Assembly: GCF_030068505.1 (NCBI RefSeq)
Contig: NZ_JAQOSO010000024.1
Coordinates: forward strand, 1 to 49,476
Reading direction: 5' to 3'
Source of the DNA: Roseofilum capinflatum BLCC-M114
GTDB lineage: Bacteria > Cyanobacteriota > Cyanobacteriia > Cyanobacteriales > Desertifilaceae
DNA length: 49,476 nt
Below are positions 1-49,476 of this stretch, piece by piece (the stretch's first letter is position 1; the number at the start of each line of letters is the position of its first letter). The translations under genes and the position numbers were made by a program. The notes beneath the pieces were generated by a model that saw only the letters and a program-made list of their open reading frames with translations, was not told the DNA's origin and searched no databases.

Positions 1-25
1 GCTCGGTGCCAGGTTATTCTTTCTC

Positions 26-53
26 AAAACCCCTTTTCACACAAAGGGGTTTT
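26..53. terminator. Rho-independent terminator, possibly bidirectional
   Basis: A perfect 11-bp inverted repeat (26-36 with 43-53, loop 37-42) is rich in A/C on one arm and G/T on the other, so it ends in a short T run on either strand. It lies 22 bases beyond the stop of the ExbB-like gene and should end that minus-strand transcript. It may also serve a plus-strand gene to the left of the window. Confidence 0.8.
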
Positions 54-74
54 GTCATTTTAGTCAAGACAAGG

Positions 75-707
75 TTAGTTTTTTTGGTTTTTCATGAACC
101 GTTTGCGGTAAATCAGTTCTAGTTGGCCACCATATTCTTGGATCAGGGAAATTTGTCGGCGATATAGACCTCGAAATAGGTTAGTAAATAATAGGGTAAC
201 GATCGCCACGACTAATCCGACAGCAGTAGAAATCAAGGCTTCACTAATTCCTGCGGTTACGCCAATATTGTCCATCCCCCCCAGATCTCCGATACGCAGG
301 GCAGAAAAAGCGTGAATTAGACCGAGAATGGTTCCTAACAACCCCAATAGAGGAGCTACGGTAATTACAGTTTCAAAGAGGGTATTATATCGCTTCAGGA
401 TAGGGATTTCTGCTTGTCCTGCGCTTTCCAGGGCTAATCGGAATTCTTCTGGGGTGGGTTGATCCAGTTCCAGAGCAGCAATAAAAATTCTGGCCAGAGG
501 TAAATCTCGATTCTGATCTAATTTGATTAAGGTCGTTGTCACATCCTGACGATAGATTCGTAACACCTCTTGTGCTAATCGTTTTTGGCGGCGAGTGATT
601 TGCCACCAAAACATCAACCGTTCTAGGATCAAGGTAGTTGCTAGGATAGAAAATCCTAACAACGGTACAATCACAACTCCACCCAAGGAAAATAGGCTGT
701 CTATCAC
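75..707 (-). CDS. MotA/TolQ/ExbB proton channel family protein
   Basis: A 210-residue inner-membrane protein of the ExbB/TolQ type, which forms proton-driven stator channels that energise outer-membrane transport or envelope work. Three membrane segments are visible at about 8-33, 112-137 and 152-177. The last two hold the family-typical small-residue pattern (VAPLLGLLGTILG, then STAVGLVVAIV). Length fits ExbB (about 200-240). It follows the DUF2993 gene with a 21-base gap, so the two are probably one transcript. A terminator follows directly, so no ExbD/TolR partner is encoded just downstream. The partner must be elsewhere. Family assignment is firm; the substrate is unknown. Confidence 0.88.
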   Translation of the reverse strand: MIDSLFSLGGVVIVPLLGFSILATTLILERLMFWWQITRRQKRLAQEVLRIYRQDVTTTLIKLDQNRDLPLARIFIAALELDQPTPEEFRLALESAGQAEIPILKRYNTLFETVITVAPLLGLLGTILGLIHAFSALRIGDLGGMDNIGVTAGISEALISTAVGLVVAIVTLLFTNLFRGLYRRQISLIQEYGGQLELIYRKRFMKNQKN

Positions 708-728
708 AGTTAGCGCACAGATAAGAAG

Positions 729-1523
729 CTAAGTATCGGGAAAATGATCGATTTGAGCATAACCACTAAACAATAGATTTTTACCTTGAGTTTCTAGGCG
801 ATTAATCCGCAAGGTAACACCATCGAGGTCAAATCGATCTAGATCAACCATATCATTCAAGATGTCAGCTAGAGCTTGGGTTAAGGTTTGAGCGCGATCG
901 CATAGTTCTGGGGGAATACGATCTTCTTCAAACTGAGCGTCGCTAAAAATGATGCGTCGGCGACGTTCCACCACTAACGTAGCTTTCATGGCAATCGGAA
1001 TCAGCTCACCTCCTCCCACATCCGTTTTCGCCAATAATCGAATTTGATGATTGGGAAGTAACTCAACCGAAACCTCTTTAAACGAAACCGGATTTCCTCC
1101 AGACACTTCAGTTAAGGTAGGTTGAGTTAGATTCTCCAACCGTTTCGTCACCAATTTTGCCTGGAAGGACTGGTTAATGCCAGCTTCAGATAGGGTGATT
1201 TGGGCAACAGCCTGAGTGGGTTGCTTCAAGCGCAATTTCCCCCCAAGCAGAGCGCTAAAATCAAGGGCTACAGCATCCGTTTGAAACGACATCTCCTCCA
1301 TAGGAAAGTCATTGCGAATGAGTAAGCCCCGGCCTTGCATTTGCAAACCATCGATCGCTCCTTGTAGAATTTTGCTAGATGGATAACAGCGAATCGACAC
1401 CTCAATCGATTCACTGCGGGTGAACAGATGACGAATCGACTGGCTCGCCACGGTATTGAGGAGCCTCTCTCCCATATCTGTATTTCCAGGACTGCCAAAG
1501 AAACCGGTGACGCCAGTAAACAT
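729..1523 (-). CDS. DUF2993 (LmeA-like) protein
   Basis: A 264-residue protein resembling the cyanobacterial DUF2993 family, related to mycobacterial LmeA, a lipid-binding periplasmic protein. Visible hallmarks are the N-terminal ESIEVSIRCYPSSKILQG stretch, the GLLIRND turn and many beta-strand-like repeats. The C-terminal half (about 185-264) includes VDLDRFDLDGVTLRI. There is no clear signal peptide at the chosen start, so it may be cytosolic or membrane-associated. It lies upstream of the ExbB-like gene in the same direction. A role in envelope lipid handling with the ExbB channel is inference only. Confidence 0.75.
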   Translation of the reverse strand: MFTGVTGFFGSPGNTDMGERLLNTVASQSIRHLFTRSESIEVSIRCYPSSKILQGAIDGLQMQGRGLLIRNDFPMEEMSFQTDAVALDFSALLGGKLRLKQPTQAVAQITLSEAGINQSFQAKLVTKRLENLTQPTLTEVSGGNPVSFKEVSVELLPNHQIRLLAKTDVGGGELIPIAMKATLVVERRRRIIFSDAQFEEDRIPPELCDRAQTLTQALADILNDMVDLDRFDLDGVTLRINRLETQGKNLLFSGYAQIDHFPDT

Positions 1524-1918
1524 GCTGTTTTTCAGTTAGATACAGTTCTACACTCGATTAATGTAACAAATTGTAAAGCAACCGACAACATAAGACCTCT
1601 GAACTCAGGGCAGATCTCGGCTCAATGCTCGAAGATCGAGGCTTCAGGGCGGATTTTGGCATTGGGAAATATAGAAATCCCCAGGATCGCGAGCTAAACT
1701 CTCTCAGGGTTAGCAATATACAGAAATAAATCTTCACGCTTCAAGGAGTAGGGTGAGATGAGATTCATCAAAAAATGTAAAAATCTTTATTAAGAATCGC
1801 TGCAATACCTTGAGAATATTTTAGTCTTGAGGCAACCTAGAAGAAGAGAGGTGAAGTAAGAATTCAGAAATTTGCTGATAAGTTCAGCCCTATTCAAGCA
1901 TCTTCCGAGGATATAACC
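1524..1918. other. Intergenic region between divergent genes
   Basis: A 395-base gap between the minus-strand DUF2993 gene and the plus-strand biliprotein-like gene. It should hold promoters for both directions. The stretch 1775-1800 is very AT-rich. A GAGG ribosome-binding site is visible at 1907-1910, eight bases before the start codon at 1919. I see no structural RNA, repeat or credible small gene here. Confidence 0.5.
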
Positions 1919-2392
1919 ATGCATACATTAAATCACGATCTAGATACCAAACTAATAGAGGCTGATGGCCGATACCTCAATGCACAAGAGCTTTATCCTT
2001 TAGAGCAATATTTGCAAAGCTATCAACTCCGGCTACAAACCTATCAGCTTCTGAGTGAAAACAGTGAAAAGCTGATCGTCAATACCCTCCGTAAATTTGC
2101 CCAAGCCTATCCAGAGTTAATCAAAAATCATGGCGCTCGATGCAAATACGATATGGGTTCAGTCATTCGTTATATTGCCTTGTCAATTTTGCGGAATGAC
2201 GAGATGTTCTTCAAAGAACAAATGATGTTTTGGCTCGACACTATTTTAGTGGCTTATAAACGCACCAGTCATTGTACGAGGGTTTATGACTATTTGCATA
2301 AAGAAGTGGATGAGCTGTTGCCCCCTAACTGTAGTAGTTTAGTCCATCCTTATATCAAAATCATTACCGTGATGTTGAACTCCCATGTTTAA
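1919..2392 (+). CDS. Phycobilisome (allophycocyanin-like) biliprotein paralogue
   Basis: A 157-residue globin-like phycobilisome-family protein, close to the usual 160 residues. The segment around residues 72-90 aligns by eye with the chromophore region of allophycocyanin alpha: Cys75 falls on the bilin-binding cysteine and Asp78 three residues on, followed by a VIRYIALSILRND helix like the LRLVTYGIVAGD helix of ApcA. The bilin site therefore looks intact. The rest is quite divergent from canonical ApcA/B/D/F and from phycocyanin, so this is a specialised paralogue, not a main core subunit. It is followed after 34 bases by a linker gene, suggesting a two-gene operon. Function inferred: an accessory or regulatory antenna pigment. 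Confidence 0.8.
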   Translation: MHTLNHDLDTKLIEADGRYLNAQELYPLEQYLQSYQLRLQTYQLLSENSEKLIVNTLRKFAQAYPELIKNHGARCKYDMGSVIRYIALSILRNDEMFFKEQMMFWLDTILVAYKRTSHCTRVYDYLHKEVDELLPPNCSSLVHPYIKIITVMLNSHV

Positions 2393-2426
2393 GTAAATCG
2401 ATCCTGTTGTAGAGGAAAATACACCC

Positions 2427-3143
2427 ATGAACTGCCCCCCTAAACCCATAACTGTCAGTCGAACTTCATCGCTCGAAGAACGGCAACAAGCGCTGATCGC
2501 CATCTATTATCAAGTATTGGAGCGTCAGCCTTATCAGTATGAACACAAACTTTTAAAGAAAGCCGAGCATCAATTTTTGCACGATAAAATTGGAGTACGT
2601 CGGTTTCTGAAAGAGCTAGGTCATTCTGCTGTTTATCTGGATTCTTTCTATCACCGTTACTCCAATGTGAAGTTCTTAGAAATCTGCTTGAAACACTTTC
2701 TTGGTCGTGCGCCAAAAGATAAAGCTGAAATTCAACACTATTCGCAAACTTTAACCACAAAAGGTGTTGACCAGTTAATTACCGCTATTCTAGATTCAGA
2801 GGAATACCGGAAAGTTTTCGGATGTTTTACCGTTCCTTATGCGCGATCGCCCAAATATTACGAATCACCCCAATCTTACCTAGAAACCCAGTGGTTGAAC
2901 TCCGAACACATTGGGCAACGGGGAACCACTGTCCCCACCCGATATTGGCATGACTTAGGCTGGGTGTGTGAAGGAGGAGTTTGCCATCCCGAAGCTGGCG
3001 AAATTCTTAATCCTCCGATTTCCAACGAAGTTGAAGTAGCTGTTCAGGAATTAGTCAAGCTCGTGGAATCTGAACAGGGACAAAAAGCATTAGCGTCAAT
3101 TTCACCTCAACAACTGGAAAAATTACGGTCAGCGATTGGTTGA
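2427..3143 (+). CDS. Phycobilisome linker polypeptide (Pfam PBS_linker_poly type)
   Basis: A 238-residue protein with one phycobilisome linker domain at about residues 15-145. Typical features are AIYYQVLERQPY, then FLKELGHSAVYLDSFY, a second helix set with FLGRAP, and ILDSEEYRKVFG at the end of the domain. Such domains sit inside biliprotein hexamers and tune their assembly. The C-terminal tail (about 150-238) is unlike the usual CpcD/FNR tails and ends in an amphipathic segment. GAGG precedes the start. A strong terminator follows, so the unit is the biliprotein paralogue plus this linker. Inference: it is the dedicated linker of that biliprotein. Confidence 0.85.
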   Translation: MNCPPKPITVSRTSSLEERQQALIAIYYQVLERQPYQYEHKLLKKAEHQFLHDKIGVRRFLKELGHSAVYLDSFYHRYSNVKFLEICLKHFLGRAPKDKAEIQHYSQTLTTKGVDQLITAILDSEEYRKVFGCFTVPYARSPKYYESPQSYLETQWLNSEHIGQRGTTVPTRYWHDLGWVCEGGVCHPEAGEILNPPISNEVEVAVQELVKLVESEQGQKALASISPQQLEKLRSAIG

Positions 3144-3173
3144 TGATTGTGTATTGTTCCGTCTTCCTAACTC

Positions 3174-3197
3174 AAACCTGCTTCAGCAGGTTTTTTT
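3174..3197 (+). terminator. Rho-independent terminator after linker gene
   Basis: An 8-bp perfect stem (3174-3181 with 3186-3193), a TTCA tetraloop and a run of seven T. It ends the biliprotein-linker transcript. Confidence 0.9.
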
Positions 3198-3277
3198 GTG
3201 GCTAGAGAAATCATTCCGTTGGCCTCCTAAATTTGTTATGACAGAGGAGATCCTTTCATGTCTTGAAGGTCAACCTT

Positions 3278-4657
3278 ATGTTTGATCATTATCTGATGCG
3301 TAAACGAGCAACCCGGTGGATCTCTTGCCTGGGCTTGTTTTTGGTTGTATTCAGTATCATTGTAGTAACTGGGCATTTAAGCTGGAGTCTCCCCCTTGAG
3401 TCAAAAGAGCCTTCAGATCGACAAGAGTTAATCAGTGTCGTTAACCATCTAGAACAGATGTGGAAAAACGATTACACCGATTACTTCCAATCAGGGACTA
3501 GGAATCAGTCAGCCCTACAAGCACCAGAAATTGCCGAGTTTCTGGCTCGGAAGGAGAAAGAAACTGGAAAAACCCCAGCGCTACTCTATCTTCATCCTAT
3601 GCCAGAAGGTCTAAATTTACTTTTGATGACGGCTCAGGGTCATCTAACCCATCATCAGATCCAAGATGCATCTCAACCTAAACTTGGGGAAATCGCTGAT
3701 GAATTTCGCAGCACAATCACCAATCCCCGATATATCCGGACAACGCGATATCAAGCTTCGGCACAACAACTCTACGAGTGGATCATCCGCCCGATAGAAG
3801 CCCAATTAGAAACGGAAGGCATTGACACCTTACTCTTATGTACAGGAGTGGGATTAAGATCGGTTCCGTTTGCTGCCTTATTTGATGGTGAGCAATTTTT
3901 AGTGGAAAAATATAACTTGGCGATGATCCCAGCGTTTAACTTGATGACGGTGGGAGCAGAAAAACCCCAACAGTCAAAACTTCTGGCGATGGGAGCCTCG
4001 GAGTTTAAGAATCTCAATCCTTTACCTGCCGTTGCCCTAGAATTGGAGTTGCTCCGTGAGGGGATAGTGCAAGGGCAAAACGTTTGGGAGAGCCGAGCGT
4101 TTTTGAATGAGGAATTTACCTTAGAGAACTTACAAACCCAATTGGAATCCCAGGATTTTGATATTGTTCATTTAGCCACCCATGCTGAATTTCAGCCGGG
4201 AAAACCGAATCAATCCTATATTCAATTTTGGGATACTCAGCTTACCCTGGATCGGATTCGCCAACTGCCTTTGGATGATCCGCCTTTGGATTTACTGGTG
4301 TTGAGTGCTTGTCGGACGGCTATTGGCGATCCGGAAGCGGAATTAGGGTTTGCGGGATTAGCGTTTGAAAGTGGTGTGCAATCAGCGTTAGCGAGTCTTT
4401 GGTATGTCAGTGATGGGGGAACTTTGGCACTGATGAGTGAATTTTATCAGCAGTTACCCAGGGTTTCAATGAAAGCGGAAGCCCTGCGCCAAGCGCAAAT
4501 TTCCCTATTACGAGGAGAAGTAAGTTTAAATAACCGTGAATTACGGGGGAGTCGGGGGGCGGTGGAATTACCTTCAGAGCTAAGTAATTTGGCTATTGAT
4601 AATCTAGCCGCTCCGTTTTATTGGGCGGCTTTTACTCTCATTGGTTCTCCTTGGTAG
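3278..4657 (+). CDS. CHAT domain protein, membrane-anchored
   Basis: A CHAT (caspase HetF-associated with TPRs) family protein of 459 residues. The ATG at 3278 is preferred over an upstream in-frame TTG at 3263. A hydrophobic segment at about residues 14-36 is a signal anchor or signal peptide, so the domain is probably outside the cytoplasm or membrane-tethered. The CHAT domain fills the C-terminal 300 residues, with the catalytic dyad visible as His302 in HLATHAEF and Cys345 in VLSACRTAIGD. CHAT proteins are clan CD cysteine peptidases used in signalling and cell death. The TPR repeats often fused in cyanobacteria are absent. A lipoprotein gene follows. The target is unknown. Confidence 0.88.
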   Translation: MFDHYLMRKRATRWISCLGLFLVVFSIIVVTGHLSWSLPLESKEPSDRQELISVVNHLEQMWKNDYTDYFQSGTRNQSALQAPEIAEFLARKEKETGKTPALLYLHPMPEGLNLLLMTAQGHLTHHQIQDASQPKLGEIADEFRSTITNPRYIRTTRYQASAQQLYEWIIRPIEAQLETEGIDTLLLCTGVGLRSVPFAALFDGEQFLVEKYNLAMIPAFNLMTVGAEKPQQSKLLAMGASEFKNLNPLPAVALELELLREGIVQGQNVWESRAFLNEEFTLENLQTQLESQDFDIVHLATHAEFQPGKPNQSYIQFWDTQLTLDRIRQLPLDDPPLDLLVLSACRTAIGDPEAELGFAGLAFESGVQSALASLWYVSDGGTLALMSEFYQQLPRVSMKAEALRQAQISLLRGEVSLNNRELRGSRGAVELPSELSNLAIDNLAAPFYWAAFTLIGSPW

Positions 4658-4719
4658 ACAGAGGGTAAGGATCATCAGCCACAATGGGAACAGATCGATC
4701 TCAAGTGGAGGACATACTG

Positions 4720-5307
4720 ATGATCTTTAGCTTTGAACGGAAACAGTGGGTTGCCGTTGCGCTGGCGACAGTGGTGTTTGTCTCTGGTTGTGCGGGTACG
4801 ACCGGATCTTCATCTTCAAGCAGTAGCCAACGGAATACGCCAACCCAAACTCAGCCCCAGAAGAGTTCAGAGGATACGACTCAATCTTGGCAAAATACGC
4901 AACGGGAGACGACTAAACGCAATGCTGCACCAGCCGTGAAGAAGGAAGCGCTTCCAGGTTCTCGTTTGAACCGCTTTTTCCCCAGGTCTGGGGATGGGTA
5001 TCAGGTGGTTGCAGCTCAGGAGAAAAAGGGATTTTCTGAATATAAGCTGAAGCAGGGAGGAACAGATATGGCGGTTTTGTCGATTTCCGATACGATTAGT
5101 TTGCCTGCGGCTCGGAAAAAGTACGAAAAGAGTACCAAAAATATTGGGGGGTTTCCGGCGGTGACTCAGGGGAAAAATATTACGGGGGTTTTGGTGGCCG
5201 ATCGCTTTCAAGTGAAGGCCCAATCTCGCGATCAGTCTTTTACAGAGAGCGATCGCCAAGTTTGGCTGCAAAAGTTTGATTTGCAAGGATTATCCAGACT
5301 GAAATAA
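4720..5307 (+). CDS. Putative lipoprotein, unknown function
   Basis: A 195-residue protein with a classic lipoprotein signal: positively charged N-terminus, hydrophobic core and lipobox ending VSG-Cys24. The start at 4720 is chosen because GGAGG lies eight bases upstream. The in-frame ATG at 4684 lacks this site. After the Cys comes a Ser/Thr/Gln-rich low-complexity linker (about 28-60), then a roughly 120-residue folded domain (SRLNRFFPRSGDGYQVV to the end) that resembles small cyanobacterial proteins of unknown function. It follows the CHAT gene by about 60 bases and may be co-transcribed. Confidence 0.75.
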   Translation: MIFSFERKQWVAVALATVVFVSGCAGTTGSSSSSSSQRNTPTQTQPQKSSEDTTQSWQNTQRETTKRNAAPAVKKEALPGSRLNRFFPRSGDGYQVVAAQEKKGFSEYKLKQGGTDMAVLSISDTISLPAARKKYEKSTKNIGGFPAVTQGKNITGVLVADRFQVKAQSRDQSFTESDRQVWLQKFDLQGLSRLK

Positions 5308-5369
5308 TGGGAGATTTAGGGGCGGGTAAAACCGCCTCTTGAATGACTGATCTATGGACAGGAATAAAA

Positions 5370-5984
5370 ATGACAAATTTGGCGGTACTCGAACAGACGG
5401 TCGCATCAATGTTGAACCCTCAAGTGGCGGCTCCCGATGGGGGGGAGGTGGTTGAGGAACTGTTGGCTTGGGAAAAGTGGGGGAAAAAGGAGAAAGCGCC
5501 CTATAGCTTCGAGCAACTAGCGGGAACTTGGCGCTTGTGTTGGATTACGGGGGAAAAACAACGGGGGCGATCGCTTAATTTGACGCAGATGAAGTTAGCG
5601 CAAACCCTGCTGCGGGTGATTCCAATTCAATTGGTTTACCGTCCGTTACCCGATTTAGAAGAGATCGAGGGGGAGAAATTTGAAGGGGGAGAAGTCGAAA
5701 ATCGAATTCAAATCGGCTTGTTTACCCTAGTCGTGTTTGGGCCCGCAAAACGTTTAAAGTCTAATTCCATTCTAGCATTTGACTTTACGACAATGCAAGT
5801 GAAATTTTTCGGTAAAGTCCTATTTTCTACCCTGATTCGCAACGGAGAAAACCGCAACGCTCGATTCTATGGTGCGCCTATCCGGGAACTAGCGTTTTTC
5901 AACTACTTTTTAGTCCAAGATAACCTGATTGCTGCTCGCGGACGGGGGGGAGGATTAGCCCTTTGGGGAAGAAGTGCGGGGTAA
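5370..5984 (+). CDS. PAP/fibrillin-like protein
   Basis: A protein of about 204 residues resembling plastid lipid-associated protein (PAP)/fibrillin, a lipocalin-like family of thylakoid and plastoglobule surfaces. Supporting features are LAGTWRLCWITG near the N-terminus, the middle beta strands ending in SNSILAFDFTTMQVKF, and the C-terminal YFLVQDNLIAARGRGGGLALW, which matches the family's closing motif. The start at 5370 has AGGA six bases before it. The ATG at 5343 has no site. Likely role: binding hydrophobic molecules at thylakoids, possibly in photoprotection (family knowledge). The gene stands alone before a 235-base gap. Confidence 0.75.
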   Translation: MTNLAVLEQTVASMLNPQVAAPDGGEVVEELLAWEKWGKKEKAPYSFEQLAGTWRLCWITGEKQRGRSLNLTQMKLAQTLLRVIPIQLVYRPLPDLEEIEGEKFEGGEVENRIQIGLFTLVVFGPAKRLKSNSILAFDFTTMQVKFFGKVLFSTLIRNGENRNARFYGAPIRELAFFNYFLVQDNLIAARGRGGGLALWGRSAG

Positions 5985-6219
5985 TGAGTAACGCCTATTG
6001 CCGTTTACCTCTTGCCCCTAGTACAAAGCCACGGCATCACTGGCGCGATGCGTAAAGCGATCGCTCTGCGAATTGCCAGGCAGTGATCTCCGTCGCCATA
6101 GCTGCTCAATAGCCATCACAGGTTAGCTTGTACACGATCATCCTCAACACTGAGGAGTGTCACTTACCGATCGCAAAAACTTGTAGAGAATAAAAACATC
6201 AGGATTTAGGGAGAATACC

Positions 6220-6435
6220 ATGCTATCAGCGACAGACAAACTATCCGACTACATCTCTAGCCTTTTTGCTTCCGTTAGTATAATCAACTCCATTTCCACT
6301 GAAGACTTGTTCTTCCTCAAGCTAACCTGTCAAACCTTTAGCAAGGAGAGTGAAGAATACAAAGCAGCATATCGCATCTTAAGAGGTGTACAACGAGGTA
6401 AAGTCAAGATTGTAACAGAGTCCTTAGCCTGCTAG
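6220..6435 (+). CDS. Small hypothetical protein
   Basis: A 71-residue protein I do not recognise. It begins with a helical, moderately hydrophobic half (residues 1-35), then a charged segment with KESEEYKAAYRILRGVQRG. There is no transmembrane segment or metal motif. GGGAGAATACC precedes the start, giving a reasonable ribosome-binding site. A 9-bp hairpin (6444-6464) follows the stop. Real coding is likely but not proven. Confidence 0.5.
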   Translation: MLSATDKLSDYISSLFASVSIINSISTEDLFFLKLTCQTFSKESEEYKAAYRILRGVQRGKVKIVTESLAC

Positions 6436-6443
6436 GAAAAACA

Positions 6444-6464
6444 TTACAGCGCTTCGCGCTGTAA
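6444..6464. repeat. Dispersed hairpin repeat TTACAGCGC-TTC-GCGCTGTAA
   Basis: A perfect 9-bp inverted repeat with a three-base loop. Near-identical copies occur at 17041-17063 and 22436-22458, each just after a stop codon, so this is a dispersed element that may act as a 3'-end stabiliser or weak terminator. Confidence 0.8.
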
Positions 6465-6473
6465 GAGAATGGA

Positions 6474-7364
6474 CTAGAGGAAGAATTCACCTTTGGCAAT
6501 GGGGATGACTGTACCGCCGACTTGAACCGAAATCGTATCTTGATGCCGGTGAGCGCTGAGGTGTAAGAGGGAGGGGCGATTAATTTCATAGCCTTGTTCG
6601 ACGCGCACATTATGAATATCTTCAGTTTCTAAATAATGATGTTGAACTAAATAGCCTGCAAAACAGCCATTGGCGCTGCCGGTTGCGGGATCTTCGGGAA
6701 TGCCGAGATAGTCGGCAAACATGCGAGCGCTAAAGGTATTTTCGGGATGTTTGGTTTCGGGACAAAAGACAAAAATCATTTTTACGGGCTTGTCTTCTAT
6801 AAATTCAAAATATAAGGGTTGCTGAATTCGACATCGCTTGAGAGCGGCTTGGGTTTTCAGGGGAACGATAATAAAGGGAATTCCAGTCGAGACGGTTTGA
6901 ATGGGAAAGCGATCGTCAATGTCTTCCGGTTCTAAACTGAGGATAGGAGCAAGGACTTCTTTAGAATAGGTAGCGGTAAATTCTGGCGGATTTTGCTGCA
7001 TCCATAAGATTTCTGTTTGATTCTCCGTTTGCCAATGGACGGGAATTTGGCCGACTTGCAGGTTTAAGGTGACGCGCTCGACGGTTGATCCAATAATGGC
7101 TTGCTGGATGATGTAGGCAGTGCCTAGGGTGGGATGTCCTGCAAAGGGGAGTTCTTGCGTGGGGGTAAAGATGCGGACTGGGTAGCCACCATTTTCCGGG
7201 CGATCGCCTAAAATAAACGTAGTTTCTGAAAAGTTAATTTCCTTGGCAATAGTTTGCATCGTTTCCGTCGTCAGTTCTCCCGCATCGAGAATGACAGCTA
7301 ATTGATTGCCGCTATAGGGTTTCACAGCAAAAACATCAACAATATAAAAAGGGACAGAAGCCAT
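6474..7364 (-). CDS. PhzF family isomerase/epimerase
   Basis: A 296-residue PhzF-fold protein (diaminopimelate-epimerase-like). Hallmarks are the N-terminal PFYIVDVFAVKPYSGNQLAV, the catalytic-type glutamate Glu47 in the NFSETTF motif, the FAGHPTLGTA motif near residue 75, and the second-lobe DPATGSANGCFAGYL. PhzF isomerises trans-2,3-dihydro-3-hydroxyanthranilate in phenazine makers. Cyanobacterial homologues have unknown substrates and no phenazine genes are nearby. It is convergent with the small gene at 6220. Confidence 0.9.
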   Translation of the reverse strand: MASVPFYIVDVFAVKPYSGNQLAVILDAGELTTETMQTIAKEINFSETTFILGDRPENGGYPVRIFTPTQELPFAGHPTLGTAYIIQQAIIGSTVERVTLNLQVGQIPVHWQTENQTEILWMQQNPPEFTATYSKEVLAPILSLEPEDIDDRFPIQTVSTGIPFIIVPLKTQAALKRCRIQQPLYFEFIEDKPVKMIFVFCPETKHPENTFSARMFADYLGIPEDPATGSANGCFAGYLVQHHYLETEDIHNVRVEQGYEINRPSLLHLSAHRHQDTISVQVGGTVIPIAKGEFFL

Positions 7365-7479
7365 AGAAGCTCACACCAGTCATGGACTTAAGTTTAGTTT
7401 ATCAAAGTTTTAGGGAAATTTAATATGGAGATCTCCTAAAATGGGAATACTTTATTGAAACTTCTAAAATCACAAATCA

Positions 7480-9063
7480 ATGACTCGAACTTCAGTCTAT
7501 TGGAAAAGAAGCCTACAAGTCCTTCTTGGCCTTGTTATCGCCGTCATGATTGGGCTAATCAGTGGGCGTTTCTGGAGCGCGGCTGCTTTTGAAGTCCGTT
7601 TGTTGCACACCAACGATCATCACGCCCATTTAGAACCCGTAGGGATGGGAGAAAATGGGACATTGGGAGGGATTTCTAAACGCAAAACCCTAATCGATCA
7701 ACTCAGAGAAGAGAGTGCGATCGCCAATCAACCCTTATTCGTCTTAGATGCAGGTGACGTATTCCAAGGAACACTCTATTTTAACACCTATCAAGGGCAA
7801 GCTGATAGTAAATTTTACAATGCCTTAAAGTATGATGCCATGACCCTCGGCAATCATGAATTCGATCGGGGTCAGGAGGTGTTAGCAAAATTCATTCAAG
7901 GGAGTAAATTTCCCCTGGTTTCGGCTAATCTTAAAATCGCGTCTAACTCCCCTCTCTCTGGGTTAGTCCAACCCTGGACTATTCTGGAAAAGGATGGGCA
8001 AAAGATCGGGATTTTGGGACTCACAACTCCGGAAACCATGAGTATGGCAGAAGTTGGGGAAGGGGTGGAATTTTTAGACCCAGTGGAAGCAGCCAAAGAA
8101 GCAATCAAAGCGTTAAGCGAAGAAGGAATTAATAAAATCATTGCCCTCACCCATCTGGGAATTACTGAGGATCTCAAGTTAGCCCAACAAGTCGATGGAA
8201 TAGATGTAATTATTGGCGGCCATTCCCATACCAGAGTCGGAGATATGCCAGAGGCAACTTATCCCTATCCTATTGTGGAAAAAACACCCAATGGTCAACC
8301 CATTTTAGTCGTCACCGCTTGGGAATGGGGTAAATATTTAGGGGATTTAGATATTACGTTTAATCGCCAGGGAAATCTTCAGAACTGGCAGGGAAATCTT
8401 CATCCTGTAAATGCGGAAATTACCGATCATCCTCAATTTGAGGAGATTTTAGAAGCTTTCGCTGAACCCATCGATCAAATGAAGGCTAAAGTGATTGGAA
8501 AAACCCCGGTTAAACTGAATGGCGATCGCCCGGATATTCGCCAAAAGCAAACCAACCTAGGCACTCTTTTAGGAGAAGCATTGCTGACCAAAACAGTCCT
8601 TAACAATACTCAAATTGCAATTATTAATGGAGGTGGAATTCGAGGAAGTATTGCAGCCGGAGAAATTAGCATCGGTGATGTTTTAGAAGCTTTCCCTTTT
8701 TCCAATACGATTATTGAAGTAGACTTAACGGGAAAACAGATTAAAGAGCTTCTAGAATATGGAGTCAGTCAAGTGGAGAAACTCGATGGTTGTTTTCCCC
8801 AAGTGGCGGGACTGAAACTGGATTGGAGCGCCGATTTACCGGTGGGTTCGCGGATGCTGAGTATCCAAACTCGACAAGCTGATGGCGCTTATGTTCCCCT
8901 AGATCTGGATCAAACGTATCGGGTAGTTACGTCTAGTTTTTTGTTTAAAGGAGGAGATGGATATAGCCTATTTGCTGAAGGTAAAAATATGATGGATACG
9001 GGGTATTTATTGTCTGATACTCTGATAGAATATATCCGCGATCGCTCCGACATTAACCCGTAA
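7480..9063 (+). CDS. 5'-nucleotidase/2',3'-cyclic phosphodiesterase family protein
   Basis: A 527-residue secreted or membrane-anchored metallophosphoesterase of the UshA/CD73 type. The N-terminus has a hydrophobic segment at about 12-30. The dimetal site is visible as LLHTNDHHAHLEP (about 41-53), DAGDVFQGT, GNHEFDRG and GGHSHTR. The C-terminal substrate domain (about 340-520) has NGGGIRGSI and SSFLFKGGDGYSLF, which stack the base. It hydrolyses nucleotides to nucleosides and phosphate in the periplasm. It lies 20 bases upstream of a gene whose N-terminal half resembles nucleotide transporters, suggesting a joint role in nucleotide or phosphate salvage (inference). Confidence 0.92.
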   Translation: MTRTSVYWKRSLQVLLGLVIAVMIGLISGRFWSAAAFEVRLLHTNDHHAHLEPVGMGENGTLGGISKRKTLIDQLREESAIANQPLFVLDAGDVFQGTLYFNTYQGQADSKFYNALKYDAMTLGNHEFDRGQEVLAKFIQGSKFPLVSANLKIASNSPLSGLVQPWTILEKDGQKIGILGLTTPETMSMAEVGEGVEFLDPVEAAKEAIKALSEEGINKIIALTHLGITEDLKLAQQVDGIDVIIGGHSHTRVGDMPEATYPYPIVEKTPNGQPILVVTAWEWGKYLGDLDITFNRQGNLQNWQGNLHPVNAEITDHPQFEEILEAFAEPIDQMKAKVIGKTPVKLNGDRPDIRQKQTNLGTLLGEALLTKTVLNNTQIAIINGGGIRGSIAAGEISIGDVLEAFPFSNTIIEVDLTGKQIKELLEYGVSQVEKLDGCFPQVAGLKLDWSADLPVGSRMLSIQTRQADGAYVPLDLDQTYRVVTSSFLFKGGDGYSLFAEGKNMMDTGYLLSDTLIEYIRDRSDINP

Positions 9064-9083
9064 CCCTTGGTTGTCCCTATCCC

Positions 9084-12000
9084 ATGTTGTTATCCGTCCT
9101 CAAAAAGCGCCTAGGCTTATCCGAAGATCAACTGAAAAGGCTAGGCGCATTTCTGCTGCTGGCCTTAACCTTAGTGGGAACTCAAGGGTTAGCATCTTTA
9201 CTCGCTCGTTCCCTGTTTTTGGCTAATGCAGGAGCGGATCAACTGCCCTTGCTCTATACCTTAACCCCGATTTGTGTAATTGCTATCTCTGGGTTGTTTT
9301 CCCAGGTGATTGGTCAATTTTCCCATAAGCGCTTGCTGCAATTGCTGCTGTTAGGTAGTGCCCTGTTTATGTTGGGGTTAAGAATTTTGGGATGGTTAGA
9401 GTCTGGACTCTATATTCTGTTTATCTTTTATATTTTTTCCGAAGTCGTCAGCGTGCTGGTGATTAAAATCGGCTTTTGGAATTTGGTGGCGGATTATTTT
9501 ACGGCGTTAGAACTGAAGCGCTATACCTCTTATCTGAATTTAGCCTCTAGTTTAGGCTATTTACTGGCGAATACGATCGCCGGTATTGCCCTTCAGGTGA
9601 TTAAACCCTCTGTGCTGGTGATGGCACTGCCGGTATTGTATGGGCTGGCGATCGCCGAAATGGTCTATATTGAAATTGACCAAAACGATATCGAAGTTAA
9701 CGAACCCCATCAACAAGCGGAAACCCTCAAAGACTCCCTGCGCCAATTTCCCCAACTGATTTCCCGCTATCCGATTATTCTGTTTCTGACGGGCAATACC
9801 TTTTTACTCCTATTATTGCGGCTCTTAGGAGAATACCAATACTCAGCCATCTACGCTGAGACCTTGGGAGATGCCCAAAAATTAGCCAGTTTTCTCGCTT
9901 TAATGGCCACGCTCTTAAGTGTACTAGAATTTGGCTTATCGTCTCTCGTCACTCCCTGGTTAATTCAGACAATGGGAGTGCGACGCATGAATCTGATTTA
10001 TCCGATCACCACCCTAGCTAGTTTTATCGGTTTATTTCTCGCTCCAGGACTCGGTTCGGCGGTTTTCACTAACATTAACCAGCGCTCCCTCAATTATGGT
10101 ATGGCAGAAGCGGTACGTCTGCTGAACTATAATGCGGTTCCCCCGCGCATTTTGGGGCGGTTTCGAGTTTTGAGTGAAGGGCTATTTTCCCCGATTGGGC
10201 AAGTGTTAGGGGGTTTGATTCTTCTAAGCGCCCAAAAGTGGGGAAATTTAAGCACAACGGCCTTATTGGGTATTGGTTTAAGTATTATTTATAGTGGGGT
10301 GGGTTATTTGACCGGTCGCAGTTATCTAGATTCTTTAATGTCTATGGTAACGGAAGGATTGGTGAATTTAGAGGGGGTGAAAACGGGATGGGTGAAACTT
10401 CCGGCTTCCTATCAAGAGGAAGTGAAAAAAATGCTCACCAGTGGCGATCGCCAAACTCAGCTTTTAGGGCTACAATTAGCTACTCGTCTCCAGAACCCTA
10501 GCCAGGTGTTGCCGGAAGTGAAAACCCTGTTTTCCCACACCCACCCGGAACTGCGCCAGGGGGTAGTGACGTTTCTGAGCCAACTTCCGGCTGAGGATCA
10601 AAGCTTTTGTACCCGGAATTTGTTAGAGTCAACGGATCGCCTAGGACGGGCGATCGCCTTAGAATTGTTGATTATCTGTCAACAACCGGCTCCCGAACCC
10701 CAGCGATCGCAGTTTTGGGAAACGGGAAACCCAGAAATTCGCGCCCTGATTACCCTGGCAGACCTGCAAACCTCAAAAACCTCATTACCCGATGATTTAG
10801 ACGCTTGGGCGGCCAATTTGCCCCCCCAGAGCCAACAAAATATCATCCATATCATCGCTCGCACCAGTAACCCCGATCTATTCATTCTGCTTGACCCCCT
10901 GATCCGCCATGCTCCCTTGGAAGTCCAGCAACAGGGGTTAGAGTATATAACCTGCCTCAACTGCGAGCTGTTTGCCCAGATCCGGGAGTTGGCCGCTTCC
11001 CAGTTGGGTCATAGCGATCCCCAGGTGAGAGCCACAGCCATTGCAATTTTGGGCAAAGCGCCGGAGGAAAAGCTTCTCCCCTATTTAGCCCAAGCTTTAA
11101 CGGACGGCCATCCTCATGTGCGCGAACAAGCTGCCCAGGCCTTAGCCCATGGGGGAGAGAGCGCCCTATCTTGGGTGGAACCCTATCTAGAGTCGCCCCG
11201 TGCCGAAGTGGTGGATGGGGCGATCGCCACCTTGGGATATATGGGCACACCCCGCGCCGAAGATCGGCTCTATCACTATTTAGCGCCCCAGTTACAGCAA
11301 TTTAGCCGCAGTTGGGACTGGCGGCAGCAGATTCCCGCAGACCGTCCCCAGTGGCAACTTTTGGCGATCGCCATTCGGGACTATCAAAAACGGGTTCTAG
11401 ACCGGGTGTTCCATACCCTCTCCAGCCTGGGCTGTGGCGATACTCTGGACGCGCTCAAACAGGTGATTCATTCCCAGAATTTACGCGATCGGGCCAATGC
11501 AGTGGAAACCATCGCCTCCCTGCGCTATCGTCGATTTGTCCAACCCCTGCTCCCCTTCCTGGAAACCTGGGCTAGTGGTGGCTTGCCGCAACAGGACATC
11601 GAGACCGATGCCCAATGGATGAAAACCCAGGGCTATAAACTGATTTTAGAGAGCCTCGCTTCCCAAGACCGATGGTTAGAACTCGGTGCAATGGTGGCTT
11701 TGGTGGACATTCCTAAGACCCTGATCCAAACCCCCGATCCTCTGGTGCAGCAGGTGGCCAAAACCCTATTTCCCGCCGGAAGCCAAACCTGTCACCAGGA
11801 GCAAACCCTAGAGCGGATCTATATCCTCACCCGCGTTCAGCTCTTCCGCCATTTTTCCTTAGATGAGTTACTGTTGATTAATCAGGAATTAATCGAAGAA
11901 CAGTTTGCCCCCGAAGAGGCGATCGTTACCGAAGGATCTCAACGCCACCATCTCTATATTCTCGCTTCCGGAACCGCTCAGATTGTCAAAACCATCGGCG

Positions 12001-12239
12001 GGAATCCCCAAATCCTGGCTACCTTCCACTCAGGGGATTACTTTGGAGAATCCCAACTCTTTAACCAAACCCCCGCTTGGGTGGATGTGATCGCCCAGAG
12101 CAATTGTACTTTACTGAAATTAGAGAGCGATCGCTTCCTCGATTTGGTCTACCAAAAACCCGATATGATTATAGAAATTTGCAAACGCTTCAGCACCTTC
12201 CTCAAGCAAAGTCTAGAAGAAACCGAGATTACAGTATAG
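9084..12239 (+). CDS. Membrane transporter-HEAT repeat-cyclic nucleotide-binding domain fusion
   Basis: A 1051-residue three-part protein. Residues about 15-410 form around 12 membrane helices resembling ATP/ADP translocase (Npt/TLC) or MFS carriers. Residues about 430-880 are helical HEAT/PBS-lyase-type repeats (for example LLPYLAQALTDGHPHVREQAAQALAHGG). Residues about 905-1045 are a cyclic nucleotide-binding-fold domain (LFRHFSLDELLLINQELIEEQ, then GDYFGESQLF). In the last domain the phosphate-binding arginine position appears to be replaced (PAWVDV instead of PRAATV), so classical cAMP binding is doubtful. It follows the 5'-nucleotidase by 20 bases. Inference: a transporter regulated through its own cytosolic domains. 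The substrate is unknown. Confidence 0.85.
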   Translation: MLLSVLKKRLGLSEDQLKRLGAFLLLALTLVGTQGLASLLARSLFLANAGADQLPLLYTLTPICVIAISGLFSQVIGQFSHKRLLQLLLLGSALFMLGLRILGWLESGLYILFIFYIFSEVVSVLVIKIGFWNLVADYFTALELKRYTSYLNLASSLGYLLANTIAGIALQVIKPSVLVMALPVLYGLAIAEMVYIEIDQNDIEVNEPHQQAETLKDSLRQFPQLISRYPIILFLTGNTFLLLLLRLLGEYQYSAIYAETLGDAQKLASFLALMATLLSVLEFGLSSLVTPWLIQTMGVRRMNLIYPITTLASFIGLFLAPGLGSAVFTNINQRSLNYGMAEAVRLLNYNAVPPRILGRFRVLSEGLFSPIGQVLGGLILLSAQKWGNLSTTALLGIGLSIIYSGVGYLTGRSYLDSLMSMVTEGLVNLEGVKTGWVKLPASYQEEVKKMLTSGDRQTQLLGLQLATRLQNPSQVLPEVKTLFSHTHPELRQGVVTFLSQLPAEDQSFCTRNLLESTDRLGRAIALELLIICQQPAPEPQRSQFWETGNPEIRALITLADLQTSKTSLPDDLDAWAANLPPQSQQNIIHIIARTSNPDLFILLDPLIRHAPLEVQQQGLEYITCLNCELFAQIRELAASQLGHSDPQVRATAIAILGKAPEEKLLPYLAQALTDGHPHVREQAAQALAHGGESALSWVEPYLESPRAEVVDGAIATLGYMGTPRAEDRLYHYLAPQLQQFSRSWDWRQQIPADRPQWQLLAIAIRDYQKRVLDRVFHTLSSLGCGDTLDALKQVIHSQNLRDRANAVETIASLRYRRFVQPLLPFLETWASGGLPQQDIETDAQWMKTQGYKLILESLASQDRWLELGAMVALVDIPKTLIQTPDPLVQQVAKTLFPAGSQTCHQEQTLERIYILTRVQLFRHFSLDELLLINQELIEEQFAPEEAIVTEGSQRHHLYILASGTAQIVKTIGGNPQILATFHSGDYFGESQLFNQTPAWVDVIAQSNCTLLKLESDRFLDLVYQKPDMIIEICKRFSTFLKQSLEETEITV

Positions 12240-12243
12240 GAAT

Positions 12244-12360
12244 GGAGAGATAGGGAGATAGGGAGACAGGGAGATAGGGAGATGGGGGGATGGGGAGATA
12301 GGGAGATAGGGAGACAGGGAGATAGGGAGATGGGGGGATGGGGAGATGGGGGATGGGGAG
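12244..12360. repeat. GA-rich minisatellite
   Basis: A purine-only tandem array starting five bases after the stop of the transporter fusion. The unit is about 50 bp, present twice plus a partial copy, and is itself built from 8-bp GGGAGATA-like repeats. Reading frames in it are low-complexity and not real genes. Confidence 0.9.
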
Positions 12361-12362
12361 AA

Positions 12363-12475
12363 GCGGGCAAGATGCCCGCACTCCTTCCTGTTTCGGAGTG
12401 GGAGCGTCTCGCTCCCTAGCTCCTTAATTAGCCCGCACTCCTTCCTGTTTCGGAGTGGGAGCGTCTCGCTCCCTT
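12363..12475. repeat. Tandem copies of a dispersed palindromic repeat
   Basis: A hairpin GCGGGC-AAGAT-GCCCGC (12363-12379) is followed by an ACTCC/GGAGT stem and a GGGAGC-GTCTC-GCTCCC hairpin. A segment of about 44 bp (12374-12417) recurs exactly 57 bases later (12431-12474). A third copy is at 22484-22548. Confidence 0.85.
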
Positions 12476-12493
12476 ACTCCTTAATTAGTTTGC

Positions 12494-12553
12494 GTAGGGT
12501 GGGCAGGAGGATAAGCGAAATCATTCAACTTTTAACAACAAACCCTGCCCACC
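12494..12553. repeat. Palindromic intergenic repeat (GGGTGGGCAGG type)
   Basis: Inverted ends GGTGGGCAGG and CCTGCCCACC with an AT-rich centre. Related elements are at 31501-31558 and 38381-38437. Confidence 0.7.
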
Positions 12554-12576
12554 TTCATGCAATATTTTAATGGATT

Positions 12577-12780
12577 ATATCAAGTCCGTTGGATCAGTTG
12601 TAATATGTCATTGCGAATGGAGCGGAGCGGAATGAAGCAATCTCGATCATCTCCGAATCTTGGCGTTTCCGCTTCGCGGACATGAAAAGCGAAGCTTGCG
12701 TGAAACGCGAAGCGCGAATGCTTCCCTTCGGTCGCAATGACAAATGTTTAACCGGATTTGATATTACCCGGACTTGATAT
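12577..12780. mobile_element. Nested MITE-like element
   Basis: An outer 12-bp perfect inverted repeat, ATATCAAGTCCG (12577-12588) with CGGACTTGATAT (12769-12780), encloses an inner 11-bp perfect inverted repeat, TGTCATTGCGA (12606-12616) with TCGCAATGACA (12732-12742). The interior is rich in GAAGCG/CGCTTC palindromes. The same two-layer design occurs at 40126-40263. There is no coding capacity, so it is a non-autonomous element. Confidence 0.75.
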
Positions 12781-12804
12781 TCCCCATTCCCCATTCCCTA
12801 ACTA

Positions 12805-13254
12805 ATGAACCCCATTATCCTCCTGCAAAACCTCTCCCTGTTCCAAAGCCTGAGCTTAGACGAACTGATTTTAATCTCCCAAGAGTTAGTCCAAGAACAG
12901 TATTTAGAACATGAAATCATCCTTGCCGCCGGTAAGGTGATGAACGCTTGTTATATTGTCGGGTCGGGAACCGTCATTTCTTCTAAACGCTCTGGAGACC
13001 AGTTAATCCCGATTAAGGAAATTGCTTCCGGTTCCGGTTTTGGCTATCTTGACTTATTTGATGACTCACCCTCCCAACTACAATTTACGGCCAAAACCGA
13101 CTGTCAACTGTTCAAAATTGATAAAAAACGGTTAATGAGTCTAGGCTACCAGCGCCCCCAGATTTTGATCTCCATTTGCCGGGATTTTAGTCAAACCTTG
13201 CAGCAAGTGGTTTATCAACAATGGATGCAAGAGGTTCAGAGTTGTATCAATTAA
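12805..13254 (+). CDS. Small stand-alone cyclic nucleotide-binding-fold protein (degenerate)
   Basis: A 149-residue protein that resembles only the last domain of the upstream transporter fusion. It shares LFQSLSLDELILISQELVQEQ with LFRHFSLDELLLINQELIEEQ and matches through the C-terminal helix. The phosphate-binding cassette is degenerate: FGYLDLFDDSPSQLQF lacks both the Gly-Glu pair and the Arg of true cAMP/cGMP binders. The two genes are separated by 565 bases of repeats. It probably arose by partial duplication. It may pair with the fusion protein or be a decaying copy. Confidence 0.78.
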   Translation: MNPIILLQNLSLFQSLSLDELILISQELVQEQYLEHEIILAAGKVMNACYIVGSGTVISSKRSGDQLIPIKEIASGSGFGYLDLFDDSPSQLQFTAKTDCQLFKIDKKRLMSLGYQRPQILISICRDFSQTLQQVVYQQWMQEVQSCIN

Positions 13255-13291
13255 AAATTAAATAAAAATGGGTGTTTTGGAAATAGAAAGT

Positions 13292-13362
13292 GTTGAAATT
13301 TATCGAAATCTCTATTAGGTTTTGAGTTTCAATCCCTAAGAGGGGTGATTGGAAATTTGAAG
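13292..13362 (+). repeat. CRISPR-like repeat with inverted partial copy
   Basis: Bases 13326-13362 (37 nt, beginning GTTTCAATCCCTAAGAGGGG) look like a cyanobacterial CRISPR direct repeat, many of which start GTTTCAATCCCT. Bases 13292-13319 (GTTGAAATTT... CTATTAGG) read, in reverse complement, like the other half of such a repeat (CCTAATAG... AAATTTCAAC). The pair could fold as repeat and anti-repeat. There is no array: only one copy in each direction and no regular spacers. Similarity was judged by eye. Confidence 0.4.
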
Positions 13363-13499
13363 AGCGATTGCAGTTGCAATCTTAAATTGCTCTGCTTGAT
13401 CAATTGTCCCCTCTATATTAAATTAGATAGATCGCTGGTTAGTTTCACCAGCAGATTGCGGCTGCCAAAGCTACACCGCCATATCCCCCGAAACCGGGG
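13361..13499 (+). ncRNA. Candidate structured RNA upstream of the RuvC nuclease gene
   Basis: Three hairpins lie in a 140-base stretch: GATTGCA-GT-TGCAATC (13366-13381) inside AGAGC/GCTCT (13361-13393); GCTGGT/ACCAGC (starting near 13434); and CCCCG-AAAC-CGGGG (13486-13499). Together with the adjacent CRISPR-like repeat they could form a guide or tracr-like RNA for the downstream nuclease, or be the hairpin end of an IS605-type element. No promoter was identified. Speculative. Confidence 0.3.
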
Positions 13500-13557
13500 A
13501 ACATCCGAAGATATTATAGTGATTATACCACCCAAAACCAATTTTTAACCACACTTC

Positions 13558-15123
13558 ATGATCTGTAAAGTTAGTGAATTTAAGGCCAATTTTACAGCCG
13601 ATCAAATCGCCACTACTAAAGCCGGTCATGAGAGAATGGGCGATAAGGATCACGTCTTCACCCGTGCCGAGATTAAAGCCTCTGGATGGTTTGGCGGCTA
13701 TGGCTACTCTTGCCCCATTCAACGCGACCACAACCCCGGACTAATCAGCAATTCAGCCATGAAGGACTCCAAACGAGGCTTAGGCATCCTTGCCAGGGCT
13801 AGAGATTTACAAGACCGGTCAATTATTACCCCCGACCTCCTCAAAGATTTAGACCGGCAACTGATCCTCAACGTGCAACAAAAATATCGCATGGGATTAC
13901 TCGAACAACTAGGGGGCGCTTGGGATAAATATGTAAAAGACCGCTACAGTAAAGAATCCCTACGTCGAGGAAAGCCGAAATTTAAGGGAACGAATACCCC
14001 TGTAACCACCATTCGCCACCCCAACCCCAATGCCGGAGGCAAAAAACCCCAATCAGCCGATGCTGTCCGCACTGTAGGAGAAAATCGGCTAAAAATCCCC
14101 GGTTTTGGCGATGTTCACCTCCCCGGACTTGACCAGCGCTGGGGAAAGAGTCGGGTAAAAGTGATGCAAATTGTCGAGAAAGCATCCGGGTTTTTTGTCC
14201 AACTCACCCGCGAAGAACCGCCCCGACGGGTGCGAAATGTGGAGCCGAGAGGCTATGCAGGGGTTGATTGGGGATGGAAAGAAGAGAACTATTGCTCCGT
14301 AACTTGGGTGAATGAAGAGGGAAAAACCCGCAGTCAACAAATCAGTAAACCCCGATTTTATCGGGACTCCCAAGAAAAACTGAAGAAAGCACAGCAACAC
14401 CTGGATGAGAAACTCTACCGTCGGCTGATTCTGTGGATACATCACCCGGACACGAATCTATTGGATTATGTCTCGAAAGCAGATGCGGACATCCTCAAAA
14501 CTTGCCGCACGGTTGAGGATTTGTGCGCCCATATTGGTGTTGACTTAAACGCCAGCACCATTCAGCGCCTACGGTGGAAGCAGTGCGGAGACTCCCAAGG
14601 GGTGAAAAACTGCAAGCAGAAAATCAAGCGCATCCACGAAAAGACGAAACGCAGACGGCGATCGCATCAATACCGGATTGCTTCCTATTTAACCACCTAT
14701 TCCTCCGGTATCGCCGTTGAGCATGGCTTGCAGAATAAGGTAGGAAAGGCAAAAGCCAAAGCCAAAGAGGACGGGAGCGGCTTTGACAAAAACCAAGCGG
14801 CGGCTGTAGCGGGCCAAAATAAGAGTAATCTGGATGCGGCGATCGGTCAACAAATCGACTTAATCGACAAGAAAACCCAAGAATTCGGTAAAAAGATGCA
14901 GCGCCTAAAACCTGCGTCCGATCTACCCTTATCTCGGATTTGCTGCCAATGCCTAGCCTATGATCCAGACATGGACATCAATAAGCCTGTCTATCGGTGT
15001 ACCCATTGCGGATATGAAGGCGATCGGGATATCAACTCTTCCGAACTCATCGCCAAACTCGGACGCGAACCCAACCTCCAAAAAACCATCAAACAAAACA
15101 TCAAGAAAACCCGCAAAAAATAG
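13558..15123 (+). CDS. TnpB/Cas12-like RuvC nuclease
   Basis: A 521-residue protein of the TnpB/Cas12 superfamily. The C-terminal RuvC nuclease has all three acidic residues: Asp237 in GYAGVDWG, Glu388 in GIAVEHG and Asp491 in GDRDIN. A four-cysteine zinc knuckle (Cys462/465 and Cys481/484) lies just before the last motif. A basic KCKPKFKG-like stretch is seen near residues 137-144 (RRGKPKFKG). Between Asp237 and Glu388 there is extra sequence (about 290-350) beyond the usual TnpB helices, and the N-terminus is unlike typical TnpB. There is no tnpA gene beside it. TnpB is about 370-420 residues, so the size is nearer to small type V-U effectors. A stop lies four codons upstream of the start. 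Activity as an RNA-guided nuclease is inferred. Confidence 0.82.
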   Translation: MICKVSEFKANFTADQIATTKAGHERMGDKDHVFTRAEIKASGWFGGYGYSCPIQRDHNPGLISNSAMKDSKRGLGILARARDLQDRSIITPDLLKDLDRQLILNVQQKYRMGLLEQLGGAWDKYVKDRYSKESLRRGKPKFKGTNTPVTTIRHPNPNAGGKKPQSADAVRTVGENRLKIPGFGDVHLPGLDQRWGKSRVKVMQIVEKASGFFVQLTREEPPRRVRNVEPRGYAGVDWGWKEENYCSVTWVNEEGKTRSQQISKPRFYRDSQEKLKKAQQHLDEKLYRRLILWIHHPDTNLLDYVSKADADILKTCRTVEDLCAHIGVDLNASTIQRLRWKQCGDSQGVKNCKQKIKRIHEKTKRRRRSHQYRIASYLTTYSSGIAVEHGLQNKVGKAKAKAKEDGSGFDKNQAAAVAGQNKSNLDAAIGQQIDLIDKKTQEFGKKMQRLKPASDLPLSRICCQCLAYDPDMDINKPVYRCTHCGYEGDRDINSSELIAKLGREPNLQKTIKQNIKKTRKK

Positions 15124-15128
15124 GAGAG

Positions 15129-15163
15129 AAAAAAAGTCCCCCTTCTCCCACGGGAGAAGGGGG
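15129..15163 (-). terminator. Terminator for the FMN reductase/pirin operon
   Basis: A perfect 12-bp stem (15138-15149 with 15152-15163) is followed on the minus strand by AC and seven T. It belongs to the genome's CCCTTCTCCC-type repeat family, so the terminator seems to be made from a dispersed repeat. It also sits just after the stop of the nuclease gene. Confidence 0.75.
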
Positions 15164-15188
15164 GTAGGGGGAAGAAGGCAAACGCAAC

Positions 15189-15773
15189 CTATGACAACTT
15201 CATCGCCAACTCTGCCAACTTTTGCCCCAAAGCCTTAACCGACTTCTGTTGCCGTTCATCCTTCAGTTGATCCTCACCATCAAACTGCTCAAAGGCATTC
15301 GGAATCGTCTTTTGATCCGGCAAAACCATCACGCCAATATTCTCCAAAATCGCCCGTAAATGAACCAATCCCCTCAAACCTCCTACGCCTCCCGGAGAAA
15401 TACTCATAATTCCAGCCACCTTACCCCGAAAACAACTAAGCGCCAAAGGGGGTTCATCCGGTTCCGAACGGGACAACCAATCAATCGTATTTTTCAATAA
15501 TCCCGTAATTGAGCTATTGTATTCCGGAGAGGCAATTAACAACCCTTGGTGAGTCTTAAACAGCGCCTTCAAAGCCAAAACCGACTCCGGTAAACCTTCC
15601 TTCTCTTCTAAATCCTGGTCATAAATCGGCATCGGGTAATCCCGCAAATCAATAAATGTCACTTCTGCGCCTGCTTCCGTAGCTCCTTGAGCCGCAATTT
15701 TCACCAGTTTTTTATGAAAAGATTCCTGGCGAGCGCTACCTGCAAAAGCGAGAATTTTGGTTGAATTAGACAT
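15189..15773 (-). CDS. NADPH-dependent FMN reductase family protein
   Basis: A 194-residue flavodoxin-like quinone/FMN reductase. Evidence: N-terminal ILAFAGSARQESFHKKL (FMN phosphate loop), SPEYNSSITGLLKNTIDWLSR (the family's SPEYN motif at about residues 83-103), and GGVGGLRGLVHLRAIL. It reduces FMN, quinones or azo compounds with NAD(P)H. It lies 102 bases downstream of the pirin gene on the same strand. Both are divergent from an HxlR regulator, a common arrangement for quinone or electrophile defence. Confidence 0.9.
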   Translation of the reverse strand: MSNSTKILAFAGSARQESFHKKLVKIAAQGATEAGAEVTFIDLRDYPMPIYDQDLEEKEGLPESVLALKALFKTHQGLLIASPEYNSSITGLLKNTIDWLSRSEPDEPPLALSCFRGKVAGIMSISPGGVGGLRGLVHLRAILENIGVMVLPDQKTIPNAFEQFDGEDQLKDERQQKSVKALGQKLAELAMKLS

Positions 15774-15875
15774 GATTCATTCAGTAAAAAAAATGAGTAG
15801 TTAACCGTTGCCCTCATCCCCCAACCCCTCTGGAGATGAGGGGAGAGGGAGATAAGCAGAGGGCATTAACAAAAA

Positions 15876-16601
15876 CTAAGCCAAATCAAACAGCAGAAAC
15901 TCCGAGGATTCTTGGGCTTGTAAATTTAAGGTTTCCGTATGGGCGATCGCAGCCCCATCTCCAGTTTCCAATACTGTACCATTAACTGACAGTTTTCCCC
16001 GCACCATTTGTATCCATCCATAACGCTCTGGGGCAAACTCATAAGCTAACGCCACCCCTGGATCTAACACCGAAGCAAACAACTTAGCATCTTGATGAAT
16101 CACCACCGAACCCTGCTCACCATCCGGAGAAACCAACAACCGCAGTTGATTTTGTTTCGATGCTGGACTAAAATATTGTTGTTGATAACCCGGATTTAAC
16201 CCCTTTTGATTCGGTAAAATCCAGATTTGCAAAAAATGCCCCCAATCTTCCTGAGAAGGATTATACTCACTATGGGTAACCCCCGTTCCTGCACTCATAA
16301 TTTGCACATCTCCCGGACGAATTACCGACCCATTGCCCATGCTATCCTGATGCTCTAAAGCGCCATCAATCACATAGGAAATAATTTCCATATCTCGGTG
16401 GGGATGGGTTCCAAAACCCGAACCGCCCTTAATTCGGTCTTCATTAATCACCAAAAGATGGCGAAATCCTTGATACTTAGGGTCATAATAATTGGCAAAA
16501 GAAAAGGTATGATATGAATTTAACCATCCATGGTTAGCTAATCCCCGCTCTGAGGATTTACGAACTGTGATTTGGGGGGTTTGTAGGGGTGTATGAACCA
16601 T
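15876..16601 (-). CDS. Pirin family protein (YhaK-like)
   Basis: A 241-residue bicupin pirin-like protein. The N-terminal cupin has FGTHPHRDMEIISYVIDG and a later HSEYNP motif, matching the metal ligands of pirin/YhaK (His-X-His near residues 61-63, a further His near 105 and Glu107). Several members are quercetin dioxygenases or redox sensors. Its transcript should continue into the FMN reductase gene. The start faces the HxlR gene across about 100 bases that contain a perfect palindrome. Confidence 0.9.
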   Translation of the reverse strand: MVHTPLQTPQITVRKSSERGLANHGWLNSYHTFSFANYYDPKYQGFRHLLVINEDRIKGGSGFGTHPHRDMEIISYVIDGALEHQDSMGNGSVIRPGDVQIMSAGTGVTHSEYNPSQEDWGHFLQIWILPNQKGLNPGYQQQYFSPASKQNQLRLLVSPDGEQGSVVIHQDAKLFASVLDPGVALAYEFAPERYGWIQMVRGKLSVNGTVLETGDGAAIAHTETLNLQAQESSEFLLFDLA

Positions 16602-16666
16602 AACCTAACTTCTGAATTCAACCATTAATGATAAGTGTAGTCCAGCCCAACTGAGCCTGTAAAGAC

Positions 16667-16682
16667 GGCACTTCAAAGTGCC
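16667..16682. promoter_or_regulatory. Palindrome in the pirin/hxlR divergent promoter region
   Basis: A perfect 7-bp inverted repeat GGCACTT-CA-AAGTGCC lies between the divergent starts, 20 bases before the hxlR ATG. AGTA half-sites (one within CTAGTACC, one within AAAGTAAC) follow. It could be the operator for the HxlR regulator or a hairpin in its leader. Confidence 0.45.
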
Positions 16683-16702
16683 CTAGTACCCAAAAAGTAA
16701 CA

Positions 16703-17041
16703 ATGGACAGTAAATTAGAGTCCTCAACCCGCCTAACCTGTGCCGTAGAAACTACCATCAAAGTGATTGGGGGACGCTGGAAAGTGTTAATTCTGCGCGA
16801 ACTGTTCTCTGGAGTCAAGCGCTTTGGAGAACTGCAACGAGCCATTTCTGGAGTCACGCAGAAAATGCTCACCCAACAACTGCGAGAAATGGAAGAAGAT
16901 GGACTAATTCAGCGCGTGGTTTATGCCCAAGTACCGCCCAAAGTTGAGTATTCTTTAACCCCCACAGGAGAGAGTTTAGAACCAGTTTTAACAGCGATGC
17001 ATGACTGGGCAATTGAGTATATGGACATCAAGGATGGATAA
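16703..17041 (+). CDS. HxlR family transcriptional regulator
   Basis: A 112-residue winged-helix regulator of the HxlR type. The motif CAVETTIKVIGGRWKVLILREL at residues 13-34 and the wing PPKVEYSLTPTGESLEPVL are characteristic. The N-terminal cysteine (Cys13) sits where YodB/HypR-type members sense quinones and electrophiles by thiol oxidation. It is divergent from the pirin-FMN reductase genes, which it probably controls together with itself (inference from arrangement). Confidence 0.9.
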   Translation: MDSKLESSTRLTCAVETTIKVIGGRWKVLILRELFSGVKRFGELQRAISGVTQKMLTQQLREMEEDGLIQRVVYAQVPPKVEYSLTPTGESLEPVLTAMHDWAIEYMDIKDG

Positions 17042-17063
17042 TTACAGTGCTTTGCGCTGTAAT
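17041..17063. repeat. Dispersed hairpin repeat (second copy)
   Basis: ATTACAGTGC-TTT-GCGCTGTAAT overlaps the last base of the hxlR stop codon. One G-T pair breaks the otherwise perfect stem. Same family as 6444-6464 and 22436-22458. Confidence 0.75.
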
Positions 17064-17080
17064 GAAGTGCAGTAGTAAAA

Positions 17081-17157
17081 GATCCCCCTCTAACCCCCTG
17101 CTTAATAAGGGGGGGAATAAGAAAGTCCCCCTTTTTTAAGGGGGATTTAGGGGGATC
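17081..17157. repeat. Palindromic repeat with GATCCCCCT/AGGGGGATC ends
   Basis: A 77-base element with 9-bp perfect terminal inverted repeats and an internal CCCCCTT-TTTT-AAGGGGG hairpin. It lies between the convergent hxlR and DUF790 genes and may act as a bidirectional terminator. Confidence 0.7.
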
Positions 17158-17221
17158 AAAGTGTACCGGATAGCAGAGAAAACTGCTGTAGGTAATGGGT
17201 AATGGGAAAACCATAAAATCT

Positions 17222-18448
17222 TCATAAATTTTCTAATAATTCCAGAACTGACTTGGGCAATAATTTCTCCTTAAACCAGACAATGGGAATGGGACACTCG
17301 GAAATCTTAACCCCAGCTTTTTCTAGATTCAAACGGTCAGAAATCGCCAAAATAAAAGCCTTGTCATCAATAAATTTCACCTGATAAAATTTCTTCTGTA
17401 AATAACTCGGTCGCCAATAGCCCACAATTTCTAATAAAACCGATCGCCCATCGGCATGGACAAAGCGAAAATCCGGAATCATCACACTACCGGGAATGGG
17501 GATTAAATCCACTTCTCGCTCTAAAGCCCAATCGGTTTTCTGCTTTTCCCAGCGATCGGCAAAAGCTGACTCAATCATACTATCATAGGGTTTTCCGGGG
17601 GGATAATGGCTGACTAACTGACATTGGGAATCTAAAGAAAACTTACCTTGTTTCGGCGCACCCGTATAGAAATCACGGGTTTGTAAATTGGCTTCGATGC
17701 TCCATTTGGTCACATGCAACAGAGCCGGAATTAACTTAGCCAAAGCCAGTCCATAGCGCGTACTCACCTTTAGTAAACTAGAGGGCCCATCAATGGTAAT
17801 CGTAAACCCATGGTCGGCATCCCCTTCAATATATGCCATCAATTGAAACAGCTTCAGATAGCGAAATAAGAGCTTATATTCTCCGGGAACATTGCGATGT
17901 GCATTAATTTTAATATGGGTGGCGCGATAAAAGATACCTTGCACTTGGGACAGGTTATAGCGATGCAGCAGCGCTTCCGGTTCTGGGGGGTCAAATTGGG
18001 TGAAGATGCGATTTTCGATTAAATCGGCATAGAGTCCTTGACGCAGTTCATCAATGACTACTTCGCGCTTGAGTTCTTGGCTCAAACTGTGGGCCACTTG
18101 GGTTAAGGTGTGTTCTGTCCAGTCGTGTCCCGGCCGACCTTGGGCCGCTGCGGCAAAGATGCGCTGTCTGAGCAGGGGGGGGTCAAGGGGGCTGATGATT
18201 TCAAAGGTAGAAAAGGAGCTTTTCAAGAGATGAGCGAGTCCGCGCTTGATGCGAAAATCGGGACTTTCGCCTTCAAATTCCTGTAAGCTGCGATCGAGGT
18301 CTTTTTGGGGTTGTCCGATATGGTCTTGAAAACAGGCAATTAAATCGGTGGCTATCCCTATCCAATAGCGGTCTAGTTTGAGTCTTTTGGGAATAATAGT
18401 TTCGCCGCTATAGCGATAAATCAGTAATTCGCTCGGTAGCATGATCAA
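17222..18448 (-). CDS. DUF790 (Bax1-like) nuclease
   Basis: A 408-residue DUF790 protein. The archaeal member Bax1 is a nuclease that pairs with the XPB helicase in repair. The N-terminus (LPSELLIYRYSGETIIPKRL) and the C-terminal nuclease core are family-like. The core shows PDFRF at about residue 326, then LLEIVGYW with the Glu near residue 341, matching a PD-(D/E)XK site. No XPB-type helicase is encoded in this window, so the partner is elsewhere or absent. A short AT-rich direct repeat (AAAAATTAA three times) sits just upstream of the start. Confidence 0.85.
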   Translation of the reverse strand: MIMLPSELLIYRYSGETIIPKRLKLDRYWIGIATDLIACFQDHIGQPQKDLDRSLQEFEGESPDFRIKRGLAHLLKSSFSTFEIISPLDPPLLRQRIFAAAAQGRPGHDWTEHTLTQVAHSLSQELKREVVIDELRQGLYADLIENRIFTQFDPPEPEALLHRYNLSQVQGIFYRATHIKINAHRNVPGEYKLLFRYLKLFQLMAYIEGDADHGFTITIDGPSSLLKVSTRYGLALAKLIPALLHVTKWSIEANLQTRDFYTGAPKQGKFSLDSQCQLVSHYPPGKPYDSMIESAFADRWEKQKTDWALEREVDLIPIPGSVMIPDFRFVHADGRSVLLEIVGYWRPSYLQKKFYQVKFIDDKAFILAISDRLNLEKAGVKISECPIPIVWFKEKLLPKSVLELLENL

Positions 18449-18478
18449 TTAAAAATTAAAAATTAAAAATTAAACATC

Positions 18479-19069
18479 CTATTCCCTATTCCCTATTCCA
18501 AGAATCCAATTTACGCCATCGGCTAAATCTGTGGCGATATAATCGGGTCGAGTATGGTGCTGATAGTCTCCGGAGAGAACCCGCGAACCATAACCAGTTT
18601 GGACTAAAATGCCTTGACATCCGGCATTATGAGCCATGTCTACATCTGTCGCTTTATCGCCGACAACAAAACTAGAACTGAGGTCTAAGTCATGTTCCCA
18701 AGCGGCTGCGACTAACATGCCGGTGTTGGGTTTGCGCCAGGTACTCCATCGGGCAAATTCTGGGTCAATACCGCCTTCTGGGGGGCTGAGATAGGGACAG
18801 ACGAAGAGGGCATCTAAGACGGCTCCAGCTTGGGTTTTTAGGAGGCTACGGAGGCGCTGATGGAGCGCATTGACATGATCGATACTATAGTACGATCGCG
18901 CCGGCCCCGATTGATTGGTCACCAGGCAACAGAAGAAGTTTTGGTCATTTAAGCGGCGCACTGCTTGAGCGACACCGGGAATGAGGTTGAGGTCTTCTAC
19001 TCGATGGATATAACCGACTTCTTGGTTGAGAACTCCATCACGGTCTAGAAATACGGCGGGTTGGCTCAT
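18479..19069 (-). CDS. gmhB: D-glycero-D-manno-heptose-1,7-bisphosphate 7-phosphatase
   Basis: A 196-residue HAD-IIIA phosphatase. It starts with FLDRDGVLN (nucleophile Asp8, acid Asp10). The lid has a zinc-binding-like pattern with CPYLSPPEGG. The later motifs are RKPNTGML and VVGDKATDVDMA. GmhB dephosphorylates heptose bisphosphate in ADP-heptose synthesis for surface polysaccharide. A GT9 glycosyltransferase (heptosyltransferase family) lies just upstream on the same strand, which supports that role. The zinc knuckle appears incomplete (only one clear Cys), so related sugar phosphatases are possible. Confidence 0.85.
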   Translation of the reverse strand: MSQPAVFLDRDGVLNQEVGYIHRVEDLNLIPGVAQAVRRLNDQNFFCCLVTNQSGPARSYYSIDHVNALHQRLRSLLKTQAGAVLDALFVCPYLSPPEGGIDPEFARWSTWRKPNTGMLVAAAWEHDLDLSSSFVVGDKATDVDMAHNAGCQGILVQTGYGSRVLSGDYQHHTRPDYIATDLADGVNWILGIGNRE

Positions 19070-19228
19070 GGGAGAGGGGATAGACTTGTTAATTCACTTT
19101 ACCAAGGTGTACCAATCATGGTAAACGCCGCCCAAATAACATTTGAGAAACCATTTAACCCAACCCTCGGCGATCGCCCCCTGGCGTTTGCAGAAGGTAA
19201 AATAGATACAGCACACCAGGAGCCAGAT

Positions 19229-19459
19229 ATGACACTCAATGAACTCTTGCCAGCCATTGATCAACTCAACCCCACTGACAAACAAAAACTATTCGAGCTT
19301 CTCGATCGCGAACTGCACCCAACCCCCCCTACACCAGCCCCAGAACTCCAACCCGAAAACTTTCAAAACGAGGGCCAGTGGATCATCCCCGTCTTTGAGC
19401 GACACTTCAGTGCGATCGAACCGGGCGAAATTCCCATAGAGCCACGGGAACCCAGATGA
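19229..19459 (+). CDS. Small hypothetical protein, antitoxin-like N-terminus
   Basis: A 76-residue protein. The start at 19229 is chosen for AGGAG six bases upstream. The open frame extends to 19061, but those starts lack a site and overlap gmhB. MTLNELLPAIDQLNPTDKQK resembles the first helices of small cyanobacterial antitoxin-like proteins (MTL..L.P.I.QL...DK..L), followed by a proline-rich linker and a FERHFSAIEPG tail. No toxin gene adjoins it. Function unknown. Confidence 0.5.
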   Translation: MTLNELLPAIDQLNPTDKQKLFELLDRELHPTPPTPAPELQPENFQNEGQWIIPVFERHFSAIEPGEIPIEPREPR

Positions 19460-19469
19460 ATTTCCCCTC

Positions 19470-19573
19470 CATTCTTCACCTATTCCCTAGCGCGAAGCGC
19501 CTGCCCTCTCCCTTCGGCTTCCCCAGAGCAGGGTCTGCGGGAGCGTCGCTCTGAGCGAAGTCGAAGGGGGGGC
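19470..19573. repeat. Dispersed GC-rich repeat fragment
   Basis: Contains GCGCGAAGCGC, CCCTTCGGCTTCCCC and a GGGAGCGTCGCTCTGAGCGAAGTCGAAGGGG stretch, related to the repeat at 49300-49330. It lies between two convergent genes. No coding potential is seen. Confidence 0.55.
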
Positions 19574-19600
19574 CGCCAGATGAGGGTAAACGATAGAGAG

Positions 19601-20560
19601 CTAACTGCCGAGAATTTTCTCCAGTACCATTTGGGGGGTAATATCTGCTATCTTGCCCGTAGGGGAAGAAATACTGATATATTTGTCACTGGCAGGAAGA
19701 AGTTTCTGCGGGTCAGTGGGGCCAAAGAGGGCGATGGTAAAGGTTTTTACCGCTACAGACAAGTGCATGGGGGCGCTATCGGTACAGAGCATTAAGTTGG
19801 CATTGGCAATCATGGCGGCTAGTTTACCAATGTCTGGGGGTGAGGTGACTTTTAAGTTGGGACAAACTTGTATCAGTTGGCTCACCAGGGCTTCGTCTTC
19901 GGGGCCTTTCAGCACGACTAGGGGTAAGTCTGGCTGTTGCTGGTTGAGGGTTTGGACAATGGCTTGCCATTTGGCGACAGGATAGATTTTATCAATGCCT
20001 TTGGTTTGGGCCAGTTGGCTCGACCCTCCATGAATTAAGAGATAACCGCCTTCACCGATGCCGAGTTTTTGCTGTTCTTGCTCGGCCCATTCGATGTCTT
20101 TTTTGGGGACGTTGAGGGAGAGGTCGGGACAGGGGCCGCTGATGTTCAGACCTTGGAGGAGGTCATAGTACATATGAGCGGCGTATTGCTCGGTTTTGAG
20201 GGGAATGGGGTTGGAGAGGAAGAAAGACCCCGGCCCTTGATAACTGATGCGGGTGGGGATACCGGTGAGCCAGAGGAGCAGACCGACGGCCCAGCGTTGA
20301 CCGAGGGAGAGGGCGACTTCGTATTCGCGATCGCGTAAAATACCCAATAAATTCCCCCAGTCTGCCGGAGAGTTGCGGTCTTTGAAGTCAAAGGCAAACA
20401 CATCATTTACAGACTGACTGACGCGATAGGCTCCCTTTGAGCGGGGTTCGACAATGACATCGATTTCCGCTTTGGGGTAGGATTGTTTCAGGCGATCGAG
20501 CGTCGGAAAAAATAAGATCTGATCGCCAATGCCACCAGGAACAAGGGCTACTACTTTCAT
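19601..20560 (-). CDS. Glycosyltransferase family 9 (heptosyltransferase-like)
   Basis: A 319-residue GT9/GT-B enzyme. The N-terminus MKVVALVPGGIGDQILFFPTL has the GGIGD loop of the family. The C-terminal donor-binding half includes LLIHGGSSQLAQTKG, LVVLKGPEDEALVSQL and LCTDSAPMHLSVAV...FGPTDP. It transfers ADP-heptose-like sugars to lipopolysaccharide or other glycans at the inner face of the membrane. It is upstream of gmhB on the same strand, separated by a small convergent gene and a repeat. Confidence 0.9.
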   Translation of the reverse strand: MKVVALVPGGIGDQILFFPTLDRLKQSYPKAEIDVIVEPRSKGAYRVSQSVNDVFAFDFKDRNSPADWGNLLGILRDREYEVALSLGQRWAVGLLLWLTGIPTRISYQGPGSFFLSNPIPLKTEQYAAHMYYDLLQGLNISGPCPDLSLNVPKKDIEWAEQEQQKLGIGEGGYLLIHGGSSQLAQTKGIDKIYPVAKWQAIVQTLNQQQPDLPLVVLKGPEDEALVSQLIQVCPNLKVTSPPDIGKLAAMIANANLMLCTDSAPMHLSVAVKTFTIALFGPTDPQKLLPASDKYISISSPTGKIADITPQMVLEKILGS

Positions 20561-20774
20561 GACCTTCTTATAGAATGTATCAACGCTTGCATTGTATAGC
20601 GCTTTCCGCTAGTAATGGTGAATTGGTAATAGGTTGCTTCACCCCATGAACCCGCCCGACCCCATTCAGATCCCAAACCAGAGGTGGGTTTTAATCGAAT
20701 TAACGGCAACGCCAGCCAAGAAATGTCATCATAAAAGAGGTTTGTAACTGTACAACTAAGATAGATCAACCCTT

Positions 20775-21755
20775 ATGCCCACTTATACCGGAATCTCTAG
20801 CGAAGCCTTCCGTCATCCCCTAGACTGGGAAGCCGAACAAACCTTACGCAGTTTCCCAGGATTTGATGCAGTCGCTCGCAAATTTGTAGAATTTATTTAC
20901 GAACGTCCTCAATATATTTACTTAATGGGCAACAGTATTGAAGTGGGGCCCCGCCAGTATTCCACCATTTATCAACTGTTTCGGGAATCTGTCCGCGATC
21001 TGGATGTTTCCCCACAACCGGACTTATTTGTGTCCCAAAATCCCCAAGTCAATAGTTATGCTTTGGGCAAAGATAAGCCGTTTATTGTTCTGAATACCGG
21101 CTTATTGGACTTGATGAGTGAAGCGGAAATTAAAACTGTCCTGGCTCACGAACTCGGTCATATTAAGTGTGGCCACACCATTTTAATTCAGATGGCGATC
21201 TGGGCCATGAACACAGCAGCAGCGATCGGTGAAATGACCTTTGGCTTAGGCAATGTCGTCAGTAGCGGTCTCATCTATGCCTTTTACGAATGGCGGCGCA
21301 AAGCTGAACTATCAGCAGATCGTGCCGCTCTCCTCGTCACCGATAACCTTCCTCTCGTCATGAATACCATGATGAAAATGGCAGGGGGATCGAGTCAATA
21401 TGGCCATGAAGTCAATCTACAAGAATTTATCCGTCAATCTCAAACCTATCAAGACCTGGATCAAGACAATCTCAATCAGGTTTATAAGTTTCTTCTGTAC
21501 AATGGAGGACAGGGAATGCTCCTAAGTCATCCCTTCCCCGTTGACCGGCTCCAATATCTACAAACCTGGTATGATTCCCCAGAATATGCCCAAATTCGTC
21601 AAGGAAATTATCGCCAAGAGGCTGCCGAAGGATCGGTCAATGTGGACTCAGAAGCGCCCAAGTCAGCAAGAAAAGAAGCAGAAGACCTGCGTCATCAACT
21701 TGAAGAGTTACAGCAAGAAATTGAGCGACTCAAAACCCAAAAACAGAAAAACTAA
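20775..21755 (+). CDS. M48 family zinc metallopeptidase
   Basis: A 326-residue M48 peptidase related to HtpX/Oma1. The zinc site is HELGH at residues 125-129 with the third ligand Glu178 in KAELSADRAAL. A weakly hydrophobic stretch at about 136-170 may be a membrane hairpin. The C-terminus (about 290-326) is a charged coiled coil (ARKEAEDLRHQLEELQQEIERL). It likely takes part in membrane protein quality control. The response regulator gene follows after 12 bases, so co-transcription is likely. Confidence 0.9.
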   Translation: MPTYTGISSEAFRHPLDWEAEQTLRSFPGFDAVARKFVEFIYERPQYIYLMGNSIEVGPRQYSTIYQLFRESVRDLDVSPQPDLFVSQNPQVNSYALGKDKPFIVLNTGLLDLMSEAEIKTVLAHELGHIKCGHTILIQMAIWAMNTAAAIGEMTFGLGNVVSSGLIYAFYEWRRKAELSADRAALLVTDNLPLVMNTMMKMAGGSSQYGHEVNLQEFIRQSQTYQDLDQDNLNQVYKFLLYNGGQGMLLSHPFPVDRLQYLQTWYDSPEYAQIRQGNYRQEAAEGSVNVDSEAPKSARKEAEDLRHQLEELQQEIERLKTQKQKN

Positions 21756-21767
21756 TACTCTACTGCC

Positions 21768-22421
21768 ATGTCACTGGTGATTCTGGTTGTCGAAGATGAT
21801 CTGGGAACACGCCTTGCTATTCAAGACTATTTAGAGCAGGGAGGTTATTCGGTTATCCTGGCGGCACATGGACAAGAAGCTCTGCAACAGGTTAAACAAT
21901 ATCATCCCTATCTGATAGTCACAGATATTGCTATGCCCTTGATGGATGGCTACGAATTGGTGCGCCAGATCCGTAAGCAACCGGAATTTCGTTTATTGCC
22001 GGTAGTTTTCTTAACGGCTCGTACAGCTATGGAAGACCGCATTCGGGGCTATCAGTTAGGATGTGATATGTATTTACCCAAACCCTTTGAACTCGAAGAG
22101 TTAGGGGCAGTGGTACGGAATTTGGTTGAACGCTATTCATTAATGATGCAGGCAACCTCTAAAGCCCCGACTCCTGCTATTGGTACTTCTTCGGAACCGT
22201 TAACCAGCAAAATTGTACCCCCCGATCTAGCTTTGACTAATCGAGAATGGGATGTTCTGCATTTACTTACCAGTGGCTTATCGAATGCACAAATTGGCCA
22301 GCGTTTACATTTAAGTCCCCGCACCATTGAAAAATATGTGAGTAGCTTATTACGCAAAACCTTAACGAATAATCGAGCAGAACTGGTTCACTATGTCATG
22401 CAACACGGGTTGATTGAGTAG
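21768..22421 (+). CDS. Response regulator with LuxR-type HTH (NarL family)
   Basis: A 217-residue two-domain regulator. The receiver domain (2-125) has phosphoacceptor Asp53 in VTDIAMPLMDG, acidic pocket EDD at 10-12 and Lys in LPKPF near 104. The LuxR/GerE HTH (about 155-217) shows LTNREWDVLHLLTSGLSNAQ and LSPRTIEKYVSSLLRK. It is probably activated by phosphorylation, but no histidine kinase adjoins it. It forms a tight pair with the M48 peptidase. Confidence 0.93.
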   Translation: MSLVILVVEDDLGTRLAIQDYLEQGGYSVILAAHGQEALQQVKQYHPYLIVTDIAMPLMDGYELVRQIRKQPEFRLLPVVFLTARTAMEDRIRGYQLGCDMYLPKPFELEELGAVVRNLVERYSLMMQATSKAPTPAIGTSSEPLTSKIVPPDLALTNREWDVLHLLTSGLSNAQIGQRLHLSPRTIEKYVSSLLRKTLTNNRAELVHYVMQHGLIE

Positions 22422-22435
22422 GGAGTAGGGGGAAT

Positions 22436-22458
22436 GATATAGCGCTTTGCGCTGTATC
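22436..22458. repeat. Dispersed hairpin repeat (third copy)
   Basis: GATATAGCGC-TTT-GCGCTGTATC, a near-perfect stem just after the response regulator. It is fused to an AAGTCCGG half of the MITE-like family (22459-22466). Confidence 0.75.
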
Positions 22459-22483
22459 AAGTCCGGTGAATGGGAAAAGACAA

Positions 22484-22548
22484 GCGGGCAAGATGCCCGC
22501 ACTCCTGGAATCCCTTGATATTATTGGAGTGGGAGCGTCTGGCTCCCT
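22484..22548. repeat. Dispersed palindromic repeat (GCGGGC-AAGAT-GCCCGC type)
   Basis: Third copy of the repeat at 12363-12475. The two outer hairpins are conserved, but the middle stem-loop differs in sequence. Confidence 0.8.
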
Positions 22549-22584
22549 AGACTTTTAATTATGGATGAATAACTGGATTTGATA

Positions 22585-23061
22585 TTAATTGTTAATTGTT
22601 AATTGATGTAACAACCCCTCACAGGCATCCATGAGTAAATCAATGACCTGATTAAACCCTTCCGGGCCACCATAATAGGGGTCTGGAACTTCGGAAATCT
22701 GGGGATGACGAGTGCAGAAATCACACATTAGACGCACTTTATCCTTATACTGATTTCTCTGGTCTAAGAACAAAATATTACGATAATTATCCTTGTCCAT
22801 GGCCAGGATCAAATCAAACGCTTCAAAATCTTCCGTCTGAAACTGACGCGCCTTTCCTTTCAGCTCAATCCCTTGTTTTGCTGCTGCGGCTGCCATGCGG
22901 CGGTCTGGGGAGCTACCAATATGATAGGCACTTGTACCGGCTGAATCGCACTCAATTTGGTCTTCTAAACCCCGTTGGGCGATCAAATGGTTCATAATAT
23001 TTTCGGCGGAAGGCGATCGGCAAATGTTGCCCAGACACACAAATAACAGCTTATATGGCAT
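22585..23061 (-). CDS. Low molecular weight protein-tyrosine phosphatase
   Basis: A 158-residue LMW-PTP. The P-loop is Cys9-LGNIC-Arg15-S, matching C-X5-R, and the general acid lies in VPDPYYGG near residue 127. Such enzymes dephosphorylate tyrosine on kinases and exopolysaccharide proteins. It is the last gene of the murC-murB-ebfC run on this strand, 90 bases beyond ebfC. Confidence 0.92.
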   Translation of the reverse strand: MPYKLLFVCLGNICRSPSAENIMNHLIAQRGLEDQIECDSAGTSAYHIGSSPDRRMAAAAAKQGIELKGKARQFQTEDFEAFDLILAMDKDNYRNILFLDQRNQYKDKVRLMCDFCTRHPQISEVPDPYYGGPEGFNQVIDLLMDACEGLLHQLTINN

Positions 23062-23151
23062 TCTCTTTACAGCAGTTCTAGTCAGTACAAAAGGGGGTCA
23101 CGATCGCCTGTTCACTTCAAGATCCCAGACCCATGAACCCCTGAGCAAGCA

Positions 23152-23499
23152 TTATCCCATACCCGGCAGATTTAATCCTTCTGTCAAGGATTCCATCTTT
23201 TCCTTCATGGTGGCTGTAGACTTGTTATAAGCATCTTTCATGGCTGCGGTAACCAAGTCTGAGACCACATCAGCCCCTTCTCCCAGAACATCAGGAGAAA
23301 TAGTTACACGCTGGGGATTTTGGTTGCCATTCATGACCACCTTAACCAGTCCACCGCCTGCTTCTCCCTCAACTTCGAGTTCCTCTAACTCTTCTTGGAG
23401 TTGCTTTGCTCCCTCTTGAACCTGTTGAGCTTTTTTAAACGCTTCGGTCAGCTCTTTCATTTTTCCTAAACCGAAGCCAAATCCCTTTCCTTGTGACAT
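23152..23499 (-). CDS. YbaB/EbfC family nucleoid-associated protein
   Basis: A 115-residue small DNA-binding protein of the YbaB/EbfC family. The long N-terminal coiled coil ([30 protein letters not shown]) and [19 protein letters not shown] strand pair are typical. It forms dimers that bind DNA as tweezers and help organise the nucleoid. Downstream of murB, as often seen in cyanobacteria. Confidence 0.92.
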
Positions 23500-23642
23500 A
23501 ATTGATTAACTCTAATTTGGGTTGTTCTGCTTTCCTACGCTATTTTACCCACACTTGGCTCAGGCATAACCAAAATGGCGGTAAAAATCTCAGGAGATCT
23601 AGGGTTAGACCCTTGACTCCTAAGAGATAGGAGTGTTTTGAG

Positions 23643-24626
23643 TTATGGGTTAAACTTTCCTAAAATCTTCACTTCCGGTTTCAATTGGATTGACCATTGC
23701 CGAGCCACTTGATCCTGAACATAGTGAATTAATTGATAAATATCACTGGCTTTTGCCTGGCCACAGTTGAGAATAAAGTTGGCATGGAGTTCAGAAACCT
23801 GGGCATCTCCAATTTTATAGCCCTTCAGGCCCGTTTTTTCAATCAGTTGGGCCGCTTTTTGGGGTTCAGGATTGCGAAACACACTGCCACAACTGGGCAG
23901 ATGATAGGGTTGGGTGGCGTGACGTTGATGGAGATGGGTATTGGTCGTTGCTATTATCCTTTGGGGATCGTGGGTTGGCTTGAGTTGAAACCGAGCCTGA
24001 GTAACCGTGTAGTTTGACCCTTGCAGGATAGAGCTGCGGTAACGATATTCGAGGTCTGCATGGGTTAAGGTTTGATTGATGCCGTTACCAGAGATCACTT
24101 CAATATCCATGAGAATATCGGCAATACAGCTTTTGTGGGCCCCAGCATTCATCACTACAGCTCCCCCAACGGTTCCGGGAATGCCGATCGCCCATTCGAG
24201 TCCAGACCACCCCCTACGAGCCACTTGCCGAGCTAGATAGGCTAAGGACACACCAGCACCAACGCTCACTTGTGCCATCTGATCGTCATACTCAATATTT
24301 CGCAGATTTCGAGTCCCGATCACCAGTCCCGGTAACCCCTCATCACTAATTAACAAGTTTGATCCTGCCCCGATCACGGTCACAGGTAGAGATTTTGATT
24401 TTGCCCAAGCTAAACTCTCCAGTAATTCGGCTTCTGATTGAGGGGCAGCATACCATTGAGCTGGCCCCCCCACCCGAAATGAGGTTAACCCTGCTAAGGG
24501 GACATGGGATTGAATCATACTCGGTTGACTCACCCCATCCGTTGGTTTGAGTTGGATGCCTTCAGGAGCCATCTGAGTCAGACCACGAGCGCTTTTGAGT
24601 CTAGGGGGATCGTAGGAAATTGTCAT
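23643..24626 (-). CDS. murB: UDP-N-acetylenolpyruvoylglucosamine reductase
   Basis: A 327-residue MurB, the FAD enzyme that makes UDP-MurNAc. Visible are the FAD-binding VIGAGSNLLISDEGLPG (about 80-96), the GIPGTVGGAVVMNAGAH loop and the catalytic Ser in SCGSVFRNP near residue 245. The N-terminal 35 residues are an unusual extension before SHVPLAGLTSFRVGG. It follows murC by about 55 bases, so the two committed steps of peptidoglycan synthesis share a transcript. Confidence 0.95.
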   Translation of the reverse strand: MTISYDPPRLKSARGLTQMAPEGIQLKPTDGVSQPSMIQSHVPLAGLTSFRVGGPAQWYAAPQSEAELLESLAWAKSKSLPVTVIGAGSNLLISDEGLPGLVIGTRNLRNIEYDDQMAQVSVGAGVSLAYLARQVARRGWSGLEWAIGIPGTVGGAVVMNAGAHKSCIADILMDIEVISGNGINQTLTHADLEYRYRSSILQGSNYTVTQARFQLKPTHDPQRIIATTNTHLHQRHATQPYHLPSCGSVFRNPEPQKAAQLIEKTGLKGYKIGDAQVSELHANFILNCGQAKASDIYQLIHYVQDQVARQWSIQLKPEVKILGKFNP

Positions 24627-24681
24627 GGGTTTTCATCAATGGTGTATGGGCAGGTGGAGGAGGTGGGGAGAACGTGAGGGA

Positions 24682-26172
24682 TTAAACCGAACGAGAGATG
24701 AGTGGGGGAATAATTTGGTTTAAGTTCCCAGCTCCTAGAAACACGGCATAATCTCCCGGTTGTAAATGGGTGGCCAAGTAGTGTTCAACGTCTTTGAGTG
24801 TGGGTTGATAGCAGACTCGATCGTGATATTGACCGATCGCCTGAGCGACGCTTTCACCCTGGAGATGCTCTAAATTAGCTTCACCGGCACTATAGATATC
24901 CGTTACCACCACTTGATTGGCTTGTCCGAAGGATTGGGCGAATTCGGCCAGAAACATTTGGGTTCGACTATAGCGGTGGGGTTGGAATATGGCTATCACT
25001 CGCTGGTCTTTAGCTCTGAGACTGGCTGCGGCTAATGTCGCTTGGATTTCACTGGGATGGTGAGCATAGTCATCAATGAGTATACTGCCATTAAATTCTC
25101 CTCGGTATTCAAAGCGTCGTTTGGCTCCTTCAAAGGAGGACAGGGCCTCCTGAATGGTGGTAAATTCGATGCCTAAGTGACGACCTACGGCGATCGCCGC
25201 CAGCCCATTGCTAAGATTGTGCTGGCCTAAGAGGGGAATTTCTATATTCCCTAACACCTGACCTCGCTCCCAGACCCTCGCCTGGGTTCCTTGGGAGGTA
25301 TAGACCACCCGATCGACGCTGTATGCTGCCCCTGACTCTAAATCTAAACTATAGGTAAGAGTGGGATGAATGCGATCGCGCACCGTTGCACAATCAATGC
25401 ATCCCACTAATGTTTTACACTGTTTCTTAAATCTTTCAAAGGTTTCAATCACCTGATCGAGACTGTCATAATGATCGGGATGATCTAATTCTATATTGGT
25501 AATCACTCCAATTTCTGCTGCCAATTTAACCAGAGAACCATCTGATTCATCTGCTTCTGCCACTAGAAATTCTCCTTGGCCAAATCGGGCATTTCCTTCC
25601 CAGGCTTTGACTTCTCCCCCAATGATAATGGTGGGATCTAACGCGGCTCTGAGCAACAGATAACCGATTAAACTACTGGTGGTGGTTTTACCATGGGTTC
25701 CGGCCACGGCTACACTCCGATAGTCTTGGATCAGAGCAGCGAGGACATCAGAGCGATGAAAAATGGGACAGCCCAATTCTAGAGCGGCTCGATATTCTGC
25801 GTTATTGGTATTGATGGCGGTTGAGCAAATCACTTGGGGTAAGCGATACGGATCGGTTACGGTTGGGTTCGTTGTAGTGACTGGGCTTTGGGGGACTGGG
25901 GCGATCGCCTCTTGAGCTTGGCTTTCCCTCTCTTCTCCCCTCTCTAAGTCAGAGCGGTTAAATTGATAGATTTCTAAGTTTTGGCCCTCTTGAGAGCCAA
26001 AAATCTGAGTTCCTAACCCCTGCAACCGTTCGGTAATATGGGATAAGCGAATATCTGAACCCGAAACGGGTAGGTTTCGTTTGGCTAAAATGTACGCTAA
26101 AGCGGACATGCCTATCCCACCTATCCCGATAAAATGGAAGGGTTTGCCACCAAAGTCTATCGGACTAAGCAT
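24682..26172 (-). CDS. murC: UDP-N-acetylmuramate-L-alanine ligase
   Basis: A 496-residue MurC. The start at 26172 is favoured because GAGGA lies just upstream. The open frame runs on to 26211. The N-terminal UDP-binding FHFIGIGGIGMSALAYIL, the ATP P-loop VAGTHGKTTTSSLIGYLL and the later DDYAHHPSEI motif (ligase domain) are clear. Compared with most MurC proteins there is an insertion of about 45 residues at about 65-110 (after the first domain's GSDI, rich in Glu/Gln/Pro/Thr), probably a surface loop. First gene of the murC-murB-ebfC-PTP run. Confidence 0.95.
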   Translation of the reverse strand: MLSPIDFGGKPFHFIGIGGIGMSALAYILAKRNLPVSGSDIRLSHITERLQGLGTQIFGSQEGQNLEIYQFNRSDLERGEERESQAQEAIAPVPQSPVTTTNPTVTDPYRLPQVICSTAINTNNAEYRAALELGCPIFHRSDVLAALIQDYRSVAVAGTHGKTTTSSLIGYLLLRAALDPTIIIGGEVKAWEGNARFGQGEFLVAEADESDGSLVKLAAEIGVITNIELDHPDHYDSLDQVIETFERFKKQCKTLVGCIDCATVRDRIHPTLTYSLDLESGAAYSVDRVVYTSQGTQARVWERGQVLGNIEIPLLGQHNLSNGLAAIAVGRHLGIEFTTIQEALSSFEGAKRRFEYRGEFNGSILIDDYAHHPSEIQATLAAASLRAKDQRVIAIFQPHRYSRTQMFLAEFAQSFGQANQVVVTDIYSAGEANLEHLQGESVAQAIGQYHDRVCYQPTLKDVEHYLATHLQPGDYAVFLGAGNLNQIIPPLISRSV

Positions 26173-26832
26173 TTTTTCCTCACACACCACACCAATAACA
26201 CGCGATATCATATTTCAGGATTTGTTTTTATGGCAATACTATGCCATAAAATTCCCAATCTGTTCCTGAGCATCACCATGGTTTTCCCTATTTTGATTCT
26301 GTTTGTGCCCCCCAGGATAGCCTGATTTGGATGTTTTTGAGTTTTATGATATAATAGAGAGATTTATTTATTATCTCTTCGTTTTGCTTGCCCCTGCTTC
26401 CGGAAATTAAACCGGATGTTCTCAAAAACTCGGTTCCCTTTTATGGTATCTTCAGATTGAACAGGCTTTCTCATGCTTAGGAAGCTCAACTCAATTCTGG
26501 AAGATTTTCTAGATTAGAGGATAAACAACAGAATCTGGCTTCACCCAAGCCAGGCTCTATCGGGCTTAACCCTGGATCGCTAGATGGACTGCCTCAATCA
26601 ATCGATGGCGATCGCCAGTGAGTGACCCAAAATCAAGCAGCCTTATCTGCATGGTTTTTGGGGAGTCAGTCATAAAATTTGGTGTCCATCCGATCCCTGA
26701 TTCAGGGCGAGGAGAGCTGATTTTGTAGTGCGATCGCACGCGAACAGCGATTTTCTAGTCGGGTTAATGTCACAATAAACATTTAGCATTTGCTTAAAAA
26801 TACTTGGTTGAAGAAATAGAGGGCAAGACGAA
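26173..26832 (+). other. Long intergenic region upstream of gap2
   Basis: A 660-base gap between divergent murC and gap2. It contains a promoter-like TTGGAT (26327-26332)-17 bases-TATAAT (26350-26355) and a 7-bp hairpin CTGGCTT-CACCC-AAGCCAG (26535-26553). The long minus-strand frame that runs into gap2 from here is antisense and not credible. The gap2 leader could be about 470 bases if this promoter is used. Confidence 0.5.
26327..26355 (+). promoter_or_regulatory. Sigma-70-type promoter candidate
   Basis: TTGGAT and a perfect TATAAT are spaced by 17 bases. It points toward gap2, whose GTG start is 478 bases further on. A nearer unrecognised promoter is equally possible. Confidence 0.4.
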
Positions 26833-27849
26833 GTGATTAGAGTAGCAATTAACGGTTTTGGTCGGATTGGACGCAACTTCATGCGCTGCTGGGCAGGCAG
26901 AGAGAATAGCAACCTGGAAGTTGTGGGTATTAATGATACTTCCGATCCGAAAACAAACGCCCATTTGCTCAAATATGACTCCATGTTGGGCACATTGGAT
27001 GCAGAGATATCGGCGGATGAGAACTCCCTAACGGTCAATGGTAAGACCATTAAATGTGTTTCCGATCGCAACCCCCTAAACTTACCCTGGAAAGAATGGG
27101 ATATCGATTTAATTATTGAATCGACAGGGGTATTTGTAACCGAAGAAGGAGCATCCAAGCATTTACAAGCGGGAGCTAAAAAGGTTCTGATTACTGCTCC
27201 CGGAAAAGGAGGAAACATCGGAACCTTCGTAGTCGGAGTCAACGATCAACAGTATCGGCATGGAGATTATAACGTCGTCAGTAATGCCAGTTGCACGACG
27301 AACTGTTTAGCTCCATTTGCCAAGGTTCTCCATGAGAAGTTTGGGATCATTAAGGGAACCATGACCACTACCCATAGTTATACGGGTGACCAACGCCTGC
27401 TTGATGCTTCTCACCGCGATGTCCGTCGTGCTAGAGCCGCAGCATTGAATATTGTTCCGACCTCTACCGGAGCAGCTAAAGCTGTAGCCTTGGTGATTCC
27501 TGAATTAAGAGGAAAACTCAATGGGATAGCCATGCGGGTTCCGACTCCTAATGTATCCGTTGTGGACTTAGTGGTTCAGGTGGAGAAAAGGACTTTTGTA
27601 GAAGAGGTCAATGAAGTGCTGCAAGAAGCGGCTGAAGGCCCCTTAAAAGGAGTTCTCGAATATAGCGATCTCCCATTAGTCTCTTGTGACTATCGCGGTC
27701 ATGATGCTTCTTCTATTGTGGATGCCAGCCTAACCATGGTCATGGATGGCGATATGGTAAAAGTGATTGCCTGGTATGACAATGAGTGGGGATACTCTCA
27801 GCGAGTTGTGGATCTGGCTGAGGTGGTGGCGAAGAACTGGCAAGCCTAA
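26833..27849 (+). CDS. gap2: Glyceraldehyde-3-phosphate dehydrogenase, Gap2 (NAD(P)) type
   Basis: A 338-residue GAPDH starting with [17 protein letters not shown] is the Rossmann loop. [15 protein letters not shown] is typical of cyanobacterial Gap2, which uses NADPH in the Calvin cycle, and differs from the Gap1 signature. The catalytic cysteine is Cys154 in [12 protein letters not shown]. It makes glyceraldehyde-3-phosphate from 1,3-bisphosphoglycerate in the cytosol. It stands alone with a long leader and is convergent with thiL. Confidence 0.95.
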
Positions 27850-27898
27850 ATAGCTTAAATATAGATGCATTGCCTCCATTGCCCATTGACTCCATAAT

Positions 27899-28897
27899 TT
27901 AATTAAAATGTTGGAAGCCCCAACGTCGATCTAAGGTCGAGTTGGGGTTTGGTTTATCTCCATAGTCGAAATGATCTAAAAGTTCCAGGCGATCGCCAAC
28001 GGTGAGTTCTCCAATGACGGCTGCATCTTCCCCCAGTTTCTCTACAAACGGCTCGGCGACTTGTGGAGGAAGACACAGCACTAACTCAAAATCTTCTCCT
28101 CCATAAAAAGCCCAATGGCGAATTTCTTCTTCAGAAAGTACAGCCTTTAAGCCGTGAGCCGTGGGAATTTTGCTCAGATGAATCTGAGCGCCCACCCCAC
28201 TGGCTCGGCAAATCTGCTCTAGGGCATCGGCTAACCCGTCACTACTATCCATTCCGGTGATCCATTGGGGATGCAACTCCCATAACTGAGGCAAAACATC
28301 TAGGCGCGGTTTCGGATATTGATGGGCTTGAATTAACCGTTGGCGATCGCCAGGGGATAGAGCCGTAGACCACTCCGGATTTAACAAACATTCTAAGCCT
28401 GCGCGGGAGGCTCCATGAACCCCGGTGACCACAATTCGATCGCCTGGTTCTCCTGTATGGCGCTGACAGAGGCGATCGGGTTGCACTTGTCCCAAAGCAG
28501 TAATACTGAGGGAAATCACTGGCGATCGCACCACATCCCCGCCGATAATGGGAGTCTCATAGGGGTGTAAACACTCTGTCATCCCTTCATAGAGGGATTC
28601 AACCCACTCCACTTCCGTGTCCCCTGGCAAGCTTAACCCCACCGTGATCCCCAAAGGCGCAGCGCCCATCGCGGCTAAATCCGATAAATTCGCTGCTACC
28701 GCTCGCCAGCCCACTGCATGGGGGGGCGTGGTGCGATCGCTAAAATGGACTCCATCCACCAACACATCCGTGGTCACCACCATCGAGTATCCTGGGGAAA
28801 GCTCTAACACTGCCCCATCATCACCCACCCGATGGGCCGGACAAAACCGAAAAAGATGCTGCAACAGACCCTGTTCACCAATTTCTTTAACCTTCAT
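27899..28897 (-). CDS. thiL: Thiamine-monophosphate kinase
   Basis: A 332-residue ThiL of the PurM/AIR synthase fold, making thiamine diphosphate from the monophosphate. Features are GDDGAVLEL near residue 27, TTDVLVDGVHF, NLSDLAAMGAAPLGITVGLSLP and GMDSSDGLADALEQI with the later GGEDFELVLCLP. It lies 50 bases from gap2 in convergent orientation and divergent from the CCB1-like gene. Confidence 0.95.
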   Translation of the reverse strand: MKVKEIGEQGLLQHLFRFCPAHRVGDDGAVLELSPGYSMVVTTDVLVDGVHFSDRTTPPHAVGWRAVAANLSDLAAMGAAPLGITVGLSLPGDTEVEWVESLYEGMTECLHPYETPIIGGDVVRSPVISLSITALGQVQPDRLCQRHTGEPGDRIVVTGVHGASRAGLECLLNPEWSTALSPGDRQRLIQAHQYPKPRLDVLPQLWELHPQWITGMDSSDGLADALEQICRASGVGAQIHLSKIPTAHGLKAVLSEEEIRHWAFYGGEDFELVLCLPPQVAEPFVEKLGEDAAVIGELTVGDRLELLDHFDYGDKPNPNSTLDRRWGFQHFN

Positions 28898-28946
28898 AAC
28901 CCCGTCGTAAACTATTAAAAGCGTCTTCTATACTTTAAACCCTGAC

Positions 28947-29501
28947 ATGATCGGCGAAAATCCTGCTTTAATTCCCTTACTGATCCTGACCCTTCTGATG
29001 TGTATCGGTCTCTTTTTCTTTATCCGCGCATCGGTGAAAGACCGAACGGAAGAAATCACGCTCATTGCTAACGTTACAGAAGAAGAATTACTTCCCCAAT
29101 TGCAAGACTATTTTGACCGCCGAGCCTATCAAGTCACAGCCCTAGAGAGCCAAACCCAGAAAATTACTCTCGAAGGTACGGTTCAGCCCAGTTGGTTTCT
29201 AGCCATCTTTCTCTCTTTTTTAGCTGCCCTCGGCATCCTTTGTGCTAATCTTGTATTCTCCACCCTCTGGTCTGAGTTTCCCCCAATCCTATGGATGGGC
29301 GTTGCCCTTGCCCCTGGTGCAGGCCTTTTCTACTGGAAGGGTGCTTATCGTACTGAACAAGTGGAGCTGCAAGTTCAACCCTTAGATCAACCGACCCAAA
29401 CGGCGCAAAGTTTGATTGCTCTGAAAGCACACCGAGATGAACTTGCTGAACTTCAGAAAGCCTTAGACCCCTTGATCTCTTCTGAGGCAGAGTTCACCTA
29501 A
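28947..29501 (+). CDS. Cofactor assembly of complex C subunit B (CCB1-like)
   Basis: A 184-residue membrane protein resembling CCB1, a factor for covalent attachment of heme c(i) to cytochrome b6 in the b6f complex. There is a membrane helix at about 9-27, a soluble loop with NVTEEELLPQLQDYFDRRAYQV, and two close helices at about 82-104 and 108-130 (SWFLAIFLSFLAALGILCANLVF), then a cytosolic tail. Assigned from overall pattern, so moderately sure. Divergent from thiL. Confidence 0.7.
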   Translation: MIGENPALIPLLILTLLMCIGLFFFIRASVKDRTEEITLIANVTEEELLPQLQDYFDRRAYQVTALESQTQKITLEGTVQPSWFLAIFLSFLAALGILCANLVFSTLWSEFPPILWMGVALAPGAGLFYWKGAYRTEQVELQVQPLDQPTQTAQSLIALKAHRDELAELQKALDPLISSEAEFT

Positions 29502-29575
29502 AACCCTGCCTCAGAAACTTGCCGAGTGACCTGAAGCTTGACACGCTGCTATCCGATCGGATAAGGTGTATCAGC

Positions 29576-29905
29576 TTATTTGGCTTCAGTTACGCCGGTT
29601 CCCAGTAGCATTGATGGGGCTTGGAGTTCATCGGGATGTTTAAGACTGGGAAACAGAAAATGGTTTTCCTCAACATATTGAGCGCCGAATAAACCTTTTT
29701 CTGCCCAGAAGTACCGATCTGTGGTATGCTCGTTCCGCTTGACCAGTAATAAAGCGGGTGGGATAATCCCTTGGGCACGAATGAATTTTCGTGCTGCCGT
29801 TACAGGTTTATCTTCGCCGCTTTCAATGCTATACTGAGGAACTTGTTCGAGGATGCGTCGTCCTTCCTGACGACGACGGCTTTTGCGCTTACGTCTTCTA
29901 GCCAA
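29576..29905 (-). CDS. DUF3155 family protein
   Basis: A 109-residue protein of a family confined, as far as I know, to cyanobacteria. The very basic start (MARRRKRKSRRRQEGRR) followed by QYSIESGEDKPVTAARKFI and ALLLVKRNEHTTDRYFWAEKGLFGAQYVEE is characteristic. The basic N-terminus suggests nucleic-acid or ribosome contact, but the function is unknown. Confidence 0.8.
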   Translation of the reverse strand: MARRRKRKSRRRQEGRRILEQVPQYSIESGEDKPVTAARKFIRAQGIIPPALLLVKRNEHTTDRYFWAEKGLFGAQYVEENHFLFPSLKHPDELQAPSMLLGTGVTEAK

Positions 29906-30186
29906 ATGTCCTTACCTCCCCTTTTAGCAGACAGATGTAGTTGTGGTTACAAAATACGTGCAGATTATATCGGTTTATATGAAAAAAATCAATCGGTCTT
30001 AAGATAAATCAACAAAATTTCCTAATCATCGGGGGTCACTTTCTGTGGAGATGCCCAGAGAACTTCCGGGCTAAACCCCTTGAGTCCCCGGAAACCACTA
30101 CAATAGGGAAAGCGAAATCTAACTCTGGCATTACGGCAATGTCGGATGTTGTGAAATCCTAACGTCCCTGCTTAAGTTCTATCCTC

Positions 30187-31476
30187 ATGTTAAGGCCTGC
30201 CAGTTCGGAATTTATTGAACTGTGTCGATCGCAAATCTCCCTACTGACCCAATCCTTGGGAGCTTCATTAAGTGCAGTTTATCTGACCGAACATCATCTA
30301 GACCGGTCGTTTACCCAACTGATTCCGATCGCCGCTTATCCGGATCGGGCGACTCCCTGGAATGAGCTAGAAGCGATCGCTTTTCTTCCCTCAGATTGGC
30401 AATTTCAAGGTCTCACCCCTTCTTTACCCGATCCCCTCGATCCGAAGCCAGAATCAGCCGACTCGGAGGTACTCCCCCAATCCCATCAACTGATTCTCCC
30501 CCTGGTGAAACAAAAGATGTTGATGGGCTTTTTGGTGACGCAACGGCAAGATCGACACTGGAATGATCTAGAGCGAGAACAGATTCAACAAATTACCAAT
30601 ACGTTGGCGATCGCTTGTTTATTGGATCAACGGGGGCAATGGTCTGAACACCGTTATCAACAACAGACTGAGCTGGAAAGTAAGCGTCATGAACTGTTGC
30701 ATAATTTTTTGCATCAATTTCGCAACCCCCTAACGGCTTTGGGAACCTTTGGGAAATTGCTGCTCAAGCGACTAGCGCCGGCAGATCCCAATCGGGCGAT
30801 CGCTGAAAATATGCTCCGGGAAAGTACCAGGCTCCAAGATTTGCTGCAACATTTTAATCAATCCATGGATGTCCTAGAACAATCGGATCGTACTCTAGAA
30901 TCTGATGGAAGTGAGGCTTCAGAACCCCGATTGTTGAGTGCGACAGCTTCTGCGGTGGCCCAACTCCCTGCTTCCCTCGGAGCCATGCCCCTCACCCTTG
31001 AATCTTGCGCCATTGAAGAGATCTTAGGCGCTCTTTTGCCGTCGATTGAGGCGATCGCCGAAGATAAGGGACTGACCCTCAAACAGCAAATTCCCGATGA
31101 TTTACCCCTGATTGATGTCGATCCGAAGGCGTTAACGGAAGTCTTAAACAACCTTTTAGAAAATGGGATCAAATACACCCCAGCACCGGGAACCATTTAT
31201 CTACAAGTTACGGCTCACAACAGCCAAAATCAACTGCTCATAGCCATTAGCGACACAGGCCCAGGAATTCCCCCAGAAGATATTACAGAGGTCTTTAAGC
31301 GCCATTATCGCGGGGTTCAGAGCCAAGGAGAGATTCCCGGAACCGGTTTGGGTTTGGCGATCGCCAAAGATTTAACCGAACAAATGCAGGGAACTCTGAA
31401 AGTCTTTAGTCCAGCCGCCTATCCACCCGAAGCCACCCAAGGTACAACGTTTGTGATTAGTTTACCGATTCCATAA
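30187..31476 (+). CDS. GAF-domain sensor histidine kinase
   Basis: A 429-residue cytosolic kinase. A GAF-like sensor fills residues about 5-150. The dimerisation/phosphoacceptor helix carries His176 in FLHQFRNPLTALGTF. The ATPase domain (about 270-429) shows the N box LNNLLENGIKYTP, G1 box SDTGPGIPPED and G2 box GTGLGLAIAKD. A Ser/Glu-rich linker (about 230-255) splits the two helical parts. No receiver gene adjoins it, so its partner regulator is unknown. It has no membrane segment, so the signal is probably intracellular. Confidence 0.93.
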   Translation: MLRPASSEFIELCRSQISLLTQSLGASLSAVYLTEHHLDRSFTQLIPIAAYPDRATPWNELEAIAFLPSDWQFQGLTPSLPDPLDPKPESADSEVLPQSHQLILPLVKQKMLMGFLVTQRQDRHWNDLEREQIQQITNTLAIACLLDQRGQWSEHRYQQQTELESKRHELLHNFLHQFRNPLTALGTFGKLLLKRLAPADPNRAIAENMLRESTRLQDLLQHFNQSMDVLEQSDRTLESDGSEASEPRLLSATASAVAQLPASLGAMPLTLESCAIEEILGALLPSIEAIAEDKGLTLKQQIPDDLPLIDVDPKALTEVLNNLLENGIKYTPAPGTIYLQVTAHNSQNQLLIAISDTGPGIPPEDITEVFKRHYRGVQSQGEIPGTGLGLAIAKDLTEQMQGTLKVFSPAAYPPEATQGTTFVISLPIP

Positions 31477-31500
31477 TATCCATTAAAAATTAAAGATCTA

Positions 31501-31558
31501 GGGTGGGCAAATACTTCAGACAAAGGAGAAGGAAACTTAACGATTAATTTTGCCCACC
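31501..31558. repeat. Palindromic intergenic repeat (GGTGGGCAA type)
   Basis: Inverted ends GGTGGGCAA and TTGCCCACC flank an AT-rich centre, related to 12494-12553 and 38381-38437. It sits after the histidine kinase gene. Confidence 0.65.
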
Positions 31559-31655
31559 TTGCGCTCTAAACCACTTATAAAACTGTCACAAGTGCCCAAA
31601 ACCTGAGTAATTTGCTCGCTACTATCCAAGATAAATCACTGCTCAAAAATGAATT

Positions 31656-32423
31656 ATGATTTCTAAAAGCTTAGGAAACTTCATTGCTTTTAGTGTGGGA
31701 TTAGTGCTGGTTGTTTTGGTCACCTTTGGCCTATTAACTTGGCTGCATATTCCCACCGGTAACTTTTTAGATTGGATTGTAGGAACGGCGAGTTTTTGGT
31801 GGTTGATGGCCATTGTTACCGTTCCTTGGAATGTCTATTTTACGGCTAAATCGGTTTTAGATAATGGCCAAGAATCGATGAATAAAGGCATTCCTATTAA
31901 CTTAGAACAACAGCGTTATGTGAGTGTTGTAGCTCGTCGCGCCCTGCAAATAGCGATCGCCCTTCACCTGCTCTCGGCGATCGGACTCTATTTATTAGCA
32001 GCCACTGGTATCAGTGCGATCGGCTACATTAGCTCCGGAGCGGCCCTCTTATTTACCGGTTTAAGGCCGGCGATCGCCTTCTATCAATATCTCGTCATTC
32101 GTCTCAACGGTCTTAACCAAAGCTTCAAATATCCCCGCGAAGACATCCTCGAAGTGCGAGGACGGCTCATGGAAATGGAAAAAACCCTCAAAGCCCTCAG
32201 CAAAAAACTCGATCAAAACCATCAGCAACATCAAGACCAATTAGACACCTTGCGCCAAGACCTCAGTCGGTTAGCCACCGCCCACGAAGACCTGAAAGCA
32301 ACTAACCAAGCTGCCCATCAGCAACTCTCTAGAGAAGCCCAAACCGCCCTAGCCCAAATCAATGAAGATTCCCAATTTCTCAACCATGCCAGAGAAATTA
32401 TTCGCTTTTTCAAAAGTGCTTAA
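31656..32423 (+). CDS. Membrane protein with C-terminal coiled coil, unknown function
   Basis: A 255-residue protein. Helices at about 8-32, 39-62, 95-118 and possibly 120-145 are hydrophobic. The C-terminal third (about 160-245) is a long charged coiled coil rich in Glu, Gln and His (KTLKALSKKLDQNHQQHQDQLDTLRQDLS). Such cyanobacterial proteins lack an established function. A scaffold or sensor role in the membrane is possible. Confidence 0.7.
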   Translation: MISKSLGNFIAFSVGLVLVVLVTFGLLTWLHIPTGNFLDWIVGTASFWWLMAIVTVPWNVYFTAKSVLDNGQESMNKGIPINLEQQRYVSVVARRALQIAIALHLLSAIGLYLLAATGISAIGYISSGAALLFTGLRPAIAFYQYLVIRLNGLNQSFKYPREDILEVRGRLMEMEKTLKALSKKLDQNHQQHQDQLDTLRQDLSRLATAHEDLKATNQAAHQQLSREAQTALAQINEDSQFLNHAREIIRFFKSA

Positions 32424-32457
32424 GCGCTATGGGCTGGTAATGGGAAAATCATCAATC

Positions 32458-32488
32458 AAAAAAAAGAGGGGGTGATTCAACCCCCTCC
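32458..32488 (-). terminator. Terminator after rplL
   Basis: A perfect 8-bp stem (32467-32474 with 32481-32488) is followed on the minus strand by a nine-base T run. It ends the ribosomal protein operon. Confidence 0.92.
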
Positions 32489-32516
32489 AGGTATATCAAT
32501 TCAGGCCAATGGTTGT

Positions 32517-32915
32517 TTATTTAACGCTAACTTTAGCGCCTGCTTCTTCAAGCTGCTTCTTAGCATCTTCTGCCGCATCTTTAGCCACTGCCTCTTTAAC
32601 CGCTTTAGGCGCAGATTCCACCATTTCTTTGGCTTCTTTCAGACCCAAACCGGTCAGGCCACGAACCACCTTAAGCACGGCAATTTTCTTATCAGCCGGA
32701 ACTTCTTCCAGAACCACATCAAATTCGGTTTTCTCTTCCACTTCCTCAGCCGGAGCCGCAGCCCCACCAGCACCGGGAGCCATCATCATCATGCCACCAG
32801 CCGGAGCCGCAGCACTTACCCCAAAGGTTTCTTCGATTTGCTTCACCAGTTCAGAGGCTTCGAGCAGAGAAAGGGTTTTCAGCTTTTCAATGATTTCGTC
32901 AGTAACAGCAGACAT
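32517..32915 (-). CDS. rplL: 50S ribosomal protein L7/L12
   Basis: A 132-residue L7/L12 stalk protein. The N-terminal dimerisation segment ([22 protein letters not shown]), the Ala/Gly/Met-rich hinge and the C-terminal domain with [24 protein letters not shown] are typical. It binds L10 in multiple copies and recruits translation factors. Last gene of the operon, 48 bases beyond rplJ. Confidence 0.97.
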
Positions 32916-32963
32916 AGTTAGGTATACTCCGTATTAGTCATTTACGATCGCGTGAAGGGGATT

Positions 32964-33512
32964 CTAAGCAGCATCACTGCCAGCGTCCCCTCCTTCTTTG
33001 TCCACGTAGGCTTGCAGGCCACGGGCAATCGAGGATGGAACTTGATTAATTCCAACCGCCAGTTTGGTGGCCACGCCATTAATGGCCCCAGCAATTTGAG
33101 CGATGAGTTCCTCTTTAGAGGGCAAGTCACCAATGGCTTTGATCTCTTCCTCGGAGAGGGCCCGGCCTTCCATGACTCCGCCCCGGAGGACTGTTTTCTT
33201 GGTGGCTTTTTGAAAGCCTTGATAGGCCTTAATGGCTCCACCAATGTCGTCTTTAACCAGTAAAAAGGCCGAAGCGTCGGAAAGGAATTCCTTCATGGGT
33301 TCCCAAGCTTCATCCCCTTCTACGGCTTTCCGCATTAGGGTATTCTTGGTGACCTTGCAGGTGGTTCCGGTTGGGCGCAGTTGTTGCCGTAAATTGGTGA
33401 TTTCGGCAACGGACAGACCTTTATAGTCAATGACAACGGCCAGTTGGGTATCCTTCAAGCTTTCTTGAAGCTCGGCAAGGATTTCCTTTTTGTTTTCTAG
33501 GGTTCTCCCCAT
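32964..33512 (-). CDS. rplJ: 50S ribosomal protein L10
   Basis: A 182-residue L10 that anchors L7/L12 to 23S rRNA. TLENKKEILAELQESLKDTQLAVVIDYKGLSVAEITNLR and the GTTCKVTKNTLMRKAVE segment are typical. The C-terminal helix binds L7/L12. The 272-base gap before it holds an attenuator-like hairpin. Confidence 0.97.
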   Translation of the reverse strand: MGRTLENKKEILAELQESLKDTQLAVVIDYKGLSVAEITNLRQQLRPTGTTCKVTKNTLMRKAVEGDEAWEPMKEFLSDASAFLLVKDDIGGAIKAYQGFQKATKKTVLRGGVMEGRALSEEEIKAIGDLPSKEELIAQIAGAINGVATKLAVGINQVPSSIARGLQAYVDKEGGDAGSDAA

Positions 33513-33569
33513 TGATGTGTTACCTCCATGGTCTGAGTCAGACCTTACTCGGACTTTGGCATTAGTGGC

Positions 33570-33606
33570 CCAAAAGCAACGCCCCGACGGGGAGCCGGGG
33601 CGTTGC
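33570..33606 (-). promoter_or_regulatory. Attenuator-like hairpin in the rplJ leader
   Basis: An 11-bp GC-rich perfect stem (33576-33586 with 33596-33606) is followed on the minus strand by TTTT, giving an intrinsic terminator shape between rplA and rplJ. L10 or L10-L12 often regulate this leader in other bacteria. Here partial termination would set the ratio of L10-L12 to L11-L1. Confidence 0.6.
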
Positions 33607-33784
33607 GGGCGAAAATGAGCGCCCCAATCTGGCCATACTGAGTTGGCGATCGGGGATTTAAGAACATTTTCGATAGGCCTCGGCAGGAAATTAAGCAGTA
33701 CGCACCTGCTATCTTGGGCTGAATTGATATAAAAAATTCAGAGGTTTAGAGTTTTAGACGCGCTGCAATCTAAATCTGTACAAG

Positions 33785-34501
33785 CTAGGCAGCTTCAGCA
33801 GCTTTGAGATCTCGCAAGAAGGAAATATCGACCTCAATGGGCGGGCCCATGCTGGCACAAATATGGACGGTGCGCCAGTATCGACCTTTTGCACCAGAGG
33901 GTTTGTTGCGATCGACGGTTTCTTGGATCGCTTTGAGGTTTTCTAAGAGATCTTCGGCGCTAAAGGCTGCTTTGCCAAAGAGAATATGGACGATTCCAGT
34001 CCGGTCAGCGCGGAATTCGAGTTTACCGGCTTTGACTTCAGTAATTGCCTGAGCAACATCAAAGGTGACGGTTCCCGCTTTCGGTGAAGGCATTAAGCCA
34101 CGGGGCCCCAATAAACGACCGAGTTTTGCTACTTGCGGCATCATGTCTGGTGTGGCAATCAGGCGATCGAAGTCCATCCGTCCTTTCTGGATTTCATCAA
34201 TCAGTTCTTCAGAACCATAGACATCTGCGCCACCACTGGAGGCTTCTGAAACTTTTTCCCCTCTAGCAATAACAGCGACTCGGACAGTTTGCCCCGTTCC
34301 TTTAGGTAAAACAACGGTGGTTCTTAACTGCTGATCGGTATATTTGGGGTCAATTCCTAGGCGAATATGAACTTCTGCTGATTCTGGAAATTTGGCCGTT
34401 GCTGTCTCTTTGAGTAATTGAATGGCTTCTAAAGGTTCATAGGGCCGATCTTCTACTTTTTTGTACAGCTCTTGCAGTCTGCGCGATAGCTTTCTAGGCA
34501 T
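33785..34501 (-). CDS. rplA: 50S ribosomal protein L1
   Basis: A 238-residue L1, which binds 23S rRNA near the E site and in many bacteria represses its own m[48 protein letters not shown] and the closing [15 protein letters not shown] are typical. It lies 118 bases after rplK. Confidence 0.97.
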
Positions 34502-34619
34502 GTTTTTTGAGTCTCCTGGGGTGGATAACGAAGGTTTGACTTCTCCCCCGCGATTGATTCAATAGGGTTGTCTCAAGATTAGACAATTTTATTATGATAG
34601 CACAAGAAGAATACTTCTT

Positions 34620-35045
34620 CTAGTCCACCACTTTGACTCCCATATTGCGGGCGGTTCCAGCGACGATATTCATGGCTGCCTCGATGTCATTGGCATTTAA
34701 ATCGGGCATTTTGGTTTGGGCAATTTCTTGCAGTTGGTCGCGGGTGATGGTTCCGACTTTTTGTTTGTTGGGTTCGGCTGAACCTTTGTCAATTTTGGCC
34801 GCTTTTTTAATCAGAACCGAAGCGGGAGGGGTTTTGAGAACAAAGGTAAAACTGCGGTCTTCGTAAACGGAGATTTCAACCGGAATCACCATACCGGGTT
34901 GATCGGCAGTTTTGGCATTGTATTCTTTACAGAACATCATGATGTTCACCCCATGTTGACCCAAGGCAGGGCCAACGGGGGGAGCAGGGTTAGCTTTACC
35001 CGCAGGTAAGGCTAGTTTAATCATGGCAACAACTTTTTTACCCAT
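34620..35045 (-). CDS. rplK: 50S ribosomal protein L11
   Basis: A 141-residue L11. The N-terminal [37 protein letters not shown] and the RNA-binding C-terminal domain ([28 protein letters not shown]) match the family. It binds the GTPase-associated centre of 23S rRNA. It starts 22 bases after nusG. Confidence 0.97.
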
Positions 35046-35067
35046 TGGCTAATTATCCTAATTAACT

Positions 35068-35700
35068 TTATTGTTTTTCAACTTGGTTGAACTCGAGTTC
35101 GACTGGGGTATCTCGACCGAAAATTGAGAGGAGGGCTTTGAGTTTGCTCCGTTCGGGGCTAACTTCAATCACTTCTCCTTCAAAATCTTTGAATGGCCCA
35201 GATAAGACCAGGATTTTGTCACCAGGGGCCATATCAATTCTGACCACTGTTTTGTCTTCCTGGGTCTGTTTGAACATGCGCTCGACTTCTGTCGGACTCA
35301 GGGGAAGGGGTTTAACATGGCCCCGTCCTCGACCGTAGCGACGTTTTTGTTCTGCCCCTACAAAGTTAATCACATTGGGGGTGTTTTTGACTACCGGCCA
35401 GGTTTCATCGTCGAGAACCATATGGATCAAGACGTACCCAGGAAGAACTTTTTCTATACTCTGTTGAGATTTGCCGCCTTTGCGGAATTGAACCGTGGAT
35501 TTTTCCGGTATCTTGACTTCCAGAATGCGGTTGGCGACGTTGAGGGTTTGCTTCCGTTGTTCTAGGTTGTTTTTGACTCGCTTTTCACAACCGGAGGCAA
35601 CTTGTACGGCGTACCACCTGGGTTTTTCAGCCGGTTTATTTTCGGTTTCCTGGGGGTCGGTTTCTCTGGGGTTTGACTCGAAAGACTCCTCTGATACCAT
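35068..35700 (-). CDS. nusG: Transcription termination/antitermination protein NusG
   Basis: A 210-residue NusG. The ATG at 35700 is favoured over an upstream in-frame GTG at 35727, which would overlap secE by 25 bases. From 35700 the secE stop is two bases away. The NGN domain starts at PRWYAVQVASGCEKRVKNNLEQ and ends near PTEVERMF. The KOW domain is MAPGDKILVLSGPFKDFEGEVIEVSPERSKLK. The N-terminal acidic tail (about 30 residues) is low-complexity. Confidence 0.95.
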   Translation of the reverse strand: MVSEESFESNPRETDPQETENKPAEKPRWYAVQVASGCEKRVKNNLEQRKQTLNVANRILEVKIPEKSTVQFRKGGKSQQSIEKVLPGYVLIHMVLDDETWPVVKNTPNVINFVGAEQKRRYGRGRGHVKPLPLSPTEVERMFKQTQEDKTVVRIDMAPGDKILVLSGPFKDFEGEVIEVSPERSKLKALLSIFGRDTPVELEFNQVEKQ

Positions 35701-35702
35701 GC

Positions 35703-35930
35703 TCAAAATACCTGACTGGCTGTCCACATAAATAGTTTATCGACTGCAAAGATGAGAAAGGCGAATAGTCCTACCATGGACATGACGGCAACAGATTCAC
35801 TGATGAGTTGTTGGCGAGAGGGCCAAACAACTTTTTGCAGTTCGTCTTTGGTTCCTTGCAGGAATTTTTGGGTAACCTCTATGGGGTTTTCTGATTTTTC
35901 TGGGGCTTGAGCGGTTTCTTTTTTGGCCAC
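35703..35930 (-). CDS. secE: Preprotein translocase subunit SecE
   Basis: A 75-residue single-membrane-span SecE, the small clamp of the SecY channel. NPIEVTQKFLQGTKDELQKVVWPSRQQLISESV precedes one membrane helix (about 50-70). The basic/PSR motif is conserved. It lies between tRNA-Trp and nusG, the usual bacterial order. Confidence 0.95.
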   Translation of the reverse strand: MAKKETAQAPEKSENPIEVTQKFLQGTKDELQKVVWPSRQQLISESVAVMSMVGLFAFLIFAVDKLFMWTASQVF

Positions 35931-36141
35931 GGTGTTTGGATCTCCCTTGCAATTGGGTGGTTGGGTGAGGGGTGAACTGTGCCCATGTTGTGAGCATGGG
36001 TGTGTTGGGTTCTCCCCTGGTGTTGATTTCCAGTTTAACGAACCTGGCTTGTGTTTTACGACCTTTACACCACTTCCTTTTCGGCTGCTCAGGCAGCCCT
36101 AACCGGGACGGATGACACGCTGGCCAATTGGAATGAGCTAA

Positions 36142-36214
36142 CGCGCCCTGGAGGACTTGAACCCCCGACATCAGGTTTTGGAGACCTGCGTTCTACCAAC
36201 TGAACTAAGAGCGC
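36142..36214 (-). tRNA. tRNA-Trp (CCA anticodon)
   Basis: A 73-base cloverleaf on the minus strand. The acceptor stem is GCGCTCT with AGGGCGC (one G-T pair) and a G discriminator. The anticodon loop CTCCAAA reads CCA, and the T loop is GGTTCAAGTCC. CCA is not encoded. It sits between rplS and secE as in other cyanobacteria. Confidence 0.97.
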
Positions 36215-36283
36215 ACGGAGATTTTTTATAACCTCAGCTCTCTGATTGTACAGCTCAATTGGAAGTAGTGTCAAGGGGGAGGG

Positions 36284-36667
36284 TTATTTGGTCTTGATTT
36301 TTTTGTTTAGGGGGCGATCGAAGCGCTGTTTGAGACGGGTGGCTTTACCGACGCGATCGCGCAGATAATAGAGTTTGGCTCGGCGGGCTTTTCCTCGACG
36401 GATGACTTGAATACTGGCGATCCGGGGAGAGTGGAGTAGAAAGACTCGCTCTACGCCTACGCCTTGGAAGATTCTGCGGACGGTAATGGTTTCGTTGATG
36501 CCTCCATTGCGTTTGGCAATGACGACTCCTTCGTAGGGCTGGGTTCTTTCTTTTCCACCTTCACGGATTCTTACGCCGACTTTGATGGTATCTCCAACGT
36601 AGATTAGGGGAATTTCTGGTTTCATTTGTTCCGCTTCGATGGAGCGGATGATCTCTTGAGCGTGCAT
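36284..36667 (-). CDS. rplS: 50S ribosomal protein L19
   Basis: A 127-residue L19 at the 30S-50S interface. [58 protein letters not shown] and the [25 protein letters not shown] tail are typical. First gene upstream of tRNA-Trp on this strand. Confidence 0.97.
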
Positions 36668-36767
36668 GGCCTTCTATTTCCTAAAAACTCACAATTTTTT
36701 ATTGTAACTCAAATCTTAAGTTTCCGTCTAGAAGGAATTGGGGTTACCCTAGAGGGTGGGTGAGTGT

Positions 36768-38336
36768 ATGGAGTCGGGTATGAGTAAAACTGAAGAAATT
36801 TTATCTCAATTACCAGGGGATGTGCTGGCAGGGTTGCGAAAGGCGGATCAGCTCTGGTCGGGTGTGCGCTCATCAAGTATACCGGTTCCTGAAGTGATTA
36901 CGGTAGCTGATCCGGGGAGTGCGGAGGATAAACCCTTAGATACGGATGTGGTGATCTGTGGGGGCACTCTGGGGATTATGATGGGCTGTGCGTTGCAGTT
37001 GCGCGGCATTGGGGTGACGGTGGTAGAGCGGGGCATTTTGCGCGGTAGGGTGCAGGAGTGGAATATTTCCCGTCGGGAGTTGGGGGTGTTGGTGGAGTTG
37101 GGGGTTTTGACTGAGGAGGAGCTGGAGGAGGCGATCGCCACTGAGTATAACCCAGCCCGGATTAGTTTTCCCGGTAGCCGGGATATTTGGGTTAAGGGTA
37201 TCCTCAATATTGGCATCGATCCGGTGTTTCTGTTGGAGTGTCTAAAGCAGCGTTTCTTGGCAGCCGGAGGAACTCTATTAGAGCAAACGCCGTTTGCAGG
37301 AGCGACGATTTACCCAGATCGCATTATCGTCAAAGCGGGAAATCAAAATATTAACGCTCGCTTACTCCTCGATGCCATGGGGCACTTTTCCCCTATCAGC
37401 AAACAAGCACGAGCCGGAGCAAAACCGGATGCCGTCTGTTTAGTCGTCGGTAGCGTCGCTCAAGGCTATCCCCAAAACGACACCGGAGATCTCTTTGTCT
37501 CCTTCACTCCCCCGATGCATCACTGTCAATATTTCTGGGAAGCCTTTCCTGCCAAAGATGGGCGCACCACCTATTTATTCACCTACTTAGATGCCCATCG
37601 CGATCGCTTTAGCCTAGAATTTTTCTATGAAGAATACTTGCGCCTACTCCCCGAATACCAAAACATTTCCCTCGATCAACTCACCTTTCAACGCGCCCTC
37701 TTCGGCTTCTTTCCCTGCTATCAAAACAGTCCCCTAAAACTCCCCTTCGATCGCATCTTACCCATCGGTGATAGTAGTGGTAGCCAGTCGCCCCTCAGTT
37801 TTGGCGGTTTTGGAGCCATGATCCGACACCTAAAGCGTTTAACCTTGGGTATAGAAGAAGCCTTAAGCCTCGATACCCTGACCCAAAAACAATTATCCCT
37901 TCTCCAACCCTATCAACCCAGTTTATCCGTCACTTGGCTCTTCCAGCGCTCCATGAGTTTAAGCATGGAAAGTAAAGACTTTCTCGTGCCTCCCAATGAC
38001 TTGCTCCGGGGCGTTTTTGCCATTATGGAAGAAGCAGGCGATGATGTTTTACGTCCCTTTTTGCAAGATGTGGTGCAGTTTCCCGGCTTAACTGAAACCT
38101 TACTCAAAACCTGGATTCAACAACCCCTTTCTGTCCTCAAAATCATTCCCCAAGTCGGCTTACCCACCCTGATTAATTGGATGATCCATTATCAGAATTT
38201 AGGCGTTTATACCCTATTAGATATACTGGGTAATTCCTTAGACCCCGATCTGCAATTCCTTTCTCCAGAGCAACGCTACACTTATCACCGTTGGCGAGAG
38301 GGTTGGCACTACGGCTCAGGACGGGATTATGAGTAA
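36768..38336 (+). CDS. FAD-dependent oxidoreductase, CruP-like (lycopene cyclase paralogue)
   Basis: A flavoprotein of about 522 residues. The ATG at 36768 or 36780 is likely. An upstream in-frame GTG at 36756 is less so. The Rossmann motif DVVICGGTLGIMMGCALQLRGIGVTVVERG and the QEWNISRREL segment resemble the cyanobacterial CruA/CruP lycopene cyclase group. CruA and CruP both occur in cyanobacteria. The assignment to CruP rests on memory of the motif, not on alignment. A substrate-facing C-terminal half has GDSSGSQSPLSFGGFGAMIRHL. CruP is linked to carotenoid photoprotection. Confidence 0.7.
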   Translation: MESGMSKTEEILSQLPGDVLAGLRKADQLWSGVRSSSIPVPEVITVADPGSAEDKPLDTDVVICGGTLGIMMGCALQLRGIGVTVVERGILRGRVQEWNISRRELGVLVELGVLTEEELEEAIATEYNPARISFPGSRDIWVKGILNIGIDPVFLLECLKQRFLAAGGTLLEQTPFAGATIYPDRIIVKAGNQNINARLLLDAMGHFSPISKQARAGAKPDAVCLVVGSVAQGYPQNDTGDLFVSFTPPMHHCQYFWEAFPAKDGRTTYLFTYLDAHRDRFSLEFFYEEYLRLLPEYQNISLDQLTFQRALFGFFPCYQNSPLKLPFDRILPIGDSSGSQSPLSFGGFGAMIRHLKRLTLGIEEALSLDTLTQKQLSLLQPYQPSLSVTWLFQRSMSLSMESKDFLVPPNDLLRGVFAIMEEAGDDVLRPFLQDVVQFPGLTETLLKTWIQQPLSVLKIIPQVGLPTLINWMIHYQNLGVYTLLDILGNSLDPDLQFLSPEQRYTYHRWREGWHYGSGRDYE

Positions 38337-38730
38337 TAAGTAATATCAAGTCCGGGTAATCAATTAAAATATGGCGGTAAGGTGGGCAGGGTATGCGGGT
38401 AGAATTTGAATCATTTTGCCTAGGCTCCTGCCCAGCCTACAAGGATTGGTAATTACTGAGCCACCCCTTACTAGGCACAAGATAGCACGATCGACCCATT
38501 AACGTCGGGACGGCTGATGTGAAGATCGTACTGGGGTAAACCGTTCTGTTTCGCCCGCAAGAACATCTTTGATTAAAAGATCTTAATTTTTCATACAAGA
38601 TAGCTATAAAAATACATAAATCACAATCTTTACACAATTAAAAACTTTTAGTCCATACTAAAAAAAGACTTGAATTTTGGCAAAGTTCTTCAGTTCCCTG
38701 CTTGACCCTCAATTTCCCAAGCTTAAACTC
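38337..38730 (+). other. Intergenic region with repeats
   Basis: Holds a half MITE-like end ATATCAAGTCCG (38343-38354) and a palindromic repeat with GGTGGGCAGG/CCTGCCCAGCC ends (38381-38437). The stretch 38570-38670 is AT-rich and probably carries the promoter of the radical SAM gene. I see no riboswitch or structural RNA. Confidence 0.55.
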
Positions 38731-40131
38731 ATGAAAATCAAAATGATTTTACCCGCCTTAACCGAAGCCCTTAGTCCCCATTGGCGACCAATTAAATATT
38801 CCCTATTTCCACCTTTAGGTTTAGCCACAATCGCCTCATTTTTTAGTCCAGACGATGAGATTGATTTACAAGATGAGCATGTGGAAGTCTTAACTTTAGA
38901 CGATAGCCCCGATTTAGTCGTGATTCAAGTGTATATTACCTCGGCTTATCGGGCCTATGAATTAGCCGATCATTATCGTCAAAAAGGCGCTTATATTGTT
39001 TTAGGAGGATTGCATGTAACGGCCTTACCCCAAGAAGCACAACAGTATGCAGATACGATATTTTTAGGGCCAGGAGAGGATACTTGGCCTCGTTTTTTAG
39101 CCGATTTTCGGGCTGGACATCCCCAAAAGCGATATAGTTCTCAGGAACGAGATTTACTCAGCGCTCCGCCCATTCGTCGAGATCTCATTAAACGCCATTT
39201 GTATCTGATACCTAATTCCATTGTGGTGTCTAGAGGCTGTCCCCATCATTGTGATTTTTGTTATAAAGATGCATTTTTTCAAGGGGGGAAATCCTTTTAT
39301 ACACAATCGGTCGATCAGGCTTTAGCAGAAATTGAACGTTTACCGGGACGCTATTTATTTTTTCTCGATGATCATTTGTTTGGGAATGCCCAATTTGCGC
39401 GGGAACTCTTTACCGGTATGCTGGGTATGAATCGGATTTGGCAAGCCGCAGGAACGATTCAGGCAGTTTTACAACCCAAGCTGTTAGAATTGGCGGTTGA
39501 AAGTGGTCTGAGAAGTTTGTTTATTGAGTTTGAAACCTTAAATGCTGATAATTTACGCCAACAGCATAAATATCATAACTTAAATCGGGATTATACGGCT
39601 GCTATTCGGCGCTTACAGGATTTGGGAGTAATGATTAATGGTAGTTTTGTGTTTGGCATGGATGAAGATGATGAGAGTGTTTTTGAGACGACGGTAGAAT
39701 GGGCGATTTCCCAGGGAATTGAAACGGCAACTTTTCATATTCTCACCCCCTATCCCGGTACACCGCTCTATGAACGGATGGTGAAAGAAGGACGAATTTT
39801 AACCCAAAATTGGGATTTATACGATACTCGTCATGTGGTGTTTCAACCGGCAAAAATGAGTGTAGAAAGGTTGGAAGCGGGGTATTGGCAAGCCTATCAA
39901 GATTTTTATCGGTGGAGTGCCATTTGGCAAGGAGCAGCGACTAAAACCAGTTTTAATCATCGCTTACGTCATTTGGTTTATGCGGGGAGTTGGAAAAAAT
40001 TTGAGCCGTTCTGGGATTGGGTGATTCGCGGTCACCAATTGGGCAAAATGATGCCGCTTTTAGAATCAGTTTTACAGGGTTTTCATCGGTTTCCAAATAG
40101 TCAGCGATCGCCCAAAGAGGTCTTGATATAA
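38731..40131 (+). CDS. B12-binding domain radical SAM protein
   Basis: A 466-residue radical SAM enzyme. The ATG at 38731 is preferred over an upstream TTG at 38677. The N-terminal cobalamin-binding-like Rossmann domain (about 1-140) includes LVVIQVYITSAYRAYELAD and VLGGLHVTALPQEA. The iron-sulfur motif is Cys170-PHH-Cys174-DF-Cys177 (CX3CX2C). The SAM-contact GMDEDDESVF and the C-terminal part (DLYDTRHVVFQPAKMS) follow. No DXHXXG cobalamin signature is visible, so base-off B12 may not bind. The substrate is unknown. The final codons overlap a MITE-like end. Confidence 0.88.
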   Translation: MKIKMILPALTEALSPHWRPIKYSLFPPLGLATIASFFSPDDEIDLQDEHVEVLTLDDSPDLVVIQVYITSAYRAYELADHYRQKGAYIVLGGLHVTALPQEAQQYADTIFLGPGEDTWPRFLADFRAGHPQKRYSSQERDLLSAPPIRRDLIKRHLYLIPNSIVVSRGCPHHCDFCYKDAFFQGGKSFYTQSVDQALAEIERLPGRYLFFLDDHLFGNAQFARELFTGMLGMNRIWQAAGTIQAVLQPKLLELAVESGLRSLFIEFETLNADNLRQQHKYHNLNRDYTAAIRRLQDLGVMINGSFVFGMDEDDESVFETTVEWAISQGIETATFHILTPYPGTPLYERMVKEGRILTQNWDLYDTRHVVFQPAKMSVERLEAGYWQAYQDFYRWSAIWQGAATKTSFNHRLRHLVYAGSWKKFEPFWDWVIRGHQLGKMMPLLESVLQGFHRFPNSQRSPKEVLI

Positions 40132-40263
40132 AGTCCGGTTAAACAGTTGTCATTGCGACCGCAGGGAAGCAATCGCCAAATCTCCCGATATTGCTGAGAT
40201 TGCTTCGTTCCGCTCCGCTCCACTCGCAATGACATATTGTCACTGATCTAGCGGACTTGATAT
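40126..40263. mobile_element. Nested MITE-like element overlapping the stop of the radical SAM gene
   Basis: Outer ends ATATAAAGTCCG (40126-40137) and CGGACTTGATAT (40252-40263) enclose the inner perfect ends TGTCATTGCGA (40148-40158) and TCGCAATGACA (40224-40234). The design matches 12577-12780, but the inner core differs. The TAA stop at 40129-40131 lies inside the outer end. Confidence 0.75.
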
Positions 40264-40268
40264 GACTT

Positions 40269-40301
40269 GTAGGTTAGGTTGAGGAACGAAACCCAATCTA
40301 C
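40269..40301. repeat. Small palindromic repeat (GTAGGTTaGGTT type)
   Basis: GTAGGTTAGGTT and AACCCAATCTAC form imperfect inverted ends. A longer relative with perfect 14-bp ends is at 44204-44289. Confidence 0.65.
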
Positions 40302-40352
40302 AAGAAAAGACTGAAGGTATTTTTAACAGGAAAACGGTTTTTCCATGACCGA

Positions 40353-41285
40353 TTACCGATTACCCATTACCCATAATGCGGTTTCACAGTCGGCTTTGAT
40401 TTGGGCTTTGAGGGCATCGAGGGAGGCGAATTTTTGTTCTGGACGCAGAAAGGATTCGAGTTCAACGCATAGGACTTGATCGTATAAGTCTCCTGACCAA
40501 TTGAAGAGGTGAACTTCAATGGTTTGTTTCACTCCATCCACTGTGGGGCGATTTCCGAGGTTCATGACTCCCATTACGGGTTGAGCTTCTTTCCAGAGGG
40601 GGTTAGAAACTCGGACGCTGTAAACTCCGAGACGAGGTAAAAATTTCTGGGGAGGAACTTCGAGGTTGGCGGTGGGAAAGCCGAGGGTACGACCGAGCTG
40701 TTGTCCTTGAATGACTTTACCCTGTAATGAGTAGGGTCGGCCTAGGAGTCGTTGAGCTTGCACCAGATCTCCCTCGGTGAGGGCTAACCGGATCTGGGAA
40801 CTACTGATGCGTCCTTCTTGGCAGTTTTCCAGGGGGGTAATGATGACTTTAATTCCCCATTGAGCGGCGATCGCCTTTAAGTCCTCAACGGTTCCACTGC
40901 GTTGATAGCCAAAGCGAAAGTCTTCCCCCACACTGATGATTTTTGTGTGCAGAGAGGTGACCAAAATTTGGCGAACAAATTCTTCAGGACTCAGAGAAGC
41001 GAGCTGGCGATCGAAGGGCACAATGACCAATTGATCGATCCCCATTTGATGCAAATAGGCGGCTTTTTCCTCTGGAGGAGTGAGCAGCAACTTTTTCTGG
41101 CCTGTTAACACTTCTTGAGGATGGGGGAAAAAGGTCACCACACTGGAATAGAGATCGCGGCCAAGACTCTGAAAACCGGCAATGGGTTGAATGACTTGTT
41201 GATGTCCCCGGTGAACTCCATCAAAGTTACCCAGGGCGATCGCCATGGGCTTTAACGCAGTTGTCGGGGAAGCAATAGACCACAC
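40353..41285 (-). CDS. ribF: Bifunctional riboflavin kinase/FAD synthetase
   Basis: A 310-residue RibF that makes FMN then FAD from riboflavin and ATP. The nucleotidyl-transferase N-terminus shows ALGNFDGVHRGHQQVI (about 17-32) and VTFFPHPQEVL, then SSSQIRLALTEGD. The riboflavin kinase C-terminus (about 180-305) has GRTLGFPTANLEV and GVMNLGNRPTV. It is the last of a run of minus-strand genes and lies 71 bases beyond the MBL hydrolase. Confidence 0.96.
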   Translation of the reverse strand: MWSIASPTTALKPMAIALGNFDGVHRGHQQVIQPIAGFQSLGRDLYSSVVTFFPHPQEVLTGQKKLLLTPPEEKAAYLHQMGIDQLVIVPFDRQLASLSPEEFVRQILVTSLHTKIISVGEDFRFGYQRSGTVEDLKAIAAQWGIKVIITPLENCQEGRISSSQIRLALTEGDLVQAQRLLGRPYSLQGKVIQGQQLGRTLGFPTANLEVPPQKFLPRLGVYSVRVSNPLWKEAQPVMGVMNLGNRPTVDGVKQTIEVHLFNWSGDLYDQVLCVELESFLRPEQKFASLDALKAQIKADCETALWVMGNR

Positions 41286-41356
41286 GCTTTACATTTCGCA
41301 ATATGAAACATCCCTATCATGGTAGCAGGGAAATCCCATTAAAACGAATCCAAGCT

Positions 41357-42232
41357 CTAGGGTTCTAGGGGATCGGAGGGGGGAGAAACCAGAGTTAGGG
41401 ATAAACCTTCCCTCGCCATCAGGCTATCGGGGAAAGCTTGAGCTACATCTTCGCCCACCTTATCGAGAAACTCGTCATTGTGGAGAGGGTCGTGGTGAAA
41501 GATCACTAATTTCTTCACATTGGCCGCTTTAGCCACTTTGACCGCTTCTTGCCAAGTGGAATGGCCCCAACCGACTTTACTGGTCTTGGGATGATTATAT
41601 TCAGCATCAGTATAAGTGGCATCATAAATCATCACATCAGCATTTCGGGCTAAGAACAGCACATTCTCATCCATGCGATCGGGAAAATGCTCCGTATCAC
41701 TAATATAGGCCGCCGTATGGCCGCCCCAACTGACACGATATCCCACGGCTTCCCCTGGATGATTCAGGGGAGCGTTTTCAATCACCACATCATCAAACTT
41801 AATCGGTTGCTTTACCTCGATGTCATTAAAGACCAATTTCGATCCCATCACTTTCAGGGGGACAGGGAAATTGGGATGGAGCATTTGGTTATTTAAGCGG
41901 TTCTCTATGGTTTCTCCATTGGGAGCAACGCAACCATAAATATTAAATGTATTACCAGGAATAAAGGCTGGGGTAAAAAAGGGAAAGCCTTGAATATGAT
42001 CCCAGTGGGAGTGGGTAAAAAATAAATGGGCTTCAACGGGCATGTGCTTTAAAAGATATTGGCCTAATACCCGTAATCCTGTGCCGCCATCAAAAATAAT
42101 ACGATGACCGCCGACTCGCATTTCAATACAAGACGTATTGCCGCCATAGCGAACGGTTTCGGGGCCGGGGCAGGGAATTGAACCGCGAACGCCCCAAAAA
42201 TGAACCGTGAATTGTTGTTGTGTAAGAGACAT
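41357..42232 (-). CDS. MBL fold metallo-hydrolase
   Basis: A 291-residue metallo-beta-lactamase-fold enzyme with the zinc motif THSHWDH (His74, His76, Asp78, His79), a further metal-ligand DAT near residue 204 and a final HHDP motif. The start HFWGVRGSIPCPGPETVRYGGNTSC is typical of a family related to cyclic-phosphodiesterase and PqqB/RNase Z-like hydrolases. The real substrate is unknown. It sits between surE and ribF on the same strand. Confidence 0.9.
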   Translation of the reverse strand: MSLTQQQFTVHFWGVRGSIPCPGPETVRYGGNTSCIEMRVGGHRIIFDGGTGLRVLGQYLLKHMPVEAHLFFTHSHWDHIQGFPFFTPAFIPGNTFNIYGCVAPNGETIENRLNNQMLHPNFPVPLKVMGSKLVFNDIEVKQPIKFDDVVIENAPLNHPGEAVGYRVSWGGHTAAYISDTEHFPDRMDENVLFLARNADVMIYDATYTDAEYNHPKTSKVGWGHSTWQEAVKVAKAANVKKLVIFHHDPLHNDEFLDKVGEDVAQAFPDSLMAREGLSLTLVSPPSDPLEP

Positions 42233-42367
42233 AAGACTTTACCGGATTCCACAACCTTTGAGCTAATGTGCCACCTGCATGTTGTTCACTAGGGTAACCT
42301 GAGAAGTGACGTTTCGGGTCTGGCCCAATCTGAATCGATCGCAGAGGTCTTCATCTGGATCGTTGGA

Positions 42368-43183
42368 TCAACCCAAGAGCGGATAGGGTAAATGCAACCG
42401 TTGATGGGTTAGATGCTCCAAGCCTGAAGAGCAAGTCAAATTATAGTGTAAGGGAGTTAGGGTGATATAGTTTTGGCGGATAGCTTGTACATCTGTGAGT
42501 ATGGGCGAGTCGGAAGGATTTTGAGAAGGGGGGTCAAGGACATCTTCGGTTAATTCTCCGGCCAGCCAATAGTAGGTTTTACCTCTGGGATCGATGCGTT
42601 TTTCCAAGATTTCGTCATAGCGACGAGTGCCTTGACGGGTAATGGCCACTCCGGCGATCGCCTCAGCCTTGAGAGGGGGGACGTTGACATTGAGCAACAG
42701 GGGTGGAAAGGGTTGGGTTGCATCTAAGGCGCTGACTAAGGAGGCGGCAAAGTTGGCTGCTACGCTAAAGTCTTGTGCTGTATAGCTGGTTAAACTGAAG
42801 GCGATCGCCGGAATTTTTTCAATTAATCCTTCCATGGCTGCCGAAACAGTTCCTGAATAGAGAATATCGGTTCCTAAATTGGCCCCATGATTAATCCCAG
42901 AGAGAACATAATCGGGTTTCTCTGGCAGTAAGGCCCCTAATGCCAATTTTACACAATCTGAGGGCGTGCCGGAACAAGCCCAGGCTTTCACCCTCGGATC
43001 GAAAACGGCATCTATTTCTTCAGCGCGGATGGGTTTATGTAAGGTGAGACCATGGCCGGTGGCTGACCGTTCCCGGTCTGGACAGACCACGCTCACCTGA
43101 TGGCCGGCTTTGGCCAAAGTATTGGCTAAGGCGCGAATCCCTTGGGCAAAGATGCCATCATCATTACTGACTAGAAGTTTCAT
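42368..43183 (-). CDS. surE: 5'/3'-nucleotidase SurE
   Basis: A 271-residue SurE. The N-terminus [19 protein letters not shown] carries the metal-binding NDDG, followed by [28 protein letters not shown] and [25 protein letters not shown]. It hydrolyses nucleoside monophosphates. Its ATG overlaps the stop of the dienelactone hydrolase gene by four bases, so the two are translationally coupled. Confidence 0.96.
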
Positions 43184-44010
43184 TGAAAGAGTTCGTCAAA
43201 GAAGAGTTCCATGGCGGCAAAGGAACGGCGGGCACTGTCTGGGTTATAGGCTGATCCTTTTGAAGGGTCATTGCCTGCTTTAGGGTTAGTAAAGCTATGA
43301 ACCGTTCCGCCATAGGCAATCAGTTGCCAGTCTACCCCAGCTTGACGCATTTCTTCTTGGAAAGCAGCGACTTCTTCGGGGGGAACGAGAGGATCGTCTG
43401 CACCATGAAGGGCGAGAACTTTGGCGGTAATTTGTTGGGCATCGTCTGGGTTGGGGGTATCGAGTCCGCCGTGGAAGCTGACGACTCCGGAGACTTGTGC
43501 CCCACTGCGAGCCAGTTCTAGGACGGTTGTGCCGCCAAAACAGTAACCGATCGCGGCGGTTTGTTTGGAGTTCGTGAGACGATGTTGTTTGAGGTAGTCT
43601 AATCCGGCTTGGGCGCGATCGCGCAATAATCCACGATTAGAACGATAATAGGTTGCCTGCTCCCTCGCTTCATCGGTGGTTTCGGGGCGAATGCCTTGAC
43701 CATAGATATCAGCAGCAAAAGCTACATAGCCCATCTGCGCCAGTTTGTCGGCTTGCTCTTTTTCAAATTCTCCTAAGCCTTTCCAAGCGTGGATAATTAA
43801 CACTCCAGGTCGTTGGTCATTACGGGATGCATCATAGGCCAGATATCCTTCTAAAACCGCATCCCCTTGTTGATATTCCACCACTTGGGTCTGAATTTGG
43901 GTAGAACTGGGAGTTTGGGCTTGTCCTAGGGTGATGCCTCCTAAGAGGAGGGCGCTGGTACAGACTAGGGCGAGTAGGAGGGCGTAGAGTTGTTTTCGGA
44001 GTTTGTTCAT
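43180..44010 (-). CDS. Dienelactone hydrolase family protein, secreted
   Basis: A 276-residue alpha/beta hydrolase with a signal peptide (hydrophobic 8-28, ending near AQA). The catalytic triad is the nucleophile Cys in GYCFGGTT (about 155-162), Asp in HGADDPLVP and His in GGTVHSF. Cys replaces Ser as in bacterial dienelactone hydrolase. Periplasmic. It overlaps surE by four bases in an operon. Confidence 0.9.
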
Positions 44011-44360
44011 AGGGGAACTGGGTTGAAAAAGGGGCTATTGTATTTATTCTAGGTAGGAAATGACCAACAAACTCAACCTTGGTTAATCATTATTTTATCG
44101 CCAGAGGTTTAGAAACCGGGTTTCTCCGGCCAGAGGGGGGGTTGAGCGTCGCCAGTTAGGGCAGAAACCCGGTTTCTTTGTGCAATACCTTCGCCATTTT
44201 CCCGTAGGTTGGGTTGAACGAAGTGAAACCCAACGTATTTGTTGGGTTTTCGGCTGTCGCCGACATGCACGTTCCTCAACCCAACCTACGAATCAAGGCA
44301 TTTTTGGTTTTGGCGAAGGTATTGTTTGTGGCTTTGGGGGAGGCGATCGCCTTTCATTGA
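44011..44360. repeat. Intergenic region of nested palindromic repeats
   Basis: Contains two copies of AGAAACCGGGTTTCT-type palindromes (44111-44125 and 44163-44177). Next, outer inverted repeats CAATACCTTCGCCA (44183-44196) with TGGCGAAGGTATTG (44311-44324) enclose inner repeats GTAGGTTGGGTTGA (44204-44217) with TCAACCCAACCTAC (44276-44289). Frames crossing this are repeat translations. No -10 box for the toxin gene was recognised. Confidence 0.8.
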
Positions 44361-44822
44361 ATGGGTAGTATAATACTACCTGACCCAGGTTTAACTTTTC
44401 CTCAATCAAGCCAAATATCCGTGACTAACTTTAGTCGGCTAACCCCAGGCGGAGGTCTGGTTGTTCATGAAAGGGCAGGAGGTCATACGTTAGCGAGGCA
44501 TGTTGGCATAACTGAAGCGTCACTGGTTAACCGCTTGGTTACTCAGCCGACTCTTCCTAGGGCCTCATCCTTCTTCAATCGAGAAATTGCAGAGCAAACG
44601 ATTTCAGATGCGATGGATGCAAATCAAACCCAAATTGTCAATTGGCTGGCAACGGCCACTGCTCGCTTATCAATCTATCATAGAGTCAACCAGGCGATCG
44701 GTATTAGTCTAGCTCAAAATAATCTTCATCCGGCGATCGCCCAAAACTTACGCATCATTTTGAAACGAGATGCCACTGTGTCGCTAGGATACTATATTTT
44801 AACCGCTTACCCAGAACCATGA
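44361..44822 (+). CDS. Orphan RNase A-like CdiA C-terminal toxin
   Basis: A 153-residue protein resembling the bacterial RNase A-like domain found at the C-terminus of CdiA and other polymorphic toxins. The diagnostic start GGGLVVHERAGGHTLARHVG at residues 30-49, the ASSFFNREIAEQTISDAMDANQ helix and the end LRIILKRD..GYYILTAYP match closely by eye. Candidate active residues are His36, His42, His47, Thr148 and Tyr150. A stop codon directly precedes the ATG, so there is no delivery domain, signal peptide or Hint/pretoxin part. It overlaps the immunity gene by ATGA. Likely function: RNA cleavage, as an orphan CDI module or toxin-antitoxin pair. Confidence 0.82.
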   Translation: MGSIILPDPGLTFPQSSQISVTNFSRLTPGGGLVVHERAGGHTLARHVGITEASLVNRLVTQPTLPRASSFFNREIAEQTISDAMDANQTQIVNWLATATARLSIYHRVNQAIGISLAQNNLHPAIAQNLRIILKRDATVSLGYYILTAYPEP

Positions 44823-45145
44823 ATACTGAAAACTTTCCTGGACTTGCTCAATTTTGTAGCAGTTATTTTCACCAAGATTGGAATTTAGAGGCTCCTGATG
44901 CATTAGGTCTGATCCACAACTATCTTCAAGATGAACCCATAACCCAAGTACAACAAACTCTTGAAGATATCGAAAACTTACTGACTCAGAACCTTGAACC
45001 CAATCAATTAAAAGCAATGATAGTCTTTGAATTCAGTTGTTACTATGACCCAACCGTTTATGGAATTTCCTATGCCGATTGGTTGCTTTGGGTGCAAATC
45101 TCCTTAAAACAAGGTATTGCTTCAAAGCTTGCTTTGTCTGCTTAG
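44819..45145 (+). CDS. CDI-type immunity protein (CdiI_4-like)
   Basis: A 108-residue protein. FPGLAQFCSSYFHQDWNLEAPDA at the start and CYYDPTVYGISYADWL near residues 80-95 match the immunity proteins paired with RNase A-like CdiA-CT toxins. The start overlaps the toxin stop (ATGA), so the pair is translationally coupled. It probably binds and neutralises the toxin (inference from family and order). No second immunity copy is nearby. Confidence 0.8.
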   Translation: MNTENFPGLAQFCSSYFHQDWNLEAPDALGLIHNYLQDEPITQVQQTLEDIENLLTQNLEPNQLKAMIVFEFSCYYDPTVYGISYADWLLWVQISLKQGIASKLALSA

Positions 45146-45233
45146 AGCAACTCAGGCGATCGCTAATGCTATAATTATATAGTTAATTCGATTAAAGTTG
45201 AGACACAACAGTTTATCTAAAACAACGATATCT

Positions 45234-45279
45234 GTAGGGGCGTTTCATGTCGCGAAGCGAAACGGCCGTTCGCCCCTAC
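45234..45279. repeat. Palindromic repeat GTAGGGGCGTTTC (copy 1)
   Basis: GTAGGGGCG and CGCCCCTAC ends enclose CATGTCGCGAAGCGAAACGGCCG. A second copy in the same direction is at 46825-46870. The two copies bracket the minus-strand genes at 45333 and 46087. Confidence 0.8.
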
Positions 45280-45332
45280 AATCAATCATGTCTCATTGCT
45301 ATTGGAAATGGCTATAAGAAGGAGAGGAGAGA

Positions 45333-45827
45333 CTAGAAATCTCTTAGGTAATCACCAATAAAAGCCTTACCAATCTCCAGTCCTTGTTCTACGAGCTTAC
45401 CCCAAGCCGAAGCTTCTCCTGCTGCGGAGCCAACGGCTGCAATTTTATTTCCGATGTTAGAAAAAGCAGTGGTTTCAATAAACCGATGTTGATAGGGTTT
45501 ATTCGATTTGTTATGGTAAACCAAAAACCTCAAGGTTTTTTCCTGGTTCTGTCCATACTGGAAATTATCATCAACCTGGATTTTATATCCACCACTGACT
45601 AGGGGGTTTTCAGATTCGTTTTTTTGACATTTCGCAAAAAATTGATTAGCTTGCCCCTTTAAAACAAAAAGACTACCACTTGCTTCTTTGTCCTTAACGG
45701 AGTAGAGAAGAGCAACATATGGCTCTTCACGACTTCCTAAATTTTGTTGCCATCTAATTACCTCTTCTTTTTTATAGCTGTCAGGATCAAATGTAATCCA
45801 ATCCCCTTTTTCAACCAGTTCAGTCAT
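45333..45827 (-). CDS. Hypothetical protein
   Basis: A 164-residue protein I do not recognise. GAGGA is well placed before the ATG. The N-terminal two-thirds appear beta-rich (GDWITFDPDSY, then YVALLYSVKDKEASGSLFVLKG and FLVYHNKSNKPYQHRF). The C-terminal 40 residues are Gly/Ala-rich and helical (GNKIAAVGSAAGEASAWGKLVEQGLEIGKAF). No signal peptide or catalytic motif is seen. AT-rich in comparison with the housekeeping genes. Confidence 0.6.
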   Translation of the reverse strand: MTELVEKGDWITFDPDSYKKEEVIRWQQNLGSREEPYVALLYSVKDKEASGSLFVLKGQANQFFAKCQKNESENPLVSGGYKIQVDDNFQYGQNQEKTLRFLVYHNKSNKPYQHRFIETTAFSNIGNKIAAVGSAAGEASAWGKLVEQGLEIGKAFIGDYLRDF

Positions 45828-45847
45828 TGATTTTTCCTCAAGTTTCA

Positions 45848-46054
45848 GTATTTCTGAAGGGAGATAAATTTGACGATTTTCTCCCTTCTATCTCTAAGAC
45901 GATTGAGTTGTTCAATTTCTGATTTTTTGTAGTTAGGGTCACTTTGAATAGATTGGTGGGCACTGCCCACCTTACCCATCAGTATTAACCAACAACAAAA
46001 CCAGGGGCGAAAAATTTTTCGCCCCCCATAATAGACTGATAAGAATTGCCCCAT
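45848..46054 (-). pseudogene. Possible decayed gene fragment with NYKKSEIE motif
   Basis: A short minus-strand frame ends with SDPNYKKSEIEQLNRLRDRREKIV. A similar NYKNSEIE segment occurs at 49090-49230, where a stop precedes it and no start exists. The DNA around both (TTTCTGAxTTTTTGTAGTTA) is alike, which suggests copies of one former gene or an element. Weak evidence. Confidence 0.3.
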
Positions 46055-46086
46055 TCAACCGGGGAAATATTCTACTTAAAATGCCC

Positions 46087-46626
46087 CTAGTTAGGAGTCG
46101 CAGTCACCGTGACTTGATACTCATAAGTCCCGGAAGGTAAGCCATTAGTATTAGCATTCTTGCCCACAACCATAGCGACACCATAGGTTGAATTGCTGGT
46201 AGCCTTTATTGAATTTCCAGTAGAGACATTCCAAGGAAAACTATTGCTAAACTCGCCGTTGCCATTGTGTGTAAACTCTAGATTGAATAGATTGTATAGA
46301 GACGCTTGAACAATATCGGGGTTGAACCCAGCCGGAGCCTGAATTTTCACTGGGGCACTAATAGAAAGATTGCTAAGGGCTGTACAGTTGACCTGTAGAG
46401 ACCCTGACGTACCAATACTGTTAAACTGACTGTCAGCCATCAGATATTCAGCCGTGGCACTGGGCTGCACCAATGTACCATTCTGAACGTTACTAAACGT
46501 GCAGGTGCTGCTCACAGTGCCATTGAAGTTGACAGTTGTGCTGTTTTGGGCTTGGGCTTTGGGAGCCAAGGTTACAGCACCGAGGATAGCCAGGGCACTT
46601 GCGAGGGCAAGATGACGGTTTTTCAT
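46087..46626 (-). CDS. Secreted protein, fimbrial/spore-coat U-like
   Basis: A 179-residue exported protein. A clean signal peptide (residues 1-26, cut after AQA) is followed by a beta-rich domain. The start NFNGTVSSTCTFSNVQNGTL and the later LQVNCTALSNLSI place two cysteines that may form a disulfide as in fimbrial subunit or SCPU-type proteins. The C-terminus (GTYEYQVTVTATPN) resembles the donor strand of such folds. No chaperone or usher genes are nearby. It may be a surface or sheath protein. Confidence 0.7.
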   Translation of the reverse strand: MKNRHLALASALAILGAVTLAPKAQAQNSTTVNFNGTVSSTCTFSNVQNGTLVQPSATAEYLMADSQFNSIGTSGSLQVNCTALSNLSISAPVKIQAPAGFNPDIVQASLYNLFNLEFTHNGNGEFSNSFPWNVSTGNSIKATSNSTYGVAMVVGKNANTNGLPSGTYEYQVTVTATPN

Positions 46627-46824
46627 GGTTGGGATGTTTATGAGTATGTTAGGGTGTTCTATTTATAAGACGTTTGTGGGGGTGAGTTTGTGAAATTTTT
46701 TTGTGATGCCCTCTCCCTATATCCCTCTCCCACAGGAGCTAATCCTGTAGGGGTTTTAAAACAGGCTCTTAATTCGACTAAACATCATCCAATAGGACAA
46801 GGTTTAGTGGTGTATTGACAATCT

Positions 46825-46870
46825 GTAGGGGTGTTTCATGTCGTGAAGCGAAACGGCCGTTCGCCCCTAC
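46825..46870. repeat. Palindromic repeat GTAGGGGTGTTTC (copy 2)
   Basis: Same 46-base element as 45234-45279 with two base changes. It lies between the secreted protein gene and the following minus-strand gene. Confidence 0.8.
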
Positions 46871-46923
46871 ATACCAAATAGTAGTTCAATGAAACCCCCT
46901 ACAATCTATCCGTTGGTATCTAT

Positions 46924-47451
46924 CTACTTAGCTGGTGTAATATCAAGAGTCTGTCTATCTTGGATCTGTAGCCCTGGTATTTTGTCCATCAACTGAACAA
47001 CAGTACCTGCTCCATAACACCAAGAAACAATAAGATGCTCCATCGAAGGATTCTGCGTGAAAAGGTTCTGCAAAAAATGAAGAAACATTTCTTCATCATG
47101 AGCTTTTCCAATATCATGAACAGTCCAACTTCTCTGCAAATTGTAGTCATTTACAGTGTTTAGATCTTGCTTATAGAAATAATGTTCTCGATATTCGCGA
47201 TCTTGGCTTGTATTTCCTTCAGGGGAGCCATGACTACCAGATAAGACATGAGTTATTAGTTGTTTGTCATCATCATTCATTTTTTTGATTAGATTAACCA
47301 GCCAAAGATGGGAGATTGGGCGACACGCCCAGGTGAGTTTAAAGTTCTTGTGAAATTGGAGGTGATTATATATACAAATTCCAGTCAAAGCAAAATTGTC
47401 TCCGTTATCTGTATCTCGATAATAATAGTTTCCAAACTCATTTACATTCAT
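46924..47451 (-). CDS. Hypothetical protein with His/Cys pair (caspase-like fold possible)
   Basis: A 175-residue protein. The start at 47451 is chosen because the longer frame (to 47583) overlaps the TPR gene and its first 44 residues are low-complexity polar. His74 in VLSGSHGSPEGN and Cys145 in LIVSWCYGAGT are placed like the HG and C motifs of clan CD (caspase/CHAT) peptidases, and hydrophobic strands precede each. No named family was recognised. It follows the ECF sigma and TPR genes on the same strand, so it may be part of that unit. AT-rich. Confidence 0.5.
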   Translation of the reverse strand: MNVNEFGNYYYRDTDNGDNFALTGICIYNHLQFHKNFKLTWACRPISHLWLVNLIKKMNDDDKQLITHVLSGSHGSPEGNTSQDREYREHYFYKQDLNTVNDYNLQRSWTVHDIGKAHDEEMFLHFLQNLFTQNPSMEHLIVSWCYGAGTVVQLMDKIPGLQIQDRQTLDITPAK

Positions 47452-47530
47452 AATTTCTTCATCCTCTCTATTATATGAGTCGCTTTCAGTTATAAAACGA
47501 TAGTTAGGGATAATTTTTGAATTTTTAGAA

Positions 47531-48229
47531 TTACGATCTTTTCCTTTGTGATCGCTGTTGTACCCGCACGTCATTGGGAGCAAGTTCCATCAGTCGGTTT
47601 AACTGCTCCTGTGCTTCCTCCACATGCCCCAAAGCCATCAGCGCATCAAAACGATCGCCTGCCGCTACAATATCGTCAGGATACCTCGCTAAAATGCGCT
47701 CATAGACTTCCAGAGCTGCCGCAGCATCGTTTCTCGCCATCTGCACCCGCCCCAGGGACAGCCAGTGAGACGGGTTTTCCGGCTCCAATGAGGCGGCTGA
47801 CTCGAAGAAGTCTACCGCCGCCTCCAAATCCCAGTTACACACCGCAATCAATCCGCGAATATGCCCTTTCGTCGGTTCATAGAGAACATGGGACAAAGCC
47901 TGCTCGTACACCCTCGCCGCCTCCATCGGTTGGGCCATCAACTGCAAAATTTTACCCAACTTTAAGTATGCCTCCAGCACTTGAGGCTGTCGCTCAATCA
48001 CCTGTCGATATTGCTCAATTGCCGGTTGCCAATCTCCCGTTTTATAGAGCAAATTCGCCAATTGTAAGCGCTTTTTCCATCCCGATGGATACTTCTGGAT
48101 ATACTGATTTAAAGACTTGAGTTTCTGCTGAATTCGGGTCGGCTTTTTCTCCAAAACCAAACAAACCTCAGCCTCCATTCCTGAAGGCTGAGAAACTACG
48201 GCAACCGATGAGACCCTTTGACTAGGCAT
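47531..48229 (-). CDS. TPR repeat protein
   Basis: A 232-residue protein with about five tetratricopeptide repeats (for example LYKTGDWQPAIEQYRQVIERQP, KILQLMAQPMEAARVYEQAL, NPSHWLSLGRVQMARNDAAAALEVYERILARYPDD, ALMALGHVEEAQEQL). It overlaps the 3' end of the sigma factor gene by 34 bases, so they are co-transcribed. TPR proteins scaffold protein complexes. As the sigma factor's immediate partner it may modulate it, but no anti-sigma motif is visible. Confidence 0.85.
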   Translation of the reverse strand: MPSQRVSSVAVVSQPSGMEAEVCLVLEKKPTRIQQKLKSLNQYIQKYPSGWKKRLQLANLLYKTGDWQPAIEQYRQVIERQPQVLEAYLKLGKILQLMAQPMEAARVYEQALSHVLYEPTKGHIRGLIAVCNWDLEAAVDFFESAASLEPENPSHWLSLGRVQMARNDAAAALEVYERILARYPDDIVAAGDRFDALMALGHVEEAQEQLNRLMELAPNDVRVQQRSQRKRS

Positions 48230-48978
48230 GTGGCAGTAAGATGATAACTAATAACTGGATTGACATAGGGGAGAGTCTTGGCAGTGAGAGCATCCGATAA
48301 ACTCCTTAGATTGACCGCAGTCTGGCCATGAAAAACCGTATCATCTTGCCCTAATAAATAGCACCTTAAATGTTTTTTTAGCCGATATTTTGCCTCCTGA
48401 ATTCGCTTGTATACATTGTCCTGAGAGATCGCCAATTGTTGGGCAATATCAGCACAAGAAACATGGTGATAGTAACGCAAAATAAACGGCTGCCGCAGTC
48501 GCTCAGGAAGCAGATTAATAGCGCGAAAAATAGACTGGGATAACTCTTCAGAAAGTAGGGTAGATTCCGGGCAAGTATAACTGATGAGAAGAGAGTCCAG
48601 AGAAGTAGGGGCGATCTCGTCAATATTCTCCACACCCACGGCTCTGCGTCGATCTTGTCGATACTTGTCCATGCACAGATTATGGGTTAAACGAGTTAAC
48701 CAAGCCCGGAGATGGGTGATTTTATGGGCATAATCGGGCAATTTCTTTCTGGCTTTGAGCATAGCCAAACTGAGGGCATCTTCGGCTTCATGAGCATCAT
48801 TATTCAGCCAACGCAAACAGAGCGTATGAAGATAGTCCTGATAATTTTGCCAGAGCGGCCAAAAGGCATTTAGATCCCCTTCATAGAGACGCTGTAATAG
48901 GTGTTCCTCTTCTAAAGGATTGAGATTTTTATATTTAGAAACAGAATATTTTGGTCGTTTAATTTCTGGATACTGCAT
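48196..48978 (-). CDS. ECF-type RNA polymerase sigma factor
   Basis: A 260-residue sigma-70 family factor. The ATG at 48978 is preferred over an upstream TTG at 49059. Region 2 (about residues 30-115) has LWQNYQDYLHTLCLRWLNNDAHEAEDALSLAMLKARKKL and HLRAWLTRLTHNLCMDKYRQ. Region 4 (about 165-215) has LPERLRQPFILRYYHHVSCADIAQQLAISQDNVYKRIQEAKYRLKK. A C-terminal extension of about 45 residues, after the HTH, is unusual for ECF factors and may be regulatory. It leads a unit with the TPR protein. Confidence 0.9.
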   Translation of the reverse strand: MQYPEIKRPKYSVSKYKNLNPLEEEHLLQRLYEGDLNAFWPLWQNYQDYLHTLCLRWLNNDAHEAEDALSLAMLKARKKLPDYAHKITHLRAWLTRLTHNLCMDKYRQDRRRAVGVENIDEIAPTSLDSLLISYTCPESTLLSEELSQSIFRAINLLPERLRQPFILRYYHHVSCADIAQQLAISQDNVYKRIQEAKYRLKKHLRCYLLGQDDTVFHGQTAVNLRSLSDALTAKTLPYVNPVISYHLTATCLVKGSHRLP

Positions 48979-49059
48979 CAATATTAACCCAAATTTTTGT
49001 GGAGTATTGATGGTAGATACAGTCCACTCTGATGCGATTAATTTATACGGTTGAAACAA

Positions 49060-49253
49060 CCGCCCCCAACTGCTTCCTGACTTTTTTAGTTGAGCATATT
49101 CTTATAGGAATTTGCCCTGTTGTCATGTTTGAGATCGAGTCCAGATAATTTAAAGTATCTGGCTTTCGCTTCTCCAATCTGAAGACGATTCCCAAGTTCG
49201 ATTTCTGAATTTTTGTAGTTATAGCTAGTCTAAATGAGTTGTGCAATTGGAAA
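49060..49253. other. Intergenic region upstream of the sigma factor
   Basis: Contains a frame remnant NYKNSEIE...YFKLSGLDLKHDNRANSYKN on the minus strand (about 49087-49228) with no start codon and an upstream stop, so a decayed gene fragment. AT-rich. It should also hold the sigma factor gene promoter. Confidence 0.4.
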
Positions 49254-49476
49254 TGCCCTCTCCCTATATCCCTCTCCCACGGGAGAGGGATTTTTCCCCC
49301 TTCTCCCTTCGACTTCGCTCAGGGCAGCGCCTGCGGGAGAAGGGGGTAGGGGGATGAGGGTGAGTGTTGATGTCGTTTTTGCCCTCTCCCTTTCATGTCC
49401 GCAGGAATAGCCCTCTCCCACGGGAGAGGGACTTTTCCCCCTTCTCCCTTCGACTTCGCTCAGGGCAGCGCCTGCG
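49254..49476. repeat. Tandem copies of a CCCTCTCCC-type dispersed repeat, reaching the window end
   Basis: A unit of about 127 bp (GCCCTCTCCC... CCTTCGACTTCGCTCAGGGCAGCGCCTGCG) occurs at 49254-49333 and again from 49381, with two variants of the middle. The second copy is cut by the window end. Internal hairpins (CCCTCTCCCACGGGAGAGGG) match the terminator-like repeat at 15138-15163. Confidence 0.85.

What the first reader, a model, noticed from the sequence alone, without database searches (positions are those of the whole stretch)
13292..15123. RuvC nuclease gene next to CRISPR-like repeat and hairpins
A TnpB/Cas12-like protein with intact Asp237/Glu388/Asp491 lies 195 bases after a 37-nt GTTTCAATCCCT... 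sequence like a cyanobacterial CRISPR repeat. An inverted partial copy precedes it (13292-13319), so the two could pair as repeat and anti-repeat. Three further hairpins (13361-13499) lie between the repeat and the gene. No array, no cas1/cas2 and no tnpA are visible. A small RNA-guided nuclease using a solo repeat or a guide RNA placed upstream is possible.
Basis: partly seen in the sequence, partly recalled or inferred. Interest (0 to 1): 0.75.

Follow-up and report, generated by a model that had tools for sequence, protein, structure and literature searches.

The report
Decaying V-U2 CRISPR-Cas12 locus in Roseofilum
The gene is a small CRISPR nuclease of the poorly studied V-U2 group whose close relatives carry full CRISPR memories beside it, but in this genome the memory is gone and part of the nuclease is missing, so it is most likely a recently broken immune system rather than a new kind of tool.

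Summary
The 521-aa ORF is a type V-U2 (C2c8/Cas12u2) effector with intact RuvC residues. In three of the five other genomes held for its genus (Roseofilum) the same slot holds a 600-601-aa effector, an array of 4, 21 or 12 repeats (37 nt), a leader, and a conserved 82-nt hairpin block plus anti-repeat. The window copy lacks array and leader, has an in-frame 237-bp deletion (79 residues, inferred start of the REC domain) and an interrupted anti-repeat. Two facing repeats and the hairpins remain. Best explanation: a recently disabled V-U2 locus. Window-branch substitutions still look purified (2 N, 9 S), so retained function is not excluded. Boldest reading: array loss fused tracr-like RNA, one repeat and one guide into a natural single-guide RNA for a shortened nuclease; controls for that pairing were no better than shuffles. 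In the intact relatives two things deserve tests: a candidate tracrRNA opposite to cas12 (support uneven among the three), and a leader shared with class 1-type arrays, suggesting spacer acquisition in trans. No expression data exist here.

The parts
13558..15123 (+). V-U2 (C2c8/Cas12u2) effector, 521 aa, internally shortened by 79 aa relative to relatives
   Evidence: PADLOC Cas12u2 E 1e-113, profile 93-444 of 445; NCBIfam V_cas_c2c8 E 8.3e-69, 232.8 bits, below its cut-off of 350; relative L087 matches both profiles from position 1
13607..13616 (+). junction of the 237-bp in-frame deletion; the short repeat CGCCACC flanks the segment in the relative
   Evidence: equivalent breakpoints at CDS offset 50-58; no match to the segment better than E 0.05 in the own genome
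14266..14268 (+). codon of RuvC Asp237
   Evidence: invariant column, D316 of the relative
14719..14721 (+). codon of RuvC Glu388
   Evidence: invariant column, E467 of the relative
15028..15030 (+). codon of RuvC Asp491
   Evidence: invariant column, D570 of the relative
13434..13515 (-). conserved hairpin block, tracrRNA-like scaffold on the strand opposite to cas12 (strand inferred)
   Evidence: 74/82 identical to the nearest relative, 72/82 to the other two; 22 drawn pairs formed in 4 of 4 sequences, 2 with changes on both sides
13522..13527 (-). TATAAT, possible -10 element of the scaffold RNA; no convincing -35
   Evidence: by eye; the consensus scan did not report it, and its single other site is at chance level
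13405..13433 (-). anti-repeat region, interrupted by about 7 nt relative to relatives
   Evidence: alignment A5; relatives have 12-13-nt exact anti-repeats here
13363..13404 (.). stretch between anti-repeat and repeat with a small palindrome; part of it (about 13352-13379) has short matches elsewhere in genomes of the genus
13326..13362 (-). repeat R1; likely crRNA sense on the minus strand, ending GGGATTGAAAC; origin ambiguous between V-U2 and class 1-type repeats
   Evidence: scores 21.0 (Lyngbya V-U2) and 18.0 (G137 V-U2), against 12.5-17.0 for five class 1-type repeats of the own genome (25-27 identities each) and 9.5-11.5 for the three Roseofilum V-U2 repeats
13292..13325 (+). repeat R2; V-U2-type repeat of the nearest relative in inverted orientation, facing R1
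   Evidence: 30 of its 34 nt identical, score 24.5; 93% over 30 nt to four array repeats of the relative

Best explanation
A type V-U2 CRISPR-Cas12 locus that has recently been disabled. Shown by comparison: the intact form in the genus is [cNMP-binding gene] - array - leader - anti-repeat/hairpins - cas12u2 - [FMN reductase gene]; the window copy lacks array and leader, has an interrupted anti-repeat, and lacks 79 residues of the effector. Inferred for the intact form: array and a tracr-like RNA are transcribed leftward, opposite to cas12; crRNA and tracrRNA pair through CTCTATTAG/CTAATAGAG; the effector cuts DNA with RuvC after PAM recognition by WED/REC; spacers are added by the resident class 1 Cas1/Cas2 through a shared leader. 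Inferred for the window copy: without array, leader and what should be the first REC helices it can neither take up spacers nor recognise targets normally; the two facing repeats are leftovers of rearrangement in the array.
For: Family. Synteny and arrays in 3 of 5 other genomes of the genus. 79-aa/237-bp in-frame deletion with short flanking repeats; no match to the segment better than E 0.05 in the rest of the genome. In ISDra2 TnpB the REC domain is residues 13-116 and reads the TAM together with WED (PMC10097598, passages); the lost segment begins about residue 18-20, so probably inside REC. No match to the relative's leader at this locus; only the hairpin end of that block matches. Anti-repeat interrupted. 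R2 is the relative's array repeat type. 0 identical spacers among 34 of three relatives, so the intact loci change. Anti-repeats: exact complements of 12, 13 and 12 nt about 140 nt before the start codon in 3 of 3 intact relatives, with one pair C-G in one and U-A in another.
Against: Open frame, no stop or frameshift. Window branch 2 non-synonymous and 9 synonymous changes (4 further synonymous ones unpolarised; crude binomial P 7e-5 against neutrality), the intact sister 4 and 9, so either the loss is recent or the short protein is still selected. All 22 hairpin pairs are kept in the window. The tracr model of the intact loci has mixed support: duplex energy was matched by 0.3%, 6.3% and 43% of 300 shuffles in the three relatives, and in the third, where that same pair is broken (G opposite A), two foreign repeats paired better than its own (the third's upstream piece was 3 nt off). 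No expression data; the deletion rests on one assembly.
Confidence: 0.72

Rival explanations
1. Still working, minimal: loss of the array put the tracr-like scaffold, anti-repeat, a hairpin linker, one repeat (R1) and one guide on one minus-strand transcript, a natural single-guide RNA for a shortened, perhaps binding-only effector.
For: Order on the minus strand fits; MFE and centroid pair AGAGGGG of the anti-repeat region with CCCCTCT of R1 (pair probabilities 0.6-0.99); those bases differ from the relatives' AGAGAT/ATCTCT on both sides; RuvC residues intact; purifying pattern on the branch; all hairpin pairs kept.
Against: Real R1 does not pair better than shuffled R1 (77% of 300 shuffles as good; 16% of 200), and the window scaffold pairs as well or better with the relatives' repeats (-18.5 to -21.0 against -18.8). 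R1 may be a class 1-type repeat. The guide position is filled by an inverted repeat, not by foreign-looking sequence. Part of the effector is deleted. No convincing promoter.
Confidence: 0.15
2. The facing repeats are stray pieces of arrays, R1 perhaps of class 1 type, and the hairpins are only a 5' regulatory leader of cas12u2; the V-U2 effector uses crRNA alone.
For: R1 scores 17.0 with the genome's own C87 repeat, little below its best V-U2 scores of 21.0 and 18.0, and above its scores with the Roseofilum V-U2 repeats; the V-U2 arrays found outside the genus lie downstream of the gene, and no anti-repeat of score 9 or more turned up in the two of them searched; a review lists V-U2 as crRNA without tracrRNA (PMC11641405, passages); duplex controls are uneven.
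Against: R2 is clearly of the Roseofilum V-U2 type; anti-repeat present in 3 of 3 intact relatives; the minus strand folds more stably than the plus strand in 4 of 4 (160 nt each, no shuffle control).
Confidence: 0.1
3. An ordinary IS200/IS605-type TnpB with its omegaRNA.
For: Weaker OrfB_IS605 and TnpB profile matches.
Against: Within NCBIfam c2c8 matches at 8e-69, TnpB at 1e-19 at best; arrays beside relatives; one full match in the genome, the two others being weak (30% over about 79 aa); no tnpA recognised by eye among ORFs at 8-20 kb; fixed syntenic slot.
Confidence: 0.03

Closest known systems
Type V-U2 CRISPR-Cas (C2c8/Cas12u2), e.g. Microcystis NIES-2481 plasmid p1 and cyanophage vB_AphaS-CL131
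   Same: Same effector family by profile; small RuvC effector; 36-37-nt repeats; the phage paper notes no other cas genes nearby
   Different: In both, and in Lyngbya and G137, the array is downstream of the gene; for the phage the authors found no tracrRNA (PMC6293099, passages). In Roseofilum the array is upstream with an anti-repeat and a class 1-like leader; in the window it is gone and the effector is shortened
Type V-F (Cas12f) and V-K (Cas12k) with tracrRNA
   Same: Small Cas12 with a tracrRNA whose anti-repeat is at its 3' end (recalled)
   Different: Effector scores higher with Cas12u2 than with the Cas12f profiles; RuvC intact, unlike Cas12k (recalled)
TnpB/omegaRNA and TranC intermediates (LaTranC)
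   Same: RuvC kinship by sequence profile; single RNA holding scaffold and guide in the bold reading
   Different: Array-derived here; no transposon seen; LaTranC matched only over the C-terminal part; its biology is recalled, no paper on it was found in the library

Membership tests
Type V-U2 CRISPR-Cas | Effector in the C2c8/Cas12u2 family | tested here: met
   PADLOC Cas12u2 379 bits; NCBIfam c2c8 232.8 bits, best family there but below the curated cut-off of 350, as are the three intact relatives at 274-283
Type V-U2 CRISPR-Cas | CRISPR array next to the gene | tested here: not met
   Window: two facing repeats only, no array of three or more; intact relatives: 4 (plus degenerate end), 21 and 12 repeats. 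The window copy is a remnant, not a complete member
Type V-U2 CRISPR-Cas | Intact RuvC catalytic residues | tested here: met
   D237, E388, D491
Type V-U2 CRISPR-Cas | Complete N-terminal WED/REC part | tested here: not met
   79 aa missing; best stretch begins at profile position 93 (PADLOC) or 102 (NCBIfam), against 1 in relatives
Type V-U2 CRISPR-Cas | RNA-guided DNA targeting | not testable with these tools
   needs an assay
Type V-F (Cas12f) | Best match to a Cas12f profile | tested here: not met
   best Cas12f profile 281 bits against 379 for Cas12u2
Type V-K CAST | Tn7-like genes and dead RuvC | tested here: not met
   RuvC residues intact; none of six neighbouring genes matched a transposition family; tns profiles were not searched as such
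IS200/IS605 TnpB | IS-borne, with TnpA or IS ends | tested here: inconclusive
   no TnpA recognised by eye among ORFs at 8-20 kb, one full match in the genome; IS ends and TnpA profiles not searched

The most novel reading that the evidence does not exclude
Array loss re-fused a split guide: the window locus makes one minus-strand RNA (13516 to 13290) with scaffold, anti-repeat, linker hairpin, repeat R1 and a guide that reads as the antisense of a V-U2 repeat, serving a shortened Cas12u2 that binds or cuts other V-U2 arrays or pairs with their crRNAs. This would be a natural reversal of the tracrRNA/crRNA split. (Lowered from 0.07 to 0.06 on rechecking, because R1's kinship is ambiguous.)
Probability: 0.06. 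Interest if true: 0.85.

Novelty: new variant of a known kind. Interest (0 to 1): 0.42.

Why it matters
V-U2 effectors are among the least studied Cas12 relatives: a 2021 review lists their function as unknown and notes that V-U loci lack acquisition genes (PMC7889808, passages). The Roseofilum set makes this testable: V-U2 arrays whose leader matches class 1-type arrays of the same genus, and a candidate tracrRNA on the opposite strand. The window itself is a natural example of decay with intact sister loci to compare.

Tried and rejected
Facing repeats as the repeat/anti-repeat pair: rejected, since relatives carry a separate anti-repeat. Duplex energies as proof of tracr pairing: clear in one of three relatives (0.3% of 300 shuffles as good), marginal in the second (6.3%), failed in the third (43%, and foreign repeats paired better than its own); window R1 failed (77%). 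AlphaFold2 of the relative and of the window protein: mean pLDDT 41.6 and 41.4 with four sequences, so no fold search was run. Viral contigs: 0 with the single protein, one distant locus with the alignment (L090, not followed up). Phage records: 1 match; plasmid records: 24, one of them annotated C2c8, most annotated TnpB or transposase. Wider genome searches: 8 of 388 genomes of the order at E 1e-20, the window's included; 2 of 386 of the phylum at E 1e-40, both of the genus; the listed genomes had at most three candidates scored in full, so misses are possible. Genome-contig scan: 3 relatives among 50 candidate stretches. A 29-nt part of R1 and a 28-nt part of R2, exact, in viral contigs: 0 and 0. 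Phage protospacers of the relatives' spacers: not searched. One search misplaced one start and one breakpoint codon; its branch counts are replaced. Searches used the same start for the third relative, 3 nt off.

Full report
What is there. The ORF at 13558-15123 encodes 521 aa. Its best families are Cas12u2 in PADLOC (1e-113) and V_cas_c2c8 in NCBIfam (8.3e-69, 232.8 bits; the curated cut-off is 350, which the intact relatives at 274-283 bits do not reach either). Generic TnpB profiles match more weakly (1e-19 at best in NCBIfam). RuvC residues D237, E388 and D491 are in columns invariant across the eight proteins aligned. A 37-nt repeat (R1, 13326-13362) and an inverted, near-complete second repeat (R2, 13292-13325) face each other. 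R2 is the array repeat type of the nearest relative (30 of its 34 nt identical, score 24.5). R1 is ambiguous: it scores 21.0 and 18.0 with the V-U2 repeats of Lyngbya and of genome G137, 17.0 with the own genome's C87 repeat, 12.5-15.0 with four other class 1-type repeats, and only 9.5-11.5 with the three Roseofilum V-U2 repeats and that of Microcystis; the best shuffle in any of these comparisons was 9.0.

What it came from. The genus search found the gene in 4 of 6 genomes, the window's included. One relative is named Roseofilum acuticapitatum BLCC-M154 and another is the MAG UBA2566, so the window's genus is taken to be Roseofilum; its species is not known to me. The neighbouring cNMP-binding and FMN reductase genes stand around it in all four. 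The three relatives have effectors of 600-601 aa and arrays of 4 (plus a degenerate end), 21 and 12 repeats of 37 nt between the cNMP-binding gene and cas12. Their 34 spacers (3, 20, 11) include no identical pair. Of the two genomes without the gene, one (G127) seems to have a different gene in the slot, as read by eye across a contig break; in the other the two neighbours lie on different contigs.

What is broken in the window. (1) 237 bp are missing in frame, leaving 521 aa; in the relative the segment is flanked by CGCCACC, and no match to it better than E 0.05 exists in the genome. The relative matches the c2c8 profile from position 1, the window copy from 102. The lost part starts where, in ISDra2 TnpB, the REC domain begins (REC 13-116, WED 1-12 and 117-176; PMC10097598, passages); this mapping rests on the position just after the first strand, since the printed alignments to solved structures start further in and the AlphaFold2 models were too poor to use. 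(2) Array and leader are gone: of the relative's 331-nt block after the array only its last 63 nt, the start of the hairpins, match here. (3) The anti-repeat region carries about 7 extra nt. What is kept: the hairpin block 13434-13515, 74/82 identical to the nearest relative and 72/82 to the other two, with all 22 drawn pairs formed in 4 of 4 sequences and two pairs changed on both sides. In controls 25 of 500 shuffles reach the covariation score and 128 of 500 the number of such pairs, no slid structure does, and two of the four rows are identical there, so this is suggestive only.

Which strand and how the intact form may work. The leader of the relative's V-U2 array matches the flanks of 5 of the 6 arrays of the window's own genome that I compared (C1, C20, C55, C87, C100: scores 52-60, best shuffle 40 or less; not C30), at nearly the same distance, about 90-100 nt, from the array; the other two V-U2 leaders match the same five with scores of 32-48. 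cas1 is present in 6 of 6 genomes of the genus, and in the window's genome one copy lies on the contig of the C20 array. Since V-U2 repeats and leader stand in the same order as in those arrays, the likely crRNA sense is the strand opposite to cas12, and spacer uptake by class 1 proteins in trans is suggested (inference; that those arrays are class 1 is itself inferred from repeat type and cas1, not tested with effector profiles). On that strand the hairpins precede an exact complement of the repeat of 12, 13 and 12 nt in the three intact relatives, as expected of a Cas12-type tracrRNA with a 3' anti-repeat (recalled). One flanking pair is C-G in one, U-A in another, and broken in the third. 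The minus strand folds more stably than the plus strand in 4 of 4 (no shuffle control). Against it: duplex energies beat shuffles clearly in one relative, marginally in the second, not in the third, and the two V-U2 loci outside the genus that I searched showed no anti-repeat.

Dead or alive. Polarised with two outgroups and leaving out the deletion, its four junction codons and four unpolarised synonymous changes, the window branch has 2 non-synonymous and 9 synonymous changes, its sister 4 and 9 (crude binomial P 7e-5 and 5e-4 against neutral site proportions). So most of the branch was under selection; the deletion is recent or the short protein still matters. The fused-guide reading is drawn (AGAGGGG pairs CCCCTCT with probability 0.6-0.99), but shuffled R1 does as well in 16% of 200 trials there and in 77% of 300, and the relatives' repeats pair with the window scaffold as well as R1 does. 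I therefore hold decay at 0.72 and a working minimal system at 0.15.

Compared with what is known. V-U2 is an established but uncharacterised group. The cyanophage CL131 report describes one with an array and no tracrRNA found (PMC6293099, passages), and one review lists V-U2 as crRNA only (PMC11641405, passages). The 2025 classification paper mentions V-U once and has no occurrence of 'V-U2' in its main text (PMC12669027, passages). A Roseofilum reptotaenium CRISPR paper reports a type I-D system and has no occurrence of 'type V' (PMC5177637, passages). Seven searches of the held library showed, among the titles and abstract beginnings listed (87 rows of several hundred papers), nothing on a V-U2 tracrRNA or a leader shared with class 1 arrays. 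Most papers of subscription journals are not held and two relevant ones were not available, so this is weak evidence about what is in print.

Noticed in passing
L041:1242-1328, L042:9104-9147, and flanks of arrays in L048, L049, L051, L052, L053: V-U2 arrays of the relatives and five class 1-type arrays of the window's genome share a leader motif (AAATCGCTGAAACCCT...CCGACG) about 90-100 nt from the array.
   Followed up: partly
L042 about 9243-9270 (-214 from the gene) and the matching place in L043: A degenerate solitary repeat in array orientation stands between leader and anti-repeat in two of three relatives, resembling the delocalised crRNAs of V-K systems (recalled).
   Followed up: no
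L044 about 9392-9410: In Lyngbya aestuarii the 3' end of the V-U2 ORF contains 19 nt identical to the 3' half of its array repeat, followed by sequence that could act as a guide, as in TnpB omegaRNAs.
   Followed up: no
window 33564-33736 (-): Ribosomal protein L10 leader match just over Rfam's gathering score (44.2 against 44).
   Followed up: no
window 9084-12239 (+): 1051-aa protein with an MFS-like N-terminus (below Pfam cut-off), HEAT repeats and a C-terminal cNMP-binding domain.
   Followed up: no
G000:C14:4127-4483 (L100): Second, partial cas1 match (profile 167-283) in an open frame of 169 aa on a 4.8-kb contig.
   Followed up: no
L055, about 4-5.7 kb after the c2c8 gene: The Microcystis plasmid has, besides its 24-repeat V-U2 array, a second family of regularly spaced 48-nt units (21 copies).
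   Followed up: no
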